Shown: positions 1 through 64,000 of the stretch, one piece after another
Position numbering within the stretch: position 1 is the stretch's first letter
Layout: the number at the start of each line of letters is the position of its first letter
NCBI RefSeq assembly: GCF_020520425.1
Contig: NC_079487.1
Location: 127,122,385 to 127,186,384 of the forward strand
Length of the DNA stretch: 64,000 nucleotides
Direction of reading: 5' to 3'
From: Spinacia oleracea
Taxonomy: Eukaryota > Streptophyta > Magnoliopsida > Caryophyllales > Amaranthaceae
Program-made: the position numbers and the translations under genes
Notes under the pieces: model-generated
Told to the model about the DNA's origin: nothing
Database searches by the model: none
Seen by the model: only the letters and a program-made list of their open reading frames with translations

Positions 1-3000
1 TGTGTATTTTTTTTTTACCTTAATGCTGTGGTTTTATCTTTGATTGTTTCCGATAATGTACTGCTTCAATGATCAGCGCTTAAGATAATTTATCCACTTT
101 TCCTACCCGTTGATTGGTTTACATGTTACGGAATGTTGCACCAAGAATGCAGCTCAGCACAAATCTATATCTCGGAAGACCTTCTAGTCTAAGCCTGTTG
201 ACACTTGACAGTGCTTTAACTTTTGATCCAGACAAGATAAGGGCGATTTCGAGTTTAATCGTAAGATTCTGAAAGCATATGTAGAATTCGCTTCTGCTGA
301 AAGGGATTCAAAGCTGAAGTTTTCTCAGGAAGTTGAATACAGTGCTTGCACCTGATGAGAAATCTGATATCTCAAGTTCAGTTGATTTTTTGGTCACTAA
401 TAGCAGTAAAGACTCAAAACAAGAACTGCAGTACACTGAATTCAAATGCGGTTGACGTTTCAGCTGGTATGTTTGTCTCAATGTGAAAAGTTAGTTAGTC
501 AAAGCAGCATGGTTGTCTATTCTTGGTTACAGGAAGCTAGAAACGTATTGATTGTATTTTGTTCGTTTATGCATTTACCTTTGCAGGTTTGGTGGAATAC
601 ATTTGGTCGTGTTTATAGTTGAAGGCTACCATTCGTTCCCAAACTGCCACTTCCTGCCCTCTCTCAAGGATATGGTCTGTGCAAGGACAGTGATGAAGAA
701 GGCACAGGGGCAACTTCATGCATGCAGGGTTTTCTTTTCAATCTCGGGGAGGATGGATATGGTGTTAGTGTTGCTCGAGAGTCTCAAAATAACAATGCCA
801 CATTTTGAAAGTTTTGGTAAGCTTTTATGTATTGAATTGCATTCATTTGACATGGTAACGTCTGAGCTGACTGATACAGTAATTTAGTTACCTAAAGTAG
901 CAATTTGAACAGAATGAACTGACATATGATTCTAATGGATTCTGTTCTCTGTGCTCAAGAGGGGTGCGGCCATGAGGCTGTTCACTTAATTCCCTCTGAA
1001 GATCCCAGTTCGGCGGGACATGTCTGGCTGTTGCTTTATTGTATGCCTTTAGTTACAGCATTACAGGAATTCTTGCATAAACGGCGTCATTTTGCATCAA
1101 ACTTTCAACCCTAAACAAAAGAGAGGAAAAATTAAACGAGTAAAAAGATTCATCAATGGAGTTAGGCATAGTTATCAAGAATGCTTGTATTAAGAGATGA
1201 CCGTGTCAGAGTCTTAACCTCGATAGGATGGGGTCATCTGCAAAAACCGAATATTTTATTTCCAATGGTCATCGACAAAGATTTCAACTCATGCTGACAT
1301 TTAATTTTCTGCTAGCTTACTGTTTGACATTTTTGATATCATACTAATATAGACTTACTAAAACTTTTACTTCACGATATTTAGTATTATTAGTTTTAAA
1401 AGGAAGCTCAAAACTTAATGGGCATATACTTATTAGAATAAGACTTCACTTGTGGGCATCTATGATGCGGGGTTCTGTACTTCTGTAAACTCTACCACTT
1501 AGCTTTCCAACTAAGTGAGTAAGTAGGCTATTATTATGTTATGAAAACAAAAACGTTTGCCTCAAGTTATGTATTAAGGGCATGCGAATGGTCTTGGGAT
1601 TTTCTCATTTAATGGTCATTGCTACTTATGTGGAACTATATGTATGATGCTGATCACTGAGATTGAATTGATGTTAAGTTCTATGTACATTATTGATGGG
1701 AATGTGGGAATGTTGCTCTTGAGCCTCTTGGAATCTGCTTGTTAGAGTAGCAGAATCTCATTGGAGTTTTAGTGGTAATTTTGGGCTTCTGTTCCTTATC
1801 TAGGACGTTAATGCTTGGTAAATGTGCGCAGAGGTGTTTTGAAGAGAATTATTGATGTTTTTTTTTTTAACCATCAAAACTAACTTCTACAGTGTTAGGC
1901 ATTGCTTCTTTTCCATATTGACCAATTAGGTTGGAAGGTTTTTAACTCTCAGGGTAGAAATGAAGAATACTTTCTAGATTTCCCCCCCCCAGGTTTGGAA
2001 CAGGGTTGGTATGACTTGGCTGGCTCACTCCAGAATATTACAGCAGAAGTCTAGTGTGCGCCTTAGAATCGATATTGAAGGGTTGAAATTAGAGTAACTG
2101 GATCACAATGAGGATCTCTCTCTTTCCTCTTCTTTGCCAAGTCATCTACCATTAGGACATCTTTCATTGTCTCATTTCTGCTTTCAAGCCCGGGTTGATA
2201 TTTTTGTGAGGCAGTAAGGTTTCAGCTATTGCAATTGGTGTAAGTTTTAAAGATAGCGAATCAGGGTAGAGTTTATTGAATAGTTACCAAGACCGTGATG
2301 AAGATTTATATTTCTAAGAGTCCATTATGGAATTCTGTTTTAATGGTAGTGAACCAGGGTTACAGAGAACTTTTTAATGGCTGGAGGGGATTCTTATCTT
2401 CTATATTTATTTAGCAAGCACCTGAGTAGTTACCATGGAAGAAGACAAGCTGTCCAGAGGCTTTCAAGACAATTATTTGTCAGAAAGTTTATAGGCGAAC
2501 CTCCTAACTGCATAGACGAAGAATTTTGACCCTCGGTAGAAATATTTTGGAAGTGTTAGGAGGACTTTTCAGCTTCAGTTTATATAACATAGCCTTGAGC
2601 TGTTTGATTAGATCCCTGACAAACTGTGCAGTCAGGAGTTCTGGCTAAAATTGAACTTCAGACATGGATGCCACACAGTGGATGATGCGAATGACATAAG
2701 ATATATGGTGTATTGTTAGCAGGTTCTTTATATGCCATACTATATGTAGAGAGTAGATCACTAGATCTCTTTTCGTCGTATGGGCTGTGGTGTAGATCAC
2801 GAACTTTGAATTTGGTTCATCTCACATTGTCACTTAACTCTGGATTTGTTAGGGGCCAGAAATGGATACACCTACCCTTTTGAGCTTGCATTTCTGTGGA
2901 AGTACATTCCTATATCTTGATTTTGGAAGTACACATCTACTGACACTTCTAATCTGTACCATTATTGGTTACAGTTCACTGAAATGCAGCGAAGCTCCTC

Positions 3001-3312
3001 AAAGTGTAGGATTACTGGTTGTTTCCACTATTGTGCGCTTCATATGAATAATTATTTATCGAACATCTATATGAAGCTTTACGTAATATCTTACACTGGG
3101 ACAATGCCCGGAAAAATGACAGTGCCTGGTAAGCAATAATCACACTGGTTTGTAACTGAAATAACCCCACTAAGCAGGGTTCTTCAACCTACTAAAATTA
3201 ATCTATATACTCTTTAGCTATCTAGCCAATAGTGTGAAAAGGGTCAGGACAAACAATCATCTGACCAACCACAAAAGGATATTGGAGTACTTTACGAGTA
3301 GTTATGATGTCA
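1..3312. other. Intergenic stretch with possible gene or transcript remnants
   Basis: I find no confident gene here. Around 225-350 and 585-820 there are short coding-looking stretches on the plus strand. One reads as a charged peptide around DFEFNRKILKAYVEF, another as LCKDSDEEGTGATSCMQGF. They are broken by stops and frame changes, and one is preceded by an acceptor-like TTTGCAG. They could be the 3' end or UTR of a gene left of the window, or a decayed gene. A run of C at 1982-1990 and poly-T runs are the only simple sequence. I do not recognise a family. Confidence 0.3.
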
Positions 3313-6300
3313 TCAACATATATCAACATCAATCTGAACCTTGCTCTTCAATGGCTTTCCTATTTGAAAATTTCCAAGTGGAGGGGCAATAGGAGCCATA
3401 AGTTCACCATATGAGTTCCAGCAGTAAGGATCATATAAGTGATACCGTTCTTGCAGTGGCTTTAGTTGTATGGTATTTAATGATATGTCTGTGCATGGTA
3501 GTTCATCACTGCATGCTAAATGTACAGGCTTTACGGTGTACGTGCCTTTAATATTTTGAAACGTGACACCTGATACAGCAACCGCCGTCGTTTGATTCTT
3601 GCATGTGCTTTTGTCGCAATAATATTGGTCTATTACTATTGGAAGCTGAACTTCATTAACTTGAATGTTTGAAAATGTCACACCTTTCACAGATCCTGAA
3701 CCACCCTGCAGAATAAAGCAGTCGGAGACATATTTAGCTATGCATATGGTGATGATGTTGCATAAGTAGAACCAGGCTTTAAATGCTATTCGGGTTTAGT
3801 TTATGAGTTAAATTTCTTCTCAGGTTCTGAGAAATCTGATTTTTTACTTTTCCTGTTTAAACTTTCGAGCCTTGTAGTTTGAGAGGCCCTGTTTGCTTTA
3901 CCTGATTTTTACTGATTAAAGCATTTAAAAGTATAAAACTGATTTTTTCTGATTAAAACTGGTTTTAATTTATTAAAGCTGATCTCTACTAATATTGATG
4001 AGAACAAGGCCTTAATGATTATAATAATACCAAATTATACTTTGTTATGTTGTCAACTGATTGCATTAATGTATGTGATTATTTTTAAATGCTATGTATA
4101 CCTGCCATGTCTTTATGCGGACTCCAGTCATCGTGCCATGCATGTTTACGTCTCTGACAGTGACATTTGAGACACATGCTTTACTGTTATACCTTCCCAG
4201 ACTCCCAATACTGATGCCATGTCCAGGTCCGCAATTTACACTGTGTATGTATACATTCGAGCATCCTGTTTGTATGGATATACAATCATCACCTGCATTC
4301 AGTTGTTCGCGTTAGATACTGCCACCATGGCGTGTGAATATGTGATCCTGTTTAATATTCAGTTTTTATGTAACTGGAATTAGTTTTCCTTGTTTGAGTT
4401 TATCTTGAACTTGTATTGCAATTGTTCATGGACTTTGGTTGTGGAGAAGGACCATTATAAGGTTCTGGCAGATGGCATCTTATTGTGGGTGGTCCTGTAT
4501 TCATTCGCATCCTATCCCTATGGATTTAGTGGTGACAATTATCTTTTGTTACTTGGTTGTAGGTGGTTGTAGCCCCAGAAGGCCAGAACATATTTTATCT
4601 GGAAGATGGCACTTGCTAGGTGACAATGGAAAAATAATGGTTGAACTCCATTGTCAGGATGATAATTTGGAGGTAACTCTTAGATTTAATCCCCTGTATC
4701 CCAGTGTTGTTGCTTTCTCAGTATCAAAATTTCTTTATATTTCGTAGGTATTATATTTCTTGATCAGATTCTGAATACTAATAGTAAATAGTGAATAGAT
4801 ACTTTTGATCCAGAAAAGTGTTTTTACCACAGGCAAGGCTGCTGGAGTGAATGAGCACATCTTTGGAATTTTGGAGGTGGATTCCATCAGTATTAGGACT
4901 GTCACCTGGTGATGATACAGTCACTGAATAAACCAAGACTCCATTACAATTGTCGAACTTGAGATGACATTGAGGACTGTTTTGAAGTGTTATTCCTGTG
5001 ACCGTCACGTTAATGCTTCCGTAAAACCTTAGTGCCTGTGCAACATGAGAGATCCCTTGTTAGGATAAATTGCTGATCCTGAAACAGAATTATTACCGTG
5101 TTTGTAATTTGGTGATTTTGGTAATTACCGTTGGCTTGACACTTGGCATTTTCCCGCTGAGCTCACTTCTCACCTATGACATGGTTGGCATATAGTTAGT
5201 TAGTGGACTGTAAACATGTTTTGGGTAGAAATCGGATGAGCAAAGATAATTACCGGCATTGGGGGCTTTTCTAAGATTGTGTCATTTAAGGGGATAATCA
5301 TTTCCAATTCATGATCTTCCGATTCATCGTATGGAGCGTCTGTCCACCAAACAGAGCCACTTCCATCAATGACGCCCTTCCCCTGTATGGTAATTCCTAC
5401 CAGTTTTGTGAAGTCCATCCACCACATCAGGTTAGATTTCCAAGCATTGGGACTTGTTGGAGCGACGATAGTCCCATCAAGCTAGAGCGTATGCATATTT
5501 AACAAGCCAGGTTAGAACAACTTCTACGGATAATTTACTCTTATAACATAAGTTGATTGTCTGATTTATAATGCTACTTATGTATTTATCAATTACTCAA
5601 CCGACACAACATGCAATCCCCTTCCCAACAAAATTAGAAAAACATGGGGCTGAAAAGGAATAGATTCAATGAAGTAAGAAAAATAGAAAACGTAATTGAG
5701 TGATTGGTGATTACCTGAAAAATAATGTTTCGCTGGCAGTAAGGACCAGAGAATGAAATGGGTCCCACAAGGAACTGATATCCTGATGGAATCAACATCG
5801 TTGATGACTCAACTTTACAAGCTGATGCCCATGCATCTTGGAATGCCTGCATTGCACCATAGTATATTTAGCGAAAATACATTTATTGTATCTGTCAAAA
5901 TACTTTTGCGCACAAACTTTATGGTTGGTTCTCATGTGGCAGTTTGTGCATTTGCGCATATAATTAAGGCTGAAATCTGGACCCTAACTGCCATAACTAG
6001 AAAATTTGTCACCGGTCCTAAACCTTATTAGCGTTGTCCTTTTTTACTTGGCCCCCCTCATGTAGAGGGACCAATTTATTTCACTGTTTTTGAAGGACAT
6101 GACTTTTTATTTTTATTTTTATTTTGCTCTAGATTTAATCAATTATCTCTAACTATCCTTTAAATTTTTCTTCTGTAACTTAATACGGAGTACTCCTCTG
6201 TAGGATTGTCCGTTGTCGTTCAGATCACGGGTTTATCAGCAACAGCCTTCTTTCAATTATGGAGGTAAACCTTAAAACAGACTATTTTCCTTTGTTTAGA

Positions 6301-8006
6301 TAAAGTTGTGTACGTCTGATCACCTTTACTCCAATTCTAGATATAAGGTTCGTTTGAGGTTTTGGGTTTATAGCCTAACTGATTACCTAGGTTAGAATAA
6401 TTTTGTTTTTCTAATAGGTTGTGTGAAATAATTAATACAAAAACTTATATGTGACGGTCTTATGTATAAGACCAATTTCTTACCAAATAGTTATACTTTA
6501 TGAATAAATATGAATAACTAGTTAAACACTAAAACATTGTGATTAAATATTTATGTTCAATAATTATAATGAATCAAATAGCTATACTTTCAAATTAAAT
6601 AGTTACATTGCGTCAGTGTATAATGATGACATCACCAGTCTTATGCATAAGACGATCTTATAGGAGACCTATTCAATACTTTTAGCGTGCTAAGATAAAC
6701 GCACCTAGTTTATCACCTCGATAAACTCTTGAAAGATGTCAAGATGTTGACTTTATATTCAACACCTATGACTGACAATGCATCAATTGTACTCCTTTTA
6801 TACAATTATATTTTATGCATTATTTAAAAAAAAAAAAAACAGAGACAATTTGTTTTGACTGTATATTTTATGTACATGCAATATGTTTGTATAACTTTTG
6901 TGTACGAATTTTCACTTGAATATACATCCTCATATTTGTTAAGGGGATAAACTTGGTGTTTCTCTTGCTACGATTTCTATATAATAAAAATATATTTGTA
7001 TTATTGAGTTTCTTTTGTTTATTTTATTATTCAAGATATCGTTTACCATTTTTACCTAATAAAATATACGGAGTACTTCAAATCACACTTTGTTTTACCT
7101 AAAATAAGCATCCATATGGTGCATAATGACATTTTGTGCTAATGTCAACGTTACTAGTGGTACTGTGGTACATACAATGATTAAATTAAACTGGAAAATG
7201 TTTAACAAAATAAAACTTTTTTTTTTTAACATTTTGAAGTAAGTGTTAAAATTTCATGGTATGAGCAGCTTTTAGGAAAACAGAGCAGACAGAGTATAAT
7301 GCTTGCTTAAGTACTGAAACTGAAGCCAGTTCAGTTCTTCAGGAGTCCCTAAGCACGACAATTCACCAGTCTGCATTATTCATAATTTTATATTTCTATA
7401 ATGTATTTTACTGACTTTCTTAAGAGTGTTTCAAAATAATAATTCACTTGATTATTGGAGTTTCTTGTGTTATCTTTCTCCAGTTAGTAGCTTAAATAAT
7501 AACAAAAATTTAGACCATCTTGTTATATTGAGTGGCTAATATCTAAAAAAGTGACTGAGGAACTATCATGTTCAAAATTTTACCTTAGTGTCATCACTAG
7601 TACCATCACCTTTTGCTCCATAATCAAGCACACTGAAAATGTTGGAACCCTTTGGTTCTGGTGATGGAACTTCCACTATTGGTGTAGGATTTGGTGGTGA
7701 CTTGGCTTTAGGAGGCGACCTTTTATAGTATGGAGCTTTCTGAATTGGTGGAGGCAATGGCGATGGCGTGTCCACATCTGGACTCGGCTTTGTTGGAGAA
7801 TGAGGTTTTGGCTTTGGTTTACTGCTGTGGTGGTGATTGTGGCTGTGATATCCATGACCTTTACTTTTCTTTTTTAGCAATGAGGCTGAAAGAGGTCTAC
7901 TATAATGCCTGCCTCTTCTAGCATTGCACGCATCAAAATTTGTAGACCAAAGGAGTATAACAATGAGAAGCATTAATGTGAGATTTTTGATGTCTAAATT
8001 ACTCAT
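3313..8006 (-). CDS. Polygalacturonase, GH28, PGX3-like (secreted, His/Pro-rich N-terminus)
   Basis: This secreted pectinase hydrolyses alpha-1,4-galacturonan in the cell wall. Seven exons (minus strand): 8006-7584, 5846-5715, 5481-5254, 5173-5129, 5035-4828, 4292-4102 and 3705-3313, about 539 aa. All introns are GT-AG. The start at 8006 is preferred over an in-frame Met at 8117: it gives a clean signal peptide ([20 protein letters not shown]) and leaves the CT-rich stretch as 5' UTR. After the signal comes a His- and Pro-rich region (about residues 30-125), then the GH28 domain from [12 protein letters not shown]. All four catalytic motifs are present: NTD (324-326), GDD (346-348), GHG (369-371) and RIK (404-406). 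The His/Pro extension and domain order resemble Arabidopsis At1g48100 (PGX3), which acts in cell expansion; that orthology is inferred. The exon 3/4 border is the least certain, since another acceptor lies 12 nt downstream in the same frame. Intron 6 carries a possible small MITE. Confidence 0.9.
3885..4011. mobile_element. Possible small MITE, PIF/Harbinger-like termini
   Basis: This lies inside intron 6 of the PGX3-like gene. The left end reads GGCCCTGTTTGCTTTACC and the right end is its partial inverted repeat (GAGAACAAGGCC). The interior repeats CTGATTTTT and CTGATTAAA units. No matching 3-bp target duplication is visible (left AGA, right TTA), so this rests only on the GGCC-TGTT termini, also seen in larger elements of this window. 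Confidence 0.4.
6184..7100. other. Large intron 1 of the PGX3-like gene, AT-rich, with two palindromes
   Basis: Intron 1 of the polygalacturonase spans 5847-7583. It contains two copies of the 9-mer TACGGAGTA (6184 and 7067) and two palindromes: GGTCTTATGTATAAGACC at 6456-6473 and GTCTTATGCATAAGAC at 6638-6653, about 170 bp apart. The palindromes could be the ends of a MITE, but no target duplication is clear. No other coding exon is apparent. Confidence 0.5.
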
Positions 8007-8170
8007 TTTTGTGGTTCTACTAGGACGAGCAAAGGGAAGGAGGAGGAAAAGAGAGAGAGAGAGAGAGATAGGGAGGCTGTATAGGAAGAGGGTTAGGAAG
8101 AAGAGAGAGACGCACACAGAGCAGGTGCTACTTCTGATAAGTGATAACTAAAAGTAGAGGTGGTTGTGGT

Positions 8171-8180
8171 TTAAATAAGT
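8171..8180 (-). promoter_or_regulatory. Possible TATA box of the PGX3-like gene
   Basis: On the minus strand this reads ACTTATTTAA, about 165 bp upstream of the chosen ATG at 8006. Between the two lies a CT-rich stretch (8040-8110) typical of plant 5' leaders. It is supported only by sequence and position. Confidence 0.35.
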
Positions 8181-8199
8181 GGGGAATTTCTAACAACAG

Positions 8200-11100
8200 A
8201 AGACTATGCATACACGAGCCAATCTTCCATAACGCAAAGCATTTTTGTTTTATTCCTCCAATTCTTCAAAGCTAGCTTTACCATCATCATTCTTTTGTTC
8301 AATAAAACCTTTTTTTTTAGGATAATTTTGTGAGAGCCCTCATATTCTTGACATGTGTCGCTTTCTTGTTTGCATGTGAACCATCCAGTTGGGTTGTTGC
8401 TAAATTCTAATATAATGCTCCTTGATTACTTTCATATTTCCAACTAGGCAAGCATTTTGCATTAGCATTCTCGTGAATTTCTCTGAAAGCTTAATGACTA
8501 TGAAATGTCGTATAAAATACGAAGTATGACATTGTGTACCGCTTAAGGTATTGACTTTAAAAATAAATAAATTACAATCTAATTGTCTTTAAGACGTAAG
8601 TTCGCATTACTACACAGTTGACAGTTTTATCATTAGGTAAAATGTATTTTGTTTACTTTCATATGTCCATGAGCTTTTACTATTTTGATTATTGTTCTTG
8701 TGAAGTACTACCGAGTACCGACTTCCTGTAATCGTTTTGATTTATTGTTTGCCCATGTGTGAGAACTATAGTATTAAGACTGATGCATCATATGTTTTAT
8801 TTCTAATGTAAAATTAATAGGAACAGCTTCTAATTCTTAATCTCCCCTGTTTTTCTTTTCCATGGTGTAGGATTTATATGCTCCTATTCTTTTAGTAGTG
8901 TTATTTGCACTGGAAAAGCCAAAGAGTGCACGTGACTGGGTATCATCATATGGCTATAAGTTTTTCAAGGGCTCTGATTGTAACAGCTCTCTATGGATCA
9001 CATGCAACATTCACGGGCAAGAGTTTTTGTACTTGTCTTCTCAACCAACAGCAAATACGGGGCCAGAGGTATCTGTAAGTCAAGTTTTTAATACTCTTTA
9101 AGCCTTGGTATTTTTTAATATGCATGATTTATTTACAATTTTCTCAACTTTAACCCCTATGGAACCTCTCTAAGAGAGTTCAAAATGTTTGAAGTAGAAT
9201 TTCTCGGCGACACATAAATATATATGTTAAAGCCTAAAAATGAATCAATATTATTTTTATGAAATATTTAATGTCGAAAAAAGTAGCTTCCACAGCCTGT
9301 CAAGTTTATAACATAGACTCATTAACTATATGCAAGAGATATAGTGTATAATATTTTAAGTGATAATTAATTAAAATATATAACTTGAAGGCATTGATCA
9401 ACATATTTGTCGTTAGGAAAGGGGGTGGATAGTTTGTATAAACATCACTCTAATTGGAACCACCTTTTGAAGGGATTAAACAGAAAAGAGTTTTATGAGT
9501 ATTATCTGATACAAAAAGTACAATTTATAACTTTCAATTAACATCAGCTACAGTTGTAGCTAATCCAGGTGAAACCTGTTCTGTGCAGAGTAATTACTGA
9601 GCTAAGGATTAGAATAGTTCCATCACATTATGTTGAAATACTATTACATAGCAGCCAAATTAGCCCATCGTTTTGAACTTTACCTGGTTTGTTATGACAG
9701 ATAACACTCTGTTTTTGTAGTGAGAATGCAATGCAAAAAACAAGTACGAGTACTTTTCTTTTCAGAATGTCAGGTGTCATATGGACTATATTCTACAGAG
9801 TATTATTAAGGTCATGATCGTCATTCATTTTAGTGTAAGTTCCTGAATCGCAGCTGTTGTATACCATGCTTAATGTTTCCTAATGACAGAAAAAACAGAC
9901 GATTAAGATTTAAGAATTAAGAATCATAAGAACCTTTTTTTTCAAGCTACAACGCTAAGGTGGACAAACTCAAATCAGTGATTCTGGAAAGTACCAGAAA
10001 TGATTCAGTGCAGTATAGCAACCTCCTTTAAATCAACCACCAAAACAGGCTACTAAACCTTTAGAACAAACATCAAGCCACCTTAAGCGATATTCCCCCT
10101 GTCCCTTGACGATTGTCCCATTCTCTATTTCCATATTATTAAGAGTGGTATTGAGTGGGTGGGTAGATTTATTGTTTAGCATGTGTGGTATACGTAAAGT
10201 AGAGAGAAACCATGAGGAGCATGTGAACTAAAAAGGAAATAGTGCAATCTTTTAGGGACGGCCCAGAAAGGAAATTGAGGCAATCTTTTAGGGATGGAGG
10301 GATTAATAGATTTGAGGTATGTTACTTGGTCTAAGGTATTGTGTGTTTGTGTGTAACACTCGGCTTTTCTTATGAAGTTTTCTAAGTTTTTTATGCAACT
10401 AAAGTTAAGTGTTAAGTGTCCGATACATCCGTATTCATTTCAGGGGGTTGAGGATCACACATGGGTACTAGTGGCAATATGTAAGTTTGGGTAACATAGG
10501 AGTGGAGATATATCAAACATATGCCAGGACTAGGTAACATAAGGTGAGTTCAAGTTCAAATACCAATAGTCAGTAGATCAACTGTGTATTAACATCTTAT
10601 TATAGTTTTATATTGCTTTCACGGTCGAAGAGCTTCCAGACAAATGTAGATCAATACTAGTCCCAAAGATCACCTCTTCCGTCCTCATATGCGTAAAATG
10701 TGGGATTTAACTCAGTCAATTAGTATCTGTGAAGGCACTCCATAAGTGTAAAATGCCACTGTGAATGACATGTGGTATTGATGCTATCATTTATTATTAC
10801 CATAGAGAAGACATGAATAAGATTGACAGTCTATACAATTATTTTAAATAAAGGTTTAAGGGTCGAAGCACAGCATATTTTGTCAGGTGCAGTCTTTAGG
10901 TGTATGATTTTAATATGTTATTCAAACATATTTTTAAGAATTCATTAGTTCTAAGCTTCTAAGTAGTAGGCATGTTAAGGTTTAGTATCAAACAAGAAAA
11001 AGTATTTTGTCAAAGACGCGACAACTTGCGCGCACAAAACCAGATAACCAAATATATCAAAAAATTTACTCCAGAAATTTGACTAGTAAACAAAAAATTT

Positions 11101-13729
11101 AGAATCTTATAATCTTTCATACCTCCTGATATAGTAGTAAAGGCTACTTTTAGGTGATAGATAATTTGCCTAGGCAAAGCTTGTTTTCTTTCCTATATTT
11201 TCTTCTCCTATATTTTCTTCTCTAGACAATAAGGTCTTCTTTGTGAGTGTGAGTAACTATATGCACACTTGTGAATAATCTCAGCAACAAGAATGGCGTG
11301 CTTAAGACTTAAGAGTGCATACAGAGTATGAGCATTCATGTAGTACACATCTCTCCTCTTGGGTGCACATCCTGCTCTTTTATTCGTCAACCACACGACA
11401 TATACTGTCATACTGAGACTTTGACTGAATCAGGAGTTTATAAGTGTGTAGGAAGAAACTTCAGATAGACTAATTTATTTATGATAAGTAATTTTGCCTA
11501 ATTTCTATTAAGTGTATTTTTGGAGATTTTATGTTTGGTTATGTAGTCTGTGATCGATGTCATTATGATAATAAAAGCAGCAGTGTGTGTCCAGAAGTCA
11601 AGGGTGCGAGTGTTAATTTATTGACCCTGTTTGTGGTATACACAAGAAGTTCTGAGGTTTTAAGCAACTTGTTGCTCTTTGATAGGAAAGAATATCTCCC
11701 CTCTTCCCCTGTATTTGAAAGATAAATTTTACTCTCATGTTATTGCAAATGAAGTAAGAGGCTAAGAGCGTGTTTAATGGTACATGACACTCCAAAAGGG
11801 TCTCCCCTCTTTCTTTACAAGATACCCTTAAGATACCTATCCAGAAAACCTCGATGATGATAAGTGTCTTTTGATGGAGATCTACCCAACCAAAACATAA
11901 CGGAGAGTCATGATCTCTCATGGACACATTTCCATGAGCCTTTGTGTAGTGCCATTTTATAGAGGTCATCCAAGAGCTACTTAAAAGCAAAATTGTTGGC
12001 CAGAGTTGGTCTTTCATTCTCTCTCTTCTACAAGAGCCTTTGAACAACCCCAGTGAACATGCTAGAGGGATGTAGATGTCAATTAGCTTAATTGGTGAAC
12101 TATAGGGAGTGAGTTTTGTCAATGCCTTTTATGACTCCCAGTTGATAGAAAACTACAATGAAAAAGTTTTGTTTGGGGTTAAGATGAGGTGTAAAGTTTA
12201 TTTAAGGGTTTAGAGGAGGTGTTAAAATTGGAGATTTGATTATTAAGATTCACGGGAGGTCTTGCTAAGTTAGATGCAATCATGCAAGGTGGTAATTTAA
12301 GCACATATCTAAGGAGAACATTACATAATGAAAATTTACAAAGGAATACGAAGTATATAGGAACAATATTGGTGCACACAACATTGTAAGGTTGGATGGT
12401 CAAAACTAGTGTTTTATAGGTAGCACATCATTTCATCAGCTAACTATCTTTACCTCTTTGTTATTATATGTTTCTCATTGAGCTTTTTGCCCCATATAGA
12501 CATTAGAAAAAGGAACATCTAGTTAATTTCCGTCTAACAACCATGCATATTATTTGTTTTTCCTTTTAGTCTAGCTGTAAAATATAATGATGTAGGACGA
12601 GTCTTAATCAAAAGTCTTGGGTATCATCTCCAAAACTTTGCCAACCAAATTCATTTGGTCCTTATCTTAACGTAAAATTAGGTACCAAGGAACCATATTT
12701 ATATTTACTAGTATTTCCAAGTGGAGCAATGTTGTAAGACCTTTATGGATGAAAGTATGAAACCGTGAAATAAAATTGTATGATGAATGACCATCATGAG
12801 TGAATAATGTAGTGAATAAATTGAGAAAGGAATTAAATGGTTTATAGTAGATGTGGATGTGACTTAAGGAGCCGTCTTTTTGTGGGATATCACATGCTTG
12901 TGAATTTAGGGACCCTCTCGTGATGTTTAATGGGATATAAATTAACGGAATGATTGGGAGAGTGCGTTACCTTTTTATTAATTCTGTTCCTCGGCCTGAA
13001 TTATTATTTGCGAAAACTGGACACGGAAGTGAAATGTATACTCCACTTCTTTTTTCTTTTTTTTTAATTTTTTTTAATTTTTTAATAATTGCATTCATTA
13101 AAATTTCACGCTTATCGATATACAAGGTTGCTCATTAATACTCTAAATATATATTAACAATACAAAAAAAACTAGTATTTTTAAAATATATTTCGAGATA
13201 AAAACGTGAATATATTTTTCCTTGCACATGATTACAAAAGATATAAGAATATGTGAATAACTTTAAATCTCAATGGTTGCAATTATATAATAAATGGAGC
13301 AATTGCTAAAATGTGTTTCCTTGTTGTTAGGGAATTGGTTGATGTAGGAAAGCTTTTAAGTTATCATGTCCTTATTATGAAATGTCTTGAAAGGCATGCA
13401 TTGGACAAATAAGCCATTATTTCATTGGGGACAAAGGAATCATTTGGATTTTATGAGGTTTATGTTTCCTTCTATATCTTCTTTCCTATTGTGGTGTGTT
13501 GTGACTTGTGGGTGGTTGAAGATGATGATGATGAGTAATGAGAAACTGTGGATTCCCTAAATCCACAACTCTAGGTTATCACATATTGTGACTTGTGAGG
13601 TCTAAAATGTGACTATGAGGGGCTTTTGTTTTTAGATTTTTGGCCGTTTTGCTCTCAAGGGTTGGTTTATTATGAAGATAAAATTCAAAGGTGGTTCATT
13701 ACATTTTAGCTCATTGATTATAGTTAAAA
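8200..13729. other. Gene-poor intergenic DNA
   Basis: No gene is supported. A 67-codon open stretch at 8898-9101 and a 169-codon minus-strand stretch at 11613-12122 lack recognisable domains, neighbouring exons or splice-consistent partners. One Stowaway-type element sits at 10093-10303. The rest is unique-looking AT-rich DNA, including a TACGAAGTA motif at 8518 and 12347. Confidence 0.5.
10093..10303. mobile_element. Stowaway-type MITE with duplicated 3' end
   Basis: The left terminus is TTCCCCCTGTCCCTTGACG and the right terminus is the inverted GGGATGGAGGGAT, flanked on both sides by TA (10091-10092 and 10304-10305), the Tc1/mariner target duplication. The 3' subterminal part is present twice with a 35-bp period (starts near 10232 and 10267; AATCTTTTAGGGA in each). 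No transposase is encoded. Confidence 0.7.
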
Positions 13730-16700
13730 CTAGTATAACACCCATGCGATGCACGATTTATAATCTAAACATAAATTTGTATGAAATATGGTAGACAATT
13801 ATCATCAAAATAGAGCTTATAGCTATCCTCCAAATTATAATTAATGATGGATAAATTTGAAATTTCCCATTCGGTGTCATATTTATAAAATAGTTAAAAC
13901 AAATAAGGGTACATAAAAAATTTTATTTTCTTTCGCATTCACCTGTTGTGTCAAGAATAAACTTAATGATCTCATCCACCATTCACTTCGACAGTAATAC
14001 CAAGTTAATACTTGCAAAGTCGCCCCATTAACTTAATTACCCGACCACTTAACACCTAATTACACCATTTAATGTATTTAGTTAGAGATGACTTTGAGGC
14101 GAGGCGAGGCCTGCACACTCATACCCGCCTACAATTCTCATCTCTATCCCCTCAATCCACGATAGGAACGATACCCACCACTCGAGAGGTACAAAGTAAA
14201 ATGTCTCCCTGCTTCACGACTCCCCCTCCGGTGTATCCAGTACCCATGCATCCTAAAATTACCCACCCATAGACTCAGTTTTTTTTTGGTAAAATAGTTT
14301 TGAATTTTAAAACTTATTTTAGAGTTTTTGACAATCCGTTTATCTGATTAGAGTAATTGAGTAATAAATAAAACATTATAATATGTAAGTTAGTAGTAAC
14401 TTTTTTATATATATTAATAATCAATTAGATGAAGGATTAGCAAAGCGTGCATTAGAGCTGGCAATGGGTCGGGTTGGGTCGAAATCAGGTCAACCTGTTT
14501 ATAAACGGGTTGAGATTTCCCCAACCCGAACCCAACCTGTTTAGTTAAACGGGTTGCAATTTTCGACCCAACCCAACCTGAAATTAAACGAGTCAACCTG
14601 ATTTCAACCTGCTGACCCATTTACTTAAATTTTTTTTGTAGACAACCTGCTAATAACCTGTTCTTTCCAATCTGCTAATTAAAAAGTCTCAAACTTACAA
14701 TTTTTTCCATTAATCAATGCGCTATCACAAGTCATAAAGCTTAATACACCACCAAATCTGAAATTAAAGTTTAAGAATACATAACCAAATTCTGACATAA
14801 AGGTAAAATTTAAATATGTTACAATGCGTTAATAGTTGTTCAAAGCTCGTTTTAATAGGGGCTATCCCTATTTAAACATCAAACTTTGTTGGAATTTTGA
14901 GTTCTTGGTGAATCAGCTATGGGTGAGGGTGTCGTATCATCCACATTCACGAGCATTCTTACTTTTGAAAGCCTTCCATTACTGTAAAATAAACCAATAA
15001 AAGAAACTCTTATTAAATGTAGTTTAATTCAAAATTGCATCAGATCAGTAATTCATATTGGCAATTACTTTCACTCATTTAGATTAGGTTCTCTAGCTTT
15101 TTCTTTGCAAATTAACAAATAATTTAGAACATAGAACTATAGAACTATCTGTACAAATGACTGAAATCCTGAAATGAACCTTCGAACAACCCAAACACAT
15201 TACTAGTCATTGGATCTCGTTAACAAATAAACAAAAAACTTACAAATTAAAAGGAAAAAGTGTACAAATAATTAAAATACATGAGCATATTCTAGAAAGG
15301 CACAAATGCACCATCATTAATTTCAATAGATATGAGCCAAATAAAAAGAAACTGTTAGGATTTGATTAGCACAAATACACCATCATTAATTTCAAAATTA
15401 AACCAGGAAGTCAGGAATCATATCACAAACTCAATAACCCAAAAAATTACTCCAGATTTCGAATTGAAGTTTCAAAATATTACTCTAAATTTCAACTTAA
15501 AATTTCAAAAAAACATACTTGAATTAGAGTGAGTGAGCGGCGCTGTGAGAGGAGACCACCGAGTAACACGGTGAACCGGTGAGACTGTGAGAGGAGAGTA
15601 GTAGACCGGCGAGGCGACAAGCGGAGCGGCTGCGCGGCGTGAGAGTCTCAGACTAGGGTTTCAGTTCTAATGTGAGAGAGGAGATAGACCGAGAGAAATC
15701 AGAGAATGAGGGTGAATAATGAATGCTAGGGTTTTCAATCTTTCATATATAAATGATTAAAGAAAAAGGACCTTAAGCCCAAACAAATAAAGCCCAATAC
15801 TGATTTCAGATTTTCATTAATTTGTTTTTTAACTTTTAAACGGGTTAATGGGTTAGGTTGAACGGGTTGACCTATGACCCAATAATTAAACGGGTTAGGC
15901 AGGTTGCTTTCGGGTTGCAATTTTCAACCTGACCCAACCCATTTAATAAACGGGTTGGGTTGGGTCAACCTGTTTAACTAAACGGGTTGAAAATTTTTGA
16001 CCCAACCCTTTATTAACGGGTTGGGTTCGGGTCGGGTTGGTGGGTTGGGTCAGCTTTTGCCAGCTCTAGCGTGCATGTCCAATCTAAAATTTATCCGTGT
16101 CCCCGTCACTATTTTCGACAAATAATCCACTTGGGGGCGGATGAATGGGGTCTCCCAAAAAACTTGCCCCATTGACAATATGACATCACTATATTCGATA
16201 AATAATCCACTTTTTCTTTCAATTAACTTTAATATATGGAAAAAATATTACGATAATGAGAATGTAGCAAAATTTGGTTTTGATATTTAAGATTAAGTAC
16301 AGGCTAGGGCCCGTCATAAAAATCATATGGCTACGGGTCTCATTTTGTTAATTAAAATCTGACATATAAAATGTTTGAGACAACATTGTAAAATATAAAA
16401 ATCAAGAGTTAAAGTTTATTATTCATATCCGTATTCATTATATGACACTAATTCTTAGAACGATGATAGTATTATAATAATATAATTGATAGTACATATT
16501 CAACTATTATAAGATTTTCTATATCAATTATCAGAAAAAGCATGCAAAGATTCATTAGATTATAAATAATAAATGAACGAAGGTAAACTTACGTTATACA
16601 TATCCGCATCCAGTATAACATAATTTCTAAACAAAAATTGATATTGAATCTAGTAGTTTACAATTAGTACGTCATTATTTATGTTATAAGATAGAGAGAC

Positions 16701-18955
16701 AAATCATATAGCGACATTTGTCATCTCCACGTCGATTTGACTTACTTTTGGTATAGTACGGAATATATAGATATAGATACATATATAGTTTGTCATCTCC
16801 ACAGACTATACTACAGAGTATAAACATTTGTAGGTAGTAAATAAGTGCTTAGTAGTATAATCGATTATTATGACTCATTCTTAAGCATATGAGTAATCAT
16901 CTAATACTTAAACATATCCACAAATTTATGGGTCATGAGTAAATAAGTATTTCGTAGTATAATCGATTATTACCATAAGTAATTAGAAGGTACGTTATAG
17001 GTAAAATAAGTACGAAGTATATTAATTATTTTATCATAGGATAGTTATTTATATTATAAGAGAGGCACATCAGAGAACATTATTTTGTCAGCTCCACGTC
17101 GATTTGCCTCTATTTTATTATTGTACTACGTATACAGATGGTGTTAAAAATTGTCCAAAATATAATTCAATTGTTTAGCCTAAAATATTTGGTGGAGATT
17201 TTTTAAGTAGAGAGGATCATGTGTTAGTTGCACATTGATTTTCTTGTTTACTAATTCTTCCATGTTTTTGGATTAACCAATTTTATTTTCACGGTTGTTA
17301 ATAAGTAACAACTGTTAATATCTTAAACTATCAAATAAGTAAAAATTATTTTTAAAAAATTACAACATTGTGCAAGTATTTATACTAATCCAAAAAAATG
17401 TTACGGGGTACTCCGTACATGACTATGTTCATCATATAGTATTAATAATCACCAAAAAAACAGAAAAAGTAGAGCGATGTGTTAATATAATAGATAGTAC
17501 AAAAATCAAAGAGTTGCATCTAAAAATTGAGGAATTAAGTAGTAGAGTAGTATAGTAGTAGATACATTAGATTACGCAATATATGTTTAAGGAAGTTACA
17601 TATTTTGTTTTTTAAAAATAGTAAAATATTACTATCAATGGCAGTGATAATATCAAATGTAGTTGCGACATATACTACGTATAAAATCTTAGAACCAATG
17701 GCGGTTATAATTATCGAATTTAGTTGTTAAAATATTATAGATTACTATAGTAAAAAAAATTATACACTCTTAATTACATATACTTGATTGATTTTCAAAT
17801 TTATTTGTATTCTAATTATCCAATATCAGTAAACTACTTTTAAATTTTTATAAGAATCCTACTATGTATTCCGTAAAATGGGTTAATTTTTTATAAAAAG
17901 ATAATCTTATATTGATCATATTTGTTACCAAATTATAGAAAATATAATTTACAAAATAATTTCCATGTGTAGAATCATTTTTTTTTTGAGAAAAAATAGT
18001 ATCAAATATTTTTATGAGGTGCAAGTTAAGAAAATAATTATAGAATCAAATACTTTTTTTTTAGTATTTTTGTATATCTATAAGAGAGACAAATTAAAGA
18101 GATGCATTTGTCAACTCCACATTGATTTTCTCTCTTTAAGTATAGTATATAGATTTTTTTTTTGAGGGAAAGTATAGCATATAGATTAATAGATAAAATG
18201 GTAGTATTATGTAAATATTTAGACAAAGTTAACAAAATATTACGGAATACATAACTATGTTCATCATACAATATTAATAATCATAAAAAAAATAGAAAAG
18301 AGTAGAGCGACGTGTGAATATAAAAGCTAATGTAAAAACTAAAGAGTTGCATCTAAAAAATTGAGGAATTACGTAGTAGATAGATTAGATTACGCAAGTT
18401 TTGCTCATGTTTACGGAAGTTACAAACTTTTTTAAAGTAGTAAAATATTACTATCATATCAATGACGGTGTTAATTATAGAATTTAGTTGCTAAATATAA
18501 TACATCTAAAATATAAAATAGTACAATCATTGGCGTCTATTATTAGCCAATTTAGTTGTTAAAATATTATAGAGTACTACAGTAACTTTTTTTTATACAC
18601 TCTTATTCATATTGTATTGATTTTCTAATTTATTTGTATTATAATATATTATGTAACCACAAATTTGTAGATTACTACAAACTTTTATCCTACTATGTAC
18701 TTCGTATAATGGACTAATTTTTTTATAAAAAGATAATCATTTTGGTTATATTTGTTAACAAAATATAGAAAAGATTTTACAAAATATTCTCCATGTATTG
18801 AATGACATTTTTTTTTAGGAAAATAGAATCAAATACTTTTTAAGGTGAAAGTTAACAAATAATTTTTTTGTTTTTTTATATTTAAAAGAGAGGCCAATCA
18901 ATGAGTGACTTGTCATCACCACATTGATTTCCTCTCTTTTAGTATAATATATAGA
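13730..18955 (-). mobile_element. Non-autonomous Helitron or Helitron cluster with repeated 5' ends
   Basis: Read on the minus strand, the element begins TCTATATATTATACTAAAAG at 18955 after an A and ends TTATACTAG at 13730 before a T, the A^T insertion pattern of Helitrons. A short hairpin (CGTGC-ATC-GCATG) lies just upstream of the terminal CTAG, as expected for the 3' end. The 5'-terminal motif (AAGAGAG plus CCAC(A/G)TTGATTT) recurs near 16690-16770, 17060-17140, 18080-18160 and 18886-18955. About 850 bp is tandemly repeated (near 17390-18165 versus 18235-18955). No Rep/helicase ORF is present. An hAT element is inserted at 14453-16068. The span may be several nested Helitrons rather than one. 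Confidence 0.6.
14453..16068. mobile_element. Non-autonomous hAT element, 1616 bp
   Basis: It has a perfect 12-bp terminal inverted repeat (TAGAGCTGGCAA) and a perfect 8-bp target duplication GCGTGCAT (14445-14452 and 16069-16076), which is diagnostic of hAT. Both subterminal regions are built of AACGGGTTG / GGTTGGGTC units in inverted orientation, which also creates spurious open frames. A G-rich patch at 15530-15720 (GTGAGAGGAG, GCGAGGCG) resembles a promoter or UTR fragment. No transposase is encoded. It is nested in the Helitron. Confidence 0.9.
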
Positions 18956-20401
18956 TGTTCTAGTACGAGGAGCAGAATGATCACTCTCTTTATTCTGGGT
19001 GTGTGTTAGTGTTAGTGTGTGCGAGGGGGAGGGAAACGGGAAGAGGGCAGATTGCAAAAGAGGTGCAAACATATTTGATAAATGAAAATGAAAGTTAGGG
19101 AATAAAAATTTGTAACGGGAATGAGAAATTGTTTTTTTTGTTGAGAATGAGATCACAGGATCACCTGGAATCGAGATGGAAGCTATAACCAACTGAGCTA
19201 TCCATCACTCTCAGATAATGAGAAATTGTGATTGCTTATTTACACTTTGTCGTTTATATTATGGTAAAGGATTTTCGTTGGAGTAACATGACGGATTGAT
19301 CTTTCATGTATAGTGACCTCCCATTCTCGTGCTCTATTTGATAGCTCTACTCCTTCGCTTTATGACTAGATTAGGTGGTAATAAGATGATTGTGGTGGAG
19401 GTTGTCTATCCAAATATAAACCACAAATATTCTCACGCCCACCAAACAAACATAAAAGATTGAAATACACAAGAGTTGACTTTTTATTTTCATTTTACTC
19501 CGTAGTCTAATTTCACAAAACAAACACTAATGCAAAAAGATCAGATTTCTTGTTAGATAGTTTGACACTTATTTTGGTTTTATCAGTTGGTTTTTTTACC
19601 TTGTCCTCCTTGAGTTTTCCATCACACTGTTCTTTACGAGTGTTTACGATGTACTAAAACCTCAAATATATATACAAATGTTTGATGCGACTTAATAGCC
19701 CTATCTAATAATATCCAAACAATTATTATCCACTTCTGTACTCATAACGAATTATTGATATTATGTGCTCCATAGTCCATATCGTAGTTGTTGATGCCCC
19801 AATTTAGTGGACCACATTTTGGATAGTTTACCGACTTACCGTTGTACCTTGCCATTGAATTGCTAGTTAGTTAAAATCCAATTCAAAAAATGTGAAATGG
19901 GTTACCAAAATTCCAAGTAAATCCAATTCAATTCTCTATGTTGAATTGCATGCTTCCTATTTTGGATTTTGAGGTCAGTTGCAATCCATTGTCTGATAGT
20001 TTTCATGCATGTGGTATTCTCATCCCCTTTCTTACCTTCTCCAAACACAGACATTGACATAAAGTTGTTTACTAGAGATGTCTTGACCATCTTGTGATCA
20101 TCAGTTGCCATCCCAAGGCCCTTGTTTGGTTCCCCAAAAAAATGGAATAGTGAAATTAAAGAATATAGTTATAGCAAAAAAAAAAAATCACGCATAGGCG
20201 GAAGTTGATACATATTCCATGGGGTATATGGACCCTCTCATTTACAACACCTAAAATGATGCACACCACATTAAATGGGCCAAAAACAAAAGGGAAAATG
20301 GCGGATGGGAGTTATGAGACCTACACACCCAACCAATGAGAGATGTGGGATGCAAACATAGACGTTGGGTTACTTGGGTATGTGTAGCCTTTACTCGCGG
20401 A
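18956..20401. other. Intergenic stretch with one short SINE
   Basis: Apart from the SINE at 19133-19216 and a TACTCCGTA motif at 19496, I see no gene. A 69-codon minus-strand open frame at 19902-20111 has no recognisable domain. Confidence 0.5.
19133..19216 (-). mobile_element. Short tRNA-derived SINE, 84 bp
   Basis: The element is flanked by a 13-bp duplication AATGAGAAATTGT (19120-19132 and 19217-19229). On the minus strand it starts TCTGAGAGTGATGGATAG, carries a box-A-like TAGCTCAGTTGG, and ends in a poly(A) tail (poly-T from 19133 on the plus strand). The tRNA-like head explains why it resembles a tRNA gene. It is very short for a SINE and may be 3'-shortened. Confidence 0.7.
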
Positions 20402-20862
20402 TAGGGATGACAATGGGTAGGATTTAGATCGGATATGCGGGTTCAAAATTTTTGGATCCAGATCCATATCCGCCGGATCCAATGGATCCGCGGGTAGGAT
20501 CTGGATCCACATGTAATTTTTTTTCCTACAAAAAATATTATTTTTATACTACTTTTTACAAAAAATAAAATAAAATTATGCATTCACCCTATGATGCAAA
20601 ATATATTCTAACGGAATAAAGAACATAAACATCAAAATTATGAAAAAAAATTAAATTCATACAGAGTATTATTTTATACATATTTTTTAATTCAATTTAC
20701 TAATTTTTTTATATTAAGATGGATCCATGGGCAGGATTTGGCCCGATCTGGATCTTAAAAATGGGATCCAGATCCTATCTGCTGAAACGGATTCGGATCC
20801 AGATCCGCAGGGTCCAAAATTTGGAGATCCAGATCCTCTAAAACAATCCATTGTCATCTCTA
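20402..20862. mobile_element. Non-autonomous hAT element, 461 bp
   Basis: An 8-bp target duplication CTCGCGGA (20394-20401 and 20863-20870) flanks termini TAGGGATGACAATGG and its inverse with one mismatch. The subterminal parts are arrays of GGATCCAGATCC. No coding capacity. Confidence 0.9.
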
Positions 20863-20870
20863 CTCGCGGA

Positions 20871-22958
20871 GGCTTGTATGTATTTGATATGTGACAAAAC
20901 ATAAACAAACTGCTCGATCTTCTTGCTGTTGGTAGGTTGTTTTTGGGTTAATTAGAGAAGATAAAACAAAGTGATTTTCGTCTATAAATTGGCATTTTCT
21001 ATAAATGTTGTGGAACCTTTCAAATAGAACAAAAATTTATCTTTAAGAGAGTACGTGAGTTCTTGATTTATATTGTACGTTAGAACAATTGCATGATCAT
21101 ACAATAATGTCTCTTGTACGTTAAGCTTTTAAATACTCCCAATTCCTAACAAGGGACAAAAATTAAAGAATTATATATAGTTGGTTACAAATTATTAGTT
21201 GATAATATGGGGTATGGGTTTTCCTGATTTATTAGCTGTTCAAATGTGATACATTCATATTCATTAATTTAAAACTACAGGGAACAAAATAATGGCTAAC
21301 ACATTCACAATTACACTATAAAGCGTCTTTAACTTTGTTTCATTTTAAACTAACACTCGTATAATTTTGTTTTTTGAGATCATTGTGAATATTCTTCTTA
21401 TTACGAATGTAGTTTTTATTTTATTTTATGTGATAAAAAAATTCTTATATCATTTTGTGACATCCTAATTTATTTTTCCCGGTATTCGTCATTATAATAT
21501 ATGTGGCTGTCATTTTTATAACCGGTGAAATTACCTAGGAAAAACATTAGTACGGAGTAGTAAAATTCAATCAAGTTATAAGAATATCCACCGGTTTTTT
21601 GTGACACTAGCTAACGTCAAGTTAATACACCAGTTCATACAGTAAGAAAGAAACAAGAAAAGAAATAAAAACAAAAGAGAGACAAAAAGGGTTCACGGAT
21701 CATCTTTGAAATTGGTGTCGACTCGTATGAGTGTGTGTTAGAAAAGCAAAGGCACAAGTAAAAAGCTTCCAAGAGGGAAATCTAGCTCATAAATAGTACT
21801 CCGTAGCATTTGTTTTTGTGTGCTAGACATGTGAATATTCAGTATACCAATTAATACTTCAGAAAATAATTGCAAAGTTTTAAATTAAAAAAAATAATCT
21901 GAATTTTGCTTTTGCATTTACAACGTTTGTGGTCTCTTTGAGATAATTATTCTTAAATACTCTAGATGACAATGAATCGGATTCGGATCAGATGAATCTT
22001 CACCCGCATTCATTCATTTATCAATCCGCTCCACCCGCATCCATCCATCACTCGATTAACCCATCACCCGCATCCACCCATCTATCATCCGCGGATGAAA
22101 CGGGTGGATAGGGTGAATAACGGATGAAGATTTTATTTTTTATAAAATTACATTTACTCTAACATGTAGTCATTTTCATCAATAAAAAATTATTTTTGTA
22201 TTAAATAATAACAACAAATGCTTTTAAAAAAATAATTTGCCACAAGAATAAAATTATTTTAATGAATTTATAATATTTTTATTAAAATTTGGGTGAAAAA
22301 TATATTACACGGATGAATGGATGATAAACTGATGGAGCAAGCGTCATCCATGTCCGACCCGACCCGACCGTCACCCGCTTCATCCATCACCCGCATCTCA
22401 TCTATTTAGTTCGGGTATCGATCCATTTAATAATTGCGGGTAGATCAGATAAATGGATATCTATTTAATTTTGCCATCCCTTAAAACGTTTGTACATACG
22501 CAGTACGGAGTATATTTTTTAGGAGAAAATCCGCCAGCAATCTGGATGTGAAATTACTAAAATGGCCCTTTATTTTTGTGGGCTAGACATGTGAATATTC
22601 AGTATAGCAATTAATATGACTTTGTTTTCTCTCCTTTTCTTAATCTTATAACTGACCTCTTTTTCTTCTCCTCCTCTCTTATGTGTATGATTTCTATTGA
22701 TGCACGTAGTGTTAGACAAAGAAAATTAGCCTTTTGTCTGTTACTAAAGTTGAGGAAGTCTTAATCTACACTGGGTAAACCATTGAAATGGTATAGTAAT
22801 ATTCTGCATTTTTGTTTCGTACTAAACCACATAATTTAGTATAAGAAAAGTAGTTGTATTTTCTCATGTAATACCAAACAGTATAGTTTAGTAACATGGT
22901 TTCATTTTTATTTGGTTCCAAACAACATAGTTTGGTTCTCACAAGTCAAAAATAAATA
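20871..22958. other. AT-rich intergenic DNA with a decayed hAT element
   Basis: No gene is seen. The 9-mer TACGGAGTA (either strand) occurs at 21551, 21797 and 22504. The hAT-like element at 21961-22480 is annotated separately. Confidence 0.5.
21961..22480. mobile_element. Decayed hAT-like MITE
   Basis: The left end (TCTAGATGACAATG) and right end (TTTTGCCATCCC) are imperfect inverted repeats of the hAT type. The flanks TTAAATAC and TTAAAACG match at 6 of 8 bases, a possible worn target duplication. The interior holds ACCCGCATCCATCCA repeats in both orientations, as in the two better-preserved hAT copies. Borders are approximate. Confidence 0.6.
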
Positions 22959-23217
22959 CTCCCTCTGTACCAGAATACTCGCACCGGTTCGAGTCGACAC
23001 GCTTGCCAATGCACAATTTTGACCACCAATATCTTTAACTACATATTGTAAAAACTTATAAAATATTAATATTTTTAAAGTATATGTTAAGATGAAGCCA
23101 ACAATATATTATATGATAACTTTTGTTTTTATATACTAAAAATAAAATAGGGTCAAAGTGAATTATGTGAATAGTGCAAAAAGTCAAACCGGTGCGTGTA
23201 TTCCGGGACGGAGTGAG
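22959..23217. mobile_element. Stowaway-type MITE
   Basis: Termini CTCCCTCTGTACCAGAATAC and GTATTCCGGGACGGAGTGAG form an inverted pair flanked by TA on both sides (22957-22958 and 23218-23219). The subterminal CGCACCGGTT / AACCGGTGCG also pairs. Length 259 bp, no coding capacity. Confidence 0.85.
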
Positions 23218-23219
23218 TA

Positions 23220-24708
23220 TTATTTAACGTGGGCCAGACTCAATTTGTTACATGAACTTACCATTTAACCCTTAATATACCAACTGAAGTTACTATATAT
23301 CATTTTAATGGTATACCTAGTATAGATTCAGAAAACCTCACTAAAGTTTCTGTTTTTTACATCATACGGAGTAAGATCGAGGGACATTGATAGTGTTAAA
23401 TGGCCTACAAGTCTACAACTCTACAAGTTAAAACTAGGCTGAATTTTTCTTCTTAGAAATCACGGATCCAATTTTGAGGTGTAGAAATATGCTTTGAAAA
23501 CATAATCTGTTACACTTTTGACTCCATATATCTTTTACATTTGCATGATCTCTTTCCTTTTCATGAACTGGGAGCATGATTGGCCTTTTTTAGTTGCTAA
23601 CTTTATTTTTTATGGGCACATATATCAGTGGTAACTAATAAGATAGTTCCAATTACTTGTGTCTTGGTAGAAGTTGCTCTGTTTCCCATTTGAAGTCATA
23701 AATTGCAGTAATATAGTGAAAGAGTCCACATGTGAATAGTCAGTAGTCATCAGCTCATCACTCGTTGACAAAGAGGAGGGAGGCGGACGAACTTATAAGT
23801 TTAGTGGGTTACTCCATCCGGTGTTGAGGACGAAGCCTCATTTACTTCGTATTATATAAATAGATCAAGCACGAAGTGGTATATAAAATCTTATTGTCTC
23901 TCTGTCATACAAATGATCTGCTTTTTCTTTTCATGTAAAGATAGAATGGGTGTTGAACTGTTGATAGTAACTTAATAATAGGATGGTGAAATTCCTGGCA
24001 GATGTTAAAATACAATTTGTGTGATCAACCTCTTAAAAGTGTTTTAAAAAAAAAAAAATCAATTCTTATTACTGAAGTATCGAATTGCTTCAGTTAATCG
24101 TCATACACGGTTGCCTGAAAAGTTTATAGCTGGTTAGTTGATGATGAATTTCAAATAAGTGATTAAGCCCCGAGAGATAGTGTTTTCTCTAAATGAGACA
24201 AGTGCTTCTGTTAGAAGAAAATGTTCTGTTATGAAAAGGCATCGTTGAGATATGCAGGCCTAAACTTTTATAGGAGCATATAGACAATTAATTCTTTGAT
24301 AACAAACCACTTCAAGCTTGTGCTTAAGGTTGCTCGGATTTGCTCGTAAGTGTCATAACACACATACATTTGACCTCAAGCCAAGTCCACGGTTCAATCA
24401 AGTTTAGAAACCCAACTTGATAAACGATTTATATATCTTTCTGCCATTAGGTTCTATTACTAAGTTTTTGTTAGTATTGTGCAAAATTTTTGCTATTTAG
24501 TGAAGTATTACCCTTAAAAAATGTCAATACTTCGTATCCAAGCCTATTTGTGAGCTTCTTGAGCCAAGTTTACCTCTACTCTACTAATGGGAATCTTGAG
24601 GAGAATTTGAGTAGCTTCCAAGCCAGTTAGGTTCATCGGTCATCCAACTTCTGTAATTAGTAGAAATCACAACATATTGATCTTAGTTAATACCTCAATC
24701 ACTGTTTC
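23220..24708. other. Intergenic DNA, nothing identified
   Basis: AT-rich, with no supported ORF or repeat structure beyond a TACGGAGTA at 23365 and TACTTCGTA motifs at 23843 and 24528. Confidence 0.5.
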
Positions 24709-24724
24709 GGTAGGTAGGGTTGAT

Positions 24725-24894
24725 TTTTTTTTTTTGGTATAGCACCCGGTTCACCCTTGGGGCTAATCCGGATACGGGGGAGTTCTAGTGGTTAGGTTCC
24801 AGTCCCCTCCCAATTGTTGTTGCGGTGGATCGAACACGGGTTCTCCCTACCAAGTTCAGCCCCAATCACCACTGAACCAACAAGCAATTGGTTT
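24725..24894 (-). mobile_element. tRNA-derived SINE, about 170 bp
   Basis: It is flanked by a 16-bp duplication with one mismatch (GGTAGGTAGGGTTGAT at 24709-24724; GGTAGATAGGGTTGAT at 24895-24910). On the minus strand it has a tRNA-like head with box A (GTTCAGTGGTGATTG) and box B (TGTTCGATCC), a body ending CGGGTGCTATACC, then a poly(A) tail (poly-T on the plus strand). The open frame at 24788-25018 only reads through this SINE. Confidence 0.85.
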
Positions 24895-24910
24895 GGTAGA
24901 TAGGGTTGAT

Positions 24911-27622
24911 GACTACACTGTGTATCAGGCTAGCGCTTCCTTTACCTCAGTTGAGAAAGGAATCGGTCAACTTCTGAAAAATTCTCTGCTTGAGCTAACC
25001 CTGTATTTGAAGATATAATTAGTCCAAACCAGACAGGATATTTGTAAAGTTATTGAGTAATTAGCAAACATTATCACGGGAATTTATAGTTACGTGCACT
25101 AATTTCTTTGGTGTACTAAATAAACACCTTGTGTGACGAGTAATTAGTATGAGAATGACTGCTCCACCAAGAAAATTCCAGGTTGTAGCAAAAAATAGGA
25201 AGATATTCTAATAAGATGTTTATGTAATCATTTATTAGTCAAAATTTGGTAAGGAATTGAGCTTCAACTTTGATGAGAATCCAATACTTCCCTGATCGTA
25301 CTCATAAGAACTTTCTAGTCAAGAAGGGCTCATTGTGTCACGTATCTTTAGAATAGAATCATAGCTAATGTCGTGGCCTTAGCTAGGCTACATGTGTACA
25401 AGTATTACTCACGTTGTTGGCATTAGTAGATACATACCCTATTCTGGCATGTATGATCAAATTTGTCTCCTTTCTCATTTACGGAGTATTGTTTTATTCT
25501 GTTAACAAATTTTACAAGGTGCCGGTGATGAGAAAGGAAAAATGATCTGACTATTATTGTAAGATGTTTTGTTAGGTTCATGCGGATCATATTCTCAACT
25601 CTCAATGAGGGGTTGGGAAAACATGAAAACTAATTCTGGAGAATTTCTTCTTAGGATCTCTTTCCGTAGAGAATTCAAATGATACCTTAACCTCCCCAAA
25701 CAGAGTTTTCTATGCATGATTTTACCAAATTGGTAAAAATGCATTTTGCTTTGATATTTGGTACGAAAATTCCGTGGACAGAACTGTTGTTTGGATGGAA
25801 AATCGAGATCAACCAGAGAACGGAAAGCACTCCAAGCTTAAGCGAATACAAGATGGCAATCTCAACTTGTGCAGGGTATGCACCTGACTAATGTGCTTGC
25901 TTAATTACCAGGTTTCAAGCTTAAAGATCATTCAAACTGTTAGAAGGTGCATCTGCTCAACTGCTATATCTCAAAGTTCCTGAACATCAGTGCTTCTATC
26001 ATGTCTCTGAGCAGCACACTGAAGATCAGTCAGAGCTCTATTGTAAAGCTTGTGACATAAACACGATTCAGCTGCAAAGAGATTATCAGACAAAGGTTAA
26101 ATGCGGAATATTTGAAGTTGTTAGTTTGGTTTGCTGTTGGAATTGGGACTGTGGAACTAATTTGCTTTCTACTGGTGTGGTCCTTTCTATTTAAGGGTTG
26201 AAATGGCTCAAACAAGGTAACCAAGATTATGATGCCATAGTTGGCTTAAAAAGGTTTGTTCCTACGCAATTTAGAAGGTGCAATTTAGAAGGTGGACCAT
26301 GGTGCACATAGAGCATGATGCACCTTAAAAACACTAGTATATAATTAAAAGAACATTTGGTTACGAGAAAAGAACATGAGTGTACATGGATTGCCATAGG
26401 AGGACTCAACCACATAGTCCACGGATTGCCATAGGAGGACTCAACCACATGAACCTAATTCAAAATTTCAAATATGGGGATTGTGTTCAAGGAAGGCAAA
26501 GGTGTTAAAGAGTACATGGAAAATAAATCACTATTTTGTACAAGGATATTTTGTGCAAGCTTATTGCTATTGCTTCTAGTATAAGAAGAAGATTGATCGC
26601 CTTATCGGTATCAATTATCATTGAAATGTTGGCCTGGTTGTTGATTGATCTGCAAGTATGAATTATTCAAACTCTCAAGATTGTGCCCCCTTTCTCACTG
26701 TGTGTATAAATTCAATAAGTAAAAGTTATACACGGTAACACGGTTGTATTTTGAAACTACGTATGGAGACTTAACAAGCTTCTCTATAACTAAGTTTTTA
26801 TGTACATATGGATTACCAACATTGATTAAGGTGATATACGTGGATAATGCATTAAGGTAAAGTATGCAGATTAAAAAGTAACGGCGTTAGTATAACTTTA
26901 CCAACAAATGGGATTGACCATTAATTTTAACGTACTCACACTTCTTAAAAGCCAGATACTGGGACAGTTCAAATTGGGAATGTACCCAAGATTGAGAAAT
27001 CACAAATTCTTATTTACAATGGGTGTACAATAAATATTGTACACCGGAGTAAAAGTTAATTCAAAATGCTTAAAAGTTAAGCTTATATATGTAAAAGTTA
27101 TGTATTTTTTAGTGATACATTTTTTTAATTTTAGTAAAACTTATTTCTTTAAAATGACAAATAATGTATAAAATTAATCATTTAACCCTTTAAAATGTTT
27201 ATCTAAACTTTTTTATTATTAATATAAAAGTTTATCAAAACTAGGTTAAAGTTACAAAAAATTGGGTAAAAGTTATCTTGGTGTACAATAAATTTTTGTA
27301 CACCTAGTGCGCGCAAGACCTTTTGTTGAGAAATTCGATCTATATCATTATGCATTATCTTATTACATGGATAAATACTTAAATCTGTCACCGACTACGG
27401 ACTGTGTGTAAAATTATTCATAATAATACAATGAGTCATATAAATCCTCCTGCATTTCTTTTTGTTGTGTATGACTCATAATAGTAATATAAGTTATAAA
27501 AGGGGGAAAAAGGATTTGAACCTGTAATATATCGTTATTGTACAATGACTCTTATGAATCCGCTTGCATGAGAGGTAAATGTAAGGCTGTAAAATTACAC
27601 TCGGATTATAATGGATGTTTTA
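24911..27622. other. Intergenic DNA with a small tandem repeat
   Basis: No gene is supported. Two copies of a 35-bp unit beginning GGATTGCCATAGGAGGACTC lie at 26388-26457. Further on, 27515-27590 has a tRNA-like GGATTTGAACC that might be part of an old SINE. TACGGAGTA occurs at 25480. Confidence 0.45.
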
Positions 27623-27625
27623 TAA

Positions 27626-28757
27626 GGTCCTGTTCTTTAGAGCTGAACTGAACTGAACTGAACTGAATGCTCCTGAACTGAACTGAACTGAACTGAACTG
27701 AATGCTCCTGAACTGAACTGAACTGAACTGAACTGAAATTTACTTAACAGAATATAATAAATAATAAATAATAAATAATAAATAATAAATAATAAATAAT
27801 AAATAATAAATAATAAATAATAAATAATAAATAATAAATAATAAATAATAAATAATAAATAATAAATAATAAATAATAAATAATAAATAATAAATAATAA
27901 ATAATAAATAATAAATAATAAATAATAAATAATAAATAATAAATAATAAAATAAATAATAAATAATAAATAATAAATAATAAATAGTAAATAGTAAATAG
28001 TAAATAGTAAATAGTAAATAGTAAATAGTAAATAATAAATAGTAAATAGTAAATAATAAATAATAAAATAAATAATAAATAATAAATAATAAATAATAAA
28101 TAGTAAATAGTAAATAGTAAATAGTAAATAGTAAATAGTAAATAGTAAATAGTAAATAGTAAATAGTAAATAGTAAATAGTAAATAGTAAATAATAAATA
28201 ATAAATAGTAAATAATAAATAATAAAATAAATAATAAATAATAATAATAATAAAAATAGTAAATAGTAAATAGTAAATAGTAAATAGTAAATAGTAAATA
28301 ATAAATAATACTAATTAATAAAAATAATAATAAATTATATTAATTATTAATAAATATTTAGTTATAAATAATAATAATAATAATAAGTAATATAATAATA
28401 TAAGTATAAATAATAAGTAATATAATAATATAATAATATAAATATAAATAATAAGTAATACAATAATATAAATAATAATATAATTAATAATAATAATAAT
28501 AATAATATAAATAATAATAATATATTATAATAATAATTATTATTATTAAAATAAATTAAATTAAATTAAATTGAATTAAACTGAATTAAACTGAACTGAA
28601 TTTAATGCTCCTGAACTGAACTGAACTGAACTGAACTGAATGCTCCTGAACTGAACTGAACTGAACTAACTGAACTGAATGCTCCTGAACTGAACTGAAC
28701 TGAACTGAACTGTCAAATAAGTCCTGAAGCTGAAATTAAGCCAAAAAGAACAGGACC
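27626..28757. mobile_element. PIF/Harbinger-type non-autonomous element filled with satellite
   Basis: Termini GGTCCTGTTCTTT are perfect 13-bp inverted repeats, flanked by TAA (27623-27625 and 28758-28760), the 3-bp PIF/Harbinger target duplication. Inside, GAACT pentamers in higher-order blocks separated by AATGCTCCT lie at both ends. Between them is a 7-bp (AATAAAT)n / (AGTAAAT)n array grading into irregular AT repeats. No transposase is encoded. 1132 bp. Confidence 0.85.
27749..28320. repeat. Heptamer microsatellite (AATAAAT)n with AGTAAAT blocks
   Basis: A nearly uninterrupted array with a 7-bp period, in which blocks of the AGTAAAT variant alternate with AATAAAT blocks. It is the core of the Harbinger-type element. 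Confidence 0.95.
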
Positions 28758-28760
28758 TAA

Positions 28761-29394
28761 GTAGTTTACAACTTTACACACACAAGTATCAAGTTGAAGG
28801 TCTCTTAACTTATCCGTTACAACTTACAATCCTAATATATAACCTAACTGTAATTTAATTAAGTGAACTTGTCTTTTATGATTGTTTTAAAATTCCCTTT
28901 CTATTATTATACACTAGTAGTACTTTGCCTCCTCTTTAAGCAAAGGCATCCGAATCCTACTTCACCCCCAATTCCTTTCGGTCATACGGACACTTTTAGC
29001 TCTTGTTAACTGAAATATAAAATCTGGCCTCAAGTCCCCGGATGTTTCACTATTCTCACAACAAACCCTTGATATACATACAGCTTTTGTGAATTTGTGC
29101 TACATAAGTTGAACTACGATTGAAGCGATAAATTTTCATTCTCACCAACAAATTCAATAACACAATCTTTCAATAATGCTTCAATAATAACAATCAATTA
29201 CAAATAAGATATTGCTATTGCATCATTACAATCCAAATCAGAAAAAGAAAATAGGAAAACTTAAAATTTTAGAAATGGAACTAACACCTTTCCCTAAAGT
29301 ATGTATTCTACATCATTTAAAATACCATTTGAGTTTAATAAACCCATTACTAAGCTGCTATATTAGTACCTATAATAATATGATGGAAGCAAAA
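28761..29394. other. 3' flank of the second polygalacturonase
   Basis: No ORF or repeat is supported. It probably holds the 3' UTR and polyadenylation region of the minus-strand polygalacturonase whose stop is at 29395. Confidence 0.5.
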
Positions 29395-32300
29395 TCACAG
29401 CTCTGTATGAACTATGTGATCTTCAATCGATTCCCCGAGTTGGGAAATTTTCATGTCATCAGGATTGGAATAATCTTTGTCATTGGAGGTAAGGCAATCA
29501 GCTGAGGGATTGATTGTTCCGAAACCAAAACCAGTAACAGAGTTACAGTATGTCTCTGCTGTGCCATCCTTCTTGTGCAAGTCAATATTAGAGAGAACAA
29601 TGTTCCTGCAAGGAACCGAGTCGCTGCAAGCAAACTTCATGGCTTCTTTGCTCTTTGTAGTTCCAGTAATATTCCGGTACATCACCTGACTAATTTGCAC
29701 AGCAGTCGACTGAAAAACCAAAAGGAAATCAAGAAAAGATTAGGCAACTTGATCATGTGATCATAAACTAGAAAAGGGGGAAAGTTAAAATATGGAAAGA
29801 AGAAAAACGAAAGAAAGACACATCATTACATAAATTCTTGCTTCCATTGAATGGATACCTTTTCGACCTTAATAAAATGAAGAAAAAAGAAGCAAAAACA
29901 CGCTTTCCCTTTTCAAAGGAAATGCTATAAAAAGGTCTATTTCAGCTGGAGTTTCCTTGCTTTCCTATATTAATCATTATCTAGGAGCTTAAATTAGTAA
30001 GCACATGGATTCTTGACCAAAGTGCTATTTTATTCAATCATCAGAGCAGAACTGCTGTAGTATTAGAGAGGGAAGGGTAACACTATATCAGTACAGCATT
30101 TGAGATTCTTTGCTTAACTAAGCTTGCTTTTTCTTAGGCATAACTTCCTTGCTTGTGAATTGAGTTTCAGATTTCTTGTACAGAAGCGATTCCTTAATAG
30201 CTTCTTTCAGGTGCAACAACGGAAAGTAAAAGGACCATGAAGATGGAGCTACAGATCACACTCTCCCATAATCTAACACAATATACCAAAGTATCAGCTA
30301 CACTAGTGGAAGAGTTGGTTTTCATTACCGGAGAAGCCAAACCAAAAACCTCGAAAAATATCCCAACCCCACTTACATCCAGTTGCTACACTTCCATTTC
30401 AGTGAAATCTATTGCAGTTAATAACTGTATAGTAAGAGAACAAAAAAAAAGAGAGGAAGTTCATCACAGATCCCCAATAGAAACTCATTGTATGACCACA
30501 AAAACCAATCCACTACTTCCTTTGTTCCAAAGAAAACTAATCTGACACCCAAAAAAACAGCTGCAACTCCCAAAAACATTCAACAACTATGATCCGCCTC
30601 AAGCAACGAGGAGGCACTGTCAGCCACGACAATGACTACAAGCTGAAAGATGCTAGCCCTCAGCTGGGAGAACGGTGGCCCAGTGGAGGAGGAGGCTATG
30701 GTGGACGAGCATGGATGAATAGTGGAGAGAAAAGTAGTACTTATGATCTTGTTGAGCAAACACACTATCTTTATGTTCGAGTGGTGAAAGCCAAAGATCT
30801 TCCCCACAGTGGTGTCACTGGAAGCTGTGATCCTTATGTAGAAGTCAAGCTAGGGAACTATAAAGGGCGGACCAAGCATTTCGAGAACAAAAGGAATCCG
30901 GAATGGAACCAGGTTTTCGCTTTCTCAAAGGAACGTATCCAAGCATCTGCATTGGAAATCTTTTTAAAGGAGAGAGAGACGGTAGGGAGGGATGATTACA
31001 TAGGAAGGGTGGTGTTTGACCTAAGTGAGGTCCCAACCAGGGTCCCACCTGATAGCCCGTTGGCACCTCAATGGTACAGGTTGGAGGATCGCCGAGGACA
31101 GGGGAAGGTAATGGGGGAGATCATGCTGGCTGTTTGGATGGGCACGCAAGCTGATGAAGCCTTTCCAGAGGCATGGCATACAGAAACAGCCTTTGTTCAA
31201 GGAGAGGGGCTATTTAGCATTCGATCTAAAGTTTACATGACCCCGAAATTGTGGTACCTAAGAGTGAATGTGATTGAAGCTCAGGATGTGATTCCAAATG
31301 ATAGGAGTAGAGCTCCAGAAATTCTTGTGAAAGTACAAGTTGGGAACCAAGTTTTGAGGAGTAAAATAAGTCCACCCAACAATATGAATCCGATTTGGAA
31401 TGAGGATTTGGTTTTTGTAGTTGCTGAACCCTTTGAAGAGCAGTTAGTCCTCACTGTTGAGGATCGTGTTCACCCAGCAAAAGATGATGTGCTAGGCAAG
31501 ATAATTCTACCAGTCAACATCTTTGAGAAACGGCTTGACCACAGGCCAGTTCTTTCTCGCTGGTTCAACCTAGAGAAATTTGGGTTTGGAGTCATGGAAG
31601 CTGATAGGAGGATGGAGCAGAAATTTTCCAGCAGAGTTCACCTTAGAGTCTGTCTTGAGGGTGGTTACCATGTATTGGATGAATCAACAATGTATGTCAG
31701 TGACACACGCCCAACAGCACGCCAACTTTGGAAGCCACCAGTAGGGATTTTGGAAATGGGTGTTTTAGGTGCTCAGGGTCTTCTTCCTATGAAGACAAAG
31801 GACGGTAGAGGCACGACAGATGCTTACTGTGTTGCAAAATATGGTCAGAAATGGGTTCGGACTAGAACGATTCTAGATTCCTTTGTTCCTAAATGGAATG
31901 AGCAATACACATGGGAAGTTTATGACCCATGTACAGTAATAACACTGGGAGTGTTTGACAATTGCCATTTGGGTGGATCTGAGAAGCAGGGTACTGCGGC
32001 TAGTTCAGCTAGAGATTCAAGAATAGGAAAGGTAAGAATTAGACTATCAACGCTCGAGTCTCACCGTGTTTATGCAAATTCCTATCCTCTCCTTGTTCTG
32101 CATCCAGGTGGGGTAAAGAAGATGGGAGAACTCCAGCTAGCAGTTAGATTCACCAGCCTCTCCCTAGCCAACATGATTTACATGTATGGCCATCCCTTGC
32201 TCCCTAAAATGCATTACCTCCACCCTTTCACAGTCAACCAAATAGATAGCCTTAGATTCCAAGCTATGAACATAGTGGCAGCAAGACTAGGCAGAGCTGA

Positions 32301-35300
32301 ACCACCATTGAGAAAGGAGGTGGTGGAATACATGTTAGATGTGGATTCACACCTGTGGAGTATGCGAAGAAGCAAAGCTAATTTCTTCAGAATCATGTCA
32401 ATTCTGTCAGGCACAATATCAATAAGCCGGTGGTTTGGTGATGTTTGCCATTGGAAAAATCCTATTACTTCAGTCTTAGTACACATTCTGTTCTTGATAT
32501 TGATATGGTACCCGGAATTGATACTACCAACAATGTGCCTCTACATGTTCTTTATTGGTCTATGGAACTATAGGTTCCGCCCACGCAACCCACCCCATAT
32601 GGATAACAAACTTTCATGGGCAGAAGCAGTACATCCAGATGAACTTGATGAAGAATTTGACACATTTCCTACTTCAAGGCCACATGAAATTGTTAGGATG
32701 AGGTATGATCGGCTTAGAAGTGTGGCTGGAAGAATTCAAACAGTGGTGGGTGACTTGGCGACTCAAGGGGAGAGATTCCAATCCTTGCTGAGCTGGCGGG
32801 ATCCAAGAGCGACAAGCTTATATATAATGTTCTCCCTTTCTGCAGCAGTGCTACTGTATGTGACTCCATTCAGAGTGATTGCTCTAGTAGCAGGGCTTTA
32901 CATGCTGAGGCATCCCAAGTTCAGAAGCAAGCTGCCTTCTGTTCCTAACAATTTTTTCAAGAGATTGCCTTCTCGAGCTGACAGCTTGCTTTAAGCAATA
33001 GAAGCTAGTCTATTGGATATATAATGCGCCTTCAATTTCAATTTGTATTTCAATTTCGGTTATTCCAATTAGGATCTTATCAAAGATCCATATGTTTCCA
33101 AGATATAAGTATGATTCACTTCTTTTATTTATATGAAAGTGTATTTTTTGTTTAACAAGAGAGACAGAACCTTTACCCTATTTTTGAAAATGAAATGTAG
33201 GATTATCAAGTATTTTATATTTGGACAAGATACTAGAGAATTTTGTCTTCTACTTCGTATATGGAAAACACATGAGGGCTGAGGCCGGTTTACTCAAACA
33301 GGAAACATATAAAATCTCTAATGCAATAGCAACGAAAAGAATGGACACCAAGAAGTTACCTGGTTTCCGCAAGCATTTGGTGAGTCACAATAGAATTGAT
33401 CTATAATTATAGGATTTGCAACGTCTTCCATCATCACATTTTCAAAGCGTACTGCTTTGACATAGCCAGATCCTCCCTACATTAATTAGTTAAATAGGAG
33501 ACGATATTCAAGGTCTAATGACTGAAACTTAAAGAAAGATTCAAAAGGTAGTTTCAGAAAAGGTACCAGAGCATATATGAATAGGTCCAAAACTCCAAAG
33601 TAAATTCAAATTTTAGAACAAGGGTTTACGATTGGAATAAGGGAGAAAATAGGAATGTATCATGTCATATTGTCATACAAGCAGCAATATCATATTGTCA
33701 CTTGAAGACATTAAGTCAGTTCTTTGAAATACATTGTTTTCTTCTTAATTGTCTGGTTCATTATTCTTCTGTTCTCAAAATTACCAGAAGGAATGGCACA
33801 TCAAGATTTGACCTTTTTCCTATTTAAGATATTCTCTTTTCATATTTTGTAAAGTATATCTGTATTTCATAATATCATGATTACCTGCCAAGTCTTAATC
33901 CTGAGTCCATTACTTGCACCCCTTATAAATGCTCCACTCAGGACAACTTTTGTGACAATGCCAGTTGAGTTATCCTTACCAAGGCTTCCTATGCTGTAGT
34001 AGCAAAATCAGTTAGTGAAAAAACAGAATAGCCAAGATTTTAAGGAATTATGTCACCAAGGTTGTGATAAACTTGTTAGAACTTAGAACATCTAATCGTT
34101 CAAGGAAATACCTAATTCCATGCCCAGGACCACAATAAATTTTCTTCATCTTGATACTTGAACTGGCATTGACGATTGAAACACAATCATCCCCTAGTGA
34201 ACACGTGTCAACACAAATAATAGCTAGTTAGCATACTTAGATCAAGTAATGTTTTATGGGGCATATATATATAACATAGTGCACTGTGCACACTTATTTC
34301 CAGGTGGCACTTGGACAAGCTAGCATGTGAAAGTTTTTCAGAAGAACAACATTTAAGAAACTACTCCGTACTTCAAGTCTTCAATTACAGTATAAATCCC
34401 TTATCACCCCAAGTATTCATTTATAGCAGGTTTAAAAAATAATAGCAGCAACATCTATGAACAGAGGAGGCACAGAGAAGTTCAAGGTTAATAATACCTG
34501 TTCCAATTTTACAGTCAAGAAGAGCAACATTTGTTGATCCAGTGATATGTATCCCATCAGTGTTAGGACTGTCTTCTGGTGACGAAACTAGCACATTGGA
34601 CACTCGCACAGAATCACAGTGGGAAATAACAAAATGCATCTGTTGGCTGTTCTGGATAGTCAAACCCTTGACCCTTATCGAAGAGCTTGATTCTATTGTT
34701 AGTGCCTTCAGCAAAAAAAAATACAACGAATCGTTGTTAGATGCAACCTATAGATTCCAATAATTACATTATGTGTATAACTTGTTTAAAAAAAACTACA
34801 AGAACAGCAACTCCCACCCCATTTCCATTTTTACAATTTTACTAAAGTGAATCATATCTAGATTCTTCCAGATTCACATTTTTTGTAGAATCTACCCGCA
34901 ATCCAAAATAAATAAATAAACAAAATAAAAAGTTCCAACAGAAGGGATACGTACTGTAGGTGCTCCTTTACATGGCTGTAAGATCAAGGAAATTTGAGAA
35001 AACAAAAATTTAGATCAGTACATAACACAATCAATTCTATCAGTCAGTAGAAAAGAATTCAGAGGACGACAAAGAGTTACATTGGTCTTGTTCTTTTTGC
35101 AGGATGCAGCCCACCATTTACTGCCTGACCCATCAATGACCCCTTTTCCTTGGAAAAGGACACTTGTCAAGTTGTGAAAATTCAACCAGCTCCGGGAAAA
35201 TTTTGGATCCCAGTCATTCGGTTCTCCTGGTGCAACTACTGTACCATCAATCTGCACTCCAAGCAAACAAAAGCAGCGAATAAATAATTTTCACAACTAG

Positions 35301-35812
35301 AATGGAGAACAGACATATTGACATTTCTGGATAAAAACTTACCTGAACAACTAATCTACCAGCACAGGGTCCTTCAAATCTTGTTGCATTAACAAGATAA
35401 CGACGTCCTTCAGGAACTAATAGGACAGATTTTTGCATAGAACAAGCCTGCTTCCATGCACTTAAGAAAGCCTGAAAAAAGTTCATAGAAAAATAAGAGT
35501 AAAGCAAGTGTTAGCTTGAACATGTAGGTATAAAGATCATCAAATCAATGAATCTCCAAGCCACTTGATAATAACCTGGGTATCATCAGAAGTTCCATCT
35601 CCAGCAGCACCAAAGCTATCGACATTCACAAGAACATGCGCAGAATTAGTACTGGTCCATGAAGGCATTTCAAAATCTTCTACTTCATCTTCTTCATAAG
35701 TGTCAAAGCTTTCAAGTTCTCCAAGCATAGCAATCTTGTCATGTACACCATATTCTGCAATCCCATGAACTGTGATCAATAAGCTAAGGAAAAGAACAAA
35801 AAATATTTCCAT
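29395..35812 (-). CDS. Polygalacturonase, GH28 (At1g80170-like), hosting a nested gene
   Basis: A secreted pectinase of about 462 aa in nine exons (minus strand): 35812-35576, 35471-35343, 35251-35081, 34975-34955, 34705-34498, 34193-34112, 33993-33885, 33476-33360 and 29709-29395. Every intron is GT-AG and phases agree. A signal peptide (MEIFFVLFLSLLITVHG) is followed by an acidic stretch (DTYEEDEVEDFE) and the GH28 domain ([15 protein letters not shown]). Catalytic motifs are intact: NTD (234-236), GDD (256-258), GHG (279-281) and RIK (314-316). Exon 4 is a 21-nt micro-exon encoding PCKGAPT. Exon 5 is 208 nt, the same as its counterpart in the PGX3-like gene, showing common descent. Intron 8 (33359-29710, about 3.65 kb) contains the whole FTIP1-like gene on the other strand. 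The family assignment to At1g80170-like enzymes is from memory. Confidence 0.88.
30589..32994 (+). CDS. FTIP1: MCTP / FT-interacting protein (FTIP1-like)
   Basis: Intronless, 801 aa, multiple C2 domain and transmembrane region protein. In plants this family sits at ER-plasma-membrane contacts and plasmodesmata; FTIP1 moves the florigen FT into sieve elements. Domains: a family N-terminus (DYKLKDASPQLGERWP), C2 near 58-165 (DPYVEVKLGNYKG), C2 near 220-335 (LWYLRVNVIEAQDV), C2 near 378-500 (GILEMGVLGAQGL), then the C-terminal MCTP/PRT_C region with hydrophobic segments near 625-660 and 743-775 and a conserved end (RHPKFRSKLPSVPNNFFKRL). Length matches FTIP1/MCTP1 (about 790-800 aa) rather than longer QUIRKY-type members. 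It lies entirely inside intron 8 of the opposite-strand polygalacturonase. Subfamily placement is from memory and could instead be a close MCTP paralogue. Confidence 0.92.
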   Translation: MIRLKQRGGTVSHDNDYKLKDASPQLGERWPSGGGGYGGRAWMNSGEKSSTYDLVEQTHYLYVRVVKAKDLPHSGVTGSCDPYVEVKLGNYKGRTKHFENKRNPEWNQVFAFSKERIQASALEIFLKERETVGRDDYIGRVVFDLSEVPTRVPPDSPLAPQWYRLEDRRGQGKVMGEIMLAVWMGTQADEAFPEAWHTETAFVQGEGLFSIRSKVYMTPKLWYLRVNVIEAQDVIPNDRSRAPEILVKVQVGNQVLRSKISPPNNMNPIWNEDLVFVVAEPFEEQLVLTVEDRVHPAKDDVLGKIILPVNIFEKRLDHRPVLSRWFNLEKFGFGVMEADRRMEQKFSSRVHLRVCLEGGYHVLDESTMYVSDTRPTARQLWKPPVGILEMGVLGAQGLLPMKTKDGRGTTDAYCVAKYGQKWVRTRTILDSFVPKWNEQYTWEVYDPCTVITLGVFDNCHLGGSEKQGTAASSARDSRIGKVRIRLSTLESHRVYANSYPLLVLHPGGVKKMGELQLAVRFTSLSLANMIYMYGHPLLPKMHYLHPFTVNQIDSLRFQAMNIVAARLGRAEPPLRKEVVEYMLDVDSHLWSMRRSKANFFRIMSILSGTISISRWFGDVCHWKNPITSVLVHILFLILIWYPELILPTMCLYMFFIGLWNYRFRPRNPPHMDNKLSWAEAVHPDELDEEFDTFPTSRPHEIVRMRYDRLRSVAGRIQTVVGDLATQGERFQSLLSWRDPRATSLYIMFSLSAAVLLYVTPFRVIALVAGLYMLRHPKFRSKLPSVPNNFFKRLPSRADSLL

Positions 35813-36699
35813 AATTTTTGAGTTTGTGTGATTAGAAAATTATAGTAGGATAATTTATGAACAGACACTGAGTTTGCATTTATATGCATAGATTAGCACT
35901 CAAAATGAAGAGATTTGTGGAAATCAATCTGGCTTGACTTGAAAGTAGATGAAGTGCCAACACTTTCTCCATGCCTACACTTCAAGTTTAAGTGAAATTT
36001 CTTTTACATATCTTTGCTTTACTCTTAAACCAATAAACTGTAGTTTCACCAGTCAAAAAAGTTTATGAGATTCTCCACTAGCACTGGATATATATATGTA
36101 CTCCTTCTTTATGTCCCTACATAATAGGTAACTTTTCTATTTTAGGCCGTCCAAGTATAGGCCATTTCCAGAATTTGGGAAGTTGATTTTCAAACTTTCC
36201 CAAATTGCCCATAATATTACCATTAACTAAGATTCCAAAGATAGCCTGCATTGGTATTGTGACACTGTAAATCTATGAAAAAGTGAAGGATGATTACGGT
36301 ACTTTTAACTCAGAACCTTAAAAATGACCCCAAATCAAGCATGACCTATTACTTAGGGGTGAAGGGAGTTATACTTTTTGACATTATCAGGCAATCCAAT
36401 ACCCAGCAATTGTAAAAATGTGAGTGATGCTAAAGGATCATACACTAGAAAACCAGAAATGGATAAATCTATAGGTCTAAGTTAAGGTCAACCATTTAAG
36501 TAATTCATACTCTTCCAAACTGGAACAACTTCTGGGGTGCTACTTTCCTGAGTCCCGAGTTCTGAAGCCAAAAAAAAACTTTCTATTTTGAGATGGATAG
36601 TTGGTCCAGGCTCATCAAAACTCTAAAAACCCAGGTACTATTCTATAAAAATGCTGCAATTTGATGGACTTTCACGGCTTTCTGTGACATTACCACAAT
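35813..36699. other. Upstream region of the second polygalacturonase with a Stowaway-like element
   Basis: This 890-bp gap between two minus-strand genes must contain the promoter of the polygalacturonase and the 3' end of the PPR gene. A Stowaway-like element (36101-36368) occupies its middle. I see no other gene. Confidence 0.5.
36101..36368. mobile_element. Stowaway-type MITE
   Basis: The left terminus CTCCTTCTTTATGTCCCTAC plus ATAATAGG pairs with the right CCTATTACTTAGGGGTGAAG plus GGAG. TA precedes the left end; the right flank is TT, a probable mutation of TA. 268 bp. Confidence 0.7.
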
Positions 36700-38691
36700 T
36701 CAAACGATAAAGCTGTGACCAATCTCCCTGCCTGATTGCCTTGCTATCCAGATGTCTCTGTAATGCATGGACAATTCAGAATCTCCAACTTCAAGATAAA
36801 AGTTTGAGACTTGCAGGCACACTCCAGAATTTCCTGGTTCAAGCTCCACCAACCGTTTTGCAACTCTTTGTCCAACAACAACATTCTTGTGTATCCTACA
36901 ACTTCTCAGTAATGAGCTCCACATTAAAGAACTGTCCCTTATAAGTGACAGCTTTAACAATTCTTCAGCTTCACATACCAACCCTGCACGGCCTAAGAGA
37001 TCAACCATGCATGAATAATGCCTCGGATCTGGTTCAATACCATGGAGTGATTTCATGGACTCAAAAACCCTTCTTCCTTCCTCTACTAAACCTGAATGGT
37101 TGCACCCTGTCAAGACACACAAGAACGTCACTCTATCTGGTTTTAAACCCTTTTGGAACATCACTTCGAGCAATTTCAGGCACTCTTTTCCTAATCCATT
37201 ACAGGCATAACCATTTACAATTGATGTGAAGGAGACAACATTGGGTGAACATAGACCCTCAAAAACACCGCGTGAATGATCAACCTGTCCCAATTTGGAA
37301 TATGTATCAATTAGTGAACAAGAGACCACGTTATGAGATTCGAATCCAATTTTAATAGCAAGAGAATGAAGCAATGTGCAACTTGATAAACTCATATAGG
37401 AAGATCCCGACAATGCTTTCAGTGTGGTGGACAAGGAGAATTCATCAAATCTAATTCCCTCATAACCCATGAATTTAAACAACTCAACCACCTCTTCAGC
37501 ATAACTACAATGTAACATAGATGTCAAAAGAGCATTGCAGCACTCCATAGTTTTACAAGTGCACTCCTCATATATATTAAACGAACTCTCAATCTCGTAA
37601 CATTTCCCATACATATCAATTAGAGCAGACTGAACATGGATGCTTCCGCAATCAAAACCCAGTTTCAGAACAAAACAATGCAACTGTGTTCCCAAAAAAA
37701 GATTCTCACTTTTGCTGCACGAATTCAAGAGCGCAACAAATGAACGCACAGATGGTTTCATACTCCAATAGTGCATCCTCACAAAATGTTCAAGTGCATC
37801 AGACAACACCCCACTATTAGCATATGCAGAAACTATCGAATTCCATGAAATCACGGCATCATAAGGAATAATTTCAAACGATTTGCTAGCGTCACTCAAA
37901 GTCCCGCAAGCAGAGTAAAAATCCACCAACGCATTAGCAACAAACCGATCCGATTCAACCAACCCAGCCTTGAGAGCTAAGCAGTGCAACTGTTCTCCTT
38001 GAATCACAAAGTTCCCATTACAACAACCCTGAAGCAAATAACAAACCATAAGACCATTCAACATAACCCCATCAAATTTAACTCTAGGAAAACACCTTAT
38101 AATCTCATCCCACATACCCAATTTACAAAATCCTCGAAAAACCAAATTCCAAACAGCAACATTCCTCTCTGGCATTTCATTCAAAACTTTCAACCCATCA
38201 TCAACAAACCCCATTTGCACATAAAGATCAACGATAGAACTCCCAATGTACAAGTTCCCACAAAACCCAAGTGAAATCACTCTACTATGTACTTGAATCC
38301 CCTCAAAATAAAACCCATTGTTACTACAAATGCTCATAACACAAGAAAACGTTGATGGGCTTTCTGCAAAACCTTGAGATAACATTTCAGAATACAATTC
38401 AAACGCTTTCCCTGGTAATCCATAGCGTTTGTACCCAGAAATTAGCAAATTCCAAGAAACAACATCCCGAACAGACATTTCGTCGAACAGTTGGTGGGCA
38501 TAGTCTAAAGACCCTGATTTGATGTGATCATCTATTGCACGATTGTTAGAAAAGATTAGATCAGATGTGTCAGTCTTGTAGCAGGAATCAAGATGCAAGC
38601 GCCGGAAAAACGCACAGATTTTCCGTTTATTTGAGAGTTTTAATAAGCTCCCAATATTCTGGGGATTTGATAGTTGTTTTATAAATTGCAT
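36700..38691 (-). CDS. Pentatricopeptide repeat protein, PLS class, E subgroup
   Basis: Intronless, 663 aa, as usual for plant PPR genes. These proteins bind organellar RNA sequence-specifically, usually for C-to-U editing. The body is a run of P, L and S repeats; clear helical pairs include DVVSWNLLISGYKRYGLPGK, NVAVWNLVFRGFCKLGMWDE and NVVSFTSIVNGYACNGLGKE. The C-terminus has an E-type region (MWSSLLRSCRIHKN... LVELEPGN) and stops without a DYW domain, so any editing would need a DYW partner in trans. The N-terminus (about 40 residues, rich in K, R, S and L) could be a mitochondrial or plastid transit peptide. I cannot name the orthologue. The long plus-strand open frames in this span are shadows. 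Confidence 0.93.
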   Translation of the reverse strand: MQFIKQLSNPQNIGSLLKLSNKRKICAFFRRLHLDSCYKTDTSDLIFSNNRAIDDHIKSGSLDYAHQLFDEMSVRDVVSWNLLISGYKRYGLPGKAFELYSEMLSQGFAESPSTFSCVMSICSNNGFYFEGIQVHSRVISLGFCGNLYIGSSIVDLYVQMGFVDDGLKVLNEMPERNVAVWNLVFRGFCKLGMWDEIIRCFPRVKFDGVMLNGLMVCYLLQGCCNGNFVIQGEQLHCLALKAGLVESDRFVANALVDFYSACGTLSDASKSFEIIPYDAVISWNSIVSAYANSGVLSDALEHFVRMHYWSMKPSVRSFVALLNSCSKSENLFLGTQLHCFVLKLGFDCGSIHVQSALIDMYGKCYEIESSFNIYEECTCKTMECCNALLTSMLHCSYAEEVVELFKFMGYEGIRFDEFSLSTTLKALSGSSYMSLSSCTLLHSLAIKIGFESHNVVSCSLIDTYSKLGQVDHSRGVFEGLCSPNVVSFTSIVNGYACNGLGKECLKLLEVMFQKGLKPDRVTFLCVLTGCNHSGLVEEGRRVFESMKSLHGIEPDPRHYSCMVDLLGRAGLVCEAEELLKLSLIRDSSLMWSSLLRSCRIHKNVVVGQRVAKRLVELEPGNSGVCLQVSNFYLEVGDSELSMHYRDIWIARQSGREIGHSFIV

Positions 38692-39784
38692 TTTGTTTAT
38701 ACATTAATCAGACACACCATTAAGAATTAAGACATAAGAAGCACCAAAAAAAAGAATTAAGACATAAGAGCTGGTAATCAATTTGCTAATTATGCTCAAA
38801 TCCTCCATTTTCTTTATCATCTTTTGTAACTATACTTGATTAGAAGAATGGAGGGAAATGTCAAATGTGTGATTTTTTTTTCATTTGTTGCTCATACTCC
38901 GTGTGTTTTACTAGTTTGTAGGAAGCTACTAATGGTAAATTGGGAATAAGATGTGCTCAAATCCTCAATAAAAGTGGGAAAAAAAAAATGCTCAATAAAA
39001 GTAAATATATTGGTTAGGAGGTAAAAAGAATCATCAAATTAATACTATGAAACATGTAAAGGCGCAATTTGGATTATATATTAGGGTATAAAGATGGCAC
39101 TGAGTTGGAACCTGATACAATTGATACGATTATAAAATCGTGGTCATGGACTGGGCCTGAATTACAAATATGACCCAACACGACAAAACACATTAGATTT
39201 GGTGAAATTAGGCTTAGGCACATGGGCGTGGGCCGTACCTGGACTGCGCTATTGAAATTTTCGGCACAGCCCAGCCCGACATGTGTGAAGTGGGATAGGC
39301 CCGTTCAGGCCAAGGCACGTGGACTCATTCGAATTTATGAATTATCTTAACTAGACTCTCAATTTTAATCGATAGACCAAGACCTGACCGATAATATCAT
39401 ATTGCATAGAAATATTAAAACATACCATTGTTGACTTTTCCACTTGAATAACCAACCATTCATTACAAATGGCCACCTTAAATTGCTTGTTAGACTTATA
39501 GACTACAAGGATTGGTTAGTTGGGTAGTTTGTCAACTCCCCATGATTTGATCTTTGATTACTTTCTTTATTCATTACTACAACTAACTACCATTAATCCA
39601 TTATAGCACAAACAGAAGCAACCTTCTTTTTTAGTGGACGGTGGATTTGGCAAAACATAAGCAGACAGCAGTGTAAGGAAATACACGCATAACAACTTCT
39701 AAATAGTCATAACTCTTTTAAGTGGTCAAAACGTGCAAGACCTTTGAAACTTAATTGACAAGTCTTACATGGTGTATTTTGTGT

Positions 39785-39910
39785 ACGCCAACCCTAATTT
39801 TATTACTCTTTCTCTTATCAGGTAAGACAACGCCAACCCTAATTTATTACTCTCTCTTATCTTGTGCGCCGAATTTAGTACACCAACCCTAATTTTATTA
39901 CTCTCTCTCA
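39785..39910. repeat. Three diverged tandem copies of a roughly 50-bp unit
   Basis: Each copy carries CCAACCCTAATTT(T)ATTACTC followed by TCTCTTATC or TCTCATC. Spacing is about 45-55 bp. Confidence 0.7.
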
Positions 39911-40173
39911 TCTCATATAAACTCGGCCTTTTTCAATTAGATCGTTATGCGACATAAGGTGACTTGAAAGTGATATTAAGCGTTAAGCCCATTTTTCACA
40001 AATACATAAGAAAAACTGATTATTATATCTTGTGATTAGAGTGGACATTGTGCCTCCTAGACATTTGTGTGCAAGATTTTACAAACTAAGATATGTTTCA
40101 AGCAATTACAGGACAAACTTCCTCCGTATCTCAAAATTCTAAATTAGTATTTAAAACAATGCATCTATTAAGA

Positions 40174-40323
40174 AACGGAGGAAATACAGTACTAACATTT
40201 AAGGTTCTTTAAGTAATTCTACATACTTTCATGCAAAATCTCCTATAAATAAACGGAGGAAATATAGTACTAACATTTAAGGTTCTTTACGTAATTCTAC
40301 ATACTCTGATGCAAAATCTCTTG
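40174..40323. repeat. 77-bp tandem duplication
   Basis: Copies start at 40174 and 40251 with AAACGGAGGAAATA and differ at only a few bases. The second copy is cut slightly short near 40323. The AACGGAGGAA start resembles a Stowaway terminus. Confidence 0.85.
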
Positions 40324-40514
40324 ATAAACAAAAAGAGGAACTTCAGTTCCATACTTCCATGGCTAACAAGCCGCAAGCGAGGCAAAGAATAGTTATCACA
40401 TACTACAGTTTTTTTTGATGGGTAACCATAAACATGGGCACACTAGTATACAACATAAATGCAAGCCTAGCTTAAAAATCTTCTCTAATAAGAGCTAGCT
40501 TCGGCCAATAAGTA

Positions 40515-43507
40515 TCAACAGGTAGCTGCTATAGCCCCGAGGAGGGAGGTAATGAAACGCATCTGTGTTTCTTCATCGATCTTAGAGAAAAGGGGAACAT
40601 GCACGAAAAGGGATTTGTGGCCTCTGGCTTCTGCAAACCTCGCGGAGTGATAGTACACGTAATTACATACAAAACGACCAGCGTCATCTGAGATCATTAC
40701 ATCAAAGCCTTTCTTCTTCAACAAACTTTGAATAGCCTCCACCGAGCATGTAGTCTTCATCCATGTAAAAAGAAAAAGATATCAAGTATATTAGGAAAAA
40801 AGTTGTTGGGACAACGGTGTACGTGTATAAATGTCAATTTAGTAAGATCCTCATTCTCCCCATTCTATCTCTCTCTAGAACCTTACTTTCCCCAAAGTTG
40901 TTACGTTCATATGCATGCCATGAGAAGGGACTTGTTGCTTGACTCAGGGTGGCACGCCTTATTTTCATACAACTTAAACTTAAATATTAGTGAATTGTGG
41001 CAATAAATCCTCCTACAATACGTGACATACGTCAATACCCAATGATGCCCATCTTATCTGCCCTCGGTCCATGGTGCAAAATACATGGACTGGACATCCA
41101 CACACAAGGGCACAAAGGTCATTTCTACGGTTTGTGCATGAAATCCTAATCCACATGTTGGGATTAGCTTATACTTCCTTAAAATGCCCTTTCCGAGAAA
41201 TTATTTATAGATAGAAGCGAAATGAACTCCTTAGAACTATCAGGGTGTCAAGCCTAGACCTGGAATCAGAACTAGTAACAGATTTTAGAACACTGCCGTA
41301 TTTCATCTCCAAAAGAGGATCTAACTCTTTCTTTCCGGCTCAGAGTACTTGGCTCAGGTCAAGTTCCAGTTAGAAATAAATCAATACTAAAAGTTATTGT
41401 CATCTTTTCAGATTCCAACAGTGAGTCTGGACACAGCAATTCAAACCGACCAGGATGATCATTTTAACTTATGTTTTACCAGCTAGTCCTTAATATAACC
41501 TTTTTTCTTTCTACAGCATATAACACAAGGAAATATGCATATATGTCAAAGCCTTATTACCATATTAAACAGATAAAAACAAATCACATGTTGGCAGTTA
41601 CCTGTCTCGTATTAGATATTTCCCCATCATCTGGGACTATTGGTACTTGCTGAAAGAAGAAAGATAATGATTAATAAACTTGAATATAAACCAAGCTACA
41701 TTGCTAATAATGACAAGAGTGGTGAGGGGGAAGAGAAGAATCTTATCTACCTGTGGTTGCCACCCGAGCTCATCAGAACAGCGAAATGTTGCTTCATTGA
41801 ACGCTTGACGTTCAAGTGCAAACTTTTGGGCACCACTATTCACTCCCAAATGAAGCTGGAAATAGCAGCCAAAAAGTCAATGACATGGTATATTCAAGTC
41901 AATATAAGGATACTGTCTCCATAAACAGGGACAATTAAGCAAACCACTACTGAAAGGAACTATATTTAGCATATTACTGGTCGTACTTATGGCAGTGATT
42001 GTAAGAAGTACTCCGTACAAGAACATCATTTACCTATTTACTTTACAGAACATTGTCACAAATATTTTTGATGATAAGTTCTGTGCCTCGAGAAGCTGGA
42101 CATAATGCTTAAACTGGACAGAGGAGTAGATGATTCCCATTAACATCAGGGACAATTCGACAATTTTATTTCGAAAACGGGTTATTACTGCATTATTATT
42201 AGTGAAAGACCATACATCATTGCTTTTATGTTTCTACATAAACTTGATTAACAATTCTCCCCTTATCCCACCTTGAAAATGGAGCGAGCCAAAAATATAA
42301 AGGTGGACAATACTTTTGGGATGGAGGAGTAGAGTACATTTTTTAATACTCCCTCCGTCCCAGATTAGTTGTTACACTTACCTTTGCACAAAGTTTTAGG
42401 TGATAAGTGGTTGTTTGGTTATCAATTGTTATTTTATTGAAAAAGTAGATGTGATAGGAGTTGGTGGAGTATTTTTTTAATTGAATGAGAGAGGATGTGG
42501 GGACAAAATAAAATTTAGTGGGAAGAGAGAGACAATATAATAATTGTGGGGTCATTCCTAATTTAGAAGTGTAACAACTAATCTGGGACGCACGGAAAAG
42601 GAAAGTGTAACAACTAATCTGGGACGCACGAAAAAAGAAAGTGTAACAATTAATGTGGAACGGAGGGAGTAGTTACCCATCCTCTCCTTTTCTTGGTTTG
42701 CTTTAACTACTTCATTGGAAAAACAAGACAGCACCATTAGAATAAGCAAAATTGCACAAAGAAATCATCACATATTCACATCGCAACGTTTTTCATAGTG
42801 TGTTAGACTAAGTAAAGGAGCCTTTTTATTTTATTGCATTTAACAATTGCCCAAATGGAAAGTACAAGCGAGTCCTACATGTTCACACAAAACCAAGCAA
42901 TAAGTTCATGGAAGATTGGCAATCACTACAATCACACAAAAACAATCAATAATAAGTTCATGGAAGATCGGCAATCATTACAATCACAAAAAAAAAGGGG
43001 GTTAGACTCAAACTTTCCCGGACAATACACTTGTTCCCATCAAACCAATCATAAATTAGACAATCAGTGAATTAGATGTCAGCTACAACATGCTCATGAT
43101 ATACCAATAAAAAACAGATATTTGGATGTATTTCTCAAATTCATTGCTGTTGCAAAGATGATAGTACGGTAAATACCTAATATAGGCATATAGCTGCGTA
43201 GAAAGTTAAGGCAATCAATTCTAGAATCCATGCAACTATGCAAGTGAAGACTCACCCACACAACTGATTCATTGTCAGGATTAGGGGCAGCTCTCTCAAA
43301 CAACTCGAAAAGAGCTGGTTTCGCCCCCTCACCGGCTGTCTCAAGAATTGTGCAACTTGCAAGTTTCACCCCAGTAGGAAGGCCATTTTTCGAAACATAC
43401 TCATTCAAGTTACTAACAATGGTTTCCGTTGGATTCTCTGATACTCCTTGAAATTTCTTGAAACCAGTAACATGGCATGTGATATTCTTAGGTCCTTCTG
43501 ATCCCAT
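40515..43507 (-). CDS. Pyroglutamyl-peptidase I (pyrrolidone-carboxyl peptidase), family C15
   Basis: A cytosolic cysteine peptidase that removes N-terminal pyroglutamate. Four coding exons (minus strand): 43507-43256, 41855-41751, 41649-41602 and 40754-40515; 214 aa, the usual family length. It begins MGSEGPKNITCHVTGFKKF. The triad can be placed by comparison with bacterial Pcp: Glu99 (ALERQAFN), Cys165 (GRFVCNYVYYHS) and His187 (SLFVHVPLF). The start at 43507 is the first ATG after a CAAG acceptor at 43514. A non-coding 5' exon probably lies near 45195-45100 (donor CCT|GTAAGAA at 45100) with a TATA-like box at 45225-45236, which makes a 5'-UTR intron of about 1.6 kb. Intron 1 of the coding region holds a Stowaway element at 42349-42669. 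Confidence 0.93.
42349..42669. mobile_element. Stowaway-type MITE with triplicated 3' end
   Basis: Termini CTCCCTCCGTCCCAGATTAG and GTGGAACGGAGGGAG with TA on both flanks (42347-42348 and 42670-42671). The 3' subterminal GTGTAACAACTAATCTGGGA unit occurs three times at 42569, 42605 and 42641, an exact 36-bp period. It lies in coding intron 1 of the pyroglutamyl-peptidase gene. Confidence 0.88.
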
Positions 43508-45099
43508 GTCCACCTTGCGAACACAACAATTCCCAATTCTTTATCAAGGATGAAATTCCAAGAAAAACCTACAGGAAAAACAGTATTCAAGAAGCAAACT
43601 GCTATTAGATTAACGATCGCTAGAAACTGATGGAAACTCACTTTGTGAACAGAGTAAATAAGCACTTATAGCTAATACTTGTATGTGACCATGCCGGGGT
43701 CAGGGAAAAGAAAGAACACTTGGCCCTGTTTCATGCACTCTGTTCAACCAATTTTGATGATCATAGCAGAGGTTATGTAAGATCTCTGAGAACAAGCCAT
43801 TATTCAAATGGATAATCACTTGAACTAATACTGATTACTGACTATCACAGCCATGCTATTCTGATCTTATACGCTTTTCTCCTTGTACAACTCAGAACTT
43901 AGTAAACCTTATTCAGGAGGAATCCTAGTAGTCAAACGAGCTAACACCAATGCATGATTTCATGTAGTGATCAGACTATAGTGATGCAAATAACTGAAAT
44001 TTACCAAAACAAGATGGGGAGCACCAACATGTACAAAAAGAGTGACAGAAAAGCAAATTAAGAGCTCAGCATCAGACAGACACACAAGGCATTCCAAAAT
44101 AATAAAGGAACTTGTTTGTTCCATTTGCAAAAATAATCAGCGACACAGATTTATCAGTCGCTGGCGCTCTGCACTCGATTTCAATGAAACACACGTCCTG
44201 TATTCAACATTCAACGCATTTCCCGCGTTATCAGAGGTAACACTATCAATCAGTTCTCTGTTACCACTTTTAGCACTCTCCGTAATATTAATCTAATAGT
44301 AGTATGTGCTTCAAACCATAAAATTTAGTCTTAATGCAACAACTCTGTCCAATAATCTACCTAAGACGATATAGCAGCATCTGTAACCCAATTCGGTACA
44401 GCCCCAATAAAGAAAAGCCGCAAAGGCAACGTATCCTTAGAGCTGTACAGATAAGGTAATAAACTCTGAACATCAATTCCACACTCACAAAACGTAGCAA
44501 TCTGTATTTAATCCACATCATACAACAACTTATATGGATCCAAACACAAATTCATGTCACTGTCAACAACAAGAATCCGGTATGTATTCGGTAAACTCGA
44601 ATATAACACTGTACAAAGTGCAAATTGCAATGATTTTACCATAATTGCAAGACACCCTAGGAAGGTAAAGACAGTGGAATCAACACACAAACTTATTCTC
44701 AAACTTTTCAGAACTTGTACGGTAAAGAACATAGAAACATCAAATATACAAAAAAAACAAAAAAAAAGACCCAACAAATAAAGCAAAACACTGAACAAAC
44801 CAATCAAACCCAGAAAATCTTCAAATTACACAATTCAACAATCCACAATTTAGATGATATGAGAAGATCCTCCAAATAAAACCACCTACCAAATCCTACT
44901 TACAAAATACAGTAAACAAATCCCAATTGGATGATCAATAATTTAGACTATATTGAGGAGCAATTAAAACAGGAAAAACTATGCAATTCACTCGCTCAAA
45001 CATAATTGAGATTATTAATAATAATTGAATAAAATTAACAAACTTGTACATGAAAAAAGCTGAAATTTTGAAAAGGAATGAAAAGGGAACAATTCTTAC

Positions 45100-45200
45100 A
45101 GGATTACAATTTGAGTAATAATTGGGAAGTCCTTGAATATGATGATTGCAACCCCCCTCCTCCAAAATATTCGCTTTTAGCTGGAGGAATCGAGAAAAGA
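45100..45200 (-). other. Probable 5' non-coding exon of the pyroglutamyl-peptidase gene
   Basis: A good donor (CCT|GTAAGAA on the minus strand) lies at 45100, about 25 bp downstream of the start of a short leader after the TATA-like box. The acceptor is probably at 43514, just before the ATG. Inferred; transcript evidence would decide. Confidence 0.45.
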
Positions 45201-45224
45201 GAGAAACTGAAGTTGAAGGGTGTG

Positions 45225-45236
45225 TATATATATAAA
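45225..45236 (-). promoter_or_regulatory. TATA box of the pyroglutamyl-peptidase gene
   Basis: The minus strand reads TTTATATATATA, with a purine/pyrimidine-rich leader following about 30 bp downstream. It sits just upstream of the inferred 5' non-coding exon. Confidence 0.5.
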
Positions 45237-45559
45237 TTTGTAAACTTGCTGAGGGGTGCCTATCTAAATACTCCGTAATTTTTATTTTCTGTAGAAGGAA
45301 TAAATACCAGTAAAAATCTGTAAAAGGCCCCTCAAATCCTCAATTCATCAAATTTTATGCGAAGTAGCCCCTTTTGATTCGGTGGGGGCGGTGCACCGGC
45401 TTTATTAGGTAGGAAGTACGAATACAATTTTGTTACCTCCAGTCCCCGCCCTCGTCGTTATTCAGTGAGATGTTGTTTGGTGGTTGATCAAATCATCTCC
45501 GCTACGGTGGTACTCGTGGTTACAGGTTCGATGCTCATGAATGGGGTATATGGATTACT

Positions 45560-45736
45560 TTCTTTTTTTTTTGTTCTACTACGAGGAGCTCCCACCGCCT
45601 TCGGCGAGGTAATCTCCCGTGGGAGTTTGAATGGATACCTCGATGGGCAGCATCCTTCCAGTTGAGATTTTTTCCATTCCCAATGGTTGAGGAGCAAGAG
45701 ACCCTTAACCACTCATGCCAACCTCAATTGGTAATA
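45560..45736 (-). mobile_element. SINE, about 177 bp
   Basis: A 12-bp duplication ATATGGATTACT flanks it (45548-45559 and 45737-45748). On the minus strand it opens with ACCAATTGAGGTTGGCATGA and a box-A-like GCATGAGTGGTTAAGGG and ends in poly(A). It has jumped into sequence that itself looks like a tRNA-derived SINE 5' region, with a box-B-like GGTTCGATGC at 45525-45534. Confidence 0.75.
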
Positions 45737-46806
45737 ATATGGATTACTCTCTCTTTTTATTATTCACAGGGAGCCTAGGAGGGAGTATAAGTACCATATT
45801 AACAACTTAATTAACGAGTGAAATAAGGAGTATGTGAAGTACGTAACAGGCTAGCAATGTAGGTTATGTAATTCAATAATTCTTGTTCCATAAAGAACAT
45901 CCAACGTAACAAGCAATGTTTTGACATAGTAGAAAAGATTATACTTTTCAATTAAAAAGATTGGGGATTCAAGCCCTACTTATAGCACTTTAAGGGAGGG
46001 ATCCCTTTATCATTCTCACTCTTAAAGTGTCTAGTCTGCTAACCCAGATCGAGTTGACCCATGCGGAATTCCGGTCCAGTAGGGACTTTATCTTGCTTTA
46101 AAAAAGAAAAAGAAAAAGAAAAAAAAGGACCATACAACGTTTTCTGACCTTGTAAAATACGAAGTACATAGTATACACTTATTATTTATTAACGTGTTAA
46201 ATTTATTTAAATGAAAAAAAAAACCATTTCAAACAAAAAAATATAGAATCCTTTCATTTATGTAAGCAACTGTATAAGTACTTTGTATGACATTTGTTTG
46301 CAAAATTACAATATCAAATATCACGCTCACATCACATGCATAAACACCAGTATATATGCTTAAGTGAGCAATAAAAAAAGAGGAATGTTGATGGTATTTG
46401 ATTCGGGTGTTTTAAGTTAACCTTCGTAGAGTTGACCTAGAAGTAAAAGTGGAAAACTTTGAGTATGAATGTGGCCTTCAAAACTTTAACCAATTAAGTC
46501 AAATAATGCTTATTTCTCTTATAAATAATTCATAATTTTTTAGTTGCAACGTTTAATTTACTTTTACACTATTTATATATTTTTCTTTGACCAGCTTTGA
46601 TGATTATATATAAATTATATAGTCACGTGAGATATTATTAGATTCATTTCGATTTATATTTTCTCAATGTCAATTTTATAAGCTTTACTTATATGCGTTA
46701 GAGATATTAATGGTAAAAAATATACATTGAAAAGCGTGAAATTTAATTGTTACAACTAAATACGGAGTAGAATGGAGGGAAGTACTCCGTAGAAATTAAG
46801 AGAATA

Positions 46807-47247
46807 CTCCCTCCGAATCTAAATGTTTTTCCCATTTCCTTTTTAAGTGTCACAAAATGATATTCTCATTTGTTTTCTTTTCTTTTTAACCTTGTAATCT
46901 TATTGGTTTATTAATATAAAACCATGCAAGCTCATTGGTTAGTTTTAAATATTGATTGATTGATGAGTTGGCATTTTGATTCCTTAAATTCTATTGACTC
47001 TACAAATAAAAACATTAAAAGTTGATTTGTTTTCTTGTAAAAAAAACAGCAAAGACAACAACTCCCCAAAAAATACAACAATAATAAAATAGCAAATGGG
47101 AAAAACTCTCAATGTTGCTTGGTTTTCTTTCTCCTTAATTACCGCGTAAAATAGCAAATGGGAAAAACTCTCAATGTTGCTTGGTTTTCTTTCTCCTTAA
47201 TTACCGCGTAAAATAGCAAATGGGAAAAACATTAGATTCGGATGGAT
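46807..47247. mobile_element. Stowaway-type MITE with tandem 3' repeats
   Basis: Termini CTCCCTCCGAATCTAAATG and (inverted) ATCCATCCGAATCTAATG, continued by TTTTTCCCATTT on both sides, with TA flanks at 46805-46806 and 47248-47249. A 62-bp unit containing AGCAAATGGGAAAAAC is tandemly repeated about 2.3 times (starts at 47091, 47153 and 47215) and abuts the 3' end. Confidence 0.8.
47091..47230. repeat. 62-bp tandem repeat inside the Stowaway element
   Basis: Two full and one partial nearly identical copies, each running from AGCAAATGGGAAAAACTCTC to TTACCGCGTAAAAT. The perfect identity suggests recent amplification. Confidence 0.95.
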
Positions 47248-47507
47248 TATATGTTATCGTATCATATCGTGTGACTTTAATGTAAAATTAGGAGCATCAA
47301 ATGAAAAATAGTACTAATTGAGTGAAGAAAATCAAACATCGATAATTCAAACCTTAATTCTTAGGAGTTAGGACTATGGAGATAACACTAGTTTTGCATG
47401 ACCTAACGTATTTAAACTTTGAAGAGGATTCTACCTAACTCTTAACAAACTCTAACTTAAACTAGTCTAACATGGGTTTTTTTTTTTCAAGAAGGAAAAG
47501 TACATAA

Positions 47508-47705
47508 TGTTAAGATCTGATCCATGAAACACACGTGTGAGAGTCTCACATTGATAAAAGAGAAGAGAGTTAAACACTTTAATAAGGCCAAGGGGCTACT
47601 CCCCTTATTGCCATATGATTTTAAGGTGGAACTCCTTCGGACTTGTTAAGTGGGCTCTCTCTCTTGATGACGGGTGCGGCCCAGAGAGGGAGTGATACAC
47701 TCTGA
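47508..47705. mobile_element. LTR-like fragment (TRIM/solo-LTR candidate)
   Basis: The stretch starts TGTTAAGATCTGATCCATG and contains AGTCTCACATTGATAAAAG, a GGGCTACTCCCCTTATTGCC block and GGTGGAACTCC. I recall this layout from small LTR retrotransposons. No second LTR, primer site or target duplication is resolved, so the class is uncertain. Confidence 0.35.
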
Positions 47706-47882
47706 CCTATGAAACATCACATGTGACCCATATTGAAAAAGGATCAATATATGGGTCGTAATGTTATGACCAAAAAAGTAAAAAAAAAACCCAAAAAAAA
47801 CCAATTGGTACGTCCAAAATAAATTGTGGCATGCTACTAGGGTTGGAGAGAGTATGCCATTGAGGAAATTAGTTGTGTATTA

Positions 47883-48008
47883 CTCCCTCCGTCCCTTAAT
47901 AATCGCACCGCCTTTTCTTTTCGGGTCCTCCCTTACATTTCTCACTAACTATATTAAAAAATACACCGTACCGATCAAATCGGTGCGAGTATTAGGGGAT
48001 GGAGAGAG
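47883..48008. mobile_element. Stowaway-type MITE, 126 bp
   Basis: Termini CTCCCTCCGTCCCTTAATA and TATTAGGGGATGGAGAGAG, flanked by TA at 47881-47882 and 48009-48010. The subterminal TCGCACCG / CGGTGCGA also pair. Confidence 0.88.
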
Positions 48009-48432
48009 TACATAGTATGAATTGCAACACATTTCACTGTAGAGTAATAACACATGTCTACATAAGTTCCTAAATTTTCAACGTACATTTATCGACATTA
48101 ATCTGTCATATTTTTTATATGTTTAAACTATGAAGTTAATAACATTGTGTAGCGTTTTTAAAATTTAGTTAGGGTGTTAGGAGATTCGCTAAGACGTCAA
48201 CACATTGTTGTCCCATTAAAAAAAAAAATCATATCCTCTTTATATGAAAATCAACGTAAAAAGAAATAAAGCACAAGATACACAAAACACGCTTATGATG
48301 TAAACACAATCACATGAGATTCATTAAGTGAATGGTAAAGAATGTACATAAAAAAGCATGAAAAGTCATTTCATGCAAACAAAAAAGAAATGAGGTAGCA
48401 ACATTCTAGACACACACAAGGCAACTTCAAAG

Positions 48433-49180
48433 CAGTGCCGGGGCTATAACTACGCCTTATCAATGGGCCCTGTGCAATTTTTTAAAATGGGGCCCTCAAT
48501 TCAAACTTTAATCAAAAAATCAATTTTTATAAAACAAAAAAACTTCCCTTAAAAAATTTGTCGAAATGATAAACATAAGAAAAAAACAAACATTAATGAA
48601 TCACTTAAAAAGAAATCAGATTGGATTTTTAGAGCAATCAAGTTTGTATTTTTATTTGTAAAAATTGAAGAACTTTTTTTGTACATATAGGGAAATTAGG
48701 GTGAGAAATAACGGTTTAATAATCAATTTATTGTAACATTGAAGATTAATCCGTTGAAAACGAGATTTGATAACGATTTGAAGGAGAAATTAAATTGGAG
48801 ATGAAAGGTATATATTCAAAGTTGGATGAGATTATGAGAATAGAGAAGAAGGGATGAATGTTTATTTTCCAGTAATCGACTAATTGGGAATCCCAACTGT
48901 TTGCATAGTAATCTCCGCGGAATTAAAAAAAGAAAAAAGAAAAAAAAAATACTCAGTCAAAGGAAGGACACCTGTCAATGTCCGAAAATCATGCAAAAAT
49001 GCAGTTTTATTGCCAAAGGGGATTCGAACCCCATACCTTTTATACATTATCATGTTACCTTAACCAATGCTCCATATTAGTTTTTATGTATATTTAGGAA
49101 ACTGTTTACCCTATATTTAAAATTAAAATATGAGGGCCCTGTTCCGTCGCTCACCCCGCGCCGCCCTAGAACCGGCCCTG
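48433..49180. mobile_element. Non-autonomous hAT element, 748 bp, with tRNA-like segment
   Basis: A perfect 8-bp duplication CTTCAAAG (48425-48432 and 49181-49188) flanks termini CAGTGCCGG and, inverted, CAGGGCCGG. The G/C-rich ends contrast with an AT-rich middle. At 49015-49085 the minus strand contains box-A-like GCATTGGTTAAGG and box-B-like GGGTTCGAATCCC, probably a SINE head carried inside the element. Confidence 0.85.
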
Positions 49181-49709
49181 CTTCAAAGATGTCCCGATAA
49201 ATATAAGCTTGATTTGATATTGTTAACCATAATTTATCCAGACTTTTTCAGACACATCCACCTACAAGGCTACAATAACTAAAATATTAGTCGTATACAA
49301 CAATGAAGGTAACACTACTATGTAGCACCGTCGAATTTCAGCATACTCGCTCAACACATCAAAGCATATTTATCGCGTTAAAAGATGTCCTCTCTTTATC
49401 TTTCATATCAACGTAAAAGAAAGCACAAGATATAGGCCTTGTTTGGCAAATGGCTTTTTGCTGGCTTTTTGGTTGGCTTTTGGCTGTTGGCTTTTTAATC
49501 TGGTCAAACAGCCAAAAAATGTGTTTGGTAACTGGCTTTTTAGCTTGCTGAAAAGCTAGCTTTTCCGCCAAAAATGAAAAGCTAGTAGCACTAGCTTTTT
49601 GGAGTTGGCTTTTGGCTTTTCACTATCTAAATTACTTTTTTGTCCTTGTTTTTTACTAATTAACTAATAATTAATAATTAGGGATTAGTGATTAGTGATT
49701 AGTGATTAG

Positions 49710-50252
49710 TAGACCTGTCAAAAATCGACCCGACCCGAAAACCGACCCGAACCCGACCCGAAAATACTGGGTCCTGAACAAGATTTTGTGACCCATAACC
49801 CGATTTTATCCGAACCCGAGCAACCCGAAAAGTAATGGGTCAAAACCCGACCGAACCCGTTTTGGACCCGACCGATTGAAAATCATTGTATTTATACTAA
49901 AAAATGAGATTATGAGAAAATTTAAGCATAATAAGCACGTTGTTTTTACTATTGTTGTGTGTAATATGATTTTATTTATACTTATACGTCATTTTATAGT
50001 TGAATTTGACTAAATATAAACTTGTGTAGGAAAATTTGTTAATTTCTGCTAATACTTTGTATATTTATCACCTAAATTAATGAAAATATAATGCGCGTTT
50101 TAAAATCTCTCAACCCGTTGGGTCGACCCGAACCCGAAAGTTCTGGGTCTTGAACAAGCATTTGTAAACCCGAACCCGAAAATGACCGACCCGATTCAAC
50201 CCGAACCCGAAAATAATTTTTTACAACCCGACCGACCCGTTTGACAGGTCTA
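49710..50252. mobile_element. Non-autonomous hAT element nested in the Harbinger-like element
   Basis: 13-bp perfect inverted termini TAGACCTGTCAAA and an 8-bp duplication GTGATTAG (49702-49709 and 50253-50260) made from the local GTGATTA repeat. Both sub-ends are arrays of ACCCGACCCGAA. 543 bp, non-coding. Confidence 0.9.
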
Positions 50253-50286
50253 GTGATTAGTGAATAGTGATTAGTGATTAGTGATT

Positions 50287-51107
50287 AGTAATTAATAATT
50301 AATAATTAATAATTAATAATTAATAATTAATAATTAATAATTAATAATTAATAATTAATAATTAATAATTAATAATTAATAATTAATAATTAATAATTAA
50401 TAATTAATAATTAATAATTAATAATTAATAATTAATAATTAATAATTAATAATTAATAATTAATAATTAATAATTAATAATTAATAATTAATAATTAATA
50501 ATTAATAATTAATAATTAATAATTAATAATTAATAATTAATAATTAATAATTAATAATTAATAATTAATAATTAATAATTAATAATTAATAATTAATAAT
50601 TAATAATTAATAATTAATAATTAATAATTAATAATTAATAATTAATAATTAATAATTAATAATTAATAATTAATAATTAATAATTAATAATTAATAATTA
50701 ATAATTAATAATTAATAATTAATAATTAATAATTAATAATTAATAATTAATAATTAATAATTAATAATTAATTAATAATTAATAATTAATAATAATAAGT
50801 AATAATTAATAATTAATAATTAATAATAATAATAATTAATAATTAATAATTAATAATTAATAATTAATAATTAATAATTAAGAATTAATAATTAATAAAT
50901 AATAATTAGTAATAATAATTAATAATTAATAATTAATAATTAGTAATTAATAATTAATAGTTAATAATTAATAGTTAATAGTTAATAGTTAATAGTTAAT
51001 AGTTAATAGTTAGTAGTTAGTAGTTAATAATTAATAATTAATAATTAATAATTAATAATTAATAATTAATAATTAATAATAATAATTATAATTAATAATT
51101 AATAATT

Positions 51108-51144
<37 letters not shown>

Positions 51145-51305
51145 TAATAATTAATAATTAATAATTAATAATTAATAATAATAATTAATAATTAATAATT
51201 AATAATTAATAATTAATAATAATAATTAATAATTATAATTAATAATTAATATAATAATTAATAATTAATAATTAATAATAATAATAATTAATAATTAATA
51301 ATTAA
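50287..51305. repeat. Heptamer microsatellite (AATTAAT)n
   Basis: About 1 kb of 7-bp periodic repeat, nearly pure for the first 480 bp and then mixed with TAGTTAA blocks and AATAAT triplets. Downstream (51360-51480) the inverted motif ATTATTAATT follows, so the region can fold back. Confidence 0.95.
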
Positions 51306-51805
51306 TAATTACGGAGTATTAATTAATGACTAATAACTAAGAGTGAATAACTAATTAATAATTAATCATTAATTATTAATGATTAATTAATAAATTATTA
51401 ATTATTAATTATTATTAATTTAATTATTATTAATTTAATTATTATTAATTATTAATTATTAATCATTGATTATTACTCCGCAATTATTAATTAAAATAAT
51501 AATTTATTAATACTATTGAAAAAATTAATTTATTTTTAATGTATATTTATTTATTTGTAATTACGTTTTACTCCGTACACAATACACAGTATGTATTGAA
51601 AAATGAATAAAAGACATTAAATGTCCTTAAATGTCATTTTACATAGCTACAGCCAACAGCCAACAACTGATTTTACCAAACACATTTGTAACCAATCCAT
51701 AGTCAAACAGCCAACAAAAGCAGCCAACTTGAACAGCCGGTCAAACCAGCCAAGTAAAACAGCCGACAGCCAACAGCCAACAGCCAATTGCCAAACAGGG
51801 CCATA

Positions 51806-52380
51806 ATATATTTTCTCTGTTCTCATTTACATAACGCAATTGATATTATTCACACAAGCTCTTTTGACTTCCTTCTGTGATTTATACATAAGAAAAAACA
51901 TAGTCGTGTGGGATTTTATTAGATTCGTCTCAATAAATATTTTTTAAATAACAACTTTTTATAATTTTTTCTTATCCACAATGGATGATATTAGTGGTTA
52001 AAATCGTGCATTGAAAAACGTGCCTAAATAATTGTGTCATTTAAAAAAGAACAGTGGAATATACTCTTTGATGATGTAAATTAGTCACATGGCCTCATTA
52101 ATTGAATGATAAAAAATGTGCATTGGAGAATGTGAAAAGACATTAAAAAAAAGATAGTAACATTCTACACTCATATGCATTGGAAAACGTGAAAAGACAT
52201 CCAAAGTAAACAAAAAAAAAGAAAAAAGATAGTAACATTCTAGACTCATATAAGGGGCAGTTTCGGAAAGGACCCACAAAATATAAGCTTGATTTGACAT
52301 TATTACCCATAAATGATTCAAATTTTTCAAGGCTAATCTACCTAGAATGACTAAAATACCCTATAAAACACCATTTTCAT
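51806..52380. other. Intergenic DNA upstream of the DRM gene
   Basis: No gene is supported. It is AT-rich and holds two similar copies of a stretch around GCATTGGA(A/G)AA(C/T)GTGAAAAG (near 52121 and 52178), each followed by GATAGTAACATTCTA. The promoter of the DRM gene must lie here or just downstream. Confidence 0.45.
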
Positions 52381-52429
52381 CATTTTGATCGTTCCTTCCC
52401 CCTCTAATATTTGGTTTTGGCCATATTTG

Positions 52430-53488
52430 GGTTGAAATCTTGAAGAACAGTGTACCTTGACAGTTGATATCCTTCCTCTGCTTCATTACTCTTTTGGTGC
52501 TCTGCTTTCTCTCTCTTCTTCTGACCCACGTTCTTCTGCATTTTCTCTATTTTTTGTCACAAAATTGCAGTTTTACCATCACCATTTTCGCAGTTCAGGT
52601 ATGAAACTCATCGCGTTTTTTCATTTTTCTCTCACAGTGTTGTAATTCTAACGCTAACTATCACCACATTAGTTTGTTTTTTCGTTTTTTTGTTGTGGGT
52701 TTTTGGAAAGTTTTGTGAAATAATGGTAAAACGCAGAATTTCTGGTTGTGGGATCGTTTTTATCTTTTCATTTTCTGGGTTTAAAGTTTTTCCCCCGATT
52801 TTAACAAACCTACGGCGAAATTTTGGGTTGAATGATAAAATTTTGCTTAAACCCTTAAAGTTCCTGTGTTGGGGTTTAAGAAGTTGAACTATAAATCGTA
52901 TTTTTTCACGAATTTCTGAAACGCCGACGAGCTTTTCGATTTTTGTTGGTTTTTTTTTCGAAATGTATGTGAAAAAATGGTGGGATTTTAGTGTTTTTTG
53001 TTTTTTTTTTTTGGTTTTTGGGGGCTGTGCTTCATAATCTGAATATTATATTACCACCAATTTTATTTTTTATATGCTTGGATTTGAATGTAGCATTTTG
53101 TGTGACTTTGCATATTCATATTTTGCTGATATGAATCATATGATGTTTTTTCTCTTTACAAATGTGGCTTTGATTGTTGTTTAGTTGAAAAAATTGATTG
53201 TTTTCGTGTACATATTGCTAAAATTTGGTAAAAGGGTTGGGATTTCTGTTGTGTCTTGTGGGTTTGGATTTTTGGGTTGAATTCCCACAGTAGATTTTGG
53301 CGTTTTTTTTTTCTTTTTTCTTTTTTACATATTTGTGGGGTTGTTTGTATTTGATTGTAGCATTTTGTGACTTTGCATCTTCACATTCTGCTGATTTTGC
53401 TGGATATGATTGTTTTTTAGTTGAAAAAAGGATTGTTTTGATGTTCATGTTGCTTTAATTTCTTAACATTTGGGCTTACAGCCTTACA
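52430..53488 (+). other. 5' UTR exon and long 5' UTR intron of the DRM gene
   Basis: A CT-rich leader ends with a good donor (GTTCAG|GTATG) at 52598. The following 890 bp are T-rich with a weak internal duplication (AGCATTTTGTG, TTGCATATTCA and TTGCATCTTCA). The acceptor TTACAG|GTGATATGG precedes the ATG at 53495. Inferred from splice signals. Confidence 0.6.
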
Positions 53489-53494
53489 GGTGAT

Positions 53495-56400
53495 ATGGAC
53501 CCTCAAAGTATCCGGCCAGACAAAGGGAAACAGATCATGATAATAGTGAGTTTGTTTAAAATCTGATTAATGATTCAAAATGATGTTAATTGAAACCTGA
53601 ACAGAGAAACAAAAATATGATTAGCACTAGTACGTACGAAATGTACGAGATCCATAGTTGATCATTTGTTCTATTTTCGATATGTTGTCGGCAGGAGGAT
53701 CAAGATAGTAGCTGGCCAGACAAAGGGAAACAGATCATGATTACAGTGAGTTCATTATTTATAATCTGAACAGAGAAAAAAGGATATGATTAGCACGAGT
53801 TAGTATGAATGCACGATATCCATGGTTGATGTTTTGTTCTATTTTCAATTTGTTGTCTGCAGAAGGATTCAGAAGTTCATTCTCCAGTAAGTTATGAGGA
53901 GGACTGGGACACTGATGATGAGCTAGAAATGCAGTTTTTTCAGGCTTTTGATGATCAAGTGAGTAGTAATTTTGAACCTTAAATGATACTTTGTTGCATT
54001 TTAGGCTTGACTTGATGTGTTAAGTTAGCATTAAACATATTACAATAAGCAAGACGATATAGGTCTTAACAATAACGAGGGGTTAGGAAAAGCCTAGTTC
54101 ATTTGACTTCAAATGCATGGCTTCTAGCGTTCTTTGCTAAATAATTTGGGCTAGTCTTAGGAGATAAAGTGAGTCTACTTTTATCCCCATTGATTTTTTG
54201 GCTTGAATCCGCACAGAAAGACTGCAAAAGCAGATAAAGTGAGTCTAACTGCGAAGGCAGATTTTTCATCGACCCTCCCAAACAAGAGGGAGGTGAATGA
54301 TTGTAACCTTGACTTGATGTGTTAGGGCAAAAGCAATAGAAGAAACTCCAATGAAGTTTGTTCTCATGCCATATCATTGTTTTATAAACCTTGATGGTAA
54401 TGAACCTTTTACCAACGATAGATAAACCTATACAAAGGTTCATATGTAGAACCATTACATTCATCTCATTTGAAACAAAATATATTAAAAAATTTGAAAA
54501 TTAATATGTTATGCATATATGGCAAAGACAAACCACTTACTCTTTAGTAACCTTTGGTTTTGTAACTTTTCCTAACAATAGTGAGGTTTGTCTACAAACC
54601 TCTAAAATACAATACAAACCTCTTGACAAACCTCTTATTGATATTGCCTTCATTTTAATGCTAATATGTTGTTTCAACACTCTCTTATACTTCTATGACC
54701 ATGGGTTCGTATTTCATTTACTTGTGAGTGGCTAGTATACATAATAAGTTAATAACTCAAAGTGAGTAAGAAGCATTTTAGCACAAACTGGTTCTGTCAT
54801 TCTTGGCATATTAGCAATATACATTGCAGATTACAATTCTAATTGATTTTGTTTGGAAAAATGTTACTAACTAATGTATTTATTTTCCTACAATACAAAG
54901 GGCGTGGCTTATGAGCATGATTCTCCTGTTGACTGCTTTGATCATGCTTCATCAACTGGTTCTTCCAGTTACAACCCCAACAAAGTCGACCACTTTATGT
55001 CAATGGGTTTTTCGGAGAAGATGGTGGTTCAAGCCATAAAAGAAAACGGTGAGGACAATGATGAAGCAATACTCAACAGTCTTCTAACATACTCGGTAAG
55101 TTTTTCTTTTTTAAGTTTTTGGTAAGAAAGAAAGCTTATTATTACCCAGCCAACCAGAATTACACCTAAAAGGAAAGAAAGTTGAGGACAAACACCACTT
55201 AACTAACCTTGAGAAGCTAAGAAACACCACAAATTACAAAGGAAACAAAAGCAAAACAACACAGGTCTTCACAAGGACTGGAACAAAAATACATCAGTCT
55301 GCCTAACTTTCTTCTGCATAAGTGCTTGAATACGCTGCTTCACATTACATTTGATGTCTTGTACTATCTTCTACACAGTAGATATTTTCCATTCCATACG
55401 GCGTTATTTCTCTTCATTCATACTCTGTAAACTGTTGCCATAACAGCAACCACAACCATCTGTTTTCTGAACTTTGAGCAATGGAGCCTCCTGTATGCCC
55501 AACCCAAAAGTTTTGGAAGTTCAACAGTCACAACCTGAATACCCAGCTACTCTTTAATTATCTTGATGCATTTCTAACTGTATGGTACTCTAAGAAAAGG
55601 AGTTTATGAATTTCAACCTGCTGATCACAAATGAGGCATTGATCAGAGTCACACACGGCAAATTTCTGCAACTTCTGCCTTGTCTGTAGTCTCTCATGCA
55701 TGGCTAACCAGGTTATGAACATATGCTAAGGGAAATTTAAGTGATTCCAGACCAGCTTACACCAGTAAAATAACTACTTGATCAAGATAATAGGATGCTT
55801 GGTCATATAATATCCATTGACCTGGTTATAAAATTCTTAAATGCAGGTTCTTGAAAACTCTCCTGGAGAAGATATCAGTTCTTCTTCCAAGTCAAAGTCA
55901 CCCGTTGATATAAATGAGGACTTTTTAGATGGATTTTCGGACAGTGATAGTGATTGTGGAGATGCAGAGGTATGTCATTGTACAGTTGTCTGGATTGTTT
56001 GCCTTTTGATTTAAAGATGGAAGTCAAGTAATTGGTTCTATCTTGTAGGGAAGTGGAAGAAATTCTGATGACCCCAAAGAAAAAACCATAGCATTAATGG
56101 TTGATATGGGTTACAACCTCGAGGATGTTCTAATTTCTTTACAGAGATGTGGTTAGTAGACTAAACTATTAAACTTGTTTTTGCCTACTTGATTAACATG
56201 TGCATGGTTTCTGTCTCTAATTAGAGTTATATAATTAACATTCAGGTCATGATGCGTCTGTTGAAGAGTTAGCTGATTACATATCTGCTGCTGAAGTGGC
56301 GAAAGTTGCTGATGCAACAGAATTCCCAGACCGTATTCGGACTGTTCAGAGGTTTCAGGCAGAGAAGAAGAGAAAAATTCCTCAGCTGAGTAGTCAAAAG

Positions 56401-57853
56401 CCGAAAAAGAGACCAGAAAAGCCGTTGGTGCGAAAATTCTCAAAACAGATGGTTGGGTTTGGGCTTCCAGGGTGCCCTCCTGTTGTATCTCATAGGTATC
56501 TACCCGATGAAGCTGTAGGTCCTCCGTATTTTTATTATGAGAACGTGGCTCTTACTCCTGTCGGGGTTTGGGAACACATCTCCCGTTTCCTGTACGACAT
56601 ACAGCCAGAATTTGTGGATTCCATCCACTTTTCAGCAGCTGCAAGGAAAAGAGGCTACATTCACAACCTCCCTATCATGAACCGGAAGCCTTTACTTCCC
56701 ATTCCACCAAAGACGATTCATGAAGCAATACCTGATACAGCAACCTGGTGGCCTTCATGGGATACAAGAACAAAGCTAAATTGCCTTTTAACTTGCATTG
56801 GAAGTGCCCAGTTGACTGAAAGAATTAGAAATAAGGTTAAGTCTGGTCATCCTTCTGATGATGACATTAAGTTTGTTATCGAGCAATGCAAGAAGTGGAA
56901 CCTAGTGTGGGTTGGGAAAAATAGGGTTGCCGTCCTTGAACCAGAAGATATGGAGATGCTACTTGGGTTCCCTAAATGTTACACAAGAGGTGTTAGCCGT
57001 ACTGATAGATACAAAGCCTTGGGCAACTCCTTTCAGGTCAGCATATTATTTATCAACTCTTCAATGTTATCAGTAATCTTCATTTTGGCCTATATTGAAT
57101 TAAGTTTAGCTCTCGTCTTTAACAATTCCACGGTATTAACTATTAAGATGCTGCATCAGACCTGTTCTTTACTTCTGTGGTATTCAGAGTGCATTCTCAT
57201 TTTTCTAACTCTTTGAAACGTTATCAGAAATCATACATTACACACAAACTGCTCTGCTAACTGTAGGTGAACTTAAGAGTATGATTAAATGAAGATATCA
57301 TACTTCCTAGAGAAATTCTGTATCATCTTCCTTGTAAATCTGCTCAACTACATATTACCCTGTATTACTATATTAATGTTTCAAGTTCATGTTTCAGATC
57401 GACACTGTTGCCTACCATCTTTCAGTCCTGAAGCCAATGTATCCAAACGGCATGAATGTTCTTTCTCTCTTCTCTGGAATTGGTGGAGCAGAAATTGCCC
57501 TTCACAAACTAGGGATCCCCTTGAACAATGTTGTGTCAGTAGAGATTTCCTCTGTGAACCGAAAAATAGTCAATCAATGGTGGGAAGAAACAGAGCAAAA
57601 GGGCAGGCTGATCCACGTTGCTGATGTTCGAAAGATCAATAACTCAACAATAGATGGGTGGATCGACGAGCTCAATGGATTTGATCTGGTGATTGGTGGA
57701 AGCCCTTGCAATAACTTGGCTGGTGGCAACAGGAGGACCAGGGATGGACTCGAGGGAGAACATTCCTGTCTCTTCTACGAGTACTATCGAATCCTAGACT
57801 ATGTCAGGACGGCCATGAAAAGGAGAGCAGCAGCATCGTGCAGGTTCGATTGA
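53495..57853 (+). CDS. DRM2: Domains rearranged DNA methyltransferase (DRM2-like)
   Basis: De novo cytosine methyltransferase of RNA-directed DNA methylation, nuclear. Eight coding exons: 53495-53545, 53695-53745, 53863-53958, 54901-55095, 55847-55969, 56049-56151, 56246-57036 and 57398-57853; 621 aa (Arabidopsis DRM2 is 626). Two UBA-type segments are clear (about 93-131, KVDHFMSMGFSEKMV, and about 182-222, IALMVDMGYNLEDV). A basic linker precedes the rearranged catalytic domain: motifs IX/X (TDRYKALGNSFQ, near 465) come before motif I (LFSGIGGAE, near 494-502) and motif IV, IGGSPCNNL with catalytic Cys574. Exons 1 and 2 are near-duplicates (RPDKGKQIMII and WPDKGKQIMIT). Intron 4 contains an antisense LINE fragment and intron 3 a possible MITE. 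DRM1 versus DRM2 cannot be separated here. Confidence 0.94.
54325..54648. mobile_element. Possible MITE in DRM intron 3
   Basis: The left end GGCAAAAGCAATAGAAGAAA and, inverted, the right end GGCAATATCAATAAGAGGTT are similar. The interior repeats CCTTTACCAA / AACCTCT motifs. No target duplication is evident, so confidence is low. Confidence 0.35.
55118..55830 (-). mobile_element. 5'-truncated LINE fragment in DRM intron 4
   Basis: On the minus strand, 55780-55570 encodes, with stops, an RVT zinc-binding region: FITWLAMHERLQTRQKLQKF followed by CDSDQCLICDQQVE, the C-x-x-C pattern typical of plant L1-like LINEs. The 3' end with a T-rich (plus strand) tail lies near 55110-55125. Target duplication not resolved. 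Confidence 0.7.
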
Positions 57854-58805
57854 AATGGTGCTCATTAACAAATTAATTTTTCTCAAAATGCATGAGAAAC
57901 TTTTGTCAAGCTAACCACACAACAAACTTATACCAACTGTTTGCTTGTATTTTGCAAAGGCAATGCCTCAATATGCAGTTGTAGACTTGTAGTACTGCCT
58001 CACGGACCTGATTCATTTTCAATGTTCCGATTTTGTCAAATAGAATTTTGGGCATTGAATATTAGTTATACTGAATTATACTTTATTTATATTTATCATT
58101 ATTAAGGGCATGTTTGGAGTAACATTTACAAGAAAGTGTAAATTTTCTTATACTTCAACAATTTATTTAACTCTCAGAAATTGAGTTCTTGGCAACTAAC
58201 GCAGCCCAGACAAGATTAAATATGAACAGTCAAGTGTAATTTATGCTATAAGAGTTGACTCAAGCAAACAACAAACATAAACTGATTTCCTGACATACAT
58301 TCCTCGGTCAAGGTCCAACTTCTTACATGCACCGGGGTGTCTATATATATATAAGTTCATACATTCCTCAGATGCTTAAAGAGTCATACGACATCTACAA
58401 AAGAAATTTGAATTACCGACGTATATATAAAAATAGGTATACCAAGACATAATTTTCTCGTTGTTCATTTTGATTTAGACACAAAGGCATTCTACAAGAT
58501 GCGAAAGCTAGATTGATGAGAACATATTTTAGCGAGTAGATAAGCTCATTCCTCAGATGCTGTTAATGAATATTCCCATTGACTAAACCAATGAACTTAT
58601 AAACAAAGATTCAAGATTAAAGATGAAGTAAAATGACTCGTTATTGTAACATGTAGAATGCACCGCCAAATATATTCACCACGTCTCCATTCAAGCAAAC
58701 GTTTGCCTCTTTCACCAAGTTTCTAATTTTACAGGAGCATTTCACTCAGTAACAAAGTTGAAAAACGACAAACGACAAACTGCAGGAGTAGTAGAAAGAG
58801 GGCAG
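57854..58805. other. Convergent intergenic region between the DRM and RBM48-like genes
   Basis: This holds the 3' flanks of both genes, which converge. I see no further gene, and only short AT repeats such as ATATATATAT at 58342. Confidence 0.5.
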
Positions 58806-61800
58806 TCATATTCTTCTTCGATTATCTACTCTAGTTTTCTTTGAAGCCGGGCCAGATTGCGTGTTTGAAGAACTTGATTCTATCTGAAATGAGGGTGGTG
58901 TAAAAAGATTCAACAACTAGCTCTCAACGCCAATCTTGCAAGAATTAGAATTGCAGAATATGAACACTCACCTTATCTAGCTTCTCTCTCACTCTTCTAA
59001 CCGTTTCATTCATTGACTGGGATGGGAAATAATCCTGACAGTAATACAACATATGTAACTGAGGTTAGACCTTTAAGAAAAAACAGGAAGATCATCTAGA
59101 TGGTATCTAAAACAGTAATACTACAACAAATGAACCAAAGACGATAACATCAGCTTCATGTATAAATGATCTGAAAGACAAAAAAATGCTGGATCAGGAA
59201 GTTGTTGCAACAAAATGAGTAAAGGGGAGGAGTGGAGAGGAGTGGAGAGGGAAGAGGAACATGGCAAAGCTAAAACTCAAACTTTGGGGCAATAGGGTAA
59301 TTTCACATCTCAAATTGGAAACTGCTAAATGAAGACGCTGCTCCAAGAGAATTTCAGTGGCAGATGTGATATCCTTGTGGATAAAGTAACTCAGAGAATC
59401 TCTTACTGGAGTAGTCGACATCTCTCTTATGCAGCTCGAAACGTGTTGACTAATGCAGTGCTAATGAGTATCAATACGTACTGGGCTCAGGTGTTTTTCA
59501 TTCCTAAAACTGTGTAGGGCTTTTTTTTGGGATGGGAAAGCTATGCTCTCTAGATCCGCACCTATTTCTTGGGATTGGGTTGGTAGGCCCAAGAGGTGTG
59601 ATGGACTAGAGATTAGAGATTGTATTGCTAGGAATCAAGCAGCTCAAGGGAGGTACGTGTGGCAAATAGCTATGGAAGAAGATATGCTTTGGGTTGAATG
59701 GATACATAGTGTGTATATCAAGAATCGGAACTGGTGGGATTATGTCCCACCAAGGAATGCGAGTTGGAGTTGGAAAAATATCTGTAAAGTGAAGGAAGAC
59801 ATGAAGCAGGGGTTCACTCTTAATGGTTGGTGCTCTTGGAAGCCATATACAATAAGTGCTGTGTAATGGGTATAACTGTAAAGTAGTTGAAAGGAGAGGA
59901 ACAGAACTTGCCTTGGGTCCATTGGGTGTGGAGCAGGACGAATATCCCTAAACACGCCTTTATCTCATGGATTGCTGCCCAAGGAAAGCTCAGAACCAGA
60001 GATAGGTTGGTACGAGCTGGAATAACTTAAATTGATGACTGTCTTTTGTGTGGAGCAGAGCCTGAATCCACCAAACATATTTTTTACACTTGTTCTTATA
60101 TGTATGAATCTGATTTGTGAGTGGTTGGGAATTAAAGTTCAACAAAGAGGAAATCTACACTATGTGGAAGAGATGGGGCAGAAGGCATAAATCTAAGATG
60201 AAGAAACGAATTGTCTATGCAGCATTGGCAACTCTTGTTTACCATGTTTGGAACGCATGGAACAAAGCTCTTTGGTCTGCTGTGTTGCCTATGCCCGAGG
60301 ACTTAGTAAAGAAGATTAAATTTGAGGTACATTGTAGGGCCTTTCATCTGATTAATGAGAAGTGGTCAGATGAAGATAAAGCTTGGTTGATCGCTCTAAA
60401 TTCTGGTTTGTAATTAGTTCTGGCTAAGTGCTGACTGGTTGATGGTGGTGCTACTGGTGTTTTCAGTTCTGTTTTTCCTTTTCTTGGTAATCTTGTGGTT
60501 TTTGTTGAGCTGGTTGTATAGCTGGGTAGGCTAGTCTTAGCTTTTCGTTTCTGGCTTGCTCAGGTGTTTAGTTGGTTGGGTTTGTACAAATTTTGGTTCC
60601 GCTTTTTGGTTAATAATAATTGCTTATTTACCAAAAGAAAAAGAAAAACGCTGCTCCAACCAGCATTTTCTAAATTAGCGTTTCAGCGTCAAAAAGCTAT
60701 TTGAAACCGCTCACAACCAAAGACTTAAATTAGCGGTTTGAGTCAGTCAAACCTCTAACAGTGCCCAAACCGCTAAAAGCTCACCAAATCTCTAACAAAC
60801 AGGGCCAAAAATAAAATTTGCAGGTGATAATAGTAAGATTGGTAGCTCTGCTCTACACATGAGGTTATTAAAGAATTGAGTGACTTGTATAATGCAGACA
60901 CTTAACAGTAAGAATACAAAGTACTTTATTGATATTTTATAGTCAAATTTGCAAAATGAAAACAGTTTTATCACTTCCAATAGTTCAGCAGTTTGGTCTA
61001 AGAAATGCAGAGTCTTGCAGACACTATAACACAATGTACAAAAGTGGAAATTACTAATTAATCAAGTGTTGCTGTCCAACTATAATTTACTCATTTCTGG
61101 TATTCTACAGAAAAAAGTATTTGAAGTAGTATTCGGATTACCTGGTCAGAGGACACCCTGGTAATTGACGAATGTTTAACTTCAGAATACTGATCTGTTT
61201 CTTTGGCGTACCTGGATCAAAATTCACTGAAATAAACTCCTAATGACCTTTCAAAAACTGCCACATTGGAAAACCGTAATCAAGTTGCATACTATACCAT
61301 CCTGGGCCTCCTGGCTTTAAGTCCAATTGCTGAGGAACTTGTGATGGAGCTCCGTGTGACAAGGGACGAGTTATAACACCTTTACTCTGCATTTCGTGAC
61401 CTCTGGATCTTCCAGCTGCAATTACACCACGTATGGCAGAATTCAGAAGTATTCAATGAAAATGAAATGGATTTAGAAAAAGAAAGAAAGACAGAGTACG
61501 TAGGAGTTTAGGACTTAAGAAGCATGATTGTGTATTATTAAAAAACGAGTTGCTTACTTACGCTTCAATCGTGACATAACCTCCTTTCTCCTGCCTTCTA
61601 ACTTCTCTTTTGTGTCAGACAGAGACTCATACTCAGTAGCATATGACACCTGCAGTCGATTTCCAAGGAAAACAGACTCATCCAATTTTCTTTTTGCAAA
61701 CCTAAAAAATGTAGCAAGAAACCATGACAAATTACTCTGCTTCTTTCTTAAAAATCTCAATCCCTCATTGATTTTGCTATATAATGTGAACATTTTAGTA

Positions 61801-63860
61801 TCTTCATGCAAGCATTTTATATGTTATATTCCTTTTACCAGTCAAGCACTAGCAATGCTGCCGGCCCGGACTGTATTCTTAACCATGAAAATAAAATTAT
61901 ATTTGTGCCCATGGCTATGAACACAAAGACAAGCCAGCATTAATCACCTGGCATTGCTGATCAGTTGAAATTTGATCCAGTACACATCAGTGAAAGCCTC
62001 AGTCTTCCGCATCCATAGGTTTACACCTATATTAAACGTAGAATTAGGTAATAGGCTAATACCTAACAAAGCTAAGAGACCAAATCTTTATCCACTCAAA
62101 AGGCTGGCTATATAGATACTACATACTCAAACAGAGTCTTGAAATACAGAAACTCCAATCAAGTTACCAGTCTAAATGATAAAGAAAAAAGTTATTCAGG
62201 AATCTTATACTTCTTACGTTCCACAAATATCGCACCATTTTGACTTTTACACTATTCAGGTTGTGCCTTTGACCATCTTTTGTAATATATACATAAGAAA
62301 ATATGTAATCATGTAAGATCTTATTAGATTCTATCGATATATATATACTTTCTAAAAATCAAACTTTTATAATTTCTCTTATGCATAATTCGAGAGATTA
62401 AGAGTCAAAGTCATATATGACAAAGTTCTGGTGCAATATTTAAGGAACGGAGGAAGTAGTAATATCTAGAATTCTAGATGCACTTAAACAGGTTTATATC
62501 AACATTCAAACCACATTGTATCGACATATATGACAAAGTTCTGGTCCAAAGATGAACAGCAAGGACAAAACAGTTAACTAAGTATCCCAGGGGAGGTGGG
62601 GATGAATTTCTAAAACATTTCAAATTCTTCCAAAGCTCTAGTTTGCACTTGCCCTTGTGGCACTCAATTATTTTTTGTCAACCGCATTGCTTTATCCTCA
62701 ATCTATTCTTCTTGTGTAGAGACTAAGGAACTTGTAATGCTAATGAGTAATGACATCAGCAGAATCCTTCAAAGTAGGCCTTCCACAAAGCAACTACAAA
62801 TCTACAATTGTCGCAAGTACAGGATCCACTAAAGGACTCTTAAACTCTTAATACCCAGAAAGGGCTCTTTCGACTAAGTACATAAGCTAGAATTACCATT
62901 AATCAAGTAACTATCGCGACAATTTTATGTATATAGCACTAAAATTTCTTAGAATCCTATTTCCTGAAGTCACCGACTAATCATCTCAGGATCCTATAAG
63001 AAAGCCAGTCTTTTTCCATTCCAATAACCTTGTGTACTAAAAGGCCGTAGGAACCCAACTACTTCTCTTTCCTATCCAAAGCAATAAAGCATTCGTGTTA
63101 GAGTGCTTGACTAGTCTTTTGGGCCTAGGCCTCGTAGGATTGTCATGTTTTTGCGTTTATTAATATAATTCTTACCCTTTACCAAAAAAAAAAAAAATAG
63201 AGTGCTTGACTATTGGATACCTAGATACAATTCATACACTTCAAATTTAGATTAAAAAAAAAGCATGAAATTAATTGAAAAATCCAATTCACAAGGCCAC
63301 ATCAAATCTATTGGCACAAACTCACAATCTCACAGAACTCAAATACCATAAATTCCTATTTAGATTATACTACCACTACTAATCATTACAATTCAAGCAA
63401 GTCAATCACACTTCACAACAATAAAATTAATCAAGGACCTTAATTAACCCCACAATGTCATCAATCAGTAGAACAATTTACAGTTATTGAAATTCAGTAA
63501 AACATTGAAAACAAATTAAGTTAAAAAGCAAGCATACTCAACAATTTACAGTTATTGAAATTCAGTAAAACATTGAAAACAAATTAAGTTAAAAAGCAAG
63601 CATACTCAACAACGTCTCCATAAGTTGCAAACAGTTGTCTTAGTTCATCACCACATCCCAGTGCTGGAACATTCCTCACAATCAAGTACCTTTAGCAAAT
63701 GGTTAACTCCTAAAAATTAATAAATCAGGCAAAAATTGAGGGGAAATTCATCAAATTAACTAAAATTAAAAAAGAAATCTAAACAAAAAAATACGAACTT
63801 TGATTCATCAAAAACGGTATATACACGAACAGCAGGAGGTTCATCCTTATATCGCGGCAT
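58806..63860 (-). CDS. RBM48: RBM48-like RRM protein, probable minor-spliceosome factor; frameshift in exon 3
   Basis: RBM48 is an RRM protein that, with ARMC7, is linked to U12-intron splicing in maize and human cells. Eight exons (minus strand): 63860-63799, 63689-63606, 62026-61948, 61701-61562, 61415-61298, 61211-61142, 59034-58972 and 58883-58806, which would encode about 231 aa. Recognisable pieces: start MPRYKDEPPAVRVYTVFDES, the RRM with YLIVRNVPALGCGDELRQLF, FAKRKLDESVFLGNRLQVSY, and the C-terminal DYFPSQSMNETVRRVREKLD plus a basic end SKKTRVDNRRRI. Exon 3 is 79 nt where phase needs 81: after CKPMDAED it runs into TGA, and the conserved FTDVYWIKF follows in another frame. Either the allele is broken or 2 nt are missing from the assembly. 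The exon 5 donor (GGATG|GTATAG) is the least certain. Intron 2 has a Stowaway copy and intron 6 a LINE. Confidence 0.85.
59347..60647 (+). mobile_element. 5'-truncated L1-type LINE with 12-bp target duplication
   Basis: A perfect duplication ACGCTGCTCCAA (59335-59346 and 60648-60659) flanks it, and the 3' end is A-rich (CCAAAAGAAAAAGAAAAA). The body encodes the C-terminal part of a LINE reverse transcriptase ORF, broken by stops and frame changes: LSYAARNVLTNAVLMSINTY, then GRYVWQIAMEEDMLWVEWIH, then the RVT zinc-binding region (KHAFISWIAAQGKLRTRDRL ... CLLCGAEPESTKHIF). It sits in intron 6 of the RBM48-like gene, in sense orientation to the DRM gene and antisense to RBM48. Confidence 0.92.
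60660..60806. mobile_element. Remnant of a Harbinger-like MITE split by the LINE
   Basis: The right end is CTAACAAACAGGGCC, matching the GGCCCTGTTTG termini of other elements here. The interior has paired AGCGGTTT / AAACCGCT units. Its other half probably lies just left of the LINE (59280-59346), where a matching terminus is not recognisable. Confidence 0.5.
62210..62456. mobile_element. Stowaway-type MITE in RBM48 intron 2
   Basis: Termini CTTCTTACGTTCCACAAATA and (inverted) CTTCCTCCGTTCCTTAAATA, with TA on both flanks (62208-62209 and 62457-62458). 247 bp. Confidence 0.85.
63473..63608. repeat. 68-bp tandem duplication over the exon 2 splice donor of RBM48
   Basis: Two identical 68-bp copies (63473-63540 and 63541-63608), each running from ACAATTTACAG to GCATACTCA. 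The right copy includes the last bases of exon 2 and its donor (TTGA|GTATGC); the left copy carries an identical donor inside the intron. Confidence 0.95.
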
Positions 63861-64000
63861 AATTTTATTTTCTTCCACCCTGAAAAATCCCAGAAAATGC
63901 CATCAAATTAACAAAGAAATACAACAATCAAGCGTTTTTCTGAAGCTGGAAATTGCTGGCATTCTATCAAGTATAAATCAGGATCATAATTTAGTAGAAG

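Follow-up and report, generated by a model that had tools for sequence, protein, structure and literature searches.

An apparently intact MCTP/FTIP-type gene nested antisense in the last intron of a predicted polygalacturonase gene of Spinacia oleracea

The window analysed here, a stretch of 64 kb of Spinacia oleracea DNA, carries on its minus strand a complete gene of the GH28 (polygalacturonase) family whose nine exons, modeled from homology anchors, reading frame and splice sites, amount to 1389 nt including the stop codon and would encode 462 amino acids with no internal stops. All eight introns have GT-AG borders; introns 1-7 measure 91-408 nt each and intron 8 measures 3650 nt (Table 1). 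The joined product matches Pfam family PF00295 at residues 91-417 (E 6.5e-93; 311.8 bits, cut-off 22.9), and inspection by eye located NTD, DD, GHG and RIK, which we take to be the catalytic motifs of GH28 enzymes. By domain and motifs, the host gene is thus assigned to the GH28 polygalacturonase family, and its product is a predicted pectin-cleaving enzyme.

Intron 8 of this gene contains, on the opposite strand, the whole of an MCTP/FTIP-type coding sequence (2406 nt, or 66% of the intron, taking the coding extent). The preliminary description had reported an intact, intronless gene of 801 amino acids at this place, and that is what was found: the reading frame is free of stops, and Pfam recognizes C2 domains (PF00168) in three stretches together with PRT_C (PF08372), the latter over positions 1-156 of 156; the product is probably a protein of cell-to-cell transport. 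The name FTIP1 for the nested gene is a guess at the level of the clade, which has two members in this genome. The 879-nt flank on the 5' side matches only itself in the genome; a TATA-like motif within it, at 29926, is within chance expectation, and a promoter scan, which was made for bacterial sites, returned 2 sites against 2.2 by chance. Searches of the 64-kb window for Rfam families (gathering score) and for tRNAs found none.

Table 1. Features of the nested locus (positions in the window) and the GH28 loci elsewhere in the genome whose match divides at the exon 8/9 point
Feature	Position	Strand	Basis or remark
GH28 exon 1 (start codon at 35812)	35576..35812	-	homology, frame, splice sites
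GH28 exon 2	35343..35471	-	homology, frame, splice sites
GH28 exon 3	35081..35251	-	homology, frame, splice sites
GH28 exon 4, 21 nt	34955..34975	-	homology, frame, splice sites
GH28 exon 5	34498..34705	-	homology, frame, splice sites
GH28 exon 6	34112..34193	-	homology, frame, splice sites
GH28 exon 7	33885..33993	-	homology, frame, splice sites
GH28 exon 8	33360..33476	-	also a homologous exon in paralog L049
GH28 intron 8, 3650 nt, GT-AG, phase 0	29710..33359	-	same site and phase as 344-nt intron in L049
GH28 exon 9, 104 codons and stop codon	29395..29709	-	frame, ADPG2 alignment
Nested intronless MCTP/FTIP-type gene, 801 aa	30589..32994	+	uninterrupted ORF, Pfam domains
MCTP 5' flank within intron, 879 nt, presumed promoter and 5'UTR	29710..30588	+	
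MCTP 3' flank within intron, 365 nt, presumed 3'UTR	32995..33359	+	role presumed
GH28 loci dividing at the exon 8/9 point	C4:170.07 Mb, C4:172.40, C3:34.90, C3:19.54, C3:19.36, C3:19.53		

The arrangement depends on the splicing of exon 8 to exon 9 across the nested gene, and the earlier statement that these exons join in phase and continue the GH28 fold was borne out. The borders of intron 8 are CAG/GTAACT at the donor and TTTTGGTTTTTCAG/TCG at the acceptor, the phase is 0, and the joined protein aligns with ADPG2 (7b8b_A), its best solved relative, over residues 60-414 (E 7.3e-106), and the alignment is ungapped at the join, which falls after residue 358; the nearest gap, of one residue, lies at 352, six residues before it. 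The donor agrees at 8 of 9 positions with the consensus CAG/GTAAGT and ranks second among the eight introns of the gene, while the acceptor, with 15 pyrimidines in the 18 positions before AG, ranks first, and no competing donor scoring 8/9 or more was found inside the intron. The ends of intron 8 are AT-rich (GC 0.31 over the 365-nt end and 0.356 over the 879-nt end, against 0.453 in the MCTP coding part), with U on the host strand at 0.35 and 0.38, respectively. The part of the intron antisense to the MCTP coding sequence has a U content of 0.288, close to that of the exons (0.287) and below that of introns 1-7 (0.396), and this exon-like composition speaks against easy splicing of intron 8, which it could weaken.

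That the GH28 gene might in practice do without exon 9, through polyadenylation within intron 8 or its retention, and so yield a protein 104 residues short at its C-terminal end, is unlikely. The great length of the last intron would favor such an outcome, as would three AATAAA hexamers on its host strand (one of them within the MCTP coding part) and the short tail that retention would add, the open frame stopping just past 33321; against it, the frame of exon 9 is unbroken, its product matches GH28 and its acceptor is strong.

The age of intron 8 was approached by comparing the joined GH28 protein with the whole genome, where 99 matches were listed and 92 of 216 candidates were scored, so that the counts are lower bounds. 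In at least six other GH28 loci the match breaks at the exon 8/9 point, its pieces lying 57 to 338 nt apart; the sequence was read for one of them, L049 (C4:170072890-170073610), and the other five are placed by the split of the match. In L049, exon 8 ends ENQ/GTATTA and exon 9 begins TTGCAG/ACA (TSAV), enclosing a 344-nt intron of phase 0 at the same site as intron 8. At least 16 other match rows cross the point unsplit and extend to residue 403 or further, including that of the window's second GH28 gene (3382-5849); the intron site is therefore common to part of the GH28 family, and its dating depends on the loci where it occurs. Comparison of intron 8 with that of L049, in search of traces of the old intron, gave one match of 20 nt (E 0.033) and two of 11 nt (E 0.43) and nothing else. 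Since the L049 intron shares site and phase and is only 344 nt long, the intron probably predates the nesting of the MCTP gene.

The MCTP family itself was surveyed for the history of the nested member. A genome search with the PRT_C family gave 13 matches, 12 of them near full length and one a fragment. Eleven of the 12 MCTP loci, the nested one included, consist of a single-exon ORF of 775-1087 aa, and in the remaining locus, L034, the frame is broken at 477 aa; in maize, 15 of 18 MCTP genes are intronless (PMC9347167), and single-exon MCTP genes are thus the rule in both plants. A tree of the 11 unbroken loci, with L034 left aside, pairs the nested gene with L032, on C3, as its sister (support 1.000). 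The two proteins, nearest paralogs, are 72% identical, with pS 0.79 (saturated) and pN 0.16. Changes unique to one of the two, nested gene against L032, numbered 51 to 74 with the first of three outgroups (chi2 4.2), 57 to 62 with the second (chi2 0.2, not significant) and 43 to 76 with the third (chi2 9.2). As judged from these comparisons, the nested MCTP gene is old and under constraint no weaker than that of its sister. Across 27 loci (L022-L048) reaching at least 5 kb on each side of the 11 paralogous MCTP genes, no GH28 match was found at E 0.01, and within that reach of the paralogs the nesting is, by this search, peculiar to this one MCTP gene.

The reading that is proposed, and that is held to be quite likely, is that two independent genes, both intact, lie here together, the MCTP gene having come by chance to be nested in GH28 intron 8, most likely neutrally. 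Intron 8 would have been in place before the MCTP gene came into it, and an already intronless gene would have been placed into the intron at the DNA level. The MCTP gene would be transcribed from its own promoter within the 879-nt intronic flank, and the GH28 precursor would be spliced over 3650 nt by virtue of its strong end signals. Because no GH28 exon overlaps MCTP coding sequence, any interference would be confined to polymerase collision or to nuclear pairing with unspliced GH28 precursor. Judged on sequence, the arrangement looks real and of an ordinary kind of gene nesting, and nothing in the analysis indicated control of one gene by the other. Both genes keep the sequence hallmarks of function, and the layout is therefore evidently tolerated. 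Nesting of one plant coding gene within another is a natural experiment on the consequences of antisense transcription through a gene; it also sets a trap for gene annotation, in which the host may be split or lose its last exon.

Interference or double-stranded RNA formation between the two genes, raised at the outset, is possible. By the exon model the mature GH28 mRNA includes nothing of the MCTP coding region, and cis pairing would therefore be limited to the precursor or to UTRs. To see whether the MCTP coding sequence has adapted to being transcribed in antisense, poly(A)-like and splice-like hexamers on its host-read strand were counted against 200 synonymous shuffles, and the count was repeated on ten MCTP paralogs, L034 being excluded. 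In the nested gene there was no avoidance of poly(A)-like hexamers (6 against 6.3 expected), of AATAAA (1 against 0.3), or of donor-like (3 against 2.2) and acceptor-like motifs (4 against 2.8); the z values for the five motif classes were -0.1, 1.3, -1.8, 0.5 and 0.7, and those of the paralogs ran from -2.4 to 3.0. No such adaptation of the coding sequence was found.

A regulatory coupling, in which the passage of GH28 transcription across intron 8 would repress the MCTP gene, whether by collision, by chromatin marks or by siRNA arising where precursor pairs with MCTP mRNA, and so link wall remodelling to plasmodesmal transport, is considered improbable. The fully overlapping antisense layout would suit it, and there is a precedent in sorghum, where ARG1, itself a nested antisense gene, is reported to be more highly expressed in genotypes in which the carrier transcript has been lost and a MITE insertion is present as well (PMC9048912). 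However, motifs are not depleted on the antisense strand of the MCTP gene, which also evolves no faster than its paralog, and the ARG1 and CARG transcripts, in the same account, share 158-159 complementary nt, whereas the GH28 exons spare the MCTP coding sequence. A stronger form of the idea, that the nesting is conserved in related plants and acts as a switch in which expression of GH28 transcribes the MCTP gene backwards and lowers its output, is very improbable; were it true, gene layout alone would oppose wall loosening to transport through plasmodesmata, the flowering signal being one possible cargo.

For the chance nesting of two intact genes, the manner of entry was also weighed, the preliminary description having suggested insertion of a gene copy. 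One part of that suggestion stands, in that something probably entered an older intron, represented by the 344-nt intron at the same site in L049; the other part, an intronless retrocopy, is not indicated. Reverse transcription of an MCTP mRNA and its insertion into intron 8 would account for a nested gene without introns, but absence of introns is the habit of the MCTP family and so is no evidence of a retrocopy, and no close parent was found: the first 1001 bases match themselves and eight weaker places in the genome, the best at 70%, and the nearest protein, at 72%, is single-exon as well. The only frame-broken MCTP locus, L034, is less similar to the nested copy than is L032. No poly(A) tract was seen by eye after 32994, nor any clear flanking duplication, although age could have erased such marks. 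Retroposition is regarded as quite improbable, and a recent retrocopy was rejected in view of the nearest paralog at 72%, the saturated synonymous sites and the single-exon family. Carriage of the MCTP gene by a transposon likewise gained no support: the 5' flank occurs once in the genome search, tandem arrays are absent from 29300-36000, and the short repeats seen are weak.

An assembly misjoin that brought two loci together is extremely unlikely, as the window holds no N, exons 8 and 9 are in the correct order and orientation, and no second near-identical copy was found of the MCTP first 1001 bases, of the whole GH28 protein or of the 5' intron flank. Nothing was found in favor of a misjoin. 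Two partial GH28 loci, the alternative that had been named at the outset, were rejected because just one set of exons occurs nearby; the remaining GH28 matches of the window (tblastn, E 1e-3) all fall in the separate gene at 3382-5849, and exon 9 is therefore not the tail of another nearby copy.

In comparison with known systems, genes nested antisense in introns have counterparts in both animals and plants; titles and abstract openings in part of the matching papers gave none on a nested GH28/MCTP pair. Among simple nested pairs, 220 of 296 in human and 193 of 248 in mouse lie on opposite strands (PMC8467205), which makes this the commoner orientation, and an intronless internal gene on the opposite strand is the usual arrangement in mammals. 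Animal intronic nested pairs of protein-coding genes, as described in PMC8467205 and PMC3488318, resemble the present one in having an intronless internal gene on the opposite strand of an intron of a multi-exon host; unlike them, the pair here is of a plant, and its internal coding sequence fills 66% of the intron. The nested protein has three C2 domains and one PRT_C, the architecture reported for FTIP1 (PMC3328448), and it shares its clade with another member, on C3. The host is homologous to ADPG2 (PDB 7b8b) over residues 60-414, and its last intron is 3650 nt long. A plant parallel is sorghum ARG1, for which regulation is reported and whose place is within an intron of CARG, a gene antisense to it (PMC9048912): in both cases a plant protein-coding gene sits wholly within an intron of an antisense transcription unit. 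The same source describes CARG as probably without coding function, with a transcript that overlaps the one from ARG1, whereas here the host, by its sequence, would encode an intact enzyme and its exons leave the nested coding sequence free of overlap.

The second GH28 gene in the window was recovered as five tblastn pieces (39-53% identity), and these lack an intron at the exon 8/9 position, where the polygalacturonase-type host gene houses the nested MCTP gene. An upstream ORF, judged by eye only, may be its first exon; a Pfam search of this ORF gave no match. A genome search with the host GH28 protein also located dispersed pieces resembling the host gene, at least six among the matches listed, consisting of single exons or exons 1-2 at 64-88% identity; stops are present in some of them, and mobile elements were perhaps the carriers.

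Locations of the features discussed
Feature	Location	Strand	Basis
Second GH28 gene	window 3382-5849	-, as host GH28 gene	tblastn
ORF, possible first exon of the second GH28 gene	window 7572-8117	-	ORF; link to the gene by eye
Long AT-rich simple repeats	window 28000-28720		sequence reading
PPR protein gene, intronless, 663 aa	window 36700-38691	-	ORF + Pfam
Two ORFs, cytosine-5 DNA methyltransferase-like	window 56296-57853	+	Pfam (second ORF)
GH28 fragment	C1:76351522-76351728		genome search
GH28 fragment	C3:8459683-8459880		genome search
GH28 fragment	C4:21665014-21665354		genome search
GH28 fragment	C4:171340690-171340827		genome search
GH28 fragment	C6:63605565-63605660		genome search
GH28 fragment	C6:97393236-97393583		genome search
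MCTP locus L034	C4:1178500-1183500		genome search

Only one of the 12 near-full-length MCTP loci, L034, has a frame break (at 477 aa), with the match picking up again about 370 bases farther on; the break would be either an intron or a lesion.

Around the host gene, the PPR gene lies upstream on the same strand, and the simple repeats, AGTAAAT-like and then CTGAA-like, lie about 0.7 kb beyond the stop codon. The two methyltransferase-type ORFs look like pieces of one DRM-like gene, with PF00145 found in the second and no match in a Pfam search of the first.
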